IMG/VR virus record: IMGVR_UViG_3300033144_007709
Location: 1-40,447 of that record
DNA length: 40,447 bases
Origin: a virus
Reading direction: 5' to 3' (one strand)
Position numbers and translations under genes: made by a program. How positions within the stretch are numbered: the stretch's first letter is position 1; each line of letters starts with the position of its first letter. The notes under the pieces were generated by a model, which saw nothing but the letters and a program-made list of their open reading frames with translations, was not told the origin of the DNA and made no database searches. Below, piece after piece: positions 1 to 40,447 of the stretch.

Positions 1-6
1 ATTTTT

Positions 7-696
7 TTACTCACCAACATCAACTCCGTTTAGAGAAATTTCAAGAGCTCCACGGAAGGTTTGCCTGTCCTCATCAAACGGAAGGCTTCTGATTGCTTCC
101 TTGGAGTAATTCCAAAGCTTTGGGTAAAGCTCGTCAATCGAATTATTGAAAGCCTGCTCTGCTTTCCTTAACAAAAAATACCCGAGTTCTTGTTCTGCAT
201 AAACCCGGTTTCCGTCATTGTAAGAATATTTTTCTTTTACAAAAACATCTATCTGGAATAAAATTTTTGAAACCACCGAAGCCTGATAATTTCCAGCTCG
301 CTGGCCCACTTCTCCAATGACCGAAACCGCCATGCGCGGGTAACTTGTTTTGCTTAAATCGGTTCGCGGAAACTCCGGATAAATCCAGCTCCCCCCCGAA
401 GAATACTTGTAGGAAACGCTAACATTTCCAACACCAATTCCAGGAGCGGTGAAAATGTAAACCTTCCCATTATCTAAATCAATTTGAAAGTCCTGCCATT
501 TTTTTACAGCTGAGCCTCCGACAGAAATAGAAGTGATTGCTTTTACTCCGCCACTTGCAGGAGACAAAGTAAACTCATGGGTCGTACTGTCTCCATCAAA
601 AGTTTCGGTTGCGGTAGAATGTCTTTCTCTCGGGTCTGTGAGCTCAGCTCTTAAAAATTCAGAAATAATTTCCTTCGGTTCGCTTAAGTACACCAT
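7..696 (-). CDS. Tail terminator / tail completion-like protein
   Basis: 229 residues. It is the last gene of the head-neck module, 57 bases after the gp10-like gene, and precedes the left edge of the window. The C-terminal half (about residues 110-200) has the look of siphovirus tail terminators: an Arg/Pro-containing stretch (YPEFPRTD), a long strand with ILFQIDVFVK, then helices around an YAEQELGYFLLRKAEQAF segment. Residues about 33-105 are rich in Ser, Thr, Gly and Val and look like an inserted beta domain. Known for the family: forms a ring that caps the tail tube and joins it to the head. The role here is inferred from position and general pattern, not from a diagnostic motif. It could also be another neck protein. 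Confidence 0.55.
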   Translation of the reverse strand: MVYLSEPKEIISEFLRAELTDPRERHSTATETFDGDSTTHEFTLSPASGGVKAITSISVGGSAVKKWQDFQIDLDNGKVYIFTAPGIGVGNVSVSYKYSSGGSWIYPEFPRTDLSKTSYPRMAVSVIGEVGQRAGNYQASVVSKILFQIDVFVKEKYSYNDGNRVYAEQELGYFLLRKAEQAFNNSIDELYPKLWNYSKEAIRSLPFDEDRQTFRGALEISLNGVDVGE

Positions 697-752
697 TCTA
701 CCACTTGGATTTTGAATTAAAGGCTCTTGCCTGTATTGTAATGTCCTATACT

Positions 753-762
753 ACTATTTAAG
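753..762 (-). promoter_or_regulatory. TATA-like box CTTAAATAGT
   Basis: The minus strand reads CTTAAATAGT, overlapping the stop codon of the gp10-like gene and 57 bases before the tail terminator start. The same ten bases occur upstream of the portal gene at 15383-15392, where no Shine-Dalgarno is present. The sequence resembles an archaeal TATA box. Promoter activity is inferred. Confidence 0.4.
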
Positions 763-1134
763 ATTATGTTTCCTTCTTGCCCGAGCCATAGACTCTAAAA
801 CAGAAGGTCTGAAAAAAGGCTGAGGAGTAATTCCTTTTTTTTCTCCATACTTCGGTTTGGTTTCCCCGACCATTGAAACAAAAGAAGCACTTCCGCTTTT
901 TCCTGTTCCAAATTCCTGATAGACTCCATACTTTACTCCATCAGCTACAATTATTTTATCCGCGGGTTCTCTTGGGTTCATATGAATAGAAGCTCTCAGT
1001 TTCCCCAAGTCCACCGGAGCTTTTCGCTTTGAAGTATTCCGAATATCGAGCATGACTTCAAAAAGAATTTCTTTGAGCTGTTTCTCGACAGCTTTTTGGG
1101 CGGCGTTATCATCGAACCTTGCTTCAATCCTCAT
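754..1134 (-). CDS. HK97 gp10-like tail completion protein
   Basis: 126 residues from the chosen ATG. The frame is open further upstream, but that part overlaps the end of the previous gene. The start at 1134 is preceded by GGAAATGATGATA, which resembles the GGAGATGATGGA leaders of other genes here. Family hallmarks are visible: an N-terminal helix (AAQKAVEKQLKEIL), KRKAPVDLGKLRASI, then YGVYQEFGTG and TPQPFFRP near the C terminus. Members of this family act in joining tail to head. It lies between the head-closure fusion and the tail terminator, the usual order. Function is confident at family level. Confidence 0.85.
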   Translation of the reverse strand: MRIEARFDDNAAQKAVEKQLKEILFEVMLDIRNTSKRKAPVDLGKLRASIHMNPREPADKIIVADGVKYGVYQEFGTGKSGSASFVSMVGETKPKYGEKKGITPQPFFRPSVLESMARARRKHNLK

Positions 1135-3733
1135 TATCATCATTTCCGTATTGTCTAAGCAAGAGCTTATTGAAAACCTTTGTGGGTCCACCATATTTTC
1201 CAATTACCTTTTCAACAATATACTCCGTTCCATCATCCATTGCAATTTTGTCTCCTGTCTTGACTCCTCTAAGAGTTCCGGAAACAGAAATTTTTGGTTT
1301 AACATAAGCCTTCATTAGCCCGGTGATTGAAATTCCTTCGGGCTTGAGGTCTCTGTCTTTTTCCGTGATAGGTTGAACTAAGAGGTCAATGGTTTTAGTG
1401 AAAGAAGCGGTTGCTCCGGTAGAGCCTCCCATTGCATTTTTTGTTTCGGTGTAGCGGGTCCACTCGACCTCTTGCTGGAATGGAACATCAGCCAGGATTG
1501 TCAGGAAGTCCGCGGCCATTCCTTTAATATATTCTTTGAGCTCTGTTGAAACCGAGTCAGTTATTGAAAAGGAATCCTCAAACTCCAAAGAAGTTAGTTT
1601 CGTCAAGGACTCCGAGACCGAGAAGGAATCGGTGAGAATCTTTCCATAAACTTCTTCCGCTGAGCTCACGATTGTAAAATTATCCGAGAGGACTTTTTCT
1701 GTTAATTTCAAAACAGAATCATTCAAAGCAAACGAATCACTCAGGCTTGTAGAGAAATGTTTTGTTGAAGTATCTATCAGCTCAAAGGAATCGCTTAAAA
1801 CTTTCTGAGTGCTTTTAACGAGAGCATCCTCAAAAGAAAACGAATCCGAAAAAGTCTTGTTGGTTTGCTTAATTATCGAGTCCACTAAAGAGAAGGAATC
1901 GCTGAGGACTTTACCCGGAGTCTTGGAAACCGCCTCGTTTAAAGTGAACTCATCCGAGAGCTCTTTGAAATGGGCTTTGGTCGAAGTATCTACTAATTGG
2001 AACGAATCAGCTAAGGCATGAAGCACTATATCCTTCACAATCGAATCGCTTAAAGAAAACGCATCACTAAATACCTTTTCCGTGGACTTCGAGAGCTCAT
2101 CACTAACAGAAAAGCCATCTGATAGGCTCTTGGCTATACTCTTTTCAATAGTATCTGAGAGAGTAAAAGAGTCAGAAAATTCCTTTGAAGTATCTCGGGC
2201 CACGGAATCATTCAAGGAGAACGAATCAGTTAAGGTTCTCATACCCGAGTAAATCTTGGAAAGGTTCTCCTGTATTGAAAAAGCATCCGTCAAAGTTTTG
2301 GAGTGAGTCTTTTCCGCTCCGTCTGTAATCGAAAATGAATCACTTAGAGATTTAGAAATATCCCGGGAGAGAGCCTCTGAGACCAAAAAAGAATCTGAAA
2401 GAACCTTTACAGGAGTCTTTATCAGCAAATCAGTTAGCCCAAACGAGTCATACAAGGTCTTTCTGGGAGTCTTTATCACCGAATCCGCTATGGAATACGA
2501 GTCAGAGAGTACCTTTCCGGTGAACTTTTCAACCGAGTCAGTTAAGGCAAAGGAGTCCGAGAAAGTTTTGCTTGTTTCTTTTTCAATGGAATCGTTTAAG
2601 GCAAAGGAGTCCGAAAAGGTTCTTAGGAAAGTTCCTGTTTTACTCAGCGCATCATTCAAAGAAAAAATGTCGCTGAGTACTTTGGAGTACTGCTTAGTAC
2701 TCGCATCAACGAGCTGGAAGGAATCCGATAAATCTTTGTAAGCGGTTTTTTCAATAGTTTCACTTATTGAAAAGGAATCTGAAAATTCTTTCGAGGTTTG
2801 TTTTGTCAAGGACTCGGAGAGAGTGAACGAATCACTTAGCTCCTTGGAGGTCTCCCGGGAGAGAGAATCATTCAAGGAAAAAGAATCCGTTAGCATTCGG
2901 ACAAAAACTTTTATGCTTTCAAGAGACTCGGAAACCGAGAAGGCATCGGAGAGAGTTTTTTGAGTGAGCTTTACGAGAACCTCATTAATCGTAAACTCAT
3001 CAGTTAAAACTTTTGAAGTGTCTCGAATCACCGAGTCAGAAACAGAAAACGAATCGCTCAAAACCTTAACCGCTTGCCTTGAGTCTCCATCGCTTAAAGT
3101 AAACGAATCCGAGAAAGTCCGGAAAAATTCTCCTTGTTTTGAAAGAGTATCATGGAGAGAAAAAGAATCACTCAAAACCTTTCCGGGCTCTTTAGTCAAA
3201 GCATCATTCAAAGAAAAAGAATCGCTCAAGGTTTTGCTCGAGGTTTTCTCAACAGAGTCCACTAAGGAAAAAGAATCACTCAAGATTTTCTGAGCGTTCA
3301 AATAACTTCCGTCAATTAAAGAAAGCGAATCAGAGAGAACCTTTCCGGTTAACCTTGAAGCAGAGTCAGTCAAAGAAAAGGAATCTGAAAGCTCTCGGGC
3401 CAAGCTTCGGTTTCCTGCATCCACCATTGAAAAAGAATCACTTAGCTCTTTGGAAGTGCTTTTCAGAACAGCCTCCGAGATTGAAAACGAGTCCGATAAA
3501 TCTTTCTGGGGTTCTTTCTCTAAAGCCTCAGCTATCGAAAAAGAATCACTCAAAAGTTTTGAAGTGGTTTTAATGTCTCCATCTGAAACAGTTAAAGTAT
3601 CAGAGAGGACTTTTCCGGCTTGAAGAGAATAACTATCAACCAATGAAAACGAGTCCACTATCTGAATGTCGTTGTAGTAAGACTCGTCGTATTTTTCGTA
3701 TTTTCCTGTTCCGTATAGTGCAGAGTACGCCAT
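1124..3733 (-). CDS. Giant 18-residue repeat protein fused to a head-closure (stopper) domain
   Basis: 869 residues. After a short N-terminal stretch (about 1-24) there are 39 tandem units of about 18 residues, consensus LSDSFSLxDxxxKxxxKx, reaching about residue 737. Most units are exactly 18 residues. Units 10, 14, 19 and 26 have 20 residues and end in RT or RM; unit 30 has 19. The last 130 residues are unrelated: a beta-rich domain with LVQPITEKDR, SGTLRGVKTGDKI and GTEYIVEKV. This resembles phage head-tail joining proteins, and the position just before a gp10-like gene fits. I infer a neck protein carrying a long repetitive arm, a whisker or adhesin. Similar DSxSLSDS repeats occur in large archaeal surface proteins, from memory. 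The repeat fold is unknown. Confidence 0.75.
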   Translation of the reverse strand: MAYSALYGTGKYEKYDESYYNDIQIVDSFSLVDSYSLQAGKVLSDTLTVSDGDIKTTSKLLSDSFSIAEALEKEPQKDLSDSFSISEAVLKSTSKELSDSFSMVDAGNRSLARELSDSFSLTDSASRLTGKVLSDSLSLIDGSYLNAQKILSDSFSLVDSVEKTSSKTLSDSFSLNDALTKEPGKVLSDSFSLHDTLSKQGEFFRTFSDSFTLSDGDSRQAVKVLSDSFSVSDSVIRDTSKVLTDEFTINEVLVKLTQKTLSDAFSVSESLESIKVFVRMLTDSFSLNDSLSRETSKELSDSFTLSESLTKQTSKEFSDSFSISETIEKTAYKDLSDSFQLVDASTKQYSKVLSDIFSLNDALSKTGTFLRTFSDSFALNDSIEKETSKTFSDSFALTDSVEKFTGKVLSDSYSIADSVIKTPRKTLYDSFGLTDLLIKTPVKVLSDSFLVSEALSRDISKSLSDSFSITDGAEKTHSKTLTDAFSIQENLSKIYSGMRTLTDSFSLNDSVARDTSKEFSDSFTLSDTIEKSIAKSLSDGFSVSDELSKSTEKVFSDAFSLSDSIVKDIVLHALADSFQLVDTSTKAHFKELSDEFTLNEAVSKTPGKVLSDSFSLVDSIIKQTNKTFSDSFSFEDALVKSTQKVLSDSFELIDTSTKHFSTSLSDSFALNDSVLKLTEKVLSDNFTIVSSAEEVYGKILTDSFSVSESLTKLTSLEFEDSFSITDSVSTELKEYIKGMAADFLTILADVPFQQEVEWTRYTETKNAMGGSTGATASFTKTIDLLVQPITEKDRDLKPEGISITGLMKAYVKPKISVSGTLRGVKTGDKIAMDDGTEYIVEKVIGKYGGPTKVFNKLLLRQYGNDDNED

Positions 3734-3742
3734 TTAATTACC

Positions 3743-4360
3743 TCAAAAATTACTCGCGAAGAAAACCGCGTTGTCTTCATCTGCCGCTTCCTCAACTCCA
3801 ACAGTTACATTATCCAAGTACTGATTATTTGAAATCGACCCACCATTACAGCTCCATCTTATTTCGTCAATGGTTCCGGCTGCATTAATACTGACTCCGG
3901 TCGCACTTCCCAATTCTTGCGAATCAGTATCGTATACATAAGCATCGAATGTGCTCGCCTCGTCGGTGTAAACCAGCTTGAACATGTACCAGGTATCAAC
4001 GTCAAACTGCGAACCATACAATGAAACAGAAGTAGCTCCAGTGTGATATTTAAGATAAGCACCGGATTGTCCCGCGCCAAGCAAGAGCGTACTTGTTTCT
4101 CTCAAGTGAATTAAATGTGCATACTGGCCTGCTGTAGTTTTTACATGCGTTCGCATCCAAAACTCATAAGCATCAGGATTACCCACCTGGCGAGGCGTAT
4201 CAATACGCGGTTCAATCGTGGAAGTCGGATTCGATTTCAAAGCATAGGTTCCAATTTTTGCCACTGAATCTTGAACCTCAAAAGTTCCATTGTTCACAGT
4301 CCAAACCGCAACGCCGGAAGTATAATCTCCGTCCTCAAACGAATCCTTTAAATCAGTCAT
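3743..4360 (-). CDS. LamG/concanavalin-like lectin-fold protein
   Basis: 205 residues. The sequence has the order typical of jelly-roll domains: an N-terminal DSFEDGDYTSGVAVWTV segment, YALKSNPTS, then YEFWMRTHVKT, a DTWYMFKLVYT strand and a C-terminal IDEIRWSCNGG strand with YLDNVTV. Such domains bind carbohydrate or act as spacers in phage fibres and surface proteins. It sits between a fibre-like gene and the repeat-stopper fusion, so a virion-attached carbohydrate-binding role is inferred. No catalytic residues are apparent. Its start overlaps the end of the upstream gene by 8 bases. Confidence 0.6.
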   Translation of the reverse strand: MTDLKDSFEDGDYTSGVAVWTVNNGTFEVQDSVAKIGTYALKSNPTSTIEPRIDTPRQVGNPDAYEFWMRTHVKTTAGQYAHLIHLRETSTLLLGAGQSGAYLKYHTGATSVSLYGSQFDVDTWYMFKLVYTDEASTFDAYVYDTDSQELGSATGVSINAAGTIDEIRWSCNGGSISNNQYLDNVTVGVEEAADEDNAVFFASNF

Positions 4361-4715
4361 GCTGAATCACCTTGCTTTTCTCCCAGTCCGTCTTTGAAAT
4401 TCCGAGTAATTCATAATGTTTCTTCCCGATTTCGGTTTCATCTGTTGACTCTAAAATTATATCATCAACTGCTCGGATTTTCTGTATTTTTTTATTAGAA
4501 ACTTCAACATCGTGAGTGTGAATTTCCTCAAAATCCTTAAACGGCTCGAAACCATATTGCCCGTATTTAAAAGCCACCACTATTGCAAATTTGTCGTCTT
4601 CTACATATTCCAAAACATTCAAGTGCCGAACACCAGGAACAAGTGTGTGTAATGGATTGTTTGGGTTTCCTCTCTCACCAGCTGTCGGTACTTTGAAAAC
4701 TTTTTTTTCAATCAT
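4353..4715 (-). CDS. Hypothetical protein in the fibre cluster
   Basis: 120 residues from the ATG at 4715. A longer reading to 4742 would overlap the upstream gene and has no better ribosome binding site. The protein is charged, with a central HTHDVEV segment and an acidic/basic C terminus, and no signal or membrane segment. I do not recognise the family. It is translationally coupled to the LamG-like gene (8-base overlap) and follows the large fibre gene directly, so an accessory, chaperone or fibre-linked structural role is possible. Confidence 0.6.
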   Translation of the reverse strand: MIEKKVFKVPTAGERGNPNNPLHTLVPGVRHLNVLEYVEDDKFAIVVAFKYGQYGFEPFKDFEEIHTHDVEVSNKKIQKIRAVDDIILESTDETEIGKKHYELLGISKTDWEKSKVIQHD

Positions 4716-4719
4716 GTTA

Positions 4720-6363
4720 TCACGCCGGCACAGCAAACGCAAGGCTTGCTACTCCAAAGTAGTTAGTTCCATCCCAATAAAACGAAGCAATGTCAATCGA
4801 ACTTCCAGCCGTTGAAAGAGTTGGAGCAGTTCCCCCCACCCACTTAACCGTTCCCGGCCAGGTAGCTGTTCTGCTTCCAGTTCCGTCTTGAATCAATACA
4901 AGCAAGAAGTTTCCCGGATTGGTCGGAGCCGTGAAAGTAAAAGTTTCATTCATCGCTCCGAAAGTAAACTTGAATTTGTTCCCGAGCTTCCAGTCAATCG
5001 TGGTCGTTCCGTCTCCAGTGGTTGACTGTTGAGTGAATCCAATCGAGTGTGCTCCACAATCCATTTCTCCACCAAGCTCCGGAGTAGTATCTTCTACAAC
5101 ATCGTCAAGTTTTCCATTAAACGTATCCCAATCAGTATCACTCAAAGCTCCTGTTGTGTCGGTGTCTGCTACTGCTAAGCTAAGCTCTTGGGTTGAAAGC
5201 GAGAGACCGCTTGCTGTTCCAAGAGTTACTGCAGGATGCAAAGCAGAAAGTTGAGCATCTGTCAAGTGATTGTATTCCCCCACAGCTCCTCCTTGAAGGT
5301 TTCCAAGTTCAGCGTGGTCAGACACTGCGGTTCCAACGAAAAAAGTATCTGTAACCATTTGTATAGCTGAAAAAGAGCCTCCAGCCTGTGGAGCAACAAT
5401 TTTTCCAACAAGAATCCCGAAATCACTTAAATGGTCCGGTTTCGGCGGTTCGTCTTCAATCTCCGCCTCTGCGAGAGAATAAGAACCATGCCCGTAAACA
5501 ACATAAACATCTCCATCATCAATGTGCCTGTAAACCCAATGAGTTCCGTACTTTGCAGTTCCTACATTTCCAAGTGTTCCGTCTCCATCGTCATAATGAG
5601 CGTAGTCAATAGTGTTTCTCGGAGTGCCTTCTGTGAATCCAGCTCCTCCGTCTCCGTAAACTGGAATGAAAGTAGTCGAAGCAGAATCGTAAGCCGGCAT
5701 AGTAAACTTGTTAATTCCCCCATAAGCAATTCCTTCCGTCATTGTGAAATTGTTCGTTCCAGAATAAGCAATAACCGAACCACCGTTGAGTTCCAAATTC
5801 CTGAGTGTTTTCGCTCTTTCGTGAAGTTTTCTAACTCCGTCTTGAAGATTAAAACCACCTGAAATAAAGTGAACATTATTGCTTCCGTCTTTCATTACTT
5901 TTCCAATCGGAAAATTTCTTTCATCCGTTGACTTGCTTTCAGAAATTGAAATAGTCGGAGAACCACCATTATAACTCAACACAACAATGTAAGTCGTATC
6001 CGCGGCGGTTATTGTCTGGTTATCTTGTTCTGCAAGAGAAGCATAAACCAAAGGAGAAGTAACACTATCTGTCGACCTGAACAAAGCAGTTAAAGCCGCT
6101 ACTTTAAAAGTTCCAGCGTTTGTTCCTTCTGAGATAGCTCCGCCTGTTACAACCATTGGAGAATCAGCGTAATTTGAAATATCTTTTAGAGCAGAAACGT
6201 CTACTCCATCAACATTCCTCGAAGAGTCAATTATTTCGACTCCTCCAACATCTACGCTAAGCGTATTGAGTTTATGAGTTCCGTCCTGTATGTAATCCTT
6301 TACGAGATTCGCTCTCGCGGAAGTAATCAAATCTCCAGGACTGACCTCAACCAAATCAGTCAT
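4720..6363 (-). CDS. Virion fibre / tail-fibre-like protein
   Basis: 547 residues, rich in Gly, Thr, Ser and Asp, low in Cys. It begins MTDLVEVSPGDLITSARANLVKD, an opening seen in phage baseplate or fibre proteins. The C-terminal 130 residues contain an LDDVVEDTTPELGGEMD block, then NPGNFLLVLIQDGTGSR, TWPGTVKWVGGTAP and FYWDGTNYFGV. From memory this C-terminal pattern recurs in fibre proteins of marine phages. I infer a trimeric receptor-binding or decoration fibre. It sits in the head module and not near the tail hub, which is unusual. The start overlaps the stop of the small upstream gene. Confidence 0.6.
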   Translation of the reverse strand: MTDLVEVSPGDLITSARANLVKDYIQDGTHKLNTLSVDVGGVEIIDSSRNVDGVDVSALKDISNYADSPMVVTGGAISEGTNAGTFKVAALTALFRSTDSVTSPLVYASLAEQDNQTITAADTTYIVVLSYNGGSPTISISESKSTDERNFPIGKVMKDGSNNVHFISGGFNLQDGVRKLHERAKTLRNLELNGGSVIAYSGTNNFTMTEGIAYGGINKFTMPAYDSASTTFIPVYGDGGAGFTEGTPRNTIDYAHYDDGDGTLGNVGTAKYGTHWVYRHIDDGDVYVVYGHGSYSLAEAEIEDEPPKPDHLSDFGILVGKIVAPQAGGSFSAIQMVTDTFFVGTAVSDHAELGNLQGGAVGEYNHLTDAQLSALHPAVTLGTASGLSLSTQELSLAVADTDTTGALSDTDWDTFNGKLDDVVEDTTPELGGEMDCGAHSIGFTQQSTTGDGTTTIDWKLGNKFKFTFGAMNETFTFTAPTNPGNFLLVLIQDGTGSRTATWPGTVKWVGGTAPTLSTAGSSIDIASFYWDGTNYFGVASLAFAVPA

Positions 6364-6535
6364 TCTTCTTCGCCTCCAGCTTGTAATTTAAAAATTCTAC
6401 TAAGTCCGCTCCGCCAATTGAAATCTTGCGAATCTCACAAAACCAATCAACGAGCTCCTCTTCTTTGACTTCGGGCATTTTATCCATTAAAAGCTTTGCT
6501 TGATGGCTGAGATAAATTGTTGTAGTTTTTTTCAT
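6356..6535 (-). CDS. Small hypothetical protein (59 aa)
   Basis: A short frame with a good start overlap: its ATG overlaps the stop of the glycosyltransferase gene and its stop overlaps the start of the fibre gene. The sequence begins MKKTTTIYLSHQAKLL and contains EEELVDWFCEIRK. Mostly helical, charged, no motif. Coupled translation on both sides supports it as real. Its role is unknown; given its neighbours it may assist fibre assembly. Confidence 0.6.
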   Translation of the reverse strand: MKKTTTIYLSHQAKLLMDKMPEVKEEELVDWFCEIRKISIGGADLVEFLNYKLEAKKND

Positions 6536-7278
6536 TTTCCCACTCCATTGATTTTTCCTTTAATGAAATTAATGCTCCTTTGCTTTTGCATTACGACCTT
6601 AGCCAAGAGCTTGTTGAACTCGTAGAGGTTAACTACTTTCAAGTGGCCCACGTGCTGGTCGATGTCTACATAAAGCTTATAGCCTGCTCTCTTGACTTTC
6701 CGAGAGAAATAATAATCTTCTGAAAGCCTACTCATTCCGTCTGGACCCATGTTAAATTTAAACCACGGAGGAGCTACCTTTTTGAATACTGAGCGATGAA
6801 TCAAAAGGCAACCTGTTCCCACTCCGTCCACTTCAATTAAATTGTTCTTAGCGTTCACTAAGTCGCTTCGTTCAATCATCTTAAAGCAAACCTGTCGGTT
6901 CTTAGCCTTCTTCATTATCAACGGGTACGGAGTTCCGTGTTGCATGACTGTGGTTAAGCCTGAAACAATCTTGACTCCTTTCTTCGCCATTCCAATTAAG
7001 TTTCCTCGAGGAATCATATCCGTATCCAAAAACAAAAGCCATTCCTTATCAGTCTTTAAAAAATCGTGAATGATTCCGTTTCGGTTAAGGTCCACGGGTT
7101 GCTGGCTTCTCCAGATAATTTGAACTATCTTCGGGTTCGCCATGCAAATTTTCGCAAGCCAGGAGGAAGTCTCTTGTCTGACTGTTCCCATGTGCGGAAT
7201 CCCGATTGCGAAAGTGTTCTTTTTGATTTTTTTCTTCTTGATTTTCTTTTTTACCTTTTTATGAGTATTTTTTTTCAT
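6532..7278 (-). CDS. GT-A fold glycosyltransferase (family 2-like)
   Basis: 248 residues. A strongly basic Lys-rich leader (residues 1-22) precedes the GT-A domain. Seen: TFAIGIPHMG at the first strand, LLFLDTDMIP carrying the metal-binding DxD motif, a VDGVGTGCLLIHRSVF segment, and SEDYYFSRKVKRAGYKLYVD, which supplies the ED acceptor-site pattern. Known for the family: transfer of a sugar from a nucleotide-sugar donor. It is encoded among fibre and neck genes with the leader GGAGATGATGGA. I infer glycosylation of a virion protein or host surface component; sugar transfer to viral DNA cannot be excluded given the modification genes elsewhere. Confidence 0.8.
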   Translation of the reverse strand: MKKNTHKKVKKKIKKKKIKKNTFAIGIPHMGTVRQETSSWLAKICMANPKIVQIIWRSQQPVDLNRNGIIHDFLKTDKEWLLFLDTDMIPRGNLIGMAKKGVKIVSGLTTVMQHGTPYPLIMKKAKNRQVCFKMIERSDLVNAKNNLIEVDGVGTGCLLIHRSVFKKVAPPWFKFNMGPDGMSRLSEDYYFSRKVKRAGYKLYVDIDQHVGHLKVVNLYEFNKLLAKVVMQKQRSINFIKGKINGVGK

Positions 7279-7328
7279 TCCATCATCTCCAATTTTTTCA
7301 AGCTCAGACTTTCAGAATTTTAATTCAT

Positions 7329-7685
7329 TCAGTCTATGTCGAGCTCGTAGGTTATCTGCAGGCTATCGCCGTTTGCAACATTCACCGCTGAGAAGGTTTG
7401 CGCCGCCGCCATGTCTCCCGCTGAGTCTGCGTTAAACACTCCGGCTTCCGTTATTGCTTTTGCTTCTGTGAACGAGAAGGTCTTGACAAGCTGTGCGGTG
7501 TCTCCGCTGACATCTGTCGTTACCAGGCTTGTTGTCGCAGTGTCACGCGCATACTCGGCTCCGAGTTCCGTTGACGTTGCGGCAAAACTGGCTGTTCCCG
7601 TTCCAATTGCAATATTGGAGAACGCTGTTCCTGCTCCGAGGAGAAGTTCTGCGAGCTCGGCCATTCCTGCATTTGTTGTAGTCAT
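7329..7685 (-). CDS. Small Ala/Thr-rich structural protein
   Basis: 118 residues, very rich in Ala, Thr and Ser with almost no Lys. The pattern IAIGTGTASFAATSTELGAEYAR, followed by a TEAGVFNA segment and a C-terminal GDSLQITYELDI strand, resembles small phage fibre or decoration proteins that I recall with AxGTGTTAP...EAGLFDA motifs. A virion structural role is inferred. Its ATG overlaps the stop of the preceding 56-residue gene. GC content is higher here than in the early region. Confidence 0.6.
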   Translation of the reverse strand: MTTTNAGMAELAELLLGAGTAFSNIAIGTGTASFAATSTELGAEYARDTATTSLVTTDVSGDTAQLVKTFSFTEAKAITEAGVFNADSAGDMAAAQTFSAVNVANGDSLQITYELDID

Positions 7686-7852
7686 TTCGAGCTCACCTCC
7701 TGTGAGTGTAATTGGTCCTTGAGTACTCCGTCTTCAAGGAGTTCGTGCTTGATGAGTTTTCCTTTTTCGTACTCCCGGACTTCTTTTATGTTTCCATTTT
7801 TGTCTCTGAGAACCATTCCCATGGAATCTCTCAGTTTCACTTTTTCTATCAT
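7682..7852 (-). CDS. Small hypothetical protein (56 aa)
   Basis: A short gene filling the space between two structural genes. The sequence contains MGMVLRDKNGNIKEVREYEKGKL, a strand-turn-strand pattern, and ends in a hydrophilic tail. The ATG directly follows the upstream stop codon and the TGA overlaps the next ATG, so coupled translation is likely. No family recognised. Confidence 0.6.
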   Translation of the reverse strand: MIEKVKLRDSMGMVLRDKNGNIKEVREYEKGKLIKHELLEDGVLKDQLHSQEVSSK

Positions 7853-8038
7853 TTACTTCACCGTCTTAGGAGCTGGATTTAATTTCTTCCAGGCTCCAAG
7901 CTTTTTCGTTGATTGATTAAGCTTTCTTTCTTTTTTTGTTACTTCCGCTCCGCCTTCCGGGAGGTTCTTTCTCTCCGATTCAAACTCGTATTTGAGCTTT
8001 TTGTTTTTATCGAAGTGTTTTACATTTAAGCTTCCCAA
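7853..8038 (-). CDS. Small basic hypothetical protein, probable TTG start
   Basis: 61 residues, Lys-rich (KKERKLNQSTKKLGAWKKL near the C terminus). The start is chosen from the conserved leader: GGAGATGATGGA at 8040-8051 is followed after one base by TTG. Reading from the in-frame ATG at 8044 would bury the ribosome binding site in the gene. The long upstream open frame overlaps the connector gene and is rejected. Function unknown. Confidence 0.55.
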   Translation of the reverse strand: MGSLNVKHFDKNKKLKYEFESERKNLPEGGAEVTKKERKLNQSTKKLGAWKKLNPAPKTVK

Positions 8039-8054
8039 TTCCATCATCTCCGTT

Positions 8055-8882
8055 TTATCCAATAGCAGGTCGAGTCCTGAAACTCTTAGTGATTTCCTTC
8101 CATTCACGCAAGAGCTCAATAGCCGTCTGCCTCCATTGAGTGTAAGGTTCTCCTTTCCGAACCTCCATGTCTCCGATTCGGTAAGAAGTAATTTCATCAA
8201 ACGATTCCCCGACTACTCGGGCCACCGCCGCCAAGCCTGTTCCAATTCTCATCATTCTCTTAACAACAGGAGGCACTTCAAGTTTTGTAATGAGACTATC
8301 TGATTCATGCGGAACGGAAAGATTGTCAACCGTGATAGTTCCCGAAGCGGTTGAAGTTACCTTCGCCACTTCGTACATTGAATCCATTCCAGTTATTTCA
8401 ATGTAGTCGTTCTCTGCAAAATTGCTTTCACTCGAAACACTTATTGCGATAGAGTCTCCTGCTATTACCGCCTCCGTGGTTGAGGTCTGTGTTGTACTTG
8501 GGGTTAAATATCCAAAATCGTACTTGACTTTGATGAGTAATCCTTCTTCTGCTTTTTCTCTAAAATAAGAAAGCTCAGCATCAGTTGTTAAATAAATTAT
8601 CCCGGCATTCGGTTTCAACCGACAGTACTCGGGAGTAACATCTGTCGTGTCTATTTTCAAAGCTCTTAGTTTCAGCATCGGATTATTTTGAAGCACAAGC
8701 CTTTCAGAAGAGTCTCCATTATAGAGTTCCAAGACAGTCCGCGGAGTGAAAGAAGTGTTAAGCTTGTCCTCGACTCTGTACTCAGTATCGACAATTAGCT
8801 CTTCCATGTCTGGGTCGCTGATTAGGTCCACGGAAACTCCGCTTGCGGCTCGAACCTCACTCACTTCAATAAATCTTCCCAT
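8055..8882 (-). CDS. Head-tail connector (adaptor) protein
   Basis: 275 residues. The N-terminal part follows the gp6/gp15-like adaptor pattern: an opening helix region (MGRFIEVSEVRAASG), a VDTEYRVEDKLN helix, then strands carrying LYNGDSSERLVLQNNP. The C-terminal helices (PPVVKRMMRIGTGLAAVARV, RQTAIELLREWKEI) match the adaptor core. Residues about 128-190 are a Ser/Thr-rich beta insertion. Known role: docks on the portal and binds the stopper. Position between capsid and neck genes agrees. The upstream leader is ACAGGATGGAATGAAGC; the ATG at 8882 keeps the correct frame. Confidence 0.65.
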   Translation of the reverse strand: MGRFIEVSEVRAASGVSVDLISDPDMEELIVDTEYRVEDKLNTSFTPRTVLELYNGDSSERLVLQNNPMLKLRALKIDTTDVTPEYCRLKPNAGIIYLTTDAELSYFREKAEEGLLIKVKYDFGYLTPSTTQTSTTEAVIAGDSIAISVSSESNFAENDYIEITGMDSMYEVAKVTSTASGTITVDNLSVPHESDSLITKLEVPPVVKRMMRIGTGLAAVARVVGESFDEITSYRIGDMEVRKGEPYTQWRQTAIELLREWKEITKSFRTRPAIG

Positions 8883-8906
8883 GCTTCATTCCATCCTGTT
8901 GCATTA

Positions 8907-9200
8907 TTATTTGTCTTCTTTCTTTTTATGCTTTTCTTCTTTGGGTTCTTCTTTCTCGTCAAGTTCCCCATCGTTGGTTTTTACCAATTTGGAGTTCTCT
9001 TCTCCTTCGGGCTTTGACCCAACCTCAGGTTCTTCATCTTGGAGCTTTGCTTTCTCCAGTCCGCTTTTCCTGTAGTACTCTTTGAAAACCGAGCTCTCTG
9101 CATTTACTGTCGCTCCTTTCTTGAGCGTTCTGAAAGCAACAGGCTCGTAACCTTCAAGCTGTACCTTTATCGGTTTCTCTGTTTTATTTTCAAACTTCAA
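8907..9200 (-). CDS. Small structural-cluster protein with charged tail
   Basis: 97 residues. The first 55 form a probable compact beta domain (MKFENKTEKPIKVQLEGYEP, then FRTLKKGATVNAESSVFKEY). The last 40 are almost entirely Glu, Lys, Asp and Pro and should be disordered. From memory, short proteins with this first segment occur next to adaptor genes in phage head modules, but I cannot name the family. A head-decoration or assembly-factor role is possible. Confidence 0.55.
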   Translation of the reverse strand: MKFENKTEKPIKVQLEGYEPVAFRTLKKGATVNAESSVFKEYYRKSGLEKAKLQDEEPEVGSKPEGEENSKLVKTNDGELDEKEEPKEEKHKKKEDK

Positions 9201-9211
9201 GCTTTCGCCTC

Positions 9212-9382
9212 CTATGTATCATAAATAAGTGCGGCATACCAAGTGTCGCCTTGCCTGAAAATTTCCTTTAAATGAAGCGTTTTCCCGTTGTCGATTGTTT
9301 CAATTTTGTCGTGTAGTAAGGTCATTGCATCATCCAAAGTATCGGCTCGGGCCAGGTACTTCGTTACTGTGAAATCAACCAT
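9212..9382 (-). CDS. Small hypothetical protein (56 aa)
   Basis: Begins MVDFTVTKYLARADTLDDAM and ends GDTWYAALIYDT. It is preceded by the conserved leader GGAGATGATGGA at 9383-9394 directly abutting the ATG. It lies between two structural genes in the same direction. Predicted as a small alpha/beta protein. No recognised family; the good ribosome binding site supports translation. Confidence 0.65.
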   Translation of the reverse strand: MVDFTVTKYLARADTLDDAMTLLHDKIETIDNGKTLHLKEIFRQGDTWYAALIYDT

Positions 9383-9419
9383 TCCATCATCTCCGTTTCA
9401 AATAAAAAAAAGGAAGGCT

Positions 9420-9524
9420 TTACTTGCCTTTCTTCTTTTCTTTTTTCTCTGGTTGTTTGACTTTTGCGCGAGGTTCTGTTTCAAACCTCAGGATTTTTGC
9501 TTTAATTTCTTCTGTCCTTGTCAT
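9420..9524 (-). CDS. Very small basic protein (34 aa)
   Basis: The frame opens MTRTEEIKAKILRFETEPRA and ends in a run of Lys and Glu. An AGGTGATTGA sequence just upstream acts as a Shine-Dalgarno. It fills the only gap between the beta-helix gene and the 56-residue gene. Its length makes the call moderate. No function can be assigned. Confidence 0.45.
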   Translation of the reverse strand: MTRTEEIKAKILRFETEPRAKVKQPEKKEKKKGK

Positions 9525-9534
9525 TCAATCACCT

Positions 9535-10515
9535 TTAGGTTTTCGCGGGGTTCGGGTCAACCACAGTAGTTCCGGCTATTGTATGGTTTCCAATCATTCC
9601 AGTCGGGCTTGACGCTGATTCAATTGGTGTCGCTCCGCTTGTGATTACAACATAGTTATCCGCAATCACGTTTACGCCTGTGCTGTTAACGTCGATTCCT
9701 TTCGGAGTCGTTCCGGTCAGGTTAATGAAATTTCTTTCAAAAACATTTCCGTAAGCCGTGCAGGTGTTATCAACCAATATTCCGGTAGAACTTGTTTCGT
9801 TGCTTGAAATTCTGTTGTGGTGGACCCAACTATCAATGCAGTATTGGTCCGCTCCTCCGGTCATGTAGATATTGTTTGCGTAGTCTCCGCCTGCTACTCC
9901 AAAAGTACAGTAAGAAATTTCTGTTCCTCTGACATCATCTCCTTGAATTGCGTTAACAGAAGTTCCGCTTGTTCCTTTGAAAACACAATTTCTAATTACT
10001 GTGTTGTCCGTGGCAATAGCGTAAATTGCCGGGAGTGCTGTGCTTGTATTGAACTGAATGTTTTCAATAGTACAATTCGCTCCTGCGAGCAAAATCGAAC
10101 CATTCTCTACACTTTCTCCTGCATCCGAAATGTTTACTCCGGAATCGCTTCCAGGATTCCCCAAACCAATCAAGTGAATCCCATGGCCGTAAAGCCTCAG
10201 GTCAAGTGTTGGAGTGTAAGTTCCCGGAAAAACAAAGACATAATACTCCGCATCATCATCGTAATCGTCTCTTGCTACTTTGTTTCCTGTGGTGTTTCCG
10301 AAACACTTTTCGAGTGTTGCGAAAGCTTTTGAAGGACTCAATCCGTTGTTTGCATCGTTTCCGTTTTCTTCGTCAACATAAAAAATATGTCCTCCAACTC
10401 CTTTGAGCCTTCCAGCCAGTCCTCCCGTAAACTGCCAAAATTGGTCAGTTTTATACGGACCATTTGAATATGGTGGCGCGGCTGGATTGCCCGCCATTGA
10501 TTCTACTCCGCCCAT
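9535..10515 (-). CDS. Right-handed beta-helix virion protein
   Basis: 326 residues. After a Gly/Pro-rich N terminus (residues 1-45) comes HIFYVDEENGNDANNGLSPS, the standard entry to pectate-lyase-like helices in which a time- or product-style repeat follows (KAFATLEKCF). The remainder alternates short strands and turns with INLTG, NTVIRNCVF, TEISYCTF and NVFERNFI ladders. Such proteins form fibres, spikes or decoration that may cleave polysaccharide. No catalytic pair can be identified by eye. It follows the capsid genes, so head-attached decoration or a fibre is inferred. SD GGAGG with a suitable spacer supports this start. Confidence 0.7.
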   Translation of the reverse strand: MGGVESMAGNPAAPPYSNGPYKTDQFWQFTGGLAGRLKGVGGHIFYVDEENGNDANNGLSPSKAFATLEKCFGNTTGNKVARDDYDDDAEYYVFVFPGTYTPTLDLRLYGHGIHLIGLGNPGSDSGVNISDAGESVENGSILLAGANCTIENIQFNTSTALPAIYAIATDNTVIRNCVFKGTSGTSVNAIQGDDVRGTEISYCTFGVAGGDYANNIYMTGGADQYCIDSWVHHNRISSNETSSTGILVDNTCTAYGNVFERNFINLTGTTPKGIDVNSTGVNVIADNYVVITSGATPIESASSPTGMIGNHTIAGTTVVDPNPAKT

Positions 10516-10536
10516 TTTTCATTCCTCCTGTGAATG

Positions 10537-10785
10537 TTACTTGTTCACTATCGCAATGCCTTTAATGACATTCGCGGCGTTAGTGAAAGTGATGTCTCCT
10601 CCAGCTGTGTAAGCTGTCGCATCTTCCGGTGCGAGTGTAGTTACATCAACAGCGTTGATGAAATCTACCGTGGAGTAGTCGCTAAAGTCTGCTTTAGCAC
10701 TTCCGTCCAGCGTTACGGAAAAGTAAATTAATTCTTTCCCGAGGTGTGGAACCGCATTTGTTACTGTAATTGTTGCTCCAGTCAT
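10537..10785 (-). CDS. Putative capsid decoration protein
   Basis: 82 residues, beta-rich (MTGATITVTNAVPHLGKEL, DITFTNAANVIKGIAIVNK). Encoded immediately after the major capsid gene, where many siphoviruses keep their decoration or cement protein. No motif is diagnostic, so the role comes from position, size and composition. The ribosome binding site GGAGG is 8 bases upstream and lies inside the preceding tiny frame, whose stop overlaps this start. Confidence 0.5.
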   Translation of the reverse strand: MTGATITVTNAVPHLGKELIYFSVTLDGSAKADFSDYSTVDFINAVDVTTLAPEDATAYTAGGDITFTNAANVIKGIAIVNK

Positions 10786-10862
10786 TTCAATACCTCCATA
10801 TTGAACTTAATGTAAGGCGGTTTTTGCAAACCTTTGAGAACCGCCAAACTCTTGGTATTCAT
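10782..10862 (-). CDS. Possible 26-residue leader peptide
   Basis: A short frame, MNTKSLAVLKGLQKPPYIKF and six more residues, with GAGGTC eight bases before its ATG and a stop overlapping the next start. It spans the only gap between the capsid gene and the putative decoration gene. It contains the hairpin at 10816-10845. It may be a coupling peptide or simply an artefact of the structured spacer. Confidence 0.35.
   Translation of the reverse strand: MNTKSLAVLKGLQKPPYIKFNMEVLK
10816..10845 (-). other. RNA hairpin after the capsid gene
   Basis: Perfect 7-base inverted repeat GGCGGTT / AACCGCC with a 16-base spacer. It lies between the capsid gene and the decoration-like gene. It lacks a following T-tract, so it may be an mRNA-stabilising or processing element more than a terminator. 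Confidence 0.5.
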
Positions 10863-10875
10863 TGTTTTGACCTCA

Positions 10876-12006
10876 CTATTTTATGTTGTCAATGAATGCG
10901 TTGAACTGAGGAGCTCTCAGAATCGGGCACTCATAGATTTTCAACATAAATTTCGTTGAGTCGTTTGTTTTCGCAAGCTCTTCGTAAGTCATGTCCTGCA
11001 AAACTCTCATTTCGAGAACATTCATATCCATGAAGAAAAGCTGTTTGCTTCCGCTCACTCCTGAAAGGAATTGTGATGGAACCAATGGAATTGTTCCAGT
11101 CATTACTTCCAGCATGGCCGCCGCGGGTACTCCGAATCCGAAAGTTCCATTGAGGTCTCCTGGTCTGTATCTGAACTGGTCTCTCATTAGTTTCCTGATG
11201 TCCTTTGTGGTTGAGGAGTCTGCTCCTGCTACATTCGGTCTGCCCGAATCATCAAAAGCATACTGAGAGATTAGTTCAATATCGTCGTATTCCAGGTCTG
11301 TTGTTGACTTGTCGAGCTGGTTCGTTGTTCCTTGCTGAACAACAATTCCGTCAGGCTGGACTGAACTTGTTCCGCTGTTTCCATTCCAAAGCCTGTTTTC
11401 CTCGAGCTCTCTGAGAGCCTGAGCTTGCACTAAGACTTCTGTTTGCTTAGCTGTTGCGCCAACCGGGTTTCCAAAGGTTGCGTTTGGGAATCCTGTTCCT
11501 TGAGGCTGGAGTCCTTGGAGAATATAGCTCGGCATTGCCGCCTGCATTACTCCGGTAACTCTACCTGTGGCGTAGAAAAACTTTATGCTTTTTGATTTTC
11601 TAACATAAGTGTTGTCTCTTTCAGCCATTGGGTCGTCTTCACTTGCGTTGAAGCCTCCGCCTTTCGCGGTTATCTGATTGAAGTCCGCGGTGAGTCCTTG
11701 GTTCATTACTCTGGGAGTAATATCAATCCAAGGAGTGTACTTTCTTGTCAAGTCAGTAATTACATTGTCGACAAAAATTGGAACAAGCGCATAACCTGCT
11801 GTACCTGCTCCACCTGTTGTTGAGTCAAGAGCTTTTTGCTCTAAAGCGATTCCTCTATTCCAAGCACTTTTCAGTTCCGGAATAATGGAATGTTCGTTTA
11901 TGCTGTCGTGGTATTTCGTTCCGTCTGCGTAATTTCCGAAACAAAAAGTGTAAGCATCCGCTCCGCTTTTCAGGTTGACTTTTGCATTTCCTACATCATC
12001 GGTCAT
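10876..12006 (-). CDS. Major capsid protein, HK97 fold (inferred)
   Basis: 376 residues, directly after the protease-scaffold gene, with SD GGAGGAGA before the ATG. Seen: an N-terminal helical segment, then PRVMNQGLTADFNQITAKGG, an E-loop-like stretch, EVLVQAQALRELEENRLWNG, and near the C terminus TIPLVPSQFLSG and MDMNVLEMRVLQDM. These fit the order of elements in phage capsid proteins of the HK97 type. No long N-terminal delta domain is present, which agrees with a separately supplied scaffold. The identification relies on position and general pattern. Confidence 0.8.
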   Translation of the reverse strand: MTDDVGNAKVNLKSGADAYTFCFGNYADGTKYHDSINEHSIIPELKSAWNRGIALEQKALDSTTGGAGTAGYALVPIFVDNVITDLTRKYTPWIDITPRVMNQGLTADFNQITAKGGGFNASEDDPMAERDNTYVRKSKSIKFFYATGRVTGVMQAAMPSYILQGLQPQGTGFPNATFGNPVGATAKQTEVLVQAQALRELEENRLWNGNSGTSSVQPDGIVVQQGTTNQLDKSTTDLEYDDIELISQYAFDDSGRPNVAGADSSTTKDIRKLMRDQFRYRPGDLNGTFGFGVPAAAMLEVMTGTIPLVPSQFLSGVSGSKQLFFMDMNVLEMRVLQDMTYEELAKTNDSTKFMLKIYECPILRAPQFNAFIDNIK

Positions 12007-12020
12007 TTGGGTCTCCTCCT

Positions 12021-12476
12021 TTACCTAATTGATGAGAGCGGGCCATTCTTTTTCTGCTCCGCTTCGAGTGTTGCCTTTCGTTCTTTTTCAAGGACTCCTT
12101 CCATTGCTTCCATCTGAGCCTTGAATTGTGGCTTAGACATTACAACATCGAAGTTCTTGAGTTTTCCTTCAATGGATTCAAGCCTTTCTCCAAAGCTTTT
12201 CATTTCTGCACCATCAGGCGTTGGTTTGAAAGAGCTTTTGAGTTCAGCTATCTCCGAGTGGATTTTTTCCATTAAGGATTTAACCTCAGCATCCGCGGCG
12301 GGTTTCTCCGCAGGTTTTTCTGCTGGCTTCGGCTCGGGTTTAGCATCCGAGTTTTCCTCGGGCTTTGGCTCCGGCTTAGGCTCAGGTTTAGCATCCGTGT
12401 TTGTATCTTGCTGAGCTGGATTTTCTCCTGCCTTCGGGTCTGTCTTTTCCTTAGGCTTATTTTCTTCATCTGTCAT
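12021..12476 (-). CDS. Nested scaffold protein, internal start in protease gene
   Basis: 151 residues sharing the frame and C terminus of the protease gene. An internal ATG at 12476 is preceded by AGGAGGAAAGTCC, one of the best ribosome binding sites in the window. The product is the acidic/basic Pro-rich linker plus coiled coil (MEKIHSEIAELKSSF, then ERKATLEAEQKKNG). Lambda C/Nu3 is the known precedent for a scaffold made this way. That the internal site is used is inferred from the sequence. Confidence 0.6.
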   Translation of the reverse strand: MTDEENKPKEKTDPKAGENPAQQDTNTDAKPEPKPEPKPEENSDAKPEPKPAEKPAEKPAADAEVKSLMEKIHSEIAELKSSFKPTPDGAEMKSFGERLESIEGKLKNFDVVMSKPQFKAQMEAMEGVLEKERKATLEAEQKKNGPLSSIR

Positions 12477-13202
12477 GGACTTTCCTCCTGTTCCATTTAA
12501 AATATCGTTAGCGAAATTGTCCGCTTCTTTGAAATCTACAGGAAAGCTTTCCTGTAAAGATTTAAGCATTACATTCGTGAAACTTGCTTCTGGGTTAACA
12601 GGCACTCCGGTATAAGTTCCGTTAATCAATCGAACCTTGTTCAATAGCCTGTGCCTCACTCCATCGATTGACTTATATTCAAATTCAAGCGGAATGTAAG
12701 AAAAAGAAAACGAATGCAAAAAGCCATCGTCAATCGAGCCTTTGACTTCCGCATATCTTTGGTGATGAGAGTTCAATTTTGTCTTAGTGAAAATTTTATT
12801 CCCGACTTTCTTTGAATCAATTACTTTAGCGATTGGATTGAGAGACTTGTGCTTTTCTATTTCCGATGGCATTCCTTTGAAACTCTCATGGTCCAAGTCA
12901 ATCGTAATCGGCAAGGTTTTGAGCTGAACCTGTAAATCATCAAGGCAGACATCGGTTAAAATGTCTTTGTAAATATCTGGGTCTCCGGTCGCAAACCATC
13001 CTTCAACAATATCATCCTTTAAAGCTTTGAGAGAAAAAGGTTGAGAATAAAAAACATATGACTTGAGCTCGGGGTTAATTCCTTTCTTTTTAGCCCATCC
13101 CCAAAAAACTTCCTCGCCTTTTTCTAAACCATGTTTTGATTTCATTGCGGCGCGGACTTTCTCGTATCTGGGTTTAAGAAGCATATAACATAATTCATGC
13201 AA
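12021..13202 (-). CDS. Prohead protease (S78-like) fused to scaffold
   Basis: 393 residues. The N-terminal domain (about 30-230) shows the prohead protease pattern: ITIDLDHESFKG with the catalytic His, and LHSFSFSYIPLEF with the candidate nucleophile Ser. The C-terminal region from about residue 243 is rich in Pro, Lys and Glu (KPEPKPEPKP), then a predicted coiled coil, as in scaffolds. Known role: cleaves scaffold and itself during prohead maturation. The start is uncertain; no Shine-Dalgarno precedes 13202, and Met codons at residues 7 and 20 are alternatives. A nested start is described separately. Confidence 0.8.
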   Translation of the reverse strand: MHELCYMLLKPRYEKVRAAMKSKHGLEKGEEVFWGWAKKKGINPELKSYVFYSQPFSLKALKDDIVEGWFATGDPDIYKDILTDVCLDDLQVQLKTLPITIDLDHESFKGMPSEIEKHKSLNPIAKVIDSKKVGNKIFTKTKLNSHHQRYAEVKGSIDDGFLHSFSFSYIPLEFEYKSIDGVRHRLLNKVRLINGTYTGVPVNPEASFTNVMLKSLQESFPVDFKEADNFANDILNGTGGKSMTDEENKPKEKTDPKAGENPAQQDTNTDAKPEPKPEPKPEENSDAKPEPKPAEKPAEKPAADAEVKSLMEKIHSEIAELKSSFKPTPDGAEMKSFGERLESIEGKLKNFDVVMSKPQFKAQMEAMEGVLEKERKATLEAEQKKNGPLSSIR

Positions 13203-13213
13203 CTATCTTCTAT

Positions 13214-15346
13214 TTATGCCTTTCCTTTTTGAACCCGGTAAAAATTTAGAGTGCTTCGGCAGTTTACGTGGCCCGGTGGACTGTCAAAAAACTGTCCTTT
13301 GTACTCAAACTTTTCGTTTAACCCAATTCGGGTTCCATTCAAGGTCTTGCACATTTCCGAAGTCCGGGCATCGAGAGCCGCTACCCATTCCTTTTCCATT
13401 GGCAGTTTAGATTGTCTCCAAGCATCGAGAGACCCAAGGTTTTCGGCTCTGTTTGTTTCCGTTCTTGCGATTGCATCAGCTCGGACTTTTCCAACATCTG
13501 CAACCTTTCGGACTCTCTTCGAGAGCTCTTGGATTCCTTCACCGTTCATTAAACCGCGTTGGAGCTCCTGCCTTAAATCCTGTTTGAGTTCTTCCCCAAG
13601 TCCTTTAATGTTTTCAAAAGTGTAGCCTGAAAGAAAGTCTATCGCTGCTTTGTTTGGAACGAAATTCATTCCAATTTCTGTCTCGACTTTATCCACTCCA
13701 ATAAGGAAGTTTGCCTTAATCGTATTAACTACGGCTACCTGTAAACCTTCAAAAGAGAGAAGTCCGGCTATTCGCTTAATGAAAGCGTTATCGACAGCCT
13801 TTATTTCCGCTATTGTATTTTTTCCCACCTCTTTTTTTAAGAGGTCAAGCACGATTTTCTCCCACTCAGAAACTACTACGGAAACCTTTTTTTTTAAAAA
13901 CTCAGGATTAGCTATTTTCTCAAACGCTCCCAGGTCAAGCGGAGCGGAAGAATCCAAAGCCTTAAGTTTTACTCCTGGCCCGTTCTCTTGATTATCGTTT
14001 CCGTAATCCTTGAGAAAATCCTGGAGGTTTCCCGCTTGCTTGAATTTATCCATGGCCGGAGGCTCGGGTTCTTCCAATGGCTCTTTGTTTAATTCTTCTC
14101 TGACTTCGTTAACTGTTACGACTCCGTGCTTTATGTCTCCCCAATAAATTTGTCTCTTGACTAATTCTTCTTGAACATCTGAATGGTCAAATTCAAAAAT
14201 TACTTTATCCTCGTACTTTCCCACTATCCACGGAAGGTCGTTAATTACCTGAGTGTTGTAAAGGTACTCGATTTTTTGAGAGTAAGGCTCGACAGCTTTT
14301 CTTTTCGTAACCTTAGATTGATTAATGTCTACTGAACGGTTTGAATCTTCGGTGAACCCAAGCTCTGACGGAGTAATCTGAAAGCAAGCCCAAACAATTT
14401 TAGTAAACCATTTCTGCTGAGAAATTAATTCCAAGTCCGCGTTTGAAAAACCTATCCTGATGAAATCGCCTTCGGTGTTAATGATAGGCATATGGTGAGT
14501 GAGGCGTTTCCAGTTTCCGGCTTCGTCTTTTCTCTTTAATTGCTCCTGCCACTTTGTGCGAAAAGCATCAATTGACTTTTGGTTGGCTCCGATTATTTTC
14601 AATACTCCTTTCGGAATATTGTTGTCCGTGAAATATTCAAGGTTCGATTGAATCCCATAAAGCAATAACTGCAAAACCTCAAGCAAGACCTCAACAGGAG
14701 AACGCCCATAAAGAGAATCTGCTCTCTTGTTTTTCAACCCATAAACAATTTCGTTTTTGTTGAATGGTGTAGGTCGAGCTCCAGTATTCCAGCCATACTG
14801 ATAATAGGCATTTACTTCCGGGAGGACTCCGTGAATGTCGCAGTTTTTCGTGAAAGTTCCTCCGTCATAATTGTAGAGCTCCAAAAATTCGTCTTTGAGG
14901 TTTCTGATTTTAACGAGCACTCCTGCATCTAACTCCAAGAGGTCTCGAATGAAAGCGCAATTAATATCGTTAATGCTTTCATCGTTCCTGTTCGGGTTAT
15001 AGAAAAATTGTTTTGTTTTCTTGAGTATTTCCTCGGGTACTTCTTCTCCTTCCCGAGCTTTAATATCCCAAGGAAGAGCCGCCACTTCATCCGCAAGAGT
15101 GTTCGTTACCATTGAAACGAAAGGCGTGGCTGCCAGCCGTCTGATTTCAGGCACGTCTTTTCCCAACGGATAACCATACGGAGGCTTGTACAAAAAATTA
15201 GGAATTACCGCTTTGTAAATATGGTCGGTGTAACTCGAAGCACTTCCAATCGTTACATTGAACGGGTTGCTGAAATAAGCGTTTCTTATTTCTCCGTAAG
15301 GCTGATTGTGGACGTTCCAAATTCCACCGACTATTTGTGAAGCCAT
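13214..15346 (-). CDS. Portal protein fused to MuF-like minor head protein
   Basis: 710 residues. Residues about 1-430 form the portal: PYGYPLGKDVPEIRRLA, PWDIKAREGEEVP, NEIVYGLKNKRADSLYGRSP, and the PSELGFTEDSNRS segment typical of HK97-type portals. Residues about 480-710 carry the MuF/SPP1 gp7 domain with ARTETNRAENLGSLDAW and the C-terminal PPGHVNCRST motif. In many phages these are two adjacent genes; here they are one polypeptide. The portal forms the dodecameric DNA channel, and MuF proteins are minor head or ejection proteins. No Shine-Dalgarno precedes the ATG, but a TATA-like box lies 37 bases upstream, consistent with a leaderless message. Confidence 0.9.
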   Translation of the reverse strand: MASQIVGGIWNVHNQPYGEIRNAYFSNPFNVTIGSASSYTDHIYKAVIPNFLYKPPYGYPLGKDVPEIRRLAATPFVSMVTNTLADEVAALPWDIKAREGEEVPEEILKKTKQFFYNPNRNDESINDINCAFIRDLLELDAGVLVKIRNLKDEFLELYNYDGGTFTKNCDIHGVLPEVNAYYQYGWNTGARPTPFNKNEIVYGLKNKRADSLYGRSPVEVLLEVLQLLLYGIQSNLEYFTDNNIPKGVLKIIGANQKSIDAFRTKWQEQLKRKDEAGNWKRLTHHMPIINTEGDFIRIGFSNADLELISQQKWFTKIVWACFQITPSELGFTEDSNRSVDINQSKVTKRKAVEPYSQKIEYLYNTQVINDLPWIVGKYEDKVIFEFDHSDVQEELVKRQIYWGDIKHGVVTVNEVREELNKEPLEEPEPPAMDKFKQAGNLQDFLKDYGNDNQENGPGVKLKALDSSAPLDLGAFEKIANPEFLKKKVSVVVSEWEKIVLDLLKKEVGKNTIAEIKAVDNAFIKRIAGLLSFEGLQVAVVNTIKANFLIGVDKVETEIGMNFVPNKAAIDFLSGYTFENIKGLGEELKQDLRQELQRGLMNGEGIQELSKRVRKVADVGKVRADAIARTETNRAENLGSLDAWRQSKLPMEKEWVAALDARTSEMCKTLNGTRIGLNEKFEYKGQFFDSPPGHVNCRSTLNFYRVQKGKA

Positions 15347-15382
15347 GAATGTAAATTAAATGATAAGAATATGTGTCCTTGA

Positions 15383-15392
15383 ACTATTTAAG
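15383..15392 (-). promoter_or_regulatory. TATA-like box for the portal gene
   Basis: The minus strand reads CTTAAATAGT just after the large terminase stop. The portal ATG is 37 bases downstream with no ribosome binding site between. The same ten bases recur at 753-762. In archaea a TATA box about 26 bases before the start site would give a nearly leaderless portal transcript. Inferred, not tested. Confidence 0.5.
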
Positions 15393-15394
15393 CT

Positions 15395-16828
15395 TTACGC
15401 AAACGCAAACGAGAACACTTCACCTTCCCACAGAGCAATATTCGAGGAGTCCGCCCAATCCGGAGACTTGTCCTCTGGGTCAATTACTTTCATTTTGCCT
15501 GAACTCGTTCTTTCAAATTTCATTTTACGAAGTTCTTCCATTAACCTGTAACCGTTCTTTGGGTCCACTAAGCGAATTAATTTCTTCGTGGCTTGTCTTT
15601 CGTATTCGCGGAAGGACTGAGCTTTTAAATTTGTATAAAGTTCTTTGCGTTTTGTCGGGCTTGCTCCTGCAATAAAATGAGAAACTTTTTCAGAAAGGCA
15701 ATCTATTTCCCCAAGCCTGTCTGAAACTCCTCCTCCTACTCCAATATCATCTATCCCGATTAAATCCACTTGTTCGGTTCTATCCCAGTCAACTACAAGC
15801 CCAACGGTTTTCATCGTGTCCTTCTTTGACAAGAATCGGCTCTCCATTAAAAATTTCTTTAAACCGTATTGGTGAACCAGGTAAACAACAGAATAGTCCT
15901 TTCCGAATCTCGCCACGTCTACTCCGAGCTTTTTCCGGTCAGGAGGAGTTTTCAAGAGTTCTATTTCCTCGTCTGTTAAAGGAGCAACGATGTTCCTCAA
16001 AGCCTTTTCTGAAAAGAGCTGGTCTTCCATTTCCTCGGGCCACAGAGCCTCGTACCAAATCCTAAACTCGTTATCGTTCATTTCTGCCTTTCGGTCCATG
16101 ACAAATTCTTCTGTCATTCTACCTGCTTCAACGCATTGCCTCCAGTCAATTCGCATAAAGTACCATTTTGGGTCTGTTGATTTCTCCCACATATACCCAT
16201 AAACCACCGGGTTACCGATGATAAAAATTGAAGAGTCAGGAGAGTCTCCGAGCATTCTCATTATCTTGGTTCGCATTATCTCGGCTGGAATCTGTTCTCC
16301 TTCATCTACAAAAATAAGAGTTCCCCCCCATCCAACAAGACTCCTACCCGAAGTCGAAAGATTCGCGGAAATGCACATAATCTCCGAGCCGTTCTTGAAG
16401 GTTAATTTCTTCTTAGTGATTTCTTTCCTAAGCCTCTCAATCCCCATTCCAGTTACATCAAACAACAAAGCGTTCTGCAAGAGCTCCGAGTCAATGATAT
16501 GCTGAATGACGTACCCCATGATAATTTTCGTGTGGTCTTGAGTCGGAGCAACTACCCGAACCTTTTCAGGTCGATGAACCGAAGCCAAAATTATGCCAAT
16601 AGCTCCACCGAGAGACTTTCCAGCCCGAGTCGTAGCCGTGCAAACAATCTGCTTAGAGTACTTAAAGAAAAGCCTTTGAATAATCCGAACCTGATAATCA
16701 GTTACCTCCAAAGGCTCTCCTTTATCATTTTTGAACAGAATCCTGCAAACTGTCTTCGTTCCGCTTTTTGTCGTTAAGCTCTCGTGAAGCCTTTGCAGAA
16801 CGTTTAAACTCGTTCCTGGCGCGCTCAT
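15395..16828 (-). CDS. terL: Terminase large subunit
   Basis: 477 residues from the ATG at 16828, which has GGAGGAAGAGT upstream; the frame continues further but overlaps the small subunit. ATPase motifs: Walker A CTATTRAGKSLGG, Walker B TLIFVDEGEQIP, and a coupling segment SIFIIGNP. The nuclease domain begins GVDVARFGKDYSV, the first acidic metal ligand, with GIDDIGVGGGV later and a C-terminal PDWADSSNIALW carrying a further Asp. Known role: ATP-driven DNA packaging and genome cutting. It overlaps the small subunit by 104 bases. Because packaging follows the DNA-modification genes, its natural substrate may be 7-deazaguanine-containing DNA. Confidence 0.95.
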   Translation of the reverse strand: MSAPGTSLNVLQRLHESLTTKSGTKTVCRILFKNDKGEPLEVTDYQVRIIQRLFFKYSKQIVCTATTRAGKSLGGAIGIILASVHRPEKVRVVAPTQDHTKIIMGYVIQHIIDSELLQNALLFDVTGMGIERLRKEITKKKLTFKNGSEIMCISANLSTSGRSLVGWGGTLIFVDEGEQIPAEIMRTKIMRMLGDSPDSSIFIIGNPVVYGYMWEKSTDPKWYFMRIDWRQCVEAGRMTEEFVMDRKAEMNDNEFRIWYEALWPEEMEDQLFSEKALRNIVAPLTDEEIELLKTPPDRKKLGVDVARFGKDYSVVYLVHQYGLKKFLMESRFLSKKDTMKTVGLVVDWDRTEQVDLIGIDDIGVGGGVSDRLGEIDCLSEKVSHFIAGASPTKRKELYTNLKAQSFREYERQATKKLIRLVDPKNGYRLMEELRKMKFERTSSGKMKVIDPEDKSPDWADSSNIALWEGEVFSFAFA

Positions 16829-17225
16829 ACTCTTCCTCCAGTTTATTAGCAGTCGAATCAGCCGGAGAAACAAGCAAAATCTCAGTGGCTTCTCCTTCAA
16901 TCAATCGAGAAAGCTTAACCGCCTCAATCGCATCCTTGTTCGAGGTAGCTAAAATCTTTTTCTCTTTATGTTTCTGAATGCCTTCCGCAAACAAGTTAAT
17001 GATTGCATTTGCTACCTTCAAGTGCCGCTCTCTTGTAGAATTTGTACCTGCTTGAAGCGCTATTCTCATAACTTCCTTTCTTTTTTTCTCCCAATCGTAT
17101 CTCTTAATCCACTTGTAGATAGTGTCTCGGGAGCGAGCTCCTACTATGTCCTGAATCATTTTTACAGGTACTTCTTGGCAGTAAAGCCCGAAGGCTTTCT
17201 CTCGTCTATCGGAGCTTAGAGCCAT
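16725..17225 (-). CDS. terS: Terminase small subunit
   Basis: 166 residues. The N-terminal part contains a helix-turn-helix (KAFGLYCQEVPVKMIQDIVG, then RDTIYKWIKRYDWEKKR), the usual DNA-recognition element, followed by a long charged helical region for oligomerisation. Position directly before the large subunit confirms the call. GAGGTTGAAGAGTA precedes the ATG, and the stop of the ParB-like gene touches this start. Because the next upstream genes modify DNA, this subunit may need to recognise modified pac or cos DNA; that is an inference. Confidence 0.85.
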   Translation of the reverse strand: MALSSDRREKAFGLYCQEVPVKMIQDIVGARSRDTIYKWIKRYDWEKKRKEVMRIALQAGTNSTRERHLKVANAIINLFAEGIQKHKEKKILATSNKDAIEAVKLSRLIEGEATEILLVSPADSTANKLEEEYERARNEFKRSAKASRELNDKKRNEDSLQDSVQK

Positions 17226-17818
17226 TACTCTTCAACCTCCAGTTTTAGCTTGAGGTAGTTTTTGAGGTTGTTGAAGTCGACCATCGCGGGGTTTACTCCG
17301 TCGTGTTCGTCGTTCCAATAGTCTTCAATGATGCTGAGGACTCTCTCGGGGGTTAGTGGAGTGCCTGTTTTCTTTCTTGGGTCCAGGTCTATTTTCTCCG
17401 GGTCGAAGTCCTCTAATTGAACGAGGTCTTTGAGGCTCTCCAGTTCTATTTCGCTCATGTTTAAGAGTTCTTGAATTGCCTCTGAGGAATAATCTTTTTG
17501 AAGGTCGAGAATTAATTCCCCGAATTTCACTGGGTTAATTTCTCCTTTTATTTGGTTCATGTTTACTGTTGCAATCTTTGCCTCTTTGGCATCTATCTCT
17601 ATTTGAATTACGTCAATGTCCTCGGAGCCTAATTCCATGGCCGCCTTCCAACGGTGTTCTCCGTCAATAATTATGTTATCTTGATTAATTAAAATTGGTT
17701 GAACGAATCCAATTCTTTGAATTTCTTTCTTTAAGTGTTCCATTGTTGAATTTGTCATTTCGTTTGGGTTCCAAGGATTCGGTTTCAATTCCTTAATTTT
17801 CTTTTTTTTGTATTCCAT
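17225..17818 (-). CDS. ParB/Srx-fold protein, possible DpdA partner
   Basis: 197 residues. The first 100 show a ParB N-terminal domain: the opening IKELKPNPWNPNEM, EIQRIGFVQPILIN, and the signature DGEHRWKAAMEL. A helical tail follows. ParB-fold proteins can bind or cleave DNA or bind nucleotides. The gene overlaps the DpdA-like gene by 26 bases. In the bacterial Dpd system the partner DpdB has a ParB-like domain and is needed with DpdA for base exchange, from the literature; here the homology is only at fold level. Alternatively it is a packaging accessory protein, since ParB-like genes often precede terminases. Confidence 0.75.
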   Translation of the reverse strand: MEYKKKKIKELKPNPWNPNEMTNSTMEHLKKEIQRIGFVQPILINQDNIIIDGEHRWKAAMELGSEDIDVIQIEIDAKEAKIATVNMNQIKGEINPVKFGELILDLQKDYSSEAIQELLNMSEIELESLKDLVQLEDFDPEKIDLDPRKKTGTPLTPERVLSIIEDYWNDEHDGVNPAMVDFNNLKNYLKLKLEVEE

Positions 17819-18590
17819 CTTCTTTCTCCTCCCAGTAAGCGTTTGAATTGTATTCTCTTAAGTGCCTTGCGAACCGCGCCCAGCTCGTAGCATTGTAAAT
17901 ATCAAAAAAAGTTCCGTGTGCAAGAATTTTCTTGAATTTCTTTTTGTACTGGTCTTTGTCGTACCTCTTCAAAGTTTTCTTGCTTGTGAAAGTGTAAAGA
18001 GCAGGTCTCCAGCCGCCAATCTTCCAGCTCGTAGAATCAACAGAGAAAAAAGGAAAGGCTTTCACCAGGTTTAAGTCCGTCATTCCGAACCCATGAAGCT
18101 TTGTCTTGTGCTTCTTGGCTATCCTAAAACAATGATTCAAAAAGGGAATGAGAATCTTTCTCTTTGAGTGATATGGAACCATTCCCCCGATAGCTACATA
18201 ATCGTATTTCTCGCAGTACTCCTCAAAGTCCTTCATCGGAGAACCCAAGTGAAAGACAGGCAACGGATTAAGCCCGGCTTCCTCCATTTTAACCTGATTG
18301 GCTCGGGTTGCCTCATGGTTTCCGATTACATCAAGGTTTGCGTATATGTGTATATGTGTCTTGTTTGCCTTAATGAAATTAATGTAGTCCAAGAGATTAA
18401 TTTTTGCTCCTTTAGTGAAAGCACTAAACGCTCCCGAGTCCAAGAATAATTTAAAACCTTTCACTTCCTTGAAAACCTTCGCTACATCTTTGCGCTCTTT
18501 AATCATCCAATAGCTCGATAAAATAAAAGGATAATCTACATGGCCCAAGACCTTCTGAAAAGATTCCGCTCCGGCAAAATAAACAATCAC
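17793..18590 (-). CDS. dpdA: DpdA-like DNA 7-deazaguanine transglycosylase
   Basis: 265 residues, a TGT-like TIM barrel reduced to its core. Key signatures: LFLDSGAFSAFTKG (the DSGAF motif carrying the first conserved Asp), HIYANLDVIGN, VFHLGSP, VAIGGMVPY and HGFGMT with FFSVDSTSWK (the Asp in this last motif matches the nucleophile region). TGT enzymes exchange guanine for preQ0 or preQ1 in tRNA; DpdA proteins do so in DNA, and short single-domain forms are common in phages. No zinc-binding Cys cluster is present, which separates it from bacterial tRNA TGT. It follows the full preQ0 pathway and precedes terminase. Strong call; whether the inserted base is preQ0 or a derivative is unknown. 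Confidence 0.85.
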   Translation of the reverse strand: MIVYFAGAESFQKVLGHVDYPFILSSYWMIKERKDVAKVFKEVKGFKLFLDSGAFSAFTKGAKINLLDYINFIKANKTHIHIYANLDVIGNHEATRANQVKMEEAGLNPLPVFHLGSPMKDFEEYCEKYDYVAIGGMVPYHSKRKILIPFLNHCFRIAKKHKTKLHGFGMTDLNLVKAFPFFSVDSTSWKIGGWRPALYTFTSKKTLKRYDKDQYKKKFKKILAHGTFFDIYNATSWARFARHLREYNSNAYWEEKEDGIQKKEN

Positions 18591-19219
18591 GCTCTCACCT
18601 CGGGTTCAATTAAATAAGAATTGTAAAGAACATAATTTCGGAATCCTAAGTGAAGCTTCTTAAGAATTTTGAAGTGGTAGAGTTCCGCGAGCTCCTCCAT
18701 TAAATTATCAAAGTACTCGAATCGTTTCCTGTAATCTAAACGAATTTTCTTTTTTGTTTTCTTGAGGGTAAAATTTAGCTCGTAAGCTTCTCCGCTGAGA
18801 GAAAAACACTTCGCTCCGTTGGTTAAAAATACCGCCATCTTTTCTTTCACCAGATAGTTCTCGAAAAATTTCTTTAATTGCTCAACACACAAGCCATAGG
18901 CATCAAAGTCCACTACATTAATGCACCTCCATGCTTGGAGTTCTTTTTCAAGAAATTCAAGGTTGTCGTAATTGTAATTGACAATATTGTTCTTGGAAAA
19001 ATTCTTTTTGAGTTTTTCAATCTTAGCAGAATCCTTTTCCACGTTGATTATTTTGCTGAAAGGATAATCCTTGTAGAGATATTGAATGAGCTTTCCGTTT
19101 CCAGCGTAAAGATTCAGTAATTGCTTGGGCTCTTTAAGTTCATCCAAAAACTTTTTCCTCGCCAAAACCTTTCTGCATACTCCCAATCTTTCCGGTGGAA
19201 CATCAAGCATCATCATCAC
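18587..19219 (-). CDS. Class I SAM methyltransferase, Trm1-like motif
   Basis: 210 residues. Motif I is LLNLYAGNGKLIQYL, and the acidic strand 2 end is IINVEKDSAKIEKL. Motif IV reads VVDFDAYG, close to the DxDPYG of tRNA guanine-26 N2-methyltransferases (Trm1) but with Ala for Pro. A basic segment TKKKIRLDYRKRFEY follows. The gene overlaps DpdA by 4 bases, which links it to the modification cluster. I infer methylation of a guanine or deazaguanine in DNA or of tRNA. It lacks the extra C-terminal domain of Trm1. Four ATG/Met codons crowd the start; GAGTGAT precedes them and the exact one is uncertain. Confidence 0.65.
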   Translation of the reverse strand: MMMMLDVPPERLGVCRKVLARKKFLDELKEPKQLLNLYAGNGKLIQYLYKDYPFSKIINVEKDSAKIEKLKKNFSKNNIVNYNYDNLEFLEKELQAWRCINVVDFDAYGLCVEQLKKFFENYLVKEKMAVFLTNGAKCFSLSGEAYELNFTLKKTKKKIRLDYRKRFEYFDNLMEELAELYHFKILKKLHLGFRNYVLYNSYLIEPEVRA

Positions 19220-19240
19220 TCTATTACTTCAAGTCATATA

Positions 19241-19573
19241 CTACTGAGAAGCTCCATTGAATTTTTTCCATTGTTCTATTAGTTCTGCCGGAAGCTCGAT
19301 AAAGAACGCCGGGCTCTCCTGGAGGTTCACGAAATCTTTTTTCGTAATGCACAAAGCGTTTCCATCCAAGGCAATTTTCATTTCCTTAAACTCTTCTGCC
19401 TTTATGCTCTTCTTTACTGTGAGATTAAGATTCGGGTACTTGTCAAGCAAGCCTTTGATTGCTTCTCCAGGAGTCGGGCCAATGGACTCTTGAGAATCGT
19501 TTGCAAGAGAAGCCTTGTAAAAACTAATCCCGCCTTCTTTCTTTATTTCTTCCAATTCAATTATTGCTTTCAT
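19241..19573 (-). CDS. Unrecognised 110-residue protein in the modification operon
   Basis: Begins [20 protein letters not shown] and carries GPTPGEAIKGLLDKYPNLNL and AGLS-like hydrophobic patches such as ESPAFFIELPAELIEQW. An alpha/beta fold is likely; no catalytic motif is seen. Its start overlaps the queC stop by 4 bases, so it belongs to the same message. It is the only gene of the cluster with no known counterpart and is a candidate for a new component of the modification. Confidence 0.7.
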   Translation of the reverse strand: MKAIIELEEIKKEGGISFYKASLANDSQESIGPTPGEAIKGLLDKYPNLNLTVKKSIKAEEFKEMKIALDGNALCITKKDFVNLQESPAFFIELPAELIEQWKKFNGASQ

Positions 19574-20232
19574 TTAAAGCCTCCTTTAGAATAAATTGTT
19601 GGGTCTTGAACTCTTGCGAGTTCAAACGCCTCTTTTCTTTCAATGCAAGTTCCACAAGTTCCGCAGTGTTCTTTTCTGCCTTTGTAACAGCTCCATGTTT
19701 TGTAAAGTGGTACTTTAAGGCAATCCCCGAGCTCAACTATTTTTTCCTTTCTCATTTCAATGAACGGAGCTTCGAGCCGCGGAGGAGAATAATTCCCAAG
19801 CTTCAAAGCAATTTTTAAAGCCTCGAAAAATTCTGGGCGGCAGTCCGGATAAATCGAATGGTCTCCTGCATGAGCTCCGTAAAAAACAACCTCTGCTCCT
19901 TTTGAAATAGCGTAACCATAAGCAATCGAAATCATAATGGCGTTTCGATTCGGAACAACCGTTTTTTTCATGTTCTCGTCTTCATAGTGGCCATCTGGGA
20001 TTTTTTGATTCGGGTCCGTTAAAGCCGACTTCAACAAGTGAGATAAATTCACCATCTTGTAGTTAAGCCCGAGACTCCTGCAAATATCCTTTGCACAAAA
20101 TAATTCCTTTGAATGCTTCTGCCCGTAATTGAATCCAATAGGCAAAACCGAGTAACCCATATCAATAGCTTTGTAAAGCAAAACTGTTGAATCGAGTCCT
20201 CCTGAATAAACCACTACAGCTCTCTTGCTCAT
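19570..20232 (-). CDS. queC: 7-cyano-7-deazaguanine (preQ0) synthase QueC
   Basis: 220 residues, the usual length. The PP-loop is [14 protein letters not shown] near the N terminus. The [12 protein letters not shown] segment and VVPNRNAIM are typical. The C-terminal zinc-binding set is [15 protein letters not shown]. The enzyme turns 7-carboxy-7-deazaguanine into preQ0 using ATP and ammonia. Unlike phage 9g-type Gat-QueC, no glutamine amidotransferase domain is fused here, so the product expected is preQ0 and not an archaeosine-type base. It overlaps folE by 4 bases, and its start uses the same coupled arrangement as its neighbours. Confidence 0.95.
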
Positions 20233-20792
20233 TTTATCAACCTCAAAAATTCTTCTCTTGGATTCTTTCCTTTAGGTGGGTCTTTAAAGACTCCCCGGAT
20301 AGCGGAAGTTATCGTGGAATGACCCAGAGCTCTCACTCCTCTCAAGCTCATGCACAAGTGCTCAGCTTCAAGAACGACCATTACGCCTCTTGGTTTGACT
20401 TTGTTCATTATTTCATCTGCAATTTGCCTTCCGATTCTTTCCTGAATCTGTAAGCGGTGAGCGTACTTGTTCAAAATCCGAACCATCTTGCTGAGACCCA
20501 AAACCTTTCCGTCCTCGTAAGGAATATATCCAATGTGAGCCTTTCCATGAAAAGGCAAAATATGATGTTCGCAAAAAGAGTAAAACGGAATGTTTCGCAC
20601 AATAACCATTTCATCGTAGCTCTCGGAGAAAAGCCTGAGCTCGGGCTCGTCTTTGTAAGCCATCCATTCCTCGTAAAATTTAACGACTCTCTCTGGAGTT
20701 CCAATCACTCCCGGTCTTTTTGAATCATCTCCGAGAAATTCAATTAAAGACCTAACCGCCTGTTTTGCTTCTTCTCTATCTACCACGTGCAT
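20229..20792 (-). CDS. folE: GTP cyclohydrolase I
   Basis: 187 residues. Active-site signatures are present: [20 protein letters not shown] with the zinc Cys and His, and [21 protein letters not shown] with the second zinc Cys. It makes dihydroneopterin triphosphate from GTP, the first step of the 7-deazaguanine route. Its first codons overlap queE by 17 bases. The presence of folE in the virus suggests that host flux from GTP is limiting or that the host uses a different first enzyme. Confidence 0.95.
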
Positions 20793-21432
20793 TCCCCCAA
20801 ATCACTTTATGAATCTGCAACATTACTCTCACTCTCGGCTCTGTCTCCGCCCATCTCCAAAGATTTTTTGCAAAAATTCCTCCAGCTGGTTGAAGAATTA
20901 CTTGAGTGTGTTCCTCGGGCTTGTGCAAGTCAAGAAGTGAAGTTAAAAAATCGTAATCTCTTTTGGCTCCAATCACTACCTTTAATTGGTCTTGAGGTCG
21001 AAGCTTCTCCAGAAGAGAATAATCATTAAATTTATCCATATGGCTACTCGGCGGCTTTACATCCATTGAAATTAGTGCCTCCTCCGGCATTCCTTCCCAA
21101 TCAATCGTTCCATTTGTTTCAAGAACCACAAAATAATTTCTTTTAACGAGCTCTTTTGAAAGTTTAATCACCGCAGGTTTTTGAATTAAAGGCTCGCCTC
21201 CAGTAATGCAAACATCTAAGCACGGACCATGTTTTTCAACTTCTTCAATTATTTCTTTCACAGAAATGTTTCTCCCAACTTTATGGTACGAAGTATCACA
21301 CCAACTGCAATTCAAATTACAGCCTGATAACCGAACAAAAACCGTAAGCTTCCCCATGTGAAGTCCTTCACCTTGCCGGGAAAGAAAAATCTTGTTAATT
21401 TTAATCTCCGAGCTTTGATGCATAGCGGGCAT
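20776..21432 (-). CDS. queE: 7-carboxy-7-deazaguanine synthase QueE
   Basis: About 218 residues from ATG 21432. A GTG at 21444 and an ATG at 21423 are alternatives, because the reading overlaps the end of queD. The radical-SAM cluster motif is [10 protein letters not shown] (CxxxCxxC). Also seen: [24 protein letters not shown], and [15 protein letters not shown]. It rearranges 6-carboxytetrahydropterin to 7-carboxy-7-deazaguanine, using SAM as cofactor and Mg2+. It is second in the operon. Confident from motifs and neighbours. Confidence 0.95.
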
Positions 21433-21808
21433 ACTTTCCTTCACTCTCCCAAACTCTCACGCTTAAAAAATGGAGCTCTACAGGACATCTTTCCTTGAGC
21501 TCTTTGAAAAAATACTTTGATAAATTTTCCGCGGTGGGCTCAAAGTCAAGCCATTCAATCCAGCTCTTAGGAATACTTTGAAAAAAAGCCTGGTTCTCTG
21601 CCGTATCAAACAATAAAATTTTGTGGTCGTACTCAGCAAGAATCAAATCGAGAATTTTAAAATCCGCTACCATGTTTGAATCTAAATCCCAAGACTCAAG
21701 AATTGCCTCGACTCTCCAATTATGGCCGTGGAGTCGATTGCATTTTCCTTTATAAAATTGAAGCCTATGAGCCGATTCAAATTTACCTTGTGTTTTAATC
21801 GAATGCAT
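21401..21808 (-). CDS. queD: 6-carboxytetrahydropterin synthase QueD
   Basis: 135 residues. Zinc-binding His residues lie in FESAHRL and in RLHGHNW; the catalytic Cys is in CNRLHGH. The PTAENLSKYFFKEL segment and the VRVWES strand complete the family pattern. It converts dihydroneopterin triphosphate to 6-carboxytetrahydropterin. It is the first gene of the deazaguanine operon. There is no ribosome binding site before the ATG, but a TATA-like box lies about 28 bases upstream, so the message is probably leaderless. Confidence 0.95.
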   Translation of the reverse strand: MHSIKTQGKFESAHRLQFYKGKCNRLHGHNWRVEAILESWDLDSNMVADFKILDLILAEYDHKILLFDTAENQAFFQSIPKSWIEWLDFEPTAENLSKYFFKELKERCPVELHFLSVRVWESEGKYARYASKLGD

Positions 21809-21830
21809 AGTGAAATGGATGATTGCTTGT

Positions 21831-21840
21831 TATTTTAAAA
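21831..21840 (-). promoter_or_regulatory. TATA-like box driving the deazaguanine operon
   Basis: The minus strand reads TTTTAAAATA centred about 28 bases before the queD ATG. queD lacks a Shine-Dalgarno, so transcription starting about 25 bases downstream would begin at or just before the start codon, the leaderless arrangement common in archaea. It is placed just after the stop of the preceding nuclease-like gene. Confidence 0.55.
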
Positions 21841-21843
21841 CTA

Positions 21844-22245
21844 TCATTCAAGCACTCCGATTCTTTGAAGAATTTCCTCGGGAGAAAATTTCTGTAAGTC
21901 CATCACCCAAACATTGAACCGACTGAATTGTTTTTCTTTGAGCCTCCTGGTCTCCGTGGTTAACTTGCTCTCCAGCTCTATTACCATCATTTCATCAAGC
22001 CAAAGAATATCAGCCACCGGGAGCTTCATTCTCGCCTCGTTCCCCGAGGAAAGCGGAAGCTCTATTTCAGTCAAAACAGTTCCTCCAGCTCTCATTATCT
22101 CAAAAGCAATCTTTGCCTTATACAAAAAATGCTCTCGGGTCTCGTTCCTGTTATGATAACGAACCGCTTGAACCGAGTGCCGCCATCCAGCCGGAAGCCT
22201 TAAACATTTCTTGTGAAGAAAACCCAAAATTTGAGAGTCCTTCAA
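21844..22245 (-). CDS. PD-(D/E)XK nuclease-like protein
   Basis: 133 residues. The core pattern of the nuclease fold is visible: EHFLYKAKIAFEIMRAGG (helix), TVLTEIELPL (Glu), VADILWLDEMMVIELESK giving Asp, Glu and Lys in the D...ExK order, then VWVMDLQKFSPEEIL. Such proteins cut or resolve DNA. Small size suggests a single nuclease domain without a DNA-binding module. It lies immediately upstream of the deazaguanine operon but has its own transcription context. Function inferred; activity is not certain. Confidence 0.55.
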   Translation of the reverse strand: MKDSQILGFLHKKCLRLPAGWRHSVQAVRYHNRNETREHFLYKAKIAFEIMRAGGTVLTEIELPLSSGNEARMKLPVADILWLDEMMVIELESKLTTETRRLKEKQFSRFNVWVMDLQKFSPEEILQRIGVLE

Positions 22246-22811
22246 AGCTTCTCAGCCCGATTAATTCTGCTCTTAATTATTCTCGGTCTCCGAAGTGGCT
22301 TAACTGCTTTCAGTTCCGCGTAAATCCAAGACTGCTTATGCCAGCAATAATCAATCACCAGCTCCGCAAGAGCCGCGAAATTCTCAAAAGCCTCTCGGGT
22401 CTTAGAATCAATCCGAACCTCAAGCTTTACCAAGTCGAAATCCATCTTTCCGCGAATAACAGAACGCCCATCCGAACCAATTAAAGTCCTGCTCCAATAC
22501 TGAAAAGTTTCCGGAGTGAACCAGCGGATATGGTCCGGGTCCGAGAACGCATGAGTGCTCTGATAGTGAGGTACAAGAATTTTAATTTTTGCTCCAGGCT
22601 TTAAGACTCGGTGAACCTCCTCGAAAAAGAAATCAATGTCTCTCAAGTGCTCGAGCAAATTACTGGCTCGAATCTCTTCAATTGAATTATCCTTAAAGGG
22701 CCAGTGGTCTTTCTCTACATTAAACCGATAGTCAGGCTTAACTCTCGGGTCAATATCGACTCTCTTGTAGCCTTTGATTTTTGTTATTCCGCTTCCAATA
22801 TCTAACTTCAT
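22242..22811 (-). CDS. Class I SAM-dependent methyltransferase
   Basis: 189 residues. Motif I is MKLDIGSGITKIKGYKRVDID, with the Asp of strand 2 in the last part. Later motifs are DNSIEEIRASNLLEHL and RVLKPGAKIKILVP, the post-motif pattern of small-molecule or sugar methyltransferases. The C terminus is basic (RRPRIIKSRINR). The substrate cannot be read from the sequence. It overlaps both neighbours by 4 bases. Confidence 0.75.
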   Translation of the reverse strand: MKLDIGSGITKIKGYKRVDIDPRVKPDYRFNVEKDHWPFKDNSIEEIRASNLLEHLRDIDFFFEEVHRVLKPGAKIKILVPHYQSTHAFSDPDHIRWFTPETFQYWSRTLIGSDGRSVIRGKMDFDLVKLEVRIDSKTREAFENFAALAELVIDYCWHKQSWIYAELKAVKPLRRPRIIKSRINRAEKL

Positions 22812-23212
22812 TTTTTCACCTTTTTTGATTTTTTTTCTATGAACTTTATTTTCTCAATATCTCCATCAATCTTTTCATAGCAGTATATTTCCATGGGCCA
22901 CTTGTACCCGCATTTAAGACATAGGTCAAATTTTACAAATAATGCGGTGTTGCCATTATCTCTATGCATTTCATCAAAGCAATTCTCGTAAAGAATACCA
23001 GTCTTCATAAATCTTTCTTCGAGTGTTTTCTTTCTTTCTACATGAAAAGTTTTCTTGGACTTGCATACTGGACAAACATCAAAAGAAATTCTCCACTTGT
23101 TTGAAAGCATCATAATTCTTCCGTTTTTAGTGATTGCTTGACCTTCTGATATTCTATCAAAGCCCGAGGTTTCATTGCGAGAAATTTTATTTATTATTGG
23201 TATTTTAATCAC
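22808..23212 (-). CDS. Zinc-ribbon protein (134 aa), GTG start
   Basis: Two CxxC pairs are seen: CPVCKSKKTFHV and CLKCGYKWPMEIYCYE. The N terminus is basic and polar, and the C terminus is a Lys-rich tail (KKSKKVKK). The start is GTG, overlapping the previous small gene by a few bases. Probably a nucleic-acid-binding or protein-scaffolding zinc ribbon; no specific family. Confidence 0.65.
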   Translation of the reverse strand: MIKIPIINKISRNETSGFDRISEGQAITKNGRIMMLSNKWRISFDVCPVCKSKKTFHVERKKTLEERFMKTGILYENCFDEMHRDNGNTALFVKFDLCLKCGYKWPMEIYCYEKIDGDIEKIKFIEKKSKKVKK

Positions 23213-23321
23213 GCTCCTTTTCTTGTTTTTTCACCCAACATTCTGGGTAATAAGGCTTCTTGTCTCGATAAATCAAATTAGCCCAAGCAAAATCTTTCTT
23301 GCAATCAGTGCAGTCAGGCAT
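23205..23321 (-). CDS. Small Cys-containing protein (38 aa)
   Basis: The frame MPDCTDCKKDFAWANLIYRD starts in a TAATG overlap with the upstream zinc-ribbon gene and ends inside the next gene's start. A CxxC pair is present, with a third Cys later (PECW). The tight coupling on both sides supports it. Function unknown. Confidence 0.55.
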   Translation of the reverse strand: MPDCTDCKKDFAWANLIYRDKKPYYPECWVKKQEKERD

Positions 23322-23506
23322 TATTTCTCCTCCGGGAGCACTTTGGATAATTCCATTGAAGTATTTTCCCGCACTTCAAACCGAACAATTAACCGTTTGC
23401 ATTTCTGACAATTAATTGAAACAATCGGAGGCTTTTTCTCAAGGTCTTTCGTAATCCTGAAAACCTTATGCCCGCAATCTTTGCATTTAATTCTTTTTTC
23501 CGTCAT
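23321..23506 (-). CDS. Com-like zinc-ribbon protein (61 aa)
   Basis: CKDCGHKVFRI and INCQKCKRLIVRFEV provide two CxxC knuckles in the arrangement of phage Com-type zinc ribbons, known in Mu as a translational activator of a DNA modification gene. Similarity is to the general ribbon only. It overlaps the ASCH gene by 4 bases. Confidence 0.6.
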   Translation of the reverse strand: MTEKRIKCKDCGHKVFRITKDLEKKPPIVSINCQKCKRLIVRFEVRENTSMELSKVLPEEK

Positions 23507-24174
23507 TCAATCACCTTTTCAAATTCCAACGCCCACACAGACGGATTCCATTCTTCTAAAATATCCAAATTATATTTAGCCATGCTAACTGGTTTTTTTG
23601 TACCATATATTTTGAACAAAATTTCTTTTGGAATTTCATCTTTGTAGCATTCCCAAAAATCTTGAAATAAAACCTGTCTTGGATATTTCAATCCTTCTCC
23701 GACTTCGGCTTCTGCTTCGGCGTTGGTTATGTCCATTAGTTTTTGTTCCTTGATTGAAAGCACTTTGATTCTGAGTGTCTTCCAGCCTGTTTCAACAATC
23801 ATTTTCCCAAATTTTGCAGGAAAACTTGTAGAAAAAATAAATCTTTTGTGCTGACAATCACAAATAAAATTAATTTGGTCGCTTGTTCTATTCGGATTTA
23901 TCACTCTTGTTTTGCATTTCGGGCAATACAATACTGGTTCTTCGTCAACCACAACCGGATAAACCTTTCCGCCCCAAAATTTTGCTTTGTTTCCAATAAA
24001 TTCTCCAAGAGTTCCCCGATTAAATTGCTCGAATGTTTTCTGAGTAATCACTATCGGCACTTCAAACAAAAATGCAAGAACCTCTTCCTCTTTTTTCAGG
24101 AATCGAACCTGTGTTGCCCCATTCAAAACAGCCTGAACCTGCTTTCGAGTTAAAGAAATTGTTTTCTCAATCAT
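23503..24174 (-). CDS. ASCH-domain-like protein with zinc-ribbon insertion
   Basis: 223 residues. N-terminal ISLTRKQVQAVLNGATQVRF resembles the opening of phage ASCH proteins, and the C-terminal part carries MDITNAEAEAEVGEG followed later by WNPSVWALEFEKV, the typical end. A zinc-ribbon pair (LYCPKCKTRV and FICDCQHKRF) sits at about residues 83-112, which is not usual for the family. ASCH domains bind RNA or modified nucleosides. Function here is unknown. Confidence 0.6.
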   Translation of the reverse strand: MIEKTISLTRKQVQAVLNGATQVRFLKKEEEVLAFLFEVPIVITQKTFEQFNRGTLGEFIGNKAKFWGGKVYPVVVDEEPVLYCPKCKTRVINPNRTSDQINFICDCQHKRFIFSTSFPAKFGKMIVETGWKTLRIKVLSIKEQKLMDITNAEAEAEVGEGLKYPRQVLFQDFWECYKDEIPKEILFKIYGTKKPVSMAKYNLDILEEWNPSVWALEFEKVIE

Positions 24175-24326
24175 ATATCTTCCGCCTCTACTTTTACAAG
24201 AGTATAATAGCCAGAACCTGTTGCTCTAATTGCTTGTTCTCTTGTGTCAAAAAATCCAACTATCTCTGAATCGAGATTTCTGCCGTGTCCTGTTTGAACT
24301 AACATATATTTCGTTTTCTCGGTCAT
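24171..24326 (-). CDS. Small hypothetical protein (51 aa)
   Basis: Begins MTEKTKYMLVQTGHGRNLDS and ends YYTLVKVEAEDI. An alpha/beta protein with a GGTGAAAAA-type site upstream. Stop and start codons overlap those of its neighbours, supporting translation. Not recognised. Confidence 0.6.
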   Translation of the reverse strand: MTEKTKYMLVQTGHGRNLDSEIVGFFDTREQAIRATGSGYYTLVKVEAEDI

Positions 24327-24568
24327 TTTTTCACCTGATAATTATTGTAGCCTTTCAGCACTTTTGCTTTGCCACACGGAAGCTCAATTTTCGCGCTGTC
24401 AACAAAATAACCCATCTCTTTAGCTCTTTCTATTACGCTATTGATTGGATTATTTTGTAATTCTGGTACTTGTTCCCCCGATTGGTCAAAAACAATAATG
24501 TTCCCATTAGTGAAAAGAATAATTGAATGAATTTTTTTCTTAGCAGATAACTTAGAACGCTTTGCCAT
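24323..24568 (-). CDS. Small hypothetical protein (81 aa)
   Basis: Start chosen at the ATG preceded by GGGGGAAATAAA; an upstream in-frame Met at 24592 would overlap the next gene. The sequence opens MAKRSKLSAKKKIHSIILFT and contains IVFDQSGEQVPEL. A basic N terminus and a mixed core; no motif. Overlaps the downstream gene by 4 bases. Confidence 0.6.
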   Translation of the reverse strand: MAKRSKLSAKKKIHSIILFTNGNIIVFDQSGEQVPELQNNPINSVIERAKEMGYFVDSAKIELPCGKAKVLKGYNNYQVKK

Positions 24569-24569
24569 T

Positions 24570-24878
24570 TTATTTCCCCCAAGTAATCCCAAGAGCCTTG
24601 TAAAATTGCTCCTGGCAATCCAAAACCGCTTCGATAGTTCTCCTGCTTTTGTTCACTGTTGAAGGAAGCTTCGCTTGAATAAAAGCAATAATTACCTCTC
24701 GGTCAATTCCTGCCTTGTTCAAAAGCTCAAGAGCTCTCTGGATTCTGTGTTGTTGTTCTTTCAAAACCTCCAGCGGTTCGCCTTTTTCCAAGAGCCTAAG
24801 CTTCCCGGCTTTCTCCCAAGCCGCCAATTGGATTCCGATAGCTTGTTCTTCTTCAACTGTTTCAATGATATACCTCAT
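24570..24878 (-). CDS. Helical hypothetical protein (102 aa)
   Basis: Almost wholly helical, charged sequence (MRYIIETVEEEQAIGIQLAA, EQQHRIQRALELL, EVIIAFIQAKLP). Resembles small oligomeric phage proteins with no known enzyme motif. Overlaps the previous gene by 4 bases. Confidence 0.6.
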   Translation of the reverse strand: MRYIIETVEEEQAIGIQLAAWEKAGKLRLLEKGEPLEVLKEQQHRIQRALELLNKAGIDREVIIAFIQAKLPSTVNKSRRTIEAVLDCQEQFYKALGITWGK

Positions 24879-25123
24879 TTCTTATTCCCCCGAGTAATTT
24901 TTTTCTTTTCTCTGAATTTGTTGCTGTGCCGCGGTTCTTTTCCAGAACAAACAAGCGAGATATCCAGCGAAAGCCTTGAGCGTTCAAGCTTCATTCGGTT
25001 TGCTGTTTTTTCTCTTAATGCGTATTCTTCTTTTTTTTCTTTCAAAATATTTTCTGAAAGCGAGATTCTCTTTTCTAAATCAAGCCGAGTCTCGGCTAAT
25101 TTTCCTAACAGTTTTTTATTCAT
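24875..25123 (-). CDS. Coiled-coil hypothetical protein (82 aa)
   Basis: MNKKLLGKLAETRLDLEKRI and the following Glu/Lys/Leu heptads predict a coiled coil. The C terminus is strongly basic (REKKKITRGNKK). Its stop and start overlap those of its neighbours. No function. Confidence 0.6.
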   Translation of the reverse strand: MNKKLLGKLAETRLDLEKRISLSENILKEKKEEYALREKTANRMKLERSRLSLDISLVCSGKEPRHSNKFREKKKITRGNKK

Positions 25124-25296
25124 TCCAATGCCTCCTTTAATTCGTTAACTGATTTTCTTCTCAGCTCATTAGCGAAATGCTTGAACGCTTGGCCCAAAGT
25201 TCCTTCCGTTATCTCCATCTTCAACGGCTTGCATTTTACGGTTGTTGTCTCTTCTGTTTCCTCTACGATTAAAGTCAAATACCTTCTTCGATTCAT
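25120..25296 (-). CDS. Small hypothetical protein (58 aa)
   Basis: The frame MNRRRYLTLIVEETEETTTV with a helical second half (FKHFANELRRKSV) starts and ends in overlaps with neighbouring genes. It contains GGAGG near its end, the ribosome binding site for the next gene. Not recognised. Confidence 0.6.
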   Translation of the reverse strand: MNRRRYLTLIVEETEETTTVKCKPLKMEITEGTLGQAFKHFANELRRKSVNELKEALE

Positions 25297-25481
25297 TTGG
25301 GTTTCGCCTCTTTTTTTATTTTCTTGTCGAGCCGGATAAATTCTTTATCACACGCCACGAATAATTGAATCACGATAGCTCCTTCATTTTTTCTCAAAGT
25401 AAACTCCTTTGTTTCTTTTCCGATAGTAGCTAAAAAATCCGTATAGGCTCCGCGTCTTTTAAACTTCAATTTCAATCTCAC
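25293..25481 (-). CDS. Small basic hypothetical protein (62 aa)
   Basis: MRLKLKFKRRGAYTDFLATI followed by strands (EGAIVIQLFVACDKEFIRL) and a Lys-rich C terminus. Overlaps both neighbours. No family recognised; basic charge would allow nucleic-acid contact. Confidence 0.6.
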   Translation of the reverse strand: MRLKLKFKRRGAYTDFLATIGKETKEFTLRKNEGAIVIQLFVACDKEFIRLDKKIKKEAKPK

Positions 25482-25996
25482 TCAACCACCTTGATAATTG
25501 CTCCTCGTTTTCCGCAAGGAGAAACCTTTGATTTAATCCCAAACCTCTTGAGGTCTCGCTTCATAGCCTCCGCAATATGCCTTCCTCGAAGCCTGTTTTT
25601 ATGCTCATTACAGCCAATAATTAAGCCTTTTCCACTCTCAAGAGCCTTAATTTCGCTCTTCCACTTGCGTTTTAAATGCTCTATCTCCAGAGAGCTTATC
25701 TTATCGACTTTTAATATAGCTCTCAGAGGCTCTTTTTTCTTTTCCTCCAGCTCTCTCTTGAGAATCTTCCTGTACCCGAGGCGTTTCCGGAGAGCTCCAA
25801 GAGTCTCAAAAGTCCTCTCAATAGGCTTTTGAATTATATGCCGAGCCGCGGCCAAGAGTCTCTTTTTGGGCTCTACCTTTTTCCAGCTTTCTTGATTCCA
25901 GCGATAGTGGACCCGGCAATTAACACACCGAATATGCTTCGCGTCTCTGGAGACCTCAAAGCTCTCACTTCCGCAGTAGCACTTTAGCCTTTTCAA
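25478..25996 (-). CDS. Zinc-ribbon basic protein (172 aa)
   Basis: An N-terminal ribbon with LKCYCGSESFEV and IRCVNCRVHYRW is followed by a long Arg/Lys-rich helical region, and a C-terminal domain with GLIIGCNEHKNRLRGR and VSPCGKRGAIIKV. The abundance of basic residues suggests DNA or RNA binding. The family is not recognised. Confidence 0.6.
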   Translation of the reverse strand: MKRLKCYCGSESFEVSRDAKHIRCVNCRVHYRWNQESWKKVEPKKRLLAAARHIIQKPIERTFETLGALRKRLGYRKILKRELEEKKKEPLRAILKVDKISSLEIEHLKRKWKSEIKALESGKGLIIGCNEHKNRLRGRHIAEAMKRDLKRFGIKSKVSPCGKRGAIIKVVE

Positions 25997-26038
25997 CCTT
26001 TTTCTCCTCCTGCTTTTCTCTTAATTCTTTTTTTCTCT

Positions 26039-26269
26039 CTAACCATTTTGGGTCGGGTATTTGAATGATTCCTTTGAAGTTTTTGCCTCGCAAACTCCCA
26101 CCTCCATATAATCCGTTACAGCACAAAAATATTTCTCTGAATAAGAGGAGCTGTCGGACTCCTTTGCCTCAAATTTCCCGGCAAGCTCCCCGAGTAAAAA
26201 ACCGCAAAGGAAGGCCAGCACTAACAATAGAATTAGAACATAACTTCTGATTTCTTCCTTCCGGTTCAT
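26039..26269 (-). CDS. Small membrane-anchored protein (76 aa)
   Basis: After a short charged N terminus (MNRKEEIRSY) comes a single hydrophobic segment VLILLLVLAFLCGFLLGEL, then an acidic Ser-rich region with two Cys (YFCAVTDYMEVGVC). Likely an N-in membrane anchor with an outer tail. It could inhibit superinfection or act in membrane remodelling; no evidence favours one. Confidence 0.55.
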   Translation of the reverse strand: MNRKEEIRSYVLILLLVLAFLCGFLLGELAGKFEAKESDSSSYSEKYFCAVTDYMEVGVCEAKTSKESFKYPTQNG

Positions 26270-26280
26270 CTACATTCGCC

Positions 26281-26616
26281 TCACGAAACCATTTTGGATA
26301 ACCCACTTGGTTCGTTCTCCTTGCTAATCAAATCTTCTATGTCTTTGAATAATTTCTCAGCTTCTTCCTTTGAATTTACGTTAATCCTTTTGATTGTCGA
26401 CTGCTCTTTTAAGTGCTCGTACATGGACCCGAGAAGAAAGCCTTTTTCAAATTCTGAGAAAGATTCTTTTTTGTTCAGCTCACTAATTACCGATTTTATT
26501 GTTACCGTCTTTGTCTTGACCTTTTTGGTTTTCTCCATCAGCTCAAGCAACCACTTGTTAAATTCGAGGACTCCTTGTTTTTTTGAAACAATTTTCTGAA
26601 AGTCGTTTCCGTTCAC
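26281..26616 (-). CDS. Hypothetical protein (111 aa), GTG start
   Basis: Helical and charged: VLEFNKWLLELMEKTKK, KSVISELNKK and YEHLKEQS segments. The GTG at 26616 overlaps the stop of the nuclease-like gene. No recognised domain. Confidence 0.55.
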   Translation of the reverse strand: MNGNDFQKIVSKKQGVLEFNKWLLELMEKTKKVKTKTVTIKSVISELNKKESFSEFEKGFLLGSMYEHLKEQSTIKRINVNSKEEAEKLFKDIEDLISKENEPSGLSKMVS

Positions 26617-27197
26617 TTTATCAGCTCCTCCACAGGATATAATTGAGAGACTCTCAGCTTGTAAGAAACATCAATCACTTCTCCGGCTCGGTTTTTCCAT
26701 TCGTAATTCTGAGCTTTCTTTAAAATTTCACTTGAAGGAATCCACCCGAGCAAAACAAACCTTGAAATTTTCGGAAGAGGAATTGTTAATTGAAATCCTC
26801 CTACTTCTTCTGAATTGAAAGCTCCTTTGAAAATTCCGAATAAGAAAACATCAATTTTATTTTTCTTCCTGTTGTACTGCCTTTTATTCAAAGTGATTAA
26901 AGGCTTCTTTGAGTACTTAGAAAAACCGACTTTCTTGACATCTACCTTCCGGTCATTGATAATCAAATCGTACTCATCGTTTTCTTGTTTCTTAAAAGCA
27001 GGAAGCGGATGCTTGAAGTGTTCACAAACACAGCTCTCCGCCATGAACCCATAAATATCTGCTTGAAGTTCGTGAGCTCCGCCTAAATGAAACTTGTCCG
27101 GGAAATTCAATTTATCCATGTAAACTTTTTTCCCGAGTTCAAGCCCATGCTTGGCGGCTCGTTCAGAAAGTTCGATAGCGTACTCTTTTTTTTCCAT
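26613..27197 (-). CDS. Restriction-endonuclease-fold-like protein
   Basis: 194 residues from ATG 27197, which has AAGGA upstream at good spacing (an ATG at 27203 is too close to it). The core shows a helix with a Glu (GFMAESCVCEHF), then ENDEYDLIINDRKVDVKKV, the D-x-x ... DxK pattern of PD-(D/E)XK nucleases, and later strands. The nuclease role is an inference; the residue order fits Holliday-resolvase or recombination nucleases and also degraded versions. Confidence 0.5.
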   Translation of the reverse strand: MEKKEYAIELSERAAKHGLELGKKVYMDKLNFPDKFHLGGAHELQADIYGFMAESCVCEHFKHPLPAFKKQENDEYDLIINDRKVDVKKVGFSKYSKKPLITLNKRQYNRKKNKIDVFLFGIFKGAFNSEEVGGFQLTIPLPKISRFVLLGWIPSSEILKKAQNYEWKNRAGEVIDVSYKLRVSQLYPVEELIK

Positions 27198-27199
27198 GT

Positions 27200-27322
27200 T
27201 CATTCCTTCCTGAAAACGAGTTCCTTTCCTTTGATTTCACAAGAGAGCTCATCCGTTGCTCCGGTTAATTTTTTGAACGGGTATTTTGGGTCCGTTCTAA
27301 TCCTGTGAGGTATTCTAATCAT
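27200..27322 (-). CDS. Small basic protein (40 aa)
   Basis: MIRIPHRIRTDPKYPFKKLT and a short Glu/Lys tail. Its start overlaps the stop of the SWIM-like gene and its stop overlaps the next start. Not recognised. Confidence 0.5.
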   Translation of the reverse strand: MIRIPHRIRTDPKYPFKKLTGATDELSCEIKGKELVFRKE

Positions 27323-27561
27323 TGTTGAATTTCCGACTCGGACAATTTTCGTCCAATCTTTTTTTCCCATGCTTGAACCTCCTGTTCTTTACGCATTACA
27401 AACCTGCAATGTTCGCAGGCTCGCTGGTCTATTCCTCCAATTCTGAAAGTGTCTTGTTTGCATTCACAGCTCCAGCCTATCCGAGTGAAAGTGATGAGGT
27501 AGCCTTCGACTTCCCAAAGCCGACCTTTCCTCAAGCACTTCCACGTTTCCGGGTAGTACAA
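27319..27561 (-). CDS. SWIM-like zinc-finger protein, probable TTG start
   Basis: About 80 residues. The upstream frame overlaps the previous gene; a TTG at 27561 preceded by AAGTGAT is the likeliest start. The segment GWSCECKQDTFRIGG then ACEHCRF gives CxC...CxH, the SWIM zinc-finger ligand order. SWIM domains bind DNA or proteins, for example in recombination factors. Short size and unusual start lower confidence. Confidence 0.5.
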   Translation of the reverse strand: MYYPETWKCLRKGRLWEVEGYLITFTRIGWSCECKQDTFRIGGIDQRACEHCRFVMRKEQEVQAWEKKIGRKLSESEIQQ

Positions 27562-27565
27562 GCCA

Positions 27566-27781
27566 TCACTTCGCTTTCTTTTTTGTCTTGATTTTTGTCT
27601 GAATAGGTTTGAAAGGAAAATCGAAAACCTGTTTGTTTGATAACTCGAAGTCTTTCTCTGAAACAATCTTTAAGTCAACCTTGTTCGCTTCCTCCAAGCC
27701 TTTGAATTTATAGCGATATTCGATGTGCATTCCTTTGTTTTTTTTGATTCTTTTCTCCTGGTTCTTTAACTGAAACTCCAT
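27566..27781 (-). CDS. Small basic hypothetical protein (71 aa)
   Basis: MEFQLKNQEKRIKKNKGMHI followed by strands with DLKIVSEKDFEL and a basic C terminus (KIKTKKKAK). Directly follows the SSB-candidate gene with 4 bases between. No family. Confidence 0.55.
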   Translation of the reverse strand: MEFQLKNQEKRIKKNKGMHIEYRYKFKGLEEANKVDLKIVSEKDFELSNKQVFDFPFKPIQTKIKTKKKAK

Positions 27782-27785
27782 GCTC

Positions 27786-28232
27786 TCACTTCCTCCCCAT
27801 TACCCAGTTAAAGCAATTTTCAGCGAATTGAAAATAAGCTTCTTCTGACGGCAATACTTTTTCTTTATCGAAGTGCATTCTTGCTCTTGCATCCGCGTGA
27901 GCCAAGGAATTTTGTCTCACGATTCTTTCGCTCTCTGTCGGTGGCCTTCCGCTTTGAGGAGTCGCTCCGGAGGACTCTTTTTTGGGCTCGGGCTCTCCTT
28001 CGAGTTTTTTGAGTTTTTGTAGGTATCTGTAAGTGATTGTTTTTCCGTCCTTTCCTTCGCTCTTCTCTTCGTTGAATGTTGGGTCTATGTTATCCCCGAC
28101 AGTCATTTCTCCTGCTTTCATTTGCTTGTAGGCTTCTGTTCCGTCAAAGGCTCTGTAAGTCTTTCCATCGAGCTTCATTCGATAATGTTTCTTTTTCGTG
28201 TCCGTTACAAAACTGAGTTCTTCAATAATCAT
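27786..28232 (-). CDS. Possible OB-fold single-stranded DNA-binding protein
   Basis: 148 residues. A beta-rich first half (KKHYRMKLDGKTYRAFDG, VGDNIDPTF, TITYRYLQKLKKLE) resembles an OB-fold, a Pro/Ser-rich linker follows, and the C-terminal part ERIVRQNSLAHADARARM then YFQFAENCFNWV is a helical end that I recall in phage single-stranded DNA-binding or recombination proteins. The call is tentative. It overlaps the following upstream gene by 4 bases. Confidence 0.4.
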   Translation of the reverse strand: MIIEELSFVTDTKKKHYRMKLDGKTYRAFDGTEAYKQMKAGEMTVGDNIDPTFNEEKSEGKDGKTITYRYLQKLKKLEGEPEPKKESSGATPQSGRPPTESERIVRQNSLAHADARARMHFDKEKVLPSEEAYFQFAENCFNWVMGRK

Positions 28233-28504
28233 TCCGAACCCGCCTCCTGTTTTTGTTTTTCTTTCGCAATAGCGAAAAAGTTATTGAGCCTTTTAAGTGA
28301 ACCTTCAAGGTCGTCAGCGTCAAAATAGAATTTGCCGCGCTTTCCGGTTCCACCAAAGTCAACCTCCAGAGAATCAGGTAATTTCTGTTCGACTATTTCT
28401 CTTTTCGTGTTCAAAAGCTGAGAGACCACCCGAGCTTTATGCAAAGCAAGAATTTCACTCTCTCCAACTTTTTCTGTTTCTTTCATTCCATCTTCTTTAG
28501 GCAT
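28229..28504 (-). CDS. Hypothetical protein, first gene of an early operon
   Basis: 91 residues from ATG 28504, which has GGAGGTAATT upstream. Helical with a charged middle (EILALHKARVVSQLLNTKRE) and a KFYFDADDLEGSLKRLN tail. It is the first gene after the promoter at 28535-28559. Not recognised. Confidence 0.6.
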   Translation of the reverse strand: MPKEDGMKETEKVGESEILALHKARVVSQLLNTKREIVEQKLPDSLEVDFGGTGKRGKFYFDADDLEGSLKRLNNFFAIAKEKQKQEAGSE

Positions 28505-28534
28505 TTTCAATTACCTCCATTAAACCTAATTAAA

Positions 28535-28559
28535 TTATACTGAGTAAAATTTATAAAGG
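28535..28559 (-). promoter_or_regulatory. TATA box with TATACTNAGTA operator-like palindrome
   Basis: The minus strand shows CCTTTATAAA directly followed by TTTTACTCAGTATAA, then the ribosome binding site GGAGG. The palindromic core recurs at 31608-31618 and 32990-33004, each time between a TATA-like box and the first gene. Start-site proximity suggests that a repressor would block transcription here. Confidence 0.55.
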
Positions 28560-28561
28560 AA

Positions 28562-28641
28562 TCTTAGAAAATAAAAGGCAGGAGGAGGAGGTACGCAAGG
28601 ATGTAGCGTATGAACACCTTCGACCCGAGTCCTCTTTTCTA
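28562..28641 (-). ncRNA. Long imperfect hairpin, candidate structured RNA
   Basis: Closing stem CTTAGAAAA / TTTTCTAAG of 9 perfect base pairs at 28562-28570 and 28633-28641. Inside, GAGGA pairs with TCCTC, AGGT with ACCT, and TACGC with GCGTA around a 9-base loop. It starts at the stop codon of the zinc-ribbon gene and ends just before the next TATA box. It could terminate the upstream operon or be a discrete RNA; either strand can fold. It does not match tRNA. Confidence 0.45.
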
Positions 28642-28926
28642 AGCTCCCCCATAAATTTTACCCATGTTCACGCCTCGCTTTCCTAAGCCTTCAATACGCA
28701 TCCAATCTTTGTAAATGTACCCGCATCGAGGACAGCGATAACTTGTTACATCGTAAACTGTAATCAATTTTCTGACATGAATATTTTTCTGATAGTCCAT
28801 GCCAACCTTTATCCTTTGCTTTGCACACTCAGGACAAAGAAATTTTTTTCTGACCTTTACAGGATTCAGCGGTTTTCTGCTTCGCTTCCAACCTTCGTTT
28901 ATTGCCTGTTGAGTTTCCGCGAACAT
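28639..28926 (-). CDS. Zinc-ribbon protein (95 aa)
   Basis: The ATG at 28926 has GGAGG 8 bases upstream; an in-frame Met at 28941 is less likely. The ribbon is FLCPECAKQRIKV with YRCPRCGYIYKDW. N terminus helical (ETQQAINEGWKRSRKP). Its start lies inside the C-terminal end of the methyltransferase gene in another frame, an unusual 98-base overlap. Confidence 0.65.
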   Translation of the reverse strand: MFAETQQAINEGWKRSRKPLNPVKVRKKFLCPECAKQRIKVGMDYQKNIHVRKLITVYDVTSYRCPRCGYIYKDWMRIEGLGKRGVNMGKIYGGA

Positions 28927-29800
28927 CTTTTTTTCCTCCAATTTTCAAACTTGATTTTTTCATTAACTGAACCAAGAGCTCTTCAATACTCTCAGGCTTT
29001 TTGTAATCCCCGAAGGTCATTTGACCTTTCTTAACCATTCCATGTTTTTCTCTGAACCACTCTGGGTGATTTATCTCTCCCGGGAGCGCGGCTATATGAA
29101 GCTGAGGTCTCCCGGTCTCAGGAAACTTCATTACATCAATACGGATTCCTATTAAAAAAATTCTCCTCCTGTGCTGAGGTACTCCATAATCCGCGGCGTT
29201 CAAAATATCCCAAGTAATTTGATAACCGCTGTTTGCAAACTCCACGCAAATCTGTTTAATAATTTCTCCTTTTGCCATTGAAGCGAGTCCTGGAACATTC
29301 TCAAACAAAATAAATTTAGGATAGGTTCCGCGGACTACCCGAACAAATTCTTTATAGAGCCTGTTCCTCGGGTCTTCAATTACTCTCTTCCCAGCAAAAG
29401 AAAAGCCTTGGCATGGTGGCCCACCTACAACAGCAATTGCTTCTCCGACTGAAAGGTTTCCTGCTTTGAGAATTTCCTCCGTTGAAGTCTTGCAAATATC
29501 CTTTTCAAGAATAGCAGGCTCGGGTTCGTGATACCATCTTATTTTTTTTTTCATTTCCTCTTTAGAGGCAAATACCAATTTTCCGTTTGAATCCGTTCTC
29601 TTCTGTAATCGTTCCCACCACCAATTAGCCCGAAGAGTCTCACAGCACGATTTTTCAAACTCAACCATTACAGCTGTTTTTAATCCAGCCATGCCGAAAC
29701 CGACATCAATTCCTCCTGCTCCGGTGAAAAGAGAAATAACCGCCATGCGTTCCTTAGCTCTCTCGAGTAAGTCCGCTGTAGTAACTCCAAGATAGCCCAT
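28829..29800 (-). CDS. C5-cytosine DNA methyltransferase, atypical C terminus
   Basis: 323 residues, or 305 if ATG 29746 is the true start; both have purine-rich sites. Motif I: ISLFTGAGGIDVGF. Motif IV with the catalytic Cys: VVGGPPCQGFSFAGKR. Motif VI: ILFENVPGLASM. Motif VIII: QHRRRIFLIG. After that the usual motifs IX and X (including a GNAVPP-like segment) are absent, and the last 33 residues are the out-of-frame reading of the zinc-ribbon gene. It may be truncated, frameshifted or a minimal enzyme completed by another chain. In viruses such enzymes protect DNA from host restriction. The target sequence is unknown; it is not GATC, which is absent. Confidence 0.85.
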   Translation of the reverse strand: MGYLGVTTADLLERAKERMAVISLFTGAGGIDVGFGMAGLKTAVMVEFEKSCCETLRANWWWERLQKRTDSNGKLVFASKEEMKKKIRWYHEPEPAILEKDICKTSTEEILKAGNLSVGEAIAVVGGPPCQGFSFAGKRVIEDPRNRLYKEFVRVVRGTYPKFILFENVPGLASMAKGEIIKQICVEFANSGYQITWDILNAADYGVPQHRRRIFLIGIRIDVMKFPETGRPQLHIAALPGEINHPEWFREKHGMVKKGQMTFGDYKKPESIEELLVQLMKKSSLKIGGKKDVRGNSTGNKRRLEAKQKTAESCKGQKKISLS

Positions 29801-29802
29801 GC

Positions 29803-30027
29803 TTATTCCTTTCCAATGGGTCCATCATAGAGAAGCTTGTCCTCTCCTTCACCTTGCCAGTGTTTTTTTTCAACAGTAACGCAATCAATTCCTTTACTGT
29901 TGACATAAGCTGAGCATCGAATCGCTCCATCCCAAGACGCGCAATAAGTAACCATCCCGGACTTTTCTGTTCCGATTCTCGTTCCTTCTCCTCGGCATCC
30001 TTGAACTGTTCCGTAAAAGTGGGCCAT
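29803..30027 (-). CDS. Conserved phage protein (74 aa), HFYG type
   Basis: MAHFYGTVQGCRGEGTRIGT with later GMVTYCASWDGAIRC and HWQGEGEDKLLYDG. From memory this arrangement is widely found in bacteriophage early regions without known function. GAGGATAAT precedes the start. It abuts the methyltransferase gene and might be coupled to it. Confidence 0.65.
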   Translation of the reverse strand: MAHFYGTVQGCRGEGTRIGTEKSGMVTYCASWDGAIRCSAYVNSKGIDCVTVEKKHWQGEGEDKLLYDGPIGKE

Positions 30028-30230
30028 TAATTATCCTCTCCTTTATATTGTTCTCTGATTTTTGAGAAATCAACTTTGGTTTCGCAATCTGCACAACGGT
30101 ATTCGTAGTTAGGAGAATCGTCTTGTAAAATATCCGCAACACCGTTTTCAGTTCGCTCTATTTTCACAATGTCGATACAGCTCCTCTCGATTCTCTCGGA
30201 CCCGCACTTTTTGCATTTGACATATTCCAT
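30027..30230 (-). CDS. Zinc-ribbon protein (67 aa)
   Basis: Start at ATG 30230 with GAGGAGGAATA just upstream; the longer frame overlaps the previous gene. CKKCGSERIERS and YRCADCETKVDFS give two CxxC pairs separated by about 35 residues. No further domain. Confidence 0.6.
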   Translation of the reverse strand: MEYVKCKKCGSERIERSCIDIVKIERTENGVADILQDDSPNYEYRCADCETKVDFSKIREQYKGEDN

Positions 30231-30424
30231 TATTCCTCCTCCTCGTCGTCGTTTTCTTCTTCGCAAAGGCAATCAAAATCAGCCATGCCGACATCGAAAG
30301 CCGTTTCGTCAAGCTCTCGGATTATCTTTCCAGCATCAAACTCTAATATGCCGAGCTTGACCGTTCCGTAAAGAGATGTTAAATAAGCCTCGTACTCGTC
30401 TTCATCGCATCCAGGACAAGTCAT
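30230..30424 (-). CDS. Small acidic Cys-containing protein (64 aa)
   Basis: MTCPGCDEDEYEAYLTSLYG with a second Cys pair DFDCLC near the C terminus and an acidic tail of Glu and Asp. The ribosome binding site GGAGGCGATAAA precedes it. Ends in a TAATG overlap with the next gene. Possibly an acidic DNA mimic, but this is only composition. Confidence 0.55.
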   Translation of the reverse strand: MTCPGCDEDEYEAYLTSLYGTVKLGILEFDAGKIIRELDETAFDVGMADFDCLCEEENDDEEEE

Positions 30425-30425
30425 T

Positions 30426-30542
30426 TTATCGCCTCCACCTGTAAATTTTCCTCGGGCTCACATGAGGCTTAACCATCCGAGAAGGCTTTTGCATTTCCTC
30501 AATTGTTCTCTCATCCTTTTCAATAAACTTGTTCCAGTTCAT
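30426..30542 (-). CDS. Small basic protein (38 aa)
   Basis: The frame opens MNWNKFIEKDERTIEEMQKP and ends in a basic stretch (SPRKIYRWRR). GGAGGAATTGAA is the ribosome binding site. Start and stop overlap neighbours. Function not recognised. Confidence 0.55.
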   Translation of the reverse strand: MNWNKFIEKDERTIEEMQKPSRMVKPHVSPRKIYRWRR

Positions 30543-30718
30543 TTCAATTCCTCCAGTTTTTTATTGCATTCATCACAGGTAAATCTTTGAGTGAGAATTT
30601 GCGAGCCGTCCTTCCGTTTTTCCTTGACGACCTGCTTGTATTTTCCCACTCGGACTTCACCACAATAAAAACAATGCAATTTTCCCCGAGTAAAATTAAA
30701 CACTCGGTCTGCTTTCAC
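30539..30718 (-). CDS. Zinc-ribbon protein (59 aa), GTG start
   Basis: CFYCGEVRVGKY and FTCDECNKKLEEL form two CxxC knuckles. No ATG is available; GTG at 30718 overlaps the previous stop codon, with GGGGGGAAGGAC upstream. Its stop overlaps the next start. Probably translated by coupling. Confidence 0.6.
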   Translation of the reverse strand: MKADRVFNFTRGKLHCFYCGEVRVGKYKQVVKEKRKDGSQILTQRFTCDECNKKLEELK

Positions 30719-31170
30719 TTGTCCTTCCCCCCGATATTATACGCATCAAAAGCGAAGCCGTCAACCTTGTACTTCTCCGCTATCTTTTTTGACTCCAAAA
30801 GAAATTCCTTTAAGCCCGGTACTTTTTCAAGTGCCTCTCCGGTGAGCTGAGAACGAGACTCGAAACCTGAAAGCTTCAAAAGAATAGCTTTCAATTTCTT
30901 GTGCTCATCCCATTTAAGAATAGGCTTGCTTGGGTCTTCCCGGTGAATCTTTTTGCAAATATCACAAACCGCTCCTCGCTCTTCCGCTTTCCGAATCTGT
31001 TCCGCTCCAAGGTACATTGAATCATTGTACTCTAAATGCTTCGGAGTGATACAATAAGGATGAGGTTGAACTGATTCCATTACCTCGATTTTTTTAACTC
31101 TCGCGGGCCACTTAAGCAAATTAAATTCCCCGAGAATTTTGTTCTTGTCGCTTTCCTTTTCAGAAGTCAT
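30715..31170 (-). CDS. Conserved phage hypothetical protein (151 aa)
   Basis: The middle carries PHPYCITPKHLEYN, ERGAVCDICKK and later a helical region, a pattern that I recall from phage proteins of unknown role. The Cys residues could bind a metal together with His. SD GGAGG is upstream; stop overlaps the GTG of the next gene. Confidence 0.6.
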   Translation of the reverse strand: MTSEKESDKNKILGEFNLLKWPARVKKIEVMESVQPHPYCITPKHLEYNDSMYLGAEQIRKAEERGAVCDICKKIHREDPSKPILKWDEHKKLKAILLKLSGFESRSQLTGEALEKVPGLKEFLLESKKIAEKYKVDGFAFDAYNIGGKDK

Positions 31171-31291
31171 TTAGCATTCCTCCATAGCGTTCTGTGTGTC
31201 CGTGGCGGCGGTCAACAATCCAAATACCACGCTTCACCATATCTCGAATGAATCCATCCCAATCGTCTCTCTCTTTTTTCTCCTTAGTCAT
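31160..31291 (-). CDS. Small hypothetical protein (43 aa)
   Basis: MTKEKKERDDWDGFIRDMVK and then GIWIVDRRHGHTERYGGM. Start at ATG 31291, 10 bases after GGAGG; the ATG at 31300 is too close to it. It overlaps both neighbours. Not recognised. Confidence 0.5.
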   Translation of the reverse strand: MTKEKKERDDWDGFIRDMVKRGIWIVDRRHGHTERYGGMLNDF

Positions 31292-31403
31292 TGAGTTCAT
31301 CCTCCTCTAAGTTTTTTTGTTTTTCTTGATTCATACAGGAATCGCAAACATGACCTTTGAGTTCCGGTCCGAGCTCTTCCTTTCCGCAGATACAACACTT
31401 CAT
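31284..31403 (-). CDS. Small zinc-ribbon protein (39 aa)
   Basis: CCICGKEELGPELKG and VCDSCMNQEKQK give two CxxC pairs, followed by an acidic tail. Its start overlaps the stop of the next upstream gene. The GGAGG inside its 3' end serves the next gene. Confidence 0.6.
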   Translation of the reverse strand: MKCCICGKEELGPELKGHVCDSCMNQEKQKNLEEDELND

Positions 31404-31591
31404 TAGTTCTCACTCTTCCTTGTGTTCTCTCGGTCTCTGAGCTCTTCGATTACACAAGCGTTTACTCTCAAGAAGCCATGACTCAGTTCTCCTCGGACCC
31501 ATTCAGGCAAATCTCTAAGAGTTCCGTACAATTCCTCAAGCTCCGAGTCTGAGAGAGCTTCAACCTTTTTTTCAATTTCAGCTATTTCCAT
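31403..31591 (-). CDS. Small acidic helical protein (62 aa)
   Basis: MEIAEIEKKVEALSDSELEE and EWVRGELSHGFLR segments. The chosen ATG is preceded by GGAGGTAATAAGG. First gene after the TATA/palindrome promoter at 31608-31644. Function not recognised. Confidence 0.6.
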   Translation of the reverse strand: MEIAEIEKKVEALSDSELEELYGTLRDLPEWVRGELSHGFLRVNACVIEELRDRENTRKSEN

Positions 31592-31607
31592 CCTTATTAC
31601 CTCCATC

Positions 31608-31644
31608 TACTAAGTATAATTATACCCGATTAAACTTATAAAGG
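31608..31644 (-). promoter_or_regulatory. TATA box with TATACTTAGTA operator-like palindrome
   Basis: Minus strand: CCTTTATAAG at 31635-31644, then TATACTTAGTA at 31608-31618, 18 bases downstream and close to the expected start site. Same TATA sequence and palindrome core as at 28535-28559 and 32990-33004. Drives a run of small early genes. Inferred. Confidence 0.55.
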
Positions 31645-31660
31645 TACTTGGAGCCCGTTT

Positions 31661-32293
31661 TCAGCGCATTAAACGCTTCAAATTAGGCTTTAGTACAACC
31701 TCCGTTAATTTCTTGAGTTCTTTAATGAGCTCTTCGAGTTCCTCCTTTGAAGGCTCTTCGAGCTTGTTCCCGGTAGAATCCGCTCCGATTGAAACAAACG
31801 AAGGCTTAATGTACTCGATAAACTCAACCATCCGTTCAAGAGTGAACTTGAAGACAGGCTCTATTGAAACCATTTTCTTAAACGAATCCCCAAGCTCTTG
31901 CAGTCCTTGAACCCGGCTCAACATAGGAGGAGCTTTTGAAAGACCATCCCCCAAGTCAGATTCAATCGTAGTACCGAGCAAAGAACCTTTAGGAAACTCG
32001 TTCAAAAATTCCTTAAACCTCACTGGGTCTTTTGATTGAAACAAGTACTTGTTCTTTGAAGCCTTCCGGCAAGCCGCCAACACTTCCGAAATCCAAGAGT
32101 GAGGCACGCTCCTCCCGAACATATCCGTACTCGACCCGACAAAAATAAAGTTTCCTTCCCCAAGATTATCAGCCAAGGTTTTTGGGTCCAATCGAAGCTC
32201 CCCGACCTTGAACATTTTCATATAACAATACGAACAATCATGCTCGCACTCTCCTCGAATCGGGTTCCAAGTGTGCGTTACCCATTCATACAT
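31661..32293 (-). CDS. DUF5131-type radical-SAM-like protein
   Basis: 210 residues from ATG 32293 with AAGGA upstream. N-terminal THTWNPIRGECEHDCSYCYM has the WNP...CxxxCxxC pattern of phage Gp37/Gp68 (DUF5131) proteins, with a likely Fe-S cluster and SAM. Later FVGSSTDMFG, LFQSKDPVRF and GTTIESDL and VSIEPVFKF match the family. The reaction is not known. It precedes the promoter at 31608-31644. Confidence 0.7.
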   Translation of the reverse strand: MYEWVTHTWNPIRGECEHDCSYCYMKMFKVGELRLDPKTLADNLGEGNFIFVGSSTDMFGRSVPHSWISEVLAACRKASKNKYLFQSKDPVRFKEFLNEFPKGSLLGTTIESDLGDGLSKAPPMLSRVQGLQELGDSFKKMVSIEPVFKFTLERMVEFIEYIKPSFVSIGADSTGNKLEEPSKEELEELIKELKKLTEVVLKPNLKRLMR

Positions 32294-32603
32294 TTTTCCT
32301 TTTTGTTTGTTTAGAGTCAATCCGACTACCTCCTTTTTTTCTCTTCTCCAAGAAGCTCATAAAGTCCAGGAGCTCCTCTTTTTTCAATTTAAGCAATTCC
32401 ATCTCAGAATTAATCTCCGCTAATTTCTTTGCAACCTCGACTCGTTGCCTTACAATCTTAGTCCTCTGGCCCAAAGGATAATTAATCCTCAGTAAAATTT
32501 GAATAGTTCGGCTGAACTTTGAAAACTCTTTAGGGTACTCCCGGGCAAATTCATCCAGCCATGCCGAGTCAATACTTATTCCTTTTGAAATAGCTCTACC
32601 CAT
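32286..32603 (-). CDS. Ribbon-helix-helix-like protein with coiled coil
   Basis: 105 residues. The N terminus MGRAISKGISIDSAWLDEFA has a short strand followed by two helices, as in ribbon-helix-helix proteins, then a coiled coil (EVAKKLAEINSEMELLKLKK) and a basic tail. It is the best candidate regulator of the three palindromic promoters in this early region, but the fold is inferred. SD AGGAGG is upstream. Confidence 0.45.
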   Translation of the reverse strand: MGRAISKGISIDSAWLDEFAREYPKEFSKFSRTIQILLRINYPLGQRTKIVRQRVEVAKKLAEINSEMELLKLKKEELLDFMSFLEKRKKGGSRIDSKQTKRKNV

Positions 32604-32616
32604 CCTGTTGCCTCCT

Positions 32617-32652
32617 AATAATAAAAGAAAAAAGAGAGGAGAAGGACTCCCC
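32617..32652 (-). terminator. Hairpin plus T-rich tract
   Basis: On the minus strand, GGAG / CTCC around a 5-base loop is followed within a few bases by TTTTTTCTTTTATTATT. Archaeal and bacterial terminators both need the T-tract. It separates the zinc-ribbon gene from the ribbon-helix-helix gene and may give partial termination. Confidence 0.5.
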
Positions 32653-32666
32653 CCATTGTTCCTGTA

Positions 32667-32963
32667 TTATTTCTTTTTCACCTTAGGGCTTTTCTTCGAG
32701 ACTCTCTTTTTTGCTTTCTTCTTTTTAGGTCTACAAGTCCTGCAAAGGTAGCCTTCAACAAGTGCTTTCTCCGAGCCAAACTTTTTGACTCTCTGAGCTC
32801 TAATGTCAGGTCTCACACCGCAAACCTTTCCGCACTTAACGCATTTGATTTTGTTCTTAGCGAGAGGCTTTTCTTTTGTTACTTTAGCCATTGTTTCTTC
32901 ACCTCCGTTTGATTGAGGAGCGAGCTCTTTTTCGAGCTCTTCTAAACTGTGATTTTCTTCCAT
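32667..32963 (-). CDS. Basic zinc-ribbon protein (98 aa)
   Basis: The N terminus is acidic (MEENHSLEELEKELAPQ), the middle holds IKCVKCGKVCGV, the end LCRTCRPKKKKAKKR. Highly basic C terminus. Two CxxC pairs. GGAGG with spacing 11 precedes the ATG. First gene of the early region, directly after the promoter at 32990-33030. Confidence 0.65.
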   Translation of the reverse strand: MEENHSLEELEKELAPQSNGGEETMAKVTKEKPLAKNKIKCVKCGKVCGVRPDIRAQRVKKFGSEKALVEGYLCRTCRPKKKKAKKRVSKKSPKVKKK

Positions 32964-32989
32964 CCTTTCTCAACCTCCATAAAATTGAG

Positions 32990-33030
32990 TTATACTCAGT
33001 AAAACTCTACCACCTCAAAGCTTTTAATAC
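32990..33030 (-). promoter_or_regulatory. Early promoter with TATACTCAGTA operator-like palindrome
   Basis: On the minus strand a TATA-like GTATTAAAAG (33021-33030) is followed by TTTTACTGAGTATAA (33004-32990) near the expected start site. Third copy of the palindrome. It probably starts the early operon at the right boundary of the accessory region. Confidence 0.5.
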
Positions 33031-33472
33031 AGGCTGGAAATTATGAAGAAATCGTTAATAATCTTAATAAATAATTAAAATTCCGGGTCCACGGAGGCTA
33101 TAAAGGAAGAAAAAGGAATAATAAATTGTAAAAAAAGGAATAGCCTCGGCTAAATAAATCGAAAGAATAAAAGAAAGAAGGAATTAAAAGGCTTCTTTTT
33201 AATAATTTTTTTTAGTTCAAATTTTCTTCATAATTTTAAAATGCAATCTCTCGGGCTCTCGGCTTAGCTCTCTCAGGAAAAAATTATTTATTAACGTAGA
33301 TTATTAAGGAAAAATTATTAAGAATTAAATTCTCTTCAAAGTTTTTCTCCTCTCTCGGGAGAATAGAGGAAGAGCGGGGTGAGTCGGACCATAGTTCTAT
33401 AAGTAAAGAAATAAAGAAAATGAGAGGCATCAAAACCAGGCTTAATGCCTCCCGACCAATGGGGGTATTCCA
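33005..33472. other. Gene-free AT-rich region with long-range inverted repeats, candidate origin
   Basis: The largest gene-free stretch here (about 470 bases). It contains a perfect 14-base inverted repeat (33038-33051 and 33223-33236), a perfect 13-base inverted repeat (33064-33076 and 33282-33294), and an inner GAGGCTAT/ATAGCCTC pair (33094-33101 and 33140-33147). A short TTCTCC/GGAGAA hairpin lies near 33350. It also holds the promoter at its right-to-left end and a terminator at its other end. I see no credible frame. The arrangement could be a replication origin or a structured non-coding region. Confidence 0.5.
33405..33451 (-). terminator. Terminator after the lysis genes
   Basis: GAGGCAT / ATGCCTC (33424-33430 and 33445-33451) form a 7-base-pair stem with a 14-base loop. 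On the minus strand it is followed by ATTTTCTTTATTTCTTT. It starts about 22 bases after the stop of the last membrane protein gene, so it should end the late transcript. Confidence 0.6.
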
Positions 33473-33745
33473 TTAGTGTGTTAAAGTTTCCCAAACCTTC
33501 TTCCCAATTATTCCGAACAAGAAAGCGTCTCCGGTTGACTGCAAAATTACTCCTGCGGAGAATCCTACAATTATTCCAGGAGCGAGGCTCTTGACAAACT
33601 TCTGTAAGTCAAAGGTCTCGCCATCTTTCCAGTTCTGAACAAAGCTCAATACTCCGTGGAACGCTCCGCCGAGTGCTCCCCAAAATAAAGGCGCGAGAAG
33701 AGGTTGGGTCGTTTCCGCTAATCCAACTAAAGATTCAACAATCAC
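33473..33745 (-). CDS. Small membrane protein, putative holin
   Basis: 90 residues with two or three hydrophobic stretches: PLLAPLFWGALGGAFHGVL, SLAPGIIVGFSAGVIL and DAFLFGIIG. A polar loop (NWKDGETFDLQKF) lies between the first two. It overlaps the upstream gene by 4 bases. Next to a peptidase-like gene and another membrane protein it fits a holin, but no specific family is recognised. Confidence 0.5.
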   Translation of the reverse strand: MIVESLVGLAETTQPLLAPLFWGALGGAFHGVLSFVQNWKDGETFDLQKFVKSLAPGIIVGFSAGVILQSTGDAFLFGIIGKKVWETLTH

Positions 33746-34032
33746 GGTAGACCGCCTCCTTTTAAAAGTCCTCCAAGAAACCCGGTGAAGCCGCCAATGA
33801 TACTGGCTAAACCGACTGCCTTGAGTTTGATACTTGATAATTCATCTTTATTTTTTTCTGTTTTTGTGAGCATCTCGCTCCTGCATTTTGCATGATTAGC
33901 GTTCATTATTTTTAAGTCCTTTGCAATATCTTCCATGCGTGCTACCATGTAGCCTTGAAATTTCTCCTGAGAAGCTCTCAAAATATGACCTCCATTTCCA
34001 TCACTTTCAAGCTCATCAAAAAGAGTCGGCAT
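33742..34032 (-). CDS. Coiled coil plus C-terminal membrane segment, holin-like
   Basis: 96 residues. A hydrophilic helical N-terminal region (ARMEDIAKDLKIMNAN, then KTEKNKDELSSIK) is followed by AVGLASIIGGFTGFLGGLL. The arrangement is that of XhlA-like hemolysin/holin-associated proteins and of membrane-anchored spanin-like factors. Its start overlaps the upstream stop by one base. Role inferred from position in the lysis cassette. Confidence 0.5.
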   Translation of the reverse strand: MPTLFDELESDGNGGHILRASQEKFQGYMVARMEDIAKDLKIMNANHAKCRSEMLTKTEKNKDELSSIKLKAVGLASIIGGFTGFLGGLLKGGGLP

Positions 34033-34637
34033 TAAATCACGACCAATTGCAAATCTACGTAAGCTCCTTGCGCATCTTCGATTTTAATTATTTTGTCTGT
34101 CTGCGGTTCAATGAGATAAATCTGCCTTGAAGCAGAAATGAAAATATTAAAGGCGTGAGATTTACTCCAGGCAAAACCGAAAGCAATTCCCGCCCATTCC
34201 GGAGTGCTTGCTTGCCCGATTAACCTGAAAGAAAAATCATCACAGTCGTAATACTGAGAGACATATTTATTTCGGTTAGTATCATCCAAAGCAAGGAATG
34301 ATTTCATCGAGTCGTGCAAGACAAGGTTGTAGGTAGAATCAGAGAGCCAAATATTTTTAGCCCACGGAGTTAAAAGTTTTCTCAGCGAGCTGATTGAAAT
34401 TGTTCCGCTTGTCTCAGGCAACGGAGCTTTCAATATCCCAAGCGAGTATTCAAGCAGGTGAATTTGTTCAATTAACTTTTCGTTGTCTTGAATTATTTTT
34501 TGCTTTCCAGCCCGGCACTCAGCCAATAAATTTTTGTACTGAACTGAGAGCATTTTCTCTTTACAATTTCGACAAAGCCATCCGCGTAAAATTTCAAGCA
34601 GTTCCTCTATCTTTAACTTGTAGGAATCCCATCGCAT
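34032..34637 (-). CDS. MOA-type cysteine peptidase-like protein, candidate lysin
   Basis: 201 residues. An N-terminal helical part (residues 1-70, with CRNCKEK) precedes a domain with YYDCDDFSFRLIG (candidate nucleophile Cys), GIAFGFAWSKSHAFNIFIS (candidate His) and IYLIEPQTDK. The Cys...His...Glu order agrees with the papain-like C-terminal domain of MOA-related lectins, known in many phages. It lies directly before two membrane proteins. I infer that it attacks a protein component of the host envelope, as would be needed for an archaeon with a proteinaceous S-layer. A virion role is the alternative. Confidence 0.55.
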   Translation of the reverse strand: MRWDSYKLKIEELLEILRGWLCRNCKEKMLSVQYKNLLAECRAGKQKIIQDNEKLIEQIHLLEYSLGILKAPLPETSGTISISSLRKLLTPWAKNIWLSDSTYNLVLHDSMKSFLALDDTNRNKYVSQYYDCDDFSFRLIGQASTPEWAGIAFGFAWSKSHAFNIFISASRQIYLIEPQTDKIIKIEDAQGAYVDLQLVVI

Positions 34638-34668
34638 ACTATCACCATAACTGGCTCTCTTCTTCTAT

Positions 34669-34959
34669 TTATTCCTTTGCATTCGCTTCCTCTTTGGTTA
34701 ATTCAGACTTGTATTTTTTCCCCCGAGTCTTAAGGACTTCCTGAAAAGCTAATTCGTTATCATTCTTGGTTTCAGCCTCTCTTGCGAGTTCCTTTCTGAT
34801 AACTTTGAGGTAGCGAGGTTCTCCATTTGGAGCGTTTTGGTGAAGGTTTTGGTCTGCTCTGAAACTAAAACCTCTTTGTACTTCTCCGAATTGAACCAGT
34901 ACGCTGTAGCCTCCTGGTATTGGCTTGACTCTTATAATTTCAATTTCTTCTTTTGTCAT
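34669..34959 (-). CDS. Hypothetical protein after the tail hub gene
   Basis: 96 residues from ATG 34959, which has GGAGG 8 bases upstream; the longer frame overlaps the hub gene. Strand-rich start (KEEIEIIRVKPIPGGYSVL) and a charged helical end with KSELTKEEANAKE. May be a small tail or lysis accessory. Not recognised. Confidence 0.55.
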   Translation of the reverse strand: MTKEEIEIIRVKPIPGGYSVLVQFGEVQRGFSFRADQNLHQNAPNGEPRYLKVIRKELAREAETKNDNELAFQEVLKTRGKKYKSELTKEEANAKE

Positions 34960-34978
34960 TTTTAATTCCTCCAGTTTT

Positions 34979-37072
34979 TTAATGGGAATGCCCCGAATCA
35001 CTAACCGCGGCATTTGTTGTATCAGTATCTCCGCTTACACCAGGAGCAGTTTTATCACTTGAACCTGAAACTCCAGTCGAATTAACAAGAGTCGCTCCTG
35101 AAACTCCAGCTGTATTTTCCTCACTTGAACCTGAGACTCCTGCATTATTATCGTCACTTGTTCCTGAAACTCCAGCTGGGTCATATTGACTTGTTCCTGA
35201 AACATCAGCTGGGTCATATTGACTTGTTCCTGAAACATCAGCCGGGTCATACTCTGAGCTTCCACTAAGTCCGGTTGATGGGATATAATGGGTGTGTCTT
35301 GTAGTCGTTCCCCAATGAATTGCAGTCATGTCAATTACTTGGTCAGAAACATTAGAACGCATCTGCACATACATGGTGTCAGTGTAGACTATTCCGGGTA
35401 CGAGAATCGTAAACGAAAAAGTTTGGTTTCCCACAGTAGCTCCGAAACCTGTTGAGTCAGGATAATATGTTCCGAGGAATGAATCATAAATTCTACACCA
35501 AAAACTTGCTCCCGGAACATCTGCGTTCTGACAACAAACATGAACAATCATAAATTCACAATTTGATTGAGAAGGCGCGGTTATTGTTAATAGATTATTG
35601 AAGCCTGTTCCTGAAAGAACCGCTCCGGTAAACGCATCAGAACCACCACCACCCCCAGTAGTGCTTGAACTACTATTAGAAGTTCGCGAGTCTGCGGTGT
35701 ATGTTCCTTCTCCGTGAGCGTGAGAATCAGCTCCATATGTTCCGTCTCCGTGAGCGTGAGAATCAGCTCCATATGTTCCGTCTCCGTGAGCGTGAGAATC
35801 AGCTCCGTAACTTCCGTCTCCGTGAGAGTGATAGTCCGTTGAAAAAGTTCCGTCTCCATGCAAGTGCAAATCAGTCGTGAGCGTTCCGTCATTATGCAAG
35901 TGCAGGTCTCCTGTATAGGTTCCATCAGCGTGTAAGTGCAGGTCTCCTGTAAGCGTTCCGTCATTATGCAAGTGGCCCGTATCGGAAACATTCGCGGTTG
36001 AATCATCAGTTCCTTGCTTCATCGAATTAGCTAAATCAGAAAATCTTTTCTGTTTGCTTAATTGTTCGAGCTGGTCCATTGATTTTTCTCTCTCTCCAGT
36101 TCCGCGGAGTTCAAGAACAAGCCTGTCCTCTTCTTCTGTAATGACTCTCCGAAGCTGAGTGATTCTTAACTCAACCGCATCCGTTCCGGTAATTTCATCA
36201 TCAAGCGTAATCACATCTCCAGTAACGAGAGATTGGTTCGGGTCAGTAGCCTCAAAATTGTAAGTGTACCTTGTAGCGGAAAGAATCAAATACTCAGCAT
36301 GAGCTCTTTCTTCGCAAGCCGTATCAGTATTGAGGCTTTTGTCAATGAGCGTAACTTCTGGGTCTCCTTTACTCCATCCTGCACAAGCGTTTCCATCAGA
36401 ACACCATTGTCCTGTTTTTTGGTTTCCTCCTTCATTGCTTCCTGTAACAGTTACCTTTTCAATTATCCCGGCATCGTCCTCTACTTTTGAAATATGAACC
36501 GCGTCAATTCCTCCAATGAAAGTTTTCACGCTTGAAGCATTTCCTTTATGATTTTCAATATCCAGCTCGTCATTTGAGTAATCAATGCTCCAGTCTTGGC
36601 TCGTTAAATCGCTAACCATTGCGACTCCTTGCAAACAAGTCTGAGAGTTCTGGACTCTGAAATAATCCGGAGTTTTATTCTCAATCGTTCCCGCGGTAAT
36701 TCCTGAGCAATTCGAGAGAATATTATTCGTTCCAGTATTCACAATCTGAGTCGTAGTGTTCGAGCTCCAATCCTGAGTCGCACACATCGAGTTATTGAGT
36801 TTTTTTTCTCCGTGGCCTATTCCTTCAAGAACCATTTGCCCGGAATCGGTGAAACTAATTTTTTCAATGATTCCTTTAAGGTCCAGAGAATTATCTCGGT
36901 AAATGTAAACAACAAAACCTCTTTGGAATTGGGTTCTGTAATCTGCTCCGCTTCCTTCGATTAAAATTTCAAAAACGCTCGTTCCGTTTAAGACAAATCC
37001 GTACTCTAATTTTTTTCGGGTCATTACAGTTTGAATCTTCCCGGTTGCGTTTGCAATATCTACTCGATACAT
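34979..37072 (-). CDS. Tail hub/fibre protein with His-rich and VSG repeats
   Basis: 697 residues from ATG 37072 (GTGATTGAA upstream). Residues about 1-330 resemble a tail hub: MYRVDIANATGKIQTVMT, EFLIEGSG-like strands, GVAMVSDLTSQDWSID, and IDAVHISKVEDDAG. Then eight 12-residue repeats with H[NG]DGT and HxH (LHLH, SHAH), a Ser/Gly-rich linker, a beta domain, and eight 11-residue repeats beginning VSG, ending in HSH. HxH repeats in phage fibres can chelate metal ions in trimers. I infer a baseplate hub carrying the receptor-binding fibre. Confidence 0.7.
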   Translation of the reverse strand: MYRVDIANATGKIQTVMTRKKLEYGFVLNGTSVFEILIEGSGADYRTQFQRGFVVYIYRDNSLDLKGIIEKISFTDSGQMVLEGIGHGEKKLNNSMCATQDWSSNTTTQIVNTGTNNILSNCSGITAGTIENKTPDYFRVQNSQTCLQGVAMVSDLTSQDWSIDYSNDELDIENHKGNASSVKTFIGGIDAVHISKVEDDAGIIEKVTVTGSNEGGNQKTGQWCSDGNACAGWSKGDPEVTLIDKSLNTDTACEERAHAEYLILSATRYTYNFEATDPNQSLVTGDVITLDDEITGTDAVELRITQLRRVITEEEDRLVLELRGTGEREKSMDQLEQLSKQKRFSDLANSMKQGTDDSTANVSDTGHLHNDGTLTGDLHLHADGTYTGDLHLHNDGTLTTDLHLHGDGTFSTDYHSHGDGSYGADSHAHGDGTYGADSHAHGDGTYGADSHAHGEGTYTADSRTSNSSSSTTGGGGGSDAFTGAVLSGTGFNNLLTITAPSQSNCEFMIVHVCCQNADVPGASFWCRIYDSFLGTYYPDSTGFGATVGNQTFSFTILVPGIVYTDTMYVQMRSNVSDQVIDMTAIHWGTTTRHTHYIPSTGLSGSSEYDPADVSGTSQYDPADVSGTSQYDPAGVSGTSDDNNAGVSGSSEENTAGVSGATLVNSTGVSGSSDKTAPGVSGDTDTTNAAVSDSGHSH

Positions 37073-37077
37073 TTCAA

Positions 37078-37962
37078 TCACGACAAATAAGAATCGAACC
37101 ATGAAGCGGTTACAGTACTCGAAACACTATTTCCAGTTAGCTTTATTCTGAAATCTTGGTCTGAGGCTTCCTCATCAACCCAAGGTACTTCGTAGCCTTC
37201 AACCTGAACCTGCCCGGAGTTAACTCCGTCTATTTCGGGCCATGCTTTCCTCAGTACTTTAATTGTTCCTCGATTAGTGCTCGATTGCCTAACAAGTTTG
37301 AAAGGATAAATGATTAAAGTTTCTCCAGCTCCAAGCGTTCCAGTCCAGGTAATTTTTTGTTTGGCTCCAGAAAAAGTCGAAGCGTTAGCAAATTCAACCT
37401 GAGTAATGTTCGCTCCTCCTCCTCCGTTGACTACTTGAAGCTTTACTGGACCCGGAGCGTTCCCCGAGTTAGTAAAAGCCTCTCCAGGATATTCTGTAGA
37501 GTTCAAAAGCGTTTCAGCGGCATCCGTTACCGCGGCGGTAAAGGTTCGGCTGTTTGTTATATCGTTCAAGAAAGGAGAAACAGTTTTCAGTATTCCTACA
37601 TAATCAATCAAGGTCGTCTGCATATTGCTCAAGGACTCTCGGATATTTCCCCCAAGAACATAATAGAACCTCGTTGAGTCAAGCCAAAATCTCTTAATGT
37701 CGTTTGCGAAAACATTCTCGGCTAAATTATTGTAATCAGTTCTTCGAGTAGCTCCATGAAAATGCCCGTTTAAAACTATTGCTCTTGGACGAGCACTCAC
37801 TGCAGTAGTGTAAATATGGTGAAGTCCGTAAGTGAACTCTCGAATATTTCGATATGGTTCTAAATCAATCGAGTAAGTCTTGGGGTTAACAGGAAACTCA
37901 AATTTCCCGGCTCCATCGTAAGAAGCATCCCAGTTCGTGAATTGCATTTCGTAGTCGACCAT
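37078..37962 (-). CDS. Distal tail protein-like (Dit)
   Basis: 294 residues, beta-rich, starting MVDYEMQFTNWDASYDGAG with FEFPVNPKTYSIDLEPYRN, which recalls the N terminus of siphovirus distal tail proteins. The C-terminal half (PVKLQVVNGGGGANITQV, TLGAGETLIIYPFKL) forms a galectin-like sandwich pattern. Located between tape measure and hub, the standard position. The start overlaps neither neighbour; the previous stop is one base before the next ATG. Confidence 0.7.
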   Translation of the reverse strand: MVDYEMQFTNWDASYDGAGKFEFPVNPKTYSIDLEPYRNIREFTYGLHHIYTTAVSARPRAIVLNGHFHGATRRTDYNNLAENVFANDIKRFWLDSTRFYYVLGGNIRESLSNMQTTLIDYVGILKTVSPFLNDITNSRTFTAAVTDAAETLLNSTEYPGEAFTNSGNAPGPVKLQVVNGGGGANITQVEFANASTFSGAKQKITWTGTLGAGETLIIYPFKLVRQSSTNRGTIKVLRKAWPEIDGVNSGQVQVEGYEVPWVDEEASDQDFRIKLTGNSVSSTVTASWFDSYLS

Positions 37963-39276
37963 TTAACCACTTCCAAAAATATGCCTGTTCCAGTTCCTAT
38001 TCCAATCGTAAAGCTTTTTGTCCGAGACTCCTGTTTGATTATCGAAACTCGATACGCGGTACTGTTCCGGGAGCTTAAGCGATTCAATTTCTGCCTCTTT
38101 AATTGTAGCTTTAGGAATTTCAACCTTTGGCATTTTAACGCTTTCAATACTCGCTTCGGGAATTGTTATCGCTTCAATTCCTGCTTCATCCCAAGAAACA
38201 TTAAAGGTTCTTTCTTCGCCTTCTTTCGGGTCAAAAATATTAGCGAGTCCTCCGATTAAAACTCCAAGAGGAGACTGAGCCCAGAACAAGTCCGTCATAT
38301 CACCTTGTTCAATTCCTTTTCCGGTGAAAATTTCTTTTCCTCTACTCGCCGCTTCCATGTAAGGTTTTCCAATCGGTTCATAGGTAACATCACCCAACCA
38401 ATTTCCAGCTCCCCAACCTAAACCCGCGGCGAGTCCATAAGCTCCTCCGGTTAAAGTTCCGAGTCCAGGCACAACCGAGCCAGCCGCGGCTCCAGTCATT
38501 CCCATTGCTTCCATTGATTTAATCGTCTGCCCGAAATAGTCCTCTCCTCCTCCTTCAAGCTCAGGAGTGAAAGCAATATCCCGCCAATTCTGCATCCAAG
38601 AAAGCCCAGCTCCGAGAAAAGGAAAAACCTTTCCAGCTGTAACTCCGCTAATTCCAGGAAGTTTATTCAGCATCCAAGCCAACGGGCCAGAGCCAAGCAA
38701 CGCTCCACCTAAAGGTAAACCGAGCTCTTCGAGTCCTGTTCCAAGTGGGTCTTTTGCTAAGCTCTCCAAAAAAGGCTCTTCTTTAGTCCGTGGAGGAATC
38801 CCGCTCTCAGGCGGATTAAACAAAAGGTTCAAATCATCCAAAGCTGTTTTTGCATTATCGGAAACAATAACAAGAGTCGCGGCGATTCCTTCCAAGGCAG
38901 AAGAAACTGTCGGAGATTCAGCTAAGTTCACAAACGACCCAAACGCTCCAGCGATTGAATCGAAAGCAGGAGCCAAGTCCTCTGAGAGAGAAATTGAAAG
39001 CCTATCGAAGTCAACAGCCATTTGGTTAAGTGCAGGTTGAGCGTAAGGTCCGAGAGCGGCAATCCCCATCATGGTTCCACCGATAGCTGTTCCGATTCCA
39101 GCAATGGGTCCAGCGAGCCCGGTAATAGTTCCGCTCAATCGCTCCATGTCTCCAATCGAAGATTTTGCAGATTCTCTCGCTTCATTGAAACCGCTCTTTA
39201 ATTGTTCGAGTCCTGCTCTCATTGACTCGGTGTTAATCGTTCCCGCGATTTCAATACTTCCGACTTCTTCAACCAT
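37963..39276 (-). CDS. Tape measure protein
   Basis: 437 residues. N-terminal helices (INTESMRAGLEQLKSGFNEA, SAKSSIGDMERLS) are followed by long hydrophobic Ala/Gly-rich segments (GPIAGIGTAIGGTMMGIAAL, MGMTGAAAGSVVPGLG, YGLAAGLGWGAGNWLG), typical of the membrane-penetrating parts. The family sets tail length; at this length a tail of roughly 65 nm would be expected, using about 1.5 angstrom per residue. Short for the family. Its start overlaps the stop of the frameshifted chaperone. Confidence 0.85.
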   Translation of the reverse strand: MVEEVGSIEIAGTINTESMRAGLEQLKSGFNEARESAKSSIGDMERLSGTITGLAGPIAGIGTAIGGTMMGIAALGPYAQPALNQMAVDFDRLSISLSEDLAPAFDSIAGAFGSFVNLAESPTVSSALEGIAATLVIVSDNAKTALDDLNLLFNPPESGIPPRTKEEPFLESLAKDPLGTGLEELGLPLGGALLGSGPLAWMLNKLPGISGVTAGKVFPFLGAGLSWMQNWRDIAFTPELEGGGEDYFGQTIKSMEAMGMTGAAAGSVVPGLGTLTGGAYGLAAGLGWGAGNWLGDVTYEPIGKPYMEAASRGKEIFTGKGIEQGDMTDLFWAQSPLGVLIGGLANIFDPKEGEERTFNVSWDEAGIEAITIPEASIESVKMPKVEIPKATIKEAEIESLKLPEQYRVSSFDNQTGVSDKKLYDWNRNWNRHIFGSG

Positions 39277-39829
39277 TACAAATTCCTCACGATGTTCTCC
39301 ATTTCCTTTAATTTCTTGAGTCTTCCTTCACAAGCAATAATCCACTTGAGCCTTTGTTTATCTTTGGAGGCGAGACTTTTCACTTCCAATAAAGAAAGCC
39401 CGAACCTCCGAGATAAAGCAACATTCCACAGAAAATTAATTGCTCCTCTATGGGTTATTTGTTCGCCTTGGACGATTGCTCTTTCGAGTTTTTTAGCTCA
39501 TCACTCTCCACGTTGAGAAGGTTATTGATTGCTTTCAATAACTCGGTTCTAATTGGCGGCTTTAGTTTGTTCAATACCTCCAGTTTTTCCTCTCCTTTGA
39601 GTTCCCGGAAAGGCTTTCCTTCTTTCTCGTATGGAGCATCAACAACGAGGCTTTTCAGCCAAAGAGAATTTCTCTTCGGAATATCTGCTAATAGCCTACC
39701 TTTTTCATCCAAAGAAAGGTACTCTTGGGAAATAGCATCGAATTCCACTCCATTAGGTTCTTTTATCTTATAGATACGCCCATTCAAGTTAATTTCAACA
39801 GGCTTCTCCTCTATAAAATCCTTCTTCAT
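39276..39829 (-). CDS. Tail assembly chaperone, -1 frameshift long form (gpGT-like)
   Basis: About 184 residues. The first 114 codons (39829-39488) read as in the short form. At 39488-39494 the minus strand reads A AAA AAC in the zero frame, the classical -1 slippery heptamer. Slipping there joins a 70-codon extension that ends at 39276 and has no start of its own: LERAIVQGEQITHRGAINFL and a helical end. Programmed -1 frameshifting in the gene just before the tape measure is widely conserved in tailed phages. Direction, position and length all fit. Confidence 0.75.
39455..39829 (-). CDS. Tail assembly chaperone, short form (gpG-like)
   Basis: 124 residues, ending by normal termination after the slippery site. 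Begins MKKDFIEEKPVEINLNGRIY with a VEFDAISQEYLSLDEKGR helix and KGEEKLEVLNKLKPPIRTEL. No catalytic motif. It lies between tail tube and tape measure. The start has the GGAGATGATGGA leader directly before the ATG (39830-39841). Known role: keeps tape measure soluble during tail assembly. Confidence 0.7.
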   Translation of the reverse strand: MKKDFIEEKPVEINLNGRIYKIKEPNGVEFDAISQEYLSLDEKGRLLADIPKRNSLWLKSLVVDAPYEKEGKPFRELKGEEKLEVLNKLKPPIRTELLKAINNLLNVESDELKNSKEQSSKANK

Positions 39830-39847
39830 TCCATCATCTCCTTAGGT

Positions 39848-40447
39848 TTAAGTAAAAGTGTTATAATCGCTCTGAGCGTCATTAACCTGACAGGCAGAAA
39901 TGCCTCCTTTGAATATAAGCGTTGCCTCGTTTAAGCCTTCCAGGTTCGTTGGGTCTTGAGCTGTCTGGAGGTACACATTCTGCAAAGTCAATTTGCAATT
40001 ATCGTTTGCGGCTCTCTGGAAGTTCAAGCTGAACTCCGAAGCATACGCAATTCCGGAATCCCATTTATCCCAATAAGTCTTGTCTGTGTAGTGAACGACT
40101 ACCTGGCCCGTTACTCTCCGGGTAGTAATCACCGAGGCTTTTTTCAAAAGGTTTGAAGCATAAGAGCAATACCTTCCGTCTGTTAGGTTCTGCTCAAAGT
40201 TAATTGCTCCTCTCAATACATCCGTGGTTTCGGCTCCATCAATTGTAGCCGTCAACATTCTTGGCTTGAAAGCCTCTTTAGTGGCGGCGGCAATCGAAGT
40301 CGTGCTTGCACTTTCGTTTGCATCTTCGGCTACAATGTCCGCGGAGCAAATCAAGAAAGGCTCTGCTCCGGTTGAATCGAAATTAATCGTGAATCGGTCA
40401 ACCTGACAGCCTTCGTAAGTCCTCACGGAATCCGTTGTATGCTGAAT
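39848..40447 (-). CDS. Tail tube (major tail) protein, 5' end outside the window
   Basis: The frame is open to the right edge, so the gene is partial; the in-frame GTG at 40426 is not a credible start. At least 199 residues are visible: DSVRTYEGCQVDRFTINFDS and PFLICSADIVAEDA, then an ITTRRVTGQVVVHYTD strand and FSLNFQRAANDNCKLTLQNV near the end. This order matches the middle and C-terminal part of siphovirus tail tube proteins, which would have about 100 more residues at the N terminus. It should polymerise into the tail tube. Confidence 0.7.
   Translation of the reverse strand: MQHTTDSVRTYEGCQVDRFTINFDSTGAEPFLICSADIVAEDANESASTTSIAAATKEAFKPRMLTATIDGAETTDVLRGAINFEQNLTDGRYCSYASNLLKKASVITTRRVTGQVVVHYTDKTYWDKWDSGIAYASEFSLNFQRAANDNCKLTLQNVYLQTAQDPTNLEGLNEATLIFKGGISACQVNDAQSDYNTFT

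Follow-up and report, generated by a model that had tools for sequence, protein, structure and literature searches.

The virus considered here is an uncultivated, divergent tailed virus that joins the known guanine-rewriting viruses, and with a gene cassette of an already known type it very probably makes 7-cyano-7-deazaguanine (preQ0), which its transglycosylase DpdA would exchange for some guanines of the viral DNA with a ParB-like protein as partner. The cassette lies in a stretch of 40,447 nucleotides (IMG/VR record IMGVR_UViG_3300033144_007709), which is called the window hereafter. DpdA-directed guanine modification is a known anti-restriction strategy. A remark made in passing in the literature, that ParB lies next to DpdA, here becomes a rule open to test: DpdA keeps ParB or a DNA sliding clamp as its neighbour, and the DpdA-ParB pair holds its place before the terminase across unrelated packaging machines. 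The partner and the timing of guanine exchange in DNA become directly testable with small gene pairs.

The preQ0 synthesis genes

The genes of QueD, QueE, FolE, QueC and DpdA are real and correctly named (Table 1); all five lie on the minus strand at the place given in the preliminary description, and profile matches and catalytic motifs agree with it. The block of QueD, QueE, FolE and QueC runs on the minus strand from 21808 to 19570. QueE gave, in addition, a radical SAM match in the profile search (E 7e-14) and keeps the CxxxCxxC pattern, and QueC carries the motifs SGGLDS and C-x8-CxxCxxC. The FolE of the window is without the fused phosphoribosyltransferase domain, in which many relatives differ, and genes that had looked like a second FolE in several of the relatives turned out to be phosphoribosyltransferases.

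Table 1. Features of the cassette and its surroundings in the window, in the direction of reading.
Feature	Position	Strand	Evidence
QueD (6-carboxytetrahydropterin synthase)	21401..21808	-	PTPS PF01242 E 1.7e-27; PHROG QueD-like E 1e-20; C-x3-HGH and DH motifs
QueE	20776..21444	-	rSAM_QueE_gams E 1.6e-50; phrog_2076 E 2.8e-41; CNLNCSWC and GGEP motifs
FolE (GTP cyclohydrolase I)	20229..20792	-	PF01227 E 1e-61; TIGR00063 over cut-off; CEHH motif
QueC (preQ0 synthase)	19570..20232	-	PF06508 E 4.8e-66; equivalog TIGR00364 over cut-off; 220 aa
110-aa protein, between QueC and DpdA	19241..19573	-	4-bp overlap with QueC
Class I SAM methyltransferase-like orphan, candidate tailoring enzyme	18587..19219	-	Methyltransf_31 E 2.8e-4, below cut-off
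DpdA, 9g-type DNA-guanine transglycosylase	17793..18590	-	phrog_887 E 2.2e-53; D51/H166/D185; predicted fold
ParB-N domain protein, conserved DpdA neighbour	17225..17818	-	PF02195 E 3.3e-9, over cut-off
TerS-like HTH protein	16725..17225	-	Terminase_5 E 1.8e-5, over cut-off
TerL (large terminase), start approximate	15395..16843	-	phrog_2 E 2.6e-30
Putative archaeal BRE/TATA element (GTAAAGCTTAAATAG), before portal gene	15384..15398	-	sequence only

QueC is a stand-alone protein without a fused amidotransferase, as had been read before, and an archaeosine-type end product is likewise still disfavoured, the families of Gat-QueC, ArcS, QueF and DpdC being not found in the cassette. When the flanking genes were scanned together with the cassette, ArcS, QueF/QueF-L and Gat-QueC gave no match above the cut-off. 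The gene content, that is, FolE, QueD, QueE, QueC and a DpdA homologue with no amidotransferase, is that of group 2 of Hutinet 2019.

FolE, QueD, QueE and QueC would convert GTP to preQ0, and DpdA would exchange guanine for preQ0 in the virus's own replicated DNA, which would leave dPreQ0 at a fraction of the guanines and so hide the viral DNA from host restriction enzymes. The synthesis of preQ0 and its insertion into the viral DNA by DpdA, proposed earlier, are supported and have their precedents in the phages Rosebush and CAjan, which Hutinet 2019 places in one group, with DpdA and all four genes for preQ0 but no amidotransferase, and in which dPreQ0 occupies about 28% and 32% of the Gs, respectively. 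In CAjan the modification requires DpdA, and the modified DNA is protected from restriction.

DpdA and the order of the genes

DpdA of the window shows the motifs DSGAF, HGFG and SVDS, and its D51, H166 and D185 do not vary in two alignments, one with 7 DpdAs and one with 11; having both catalytic Asp residues and the histidine missing from DpdA2, it is of the DpdA1 (9g) type. The bacterial DpdA model NF041059 gave a weak but independent match (E 2e-5, residues 129-197). The predicted structure is a TIM barrel and matches phage DpdAs in BFVD, with that of Sonali among the named ones. A PDB fold search with the same model returned generic TIM barrels, and a profile-profile comparison with TGT (hhalign) aligned the local DSGAF/DSGGF motif only, at a probability of 1.3, so its putative membership of the TGT family is drawn from the phage DpdA family. 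The structural outcome that had been named as refuting this placement did not occur: the model groups with phage DpdAs, but the PDB search gave no TGT-specific placement.

The genes had been described as consecutive and overlapping, and the cassette as lying directly before the terminase. The junctions are indeed tight, since every one from QueD to TerL is an overlap or a gap of at most 21 bp (ParB and DpdA overlap by 26 bp), and therefore a single transcript from QueD to TerL is plausible. QueC and DpdA, however, are separated by the 110-aa gene and the methyltransferase gene, and the ParB and TerS-like genes come between DpdA and TerL, so the direct contact with the terminase has to be given up.

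The genes between QueC and DpdA

The 110-aa protein has no relative in Pfam, PHROG, phages or viral contigs. The methyltransferase-like protein contains the motifs NLYAGNG and DFDAYG, and no relatives of it were found anywhere searched. Its former designation as Trm1-like is rejected, because Pfam gave no match to TRM (PF02005), only matches to generic class I methyltransferase families below the cut-off (E 3e-4 to 0.09). Relatives have, in the position immediately upstream of DpdA, either a QueF-like gene (loci L094, L095 and L158) or a different class I methyltransferase (L102), and therefore the methyltransferase of the window, judged by the position of its gene, may change the base.

It is possible, though somewhat doubtful, that the final base is a tailored derivative and not dPreQ0, for example an N-methylated 7-deazaguanine, with the methyltransferase and the 110-aa protein acting before or after insertion. 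The genes at this position in relatives and the tight coupling of both genes between QueC and DpdA are in its favour, and phages with tailored 7-deazaguanines are known, such as dPreQ1 in HVTV-1 and Dp-1 (Hutinet 2019). However, both genes are orphans, the methyltransferase has no Trm1 profile match and its single-sequence structure prediction is useless (pLDDT 37), and such positions also hold genes without an evident link, such as an HNH-like gene in L013.

Neighbours of DpdA in related viruses

A scan of viral contigs with the single DpdA protein gave no match, and relatives in viral contigs were retrieved with the DpdA family alignment. DpdA adjoins ParB in 35 of the 80 DpdA-seeded loci and the sliding clamp in 32, ParB and clamp never occurring together, and in the reverse search seeded with ParB, DpdA lies directly upstream in 41 of 80 loci; the loci retrieved include near-copies, so these counts are not independent. 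The mutual exclusion of ParB and sliding clamp was dropped as a strong pattern, because the tree reduces it to few events: the clamp state corresponds to about one clade, and the starred branches force at least 1 change. In this clade, as seen in Vid5, RHEph04 and Bhz54, the genes after DpdA encode the sliding clamp and DNA polymerase. Apparent fusions of DpdA with ParB or TerS in L042, L043 and L061 were not supported: the extension in L042 matches the DpdA PHROG over its C-terminal part, and L043 and L061 gave no ParB domain.

The order DpdA-ParB-(TerS)-TerL is found in four viral groups at least, and probably in a fifth, the TerLs of which have no mutual BLAST similarity. Among the closest known cassettes is that of the uncultivated virus contig L094 (IMGVR_UViG_3300037195_000755), which keeps QueD-QueE-FolE-QueC-DpdA-ParB-TerS-TerL-portal and matches eight window proteins at 32-52% identity. 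Unlike the window, it has a phosphoribosyltransferase next to FolE and a QueF-like gene between QueC and DpdA, and it is without the methyltransferase and the 110-aa gene of the window. The link between modification and packaging that had been suggested stands in part: adjacency to the terminase recurs across unrelated terminases, but since DpdA in another large group has the sliding clamp and DNA polymerase for neighbours, the enzyme as such is not bound to packaging.

The ParB-like protein, of which G53 and R56 are invariant in the alignment, would act together with DpdA on DNA, probably as a nucleotide-dependent clamp or DNA-binding factor by which the enzyme is loaded or positioned. Such a partnership is borne out in part by the adjacencies from both searches, and ParB has already been proposed as DpdB in phage CRB2 (CRB2 paper). 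DpdA of phage 9g alone puts preQ0 into DNA in E. coli, so ParB need not be essential. That ParB is part of a packaging or partition module and stands beside DpdA by chance appears rather unlikely. Many ParB-seeded loci do have a ParB-N protein before TerL but no DpdA, and other DNA-modifying enzymes are often accompanied by ParB domains, but Sonali and Mufasa8 keep ParB with DpdA away from the terminase, and ParB stays with DpdA whichever of the two comes first and among TerLs without detectable similarity. It would be bolder, and is improbable, to suppose that viral DpdA uses an interchangeable tether, either a ParB-like clamp or the polymerase sliding clamp, that the step is tied to packaging in this virus, and that the orphan methyltransferase leads to an undescribed 7-deazaguanine derivative.

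A pathway working chiefly for host tRNA (archaeosine or queuosine) and not for viral DNA is very improbable, because, although preQ0 is the common precursor of tRNA Q and G+ and Hutinet 2019 allows a tRNA role for viruses without DpdA, the same operon has a DNA-type DpdA beside ParB and terminase, and tRNA TGT is not complemented by the viral DpdA of 9g (PMC6884629).

Host of the virus

The host may well be archaeal, as assumed earlier, and the signals for it are suggestive. By E-value, the best named match of TerL is HGTV-1 (25.5%) and the best match of the portal is HRTV-28, and TATA-like elements occur in four gaps of the window; TATA-like words are not in excess over the whole window, so their position in gaps alone is suggestive. 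A scan for bacterial promoters gave no excess over shuffles, and no provirus came up when GTDB genomes were scanned with the terminase. Of the DpdAs found in GTDB genomes, the nearest belong to bacterial records.

Comparison with known systems

Mycobacterium phage CRB2 has ParB, DpdA, QueC, QueD, QueE and FolE just before TerS-TerL, with no amidotransferase annotated in the gene set, and its first six genes are like those of B2 phages (CRB2 paper). Its order, however, is ParB-DpdA-QueC-QueD-QueE-FolE-TerS-TerL, with ParB-DpdA first and FolE last, its QueC is about 43% identical to that of the window, and the 110-aa gene and the methyltransferase are extra in the window. Rosebush, of the B-cluster, is likened by gene set, and dPreQ0 is present in its DNA (Hutinet 2019). 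The Escherichia phage 9g/CAjan type shares the enzyme set and the type of DpdA, and CAjan makes dPreQ0, whereas 9g has Gat-QueC and makes dG+; cassettes of this type in the clamp clade have the sliding clamp and DNA polymerase after DpdA, not ParB and terminase. The Druskaviridae halovirus HVTV-1 is an archaeal tailed virus with FolE, QueD, QueE, QueC and modified DNA, but QueF is present, dPreQ1 is made, and Hutinet 2019 found no DpdA in this virus. PADLOC gave no match to DpdB or DpdC in a scan of nine proteins from the cassette and its vicinity. The bacterial Dpd system has a DpdA homologue, and its DpdB is a ParB-like ATPase; unlike that system, the cassette of the window serves a virus and not a defence island.

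Organization of the cassette

The 40,447-base virus record carries on the minus strand a run of ten genes (21808 to 15395), from QueD to TerL in the order of the table, in which neighbours overlap or lie no more than 21 bp apart. By their family profiles the identities of QueD, QueE, FolE and QueC are beyond doubt, and motif inspection found their catalytic motifs all intact. The five preQ0/DpdA genes named in the preliminary description were soundly observed. The cassette is a further example of the known viral preQ0/DpdA cassettes; preQ0 genes are already known in archaeal viruses.

Genes and elements of the window, with three features of related viral loci (L numbers, viral contigs)
Feature	Position (strand)	Remark
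QueD		first gene of the run
QueE
FolE
QueC		stand-alone
110-aa gene	19241-19573 (-)
Methyltransferase-like gene	18587-19219 (-)
DpdA	17793-18590 (-)
ParB	17225-17818 (-)
TerS-like	16725-17225 (-)
TerL	15395-16843 (-)	last gene of the run; start approximate
Portal-MuF gene		after TerL
Major head protein		after portal-MuF gene
869-aa protein	1124-3733	many LSDSFSLxDS-type repeats in N-terminal part
DpnI/Dam-replacing family-like protein	23503-24174	weak sub-cut-off match (E 2.3e-4)
C5-cytosine methyltransferase gene	28829-29800	profile match ends at position 217/324
Similar elements upstream of three genes	28558-28510; 31643-31606; ~33000	resemble TTTACTCAGTATAATTTAATT
QueC with intein	L078:9489-11216	interrupted; intein has LAGLIDADG-like domain
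TerL open frame, 1244 aa	L053:9983-13717	intein-like insert begins after GIGCHAKGTKILLYSG (by eye)
YhhQ-like transporter gene (by eye)	L042:3662-4378	directly upstream of DpdA; preQ0 genes absent nearby

DpdA and the predicted base

The PHROG phage queuine-transglycosylase profile matches the window DpdA at 2e-53, and two alignments with its relatives show D51, H166 and D185 without variation; the conserved histidine, which DpdA2 is reported to lack (Hutinet 2019), places the enzyme with the 9g type. At an E-value cut-off of 0.001, an alignment-based model (pLDDT 81; a TIM barrel by secondary structure) matched 32 predicted viral structures. Those named as enzymes are queuine or queuosine tRNA-ribosyltransferases, with Sonali, Mufasa8 and Sulfolobales Beppu rod-shaped virus 1 among their sources; nt-1 contributed an uncharacterised protein. 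Solved structures returned generic TIM barrels only, and profile comparison with TGT aligned the DSG motif alone. Therefore, the protein is firmly a phage DpdA, while its deeper kinship to TGT rests on the phage DpdA family.

In gene content the window fits the phage group of Hutinet (2019), which has DpdA and four preQ0 genes and lacks the amidotransferase, and in which dPreQ0 replaces about 28% of guanines in Rosebush and about 32% in CAjan, where deletion of dpdA abolishes it. By this analogy dPreQ0 is the predicted base. The core of the earlier interpretation, preQ0 synthesis with DpdA insertion into viral DNA, is upheld. An archaeosine or amido ending, already thought less likely, is argued against by the stand-alone QueC and by the absence of QueF, ArcS and DpdC matches in the cassette.

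In relatives, the slot that separates QueC or FolE from DpdA is occupied by a QueF-like gene (L094, L095 and L158), a class I methyltransferase (L102) or a racemase-family gene (L107). The 110-aa gene and the methyltransferase take this place in the window, and their position hints at tailoring of the base, a possible but rather doubtful role. Neither has relatives among the phages and viral contigs searched, the structure prediction of the methyltransferase was unusable, and calling it Trm1-like went too far, as the Trm1 profile does not match it.

The DpdA-ParB pair

An alignment scan of viral contigs with DpdA gave 80 loci, near-copies included, in 35 of which ParB adjoins DpdA (24 downstream, 11 upstream); TerL lies within 2.5 kb in 20 of the 24. 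In the reverse scan from ParB, again with near-copies, DpdA was directly upstream in 41 of 80 loci, including 14 of the 20 top-ranking ones. The order DpdA-ParB-(TerS)-TerL occurs with sets of terminases mutually without BLAST similarity, namely those of the window, L018 and L094; of L014, L026, L053, L096 and L128; of L029; of L037 and L063; and of L168, which is connected to the others solely via the weakly similar L141, so at least four, and probably five, terminase groups are represented. Among cultured phages CRB2, Sonali and Mufasa8 have the pair, and the CRB2 paper already proposed that its ParB is DpdB. A link between modification and packaging had been suggested from co-transcription with the terminase; this goes too far. 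In Sonali and Mufasa8, unlike the window, the pair is distant from the terminase, which favours an association of ParB with DpdA over one with packaging. The features that merit further study are this pair, the way it keeps its place ahead of unrelated terminases, and the orphan methyltransferase of the putative tailoring slot.

In 32 of the 80 DpdA-seeded loci the gene directly downstream of DpdA encodes a polymerase sliding clamp. ParB never adjoins DpdA in these 32, and the clamp is missing from that position in all 35 ParB loci. Since the clamp state occupies approximately one clade of the DpdA tree, where the starred branches force one change only, the exchange may have been a single event. 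ParB has profile matches to Noc and Spo0J, and the ParB fold includes CTP-dependent clamps. That clamp or ParB adjoins DpdA in separate loci suggests, as a hypothesis, that DpdA works with a DNA-tethering partner, a part that ParB would take in the window virus. On its own, the DpdA of phage 9g produces little dPreQ0 in E. coli (0.03-0.3% of Gs), so there is room for such a helper.

Host

The proposed archaeal host is reasonably likely, although the earlier interpretation went too far on this point. Among named viruses the best E-values belong to haloarchaeal viruses, HGTV-1 for TerL (25.5% identity) and HRTV-28 for the portal (low identity), and the intergenic gaps hold four TATA-like words (CTTAAATA, CTTTATAA). 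The QueD start, with TTTTAAAATAA about 27 bases upstream and no Shine-Dalgarno, appears to resemble leaderless archaeal genes. Across the window as a whole, TATA-like words are not in excess, and the nearest DpdAs detected among GTDB genomes lie in bacterial records.

Related loci and other window genes

A phosphoribosyltransferase domain, absent from the window, is fused to or beside FolE in 54 of 106 viral DpdA loci, near-copies included (L013, L016, L018, L030, L063, L014, L020, L044, L094 and others), and at least 26 distinct fusion proteins have the PRPP-loop motif; it may recycle DpdA-released guanine to GTP for FolE. A QueD-like PTPS gene directly precedes ParB in L127, L138, L140, L142, L150, L154, L155 and L160-L162, with TerL after it in several; DpdA and other preQ0 genes were not detected in their available stretches. 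The L042 transporter would fit preQ0 salvage. In the partial contig L001, the closest terminase relative (51%), the terminase has no adjacent preQ0 or DpdA gene; the cassette therefore seems to be optional among close relatives too.

In the window, the C-terminal part of the C5-cytosine methyltransferase looks missing or frame-shifted, the repeat-rich 869-aa product probably belongs to the virion surface or to a fibre, and the TTTACTCAGTATAATTTAATT-like elements are possibly an operator or promoter.
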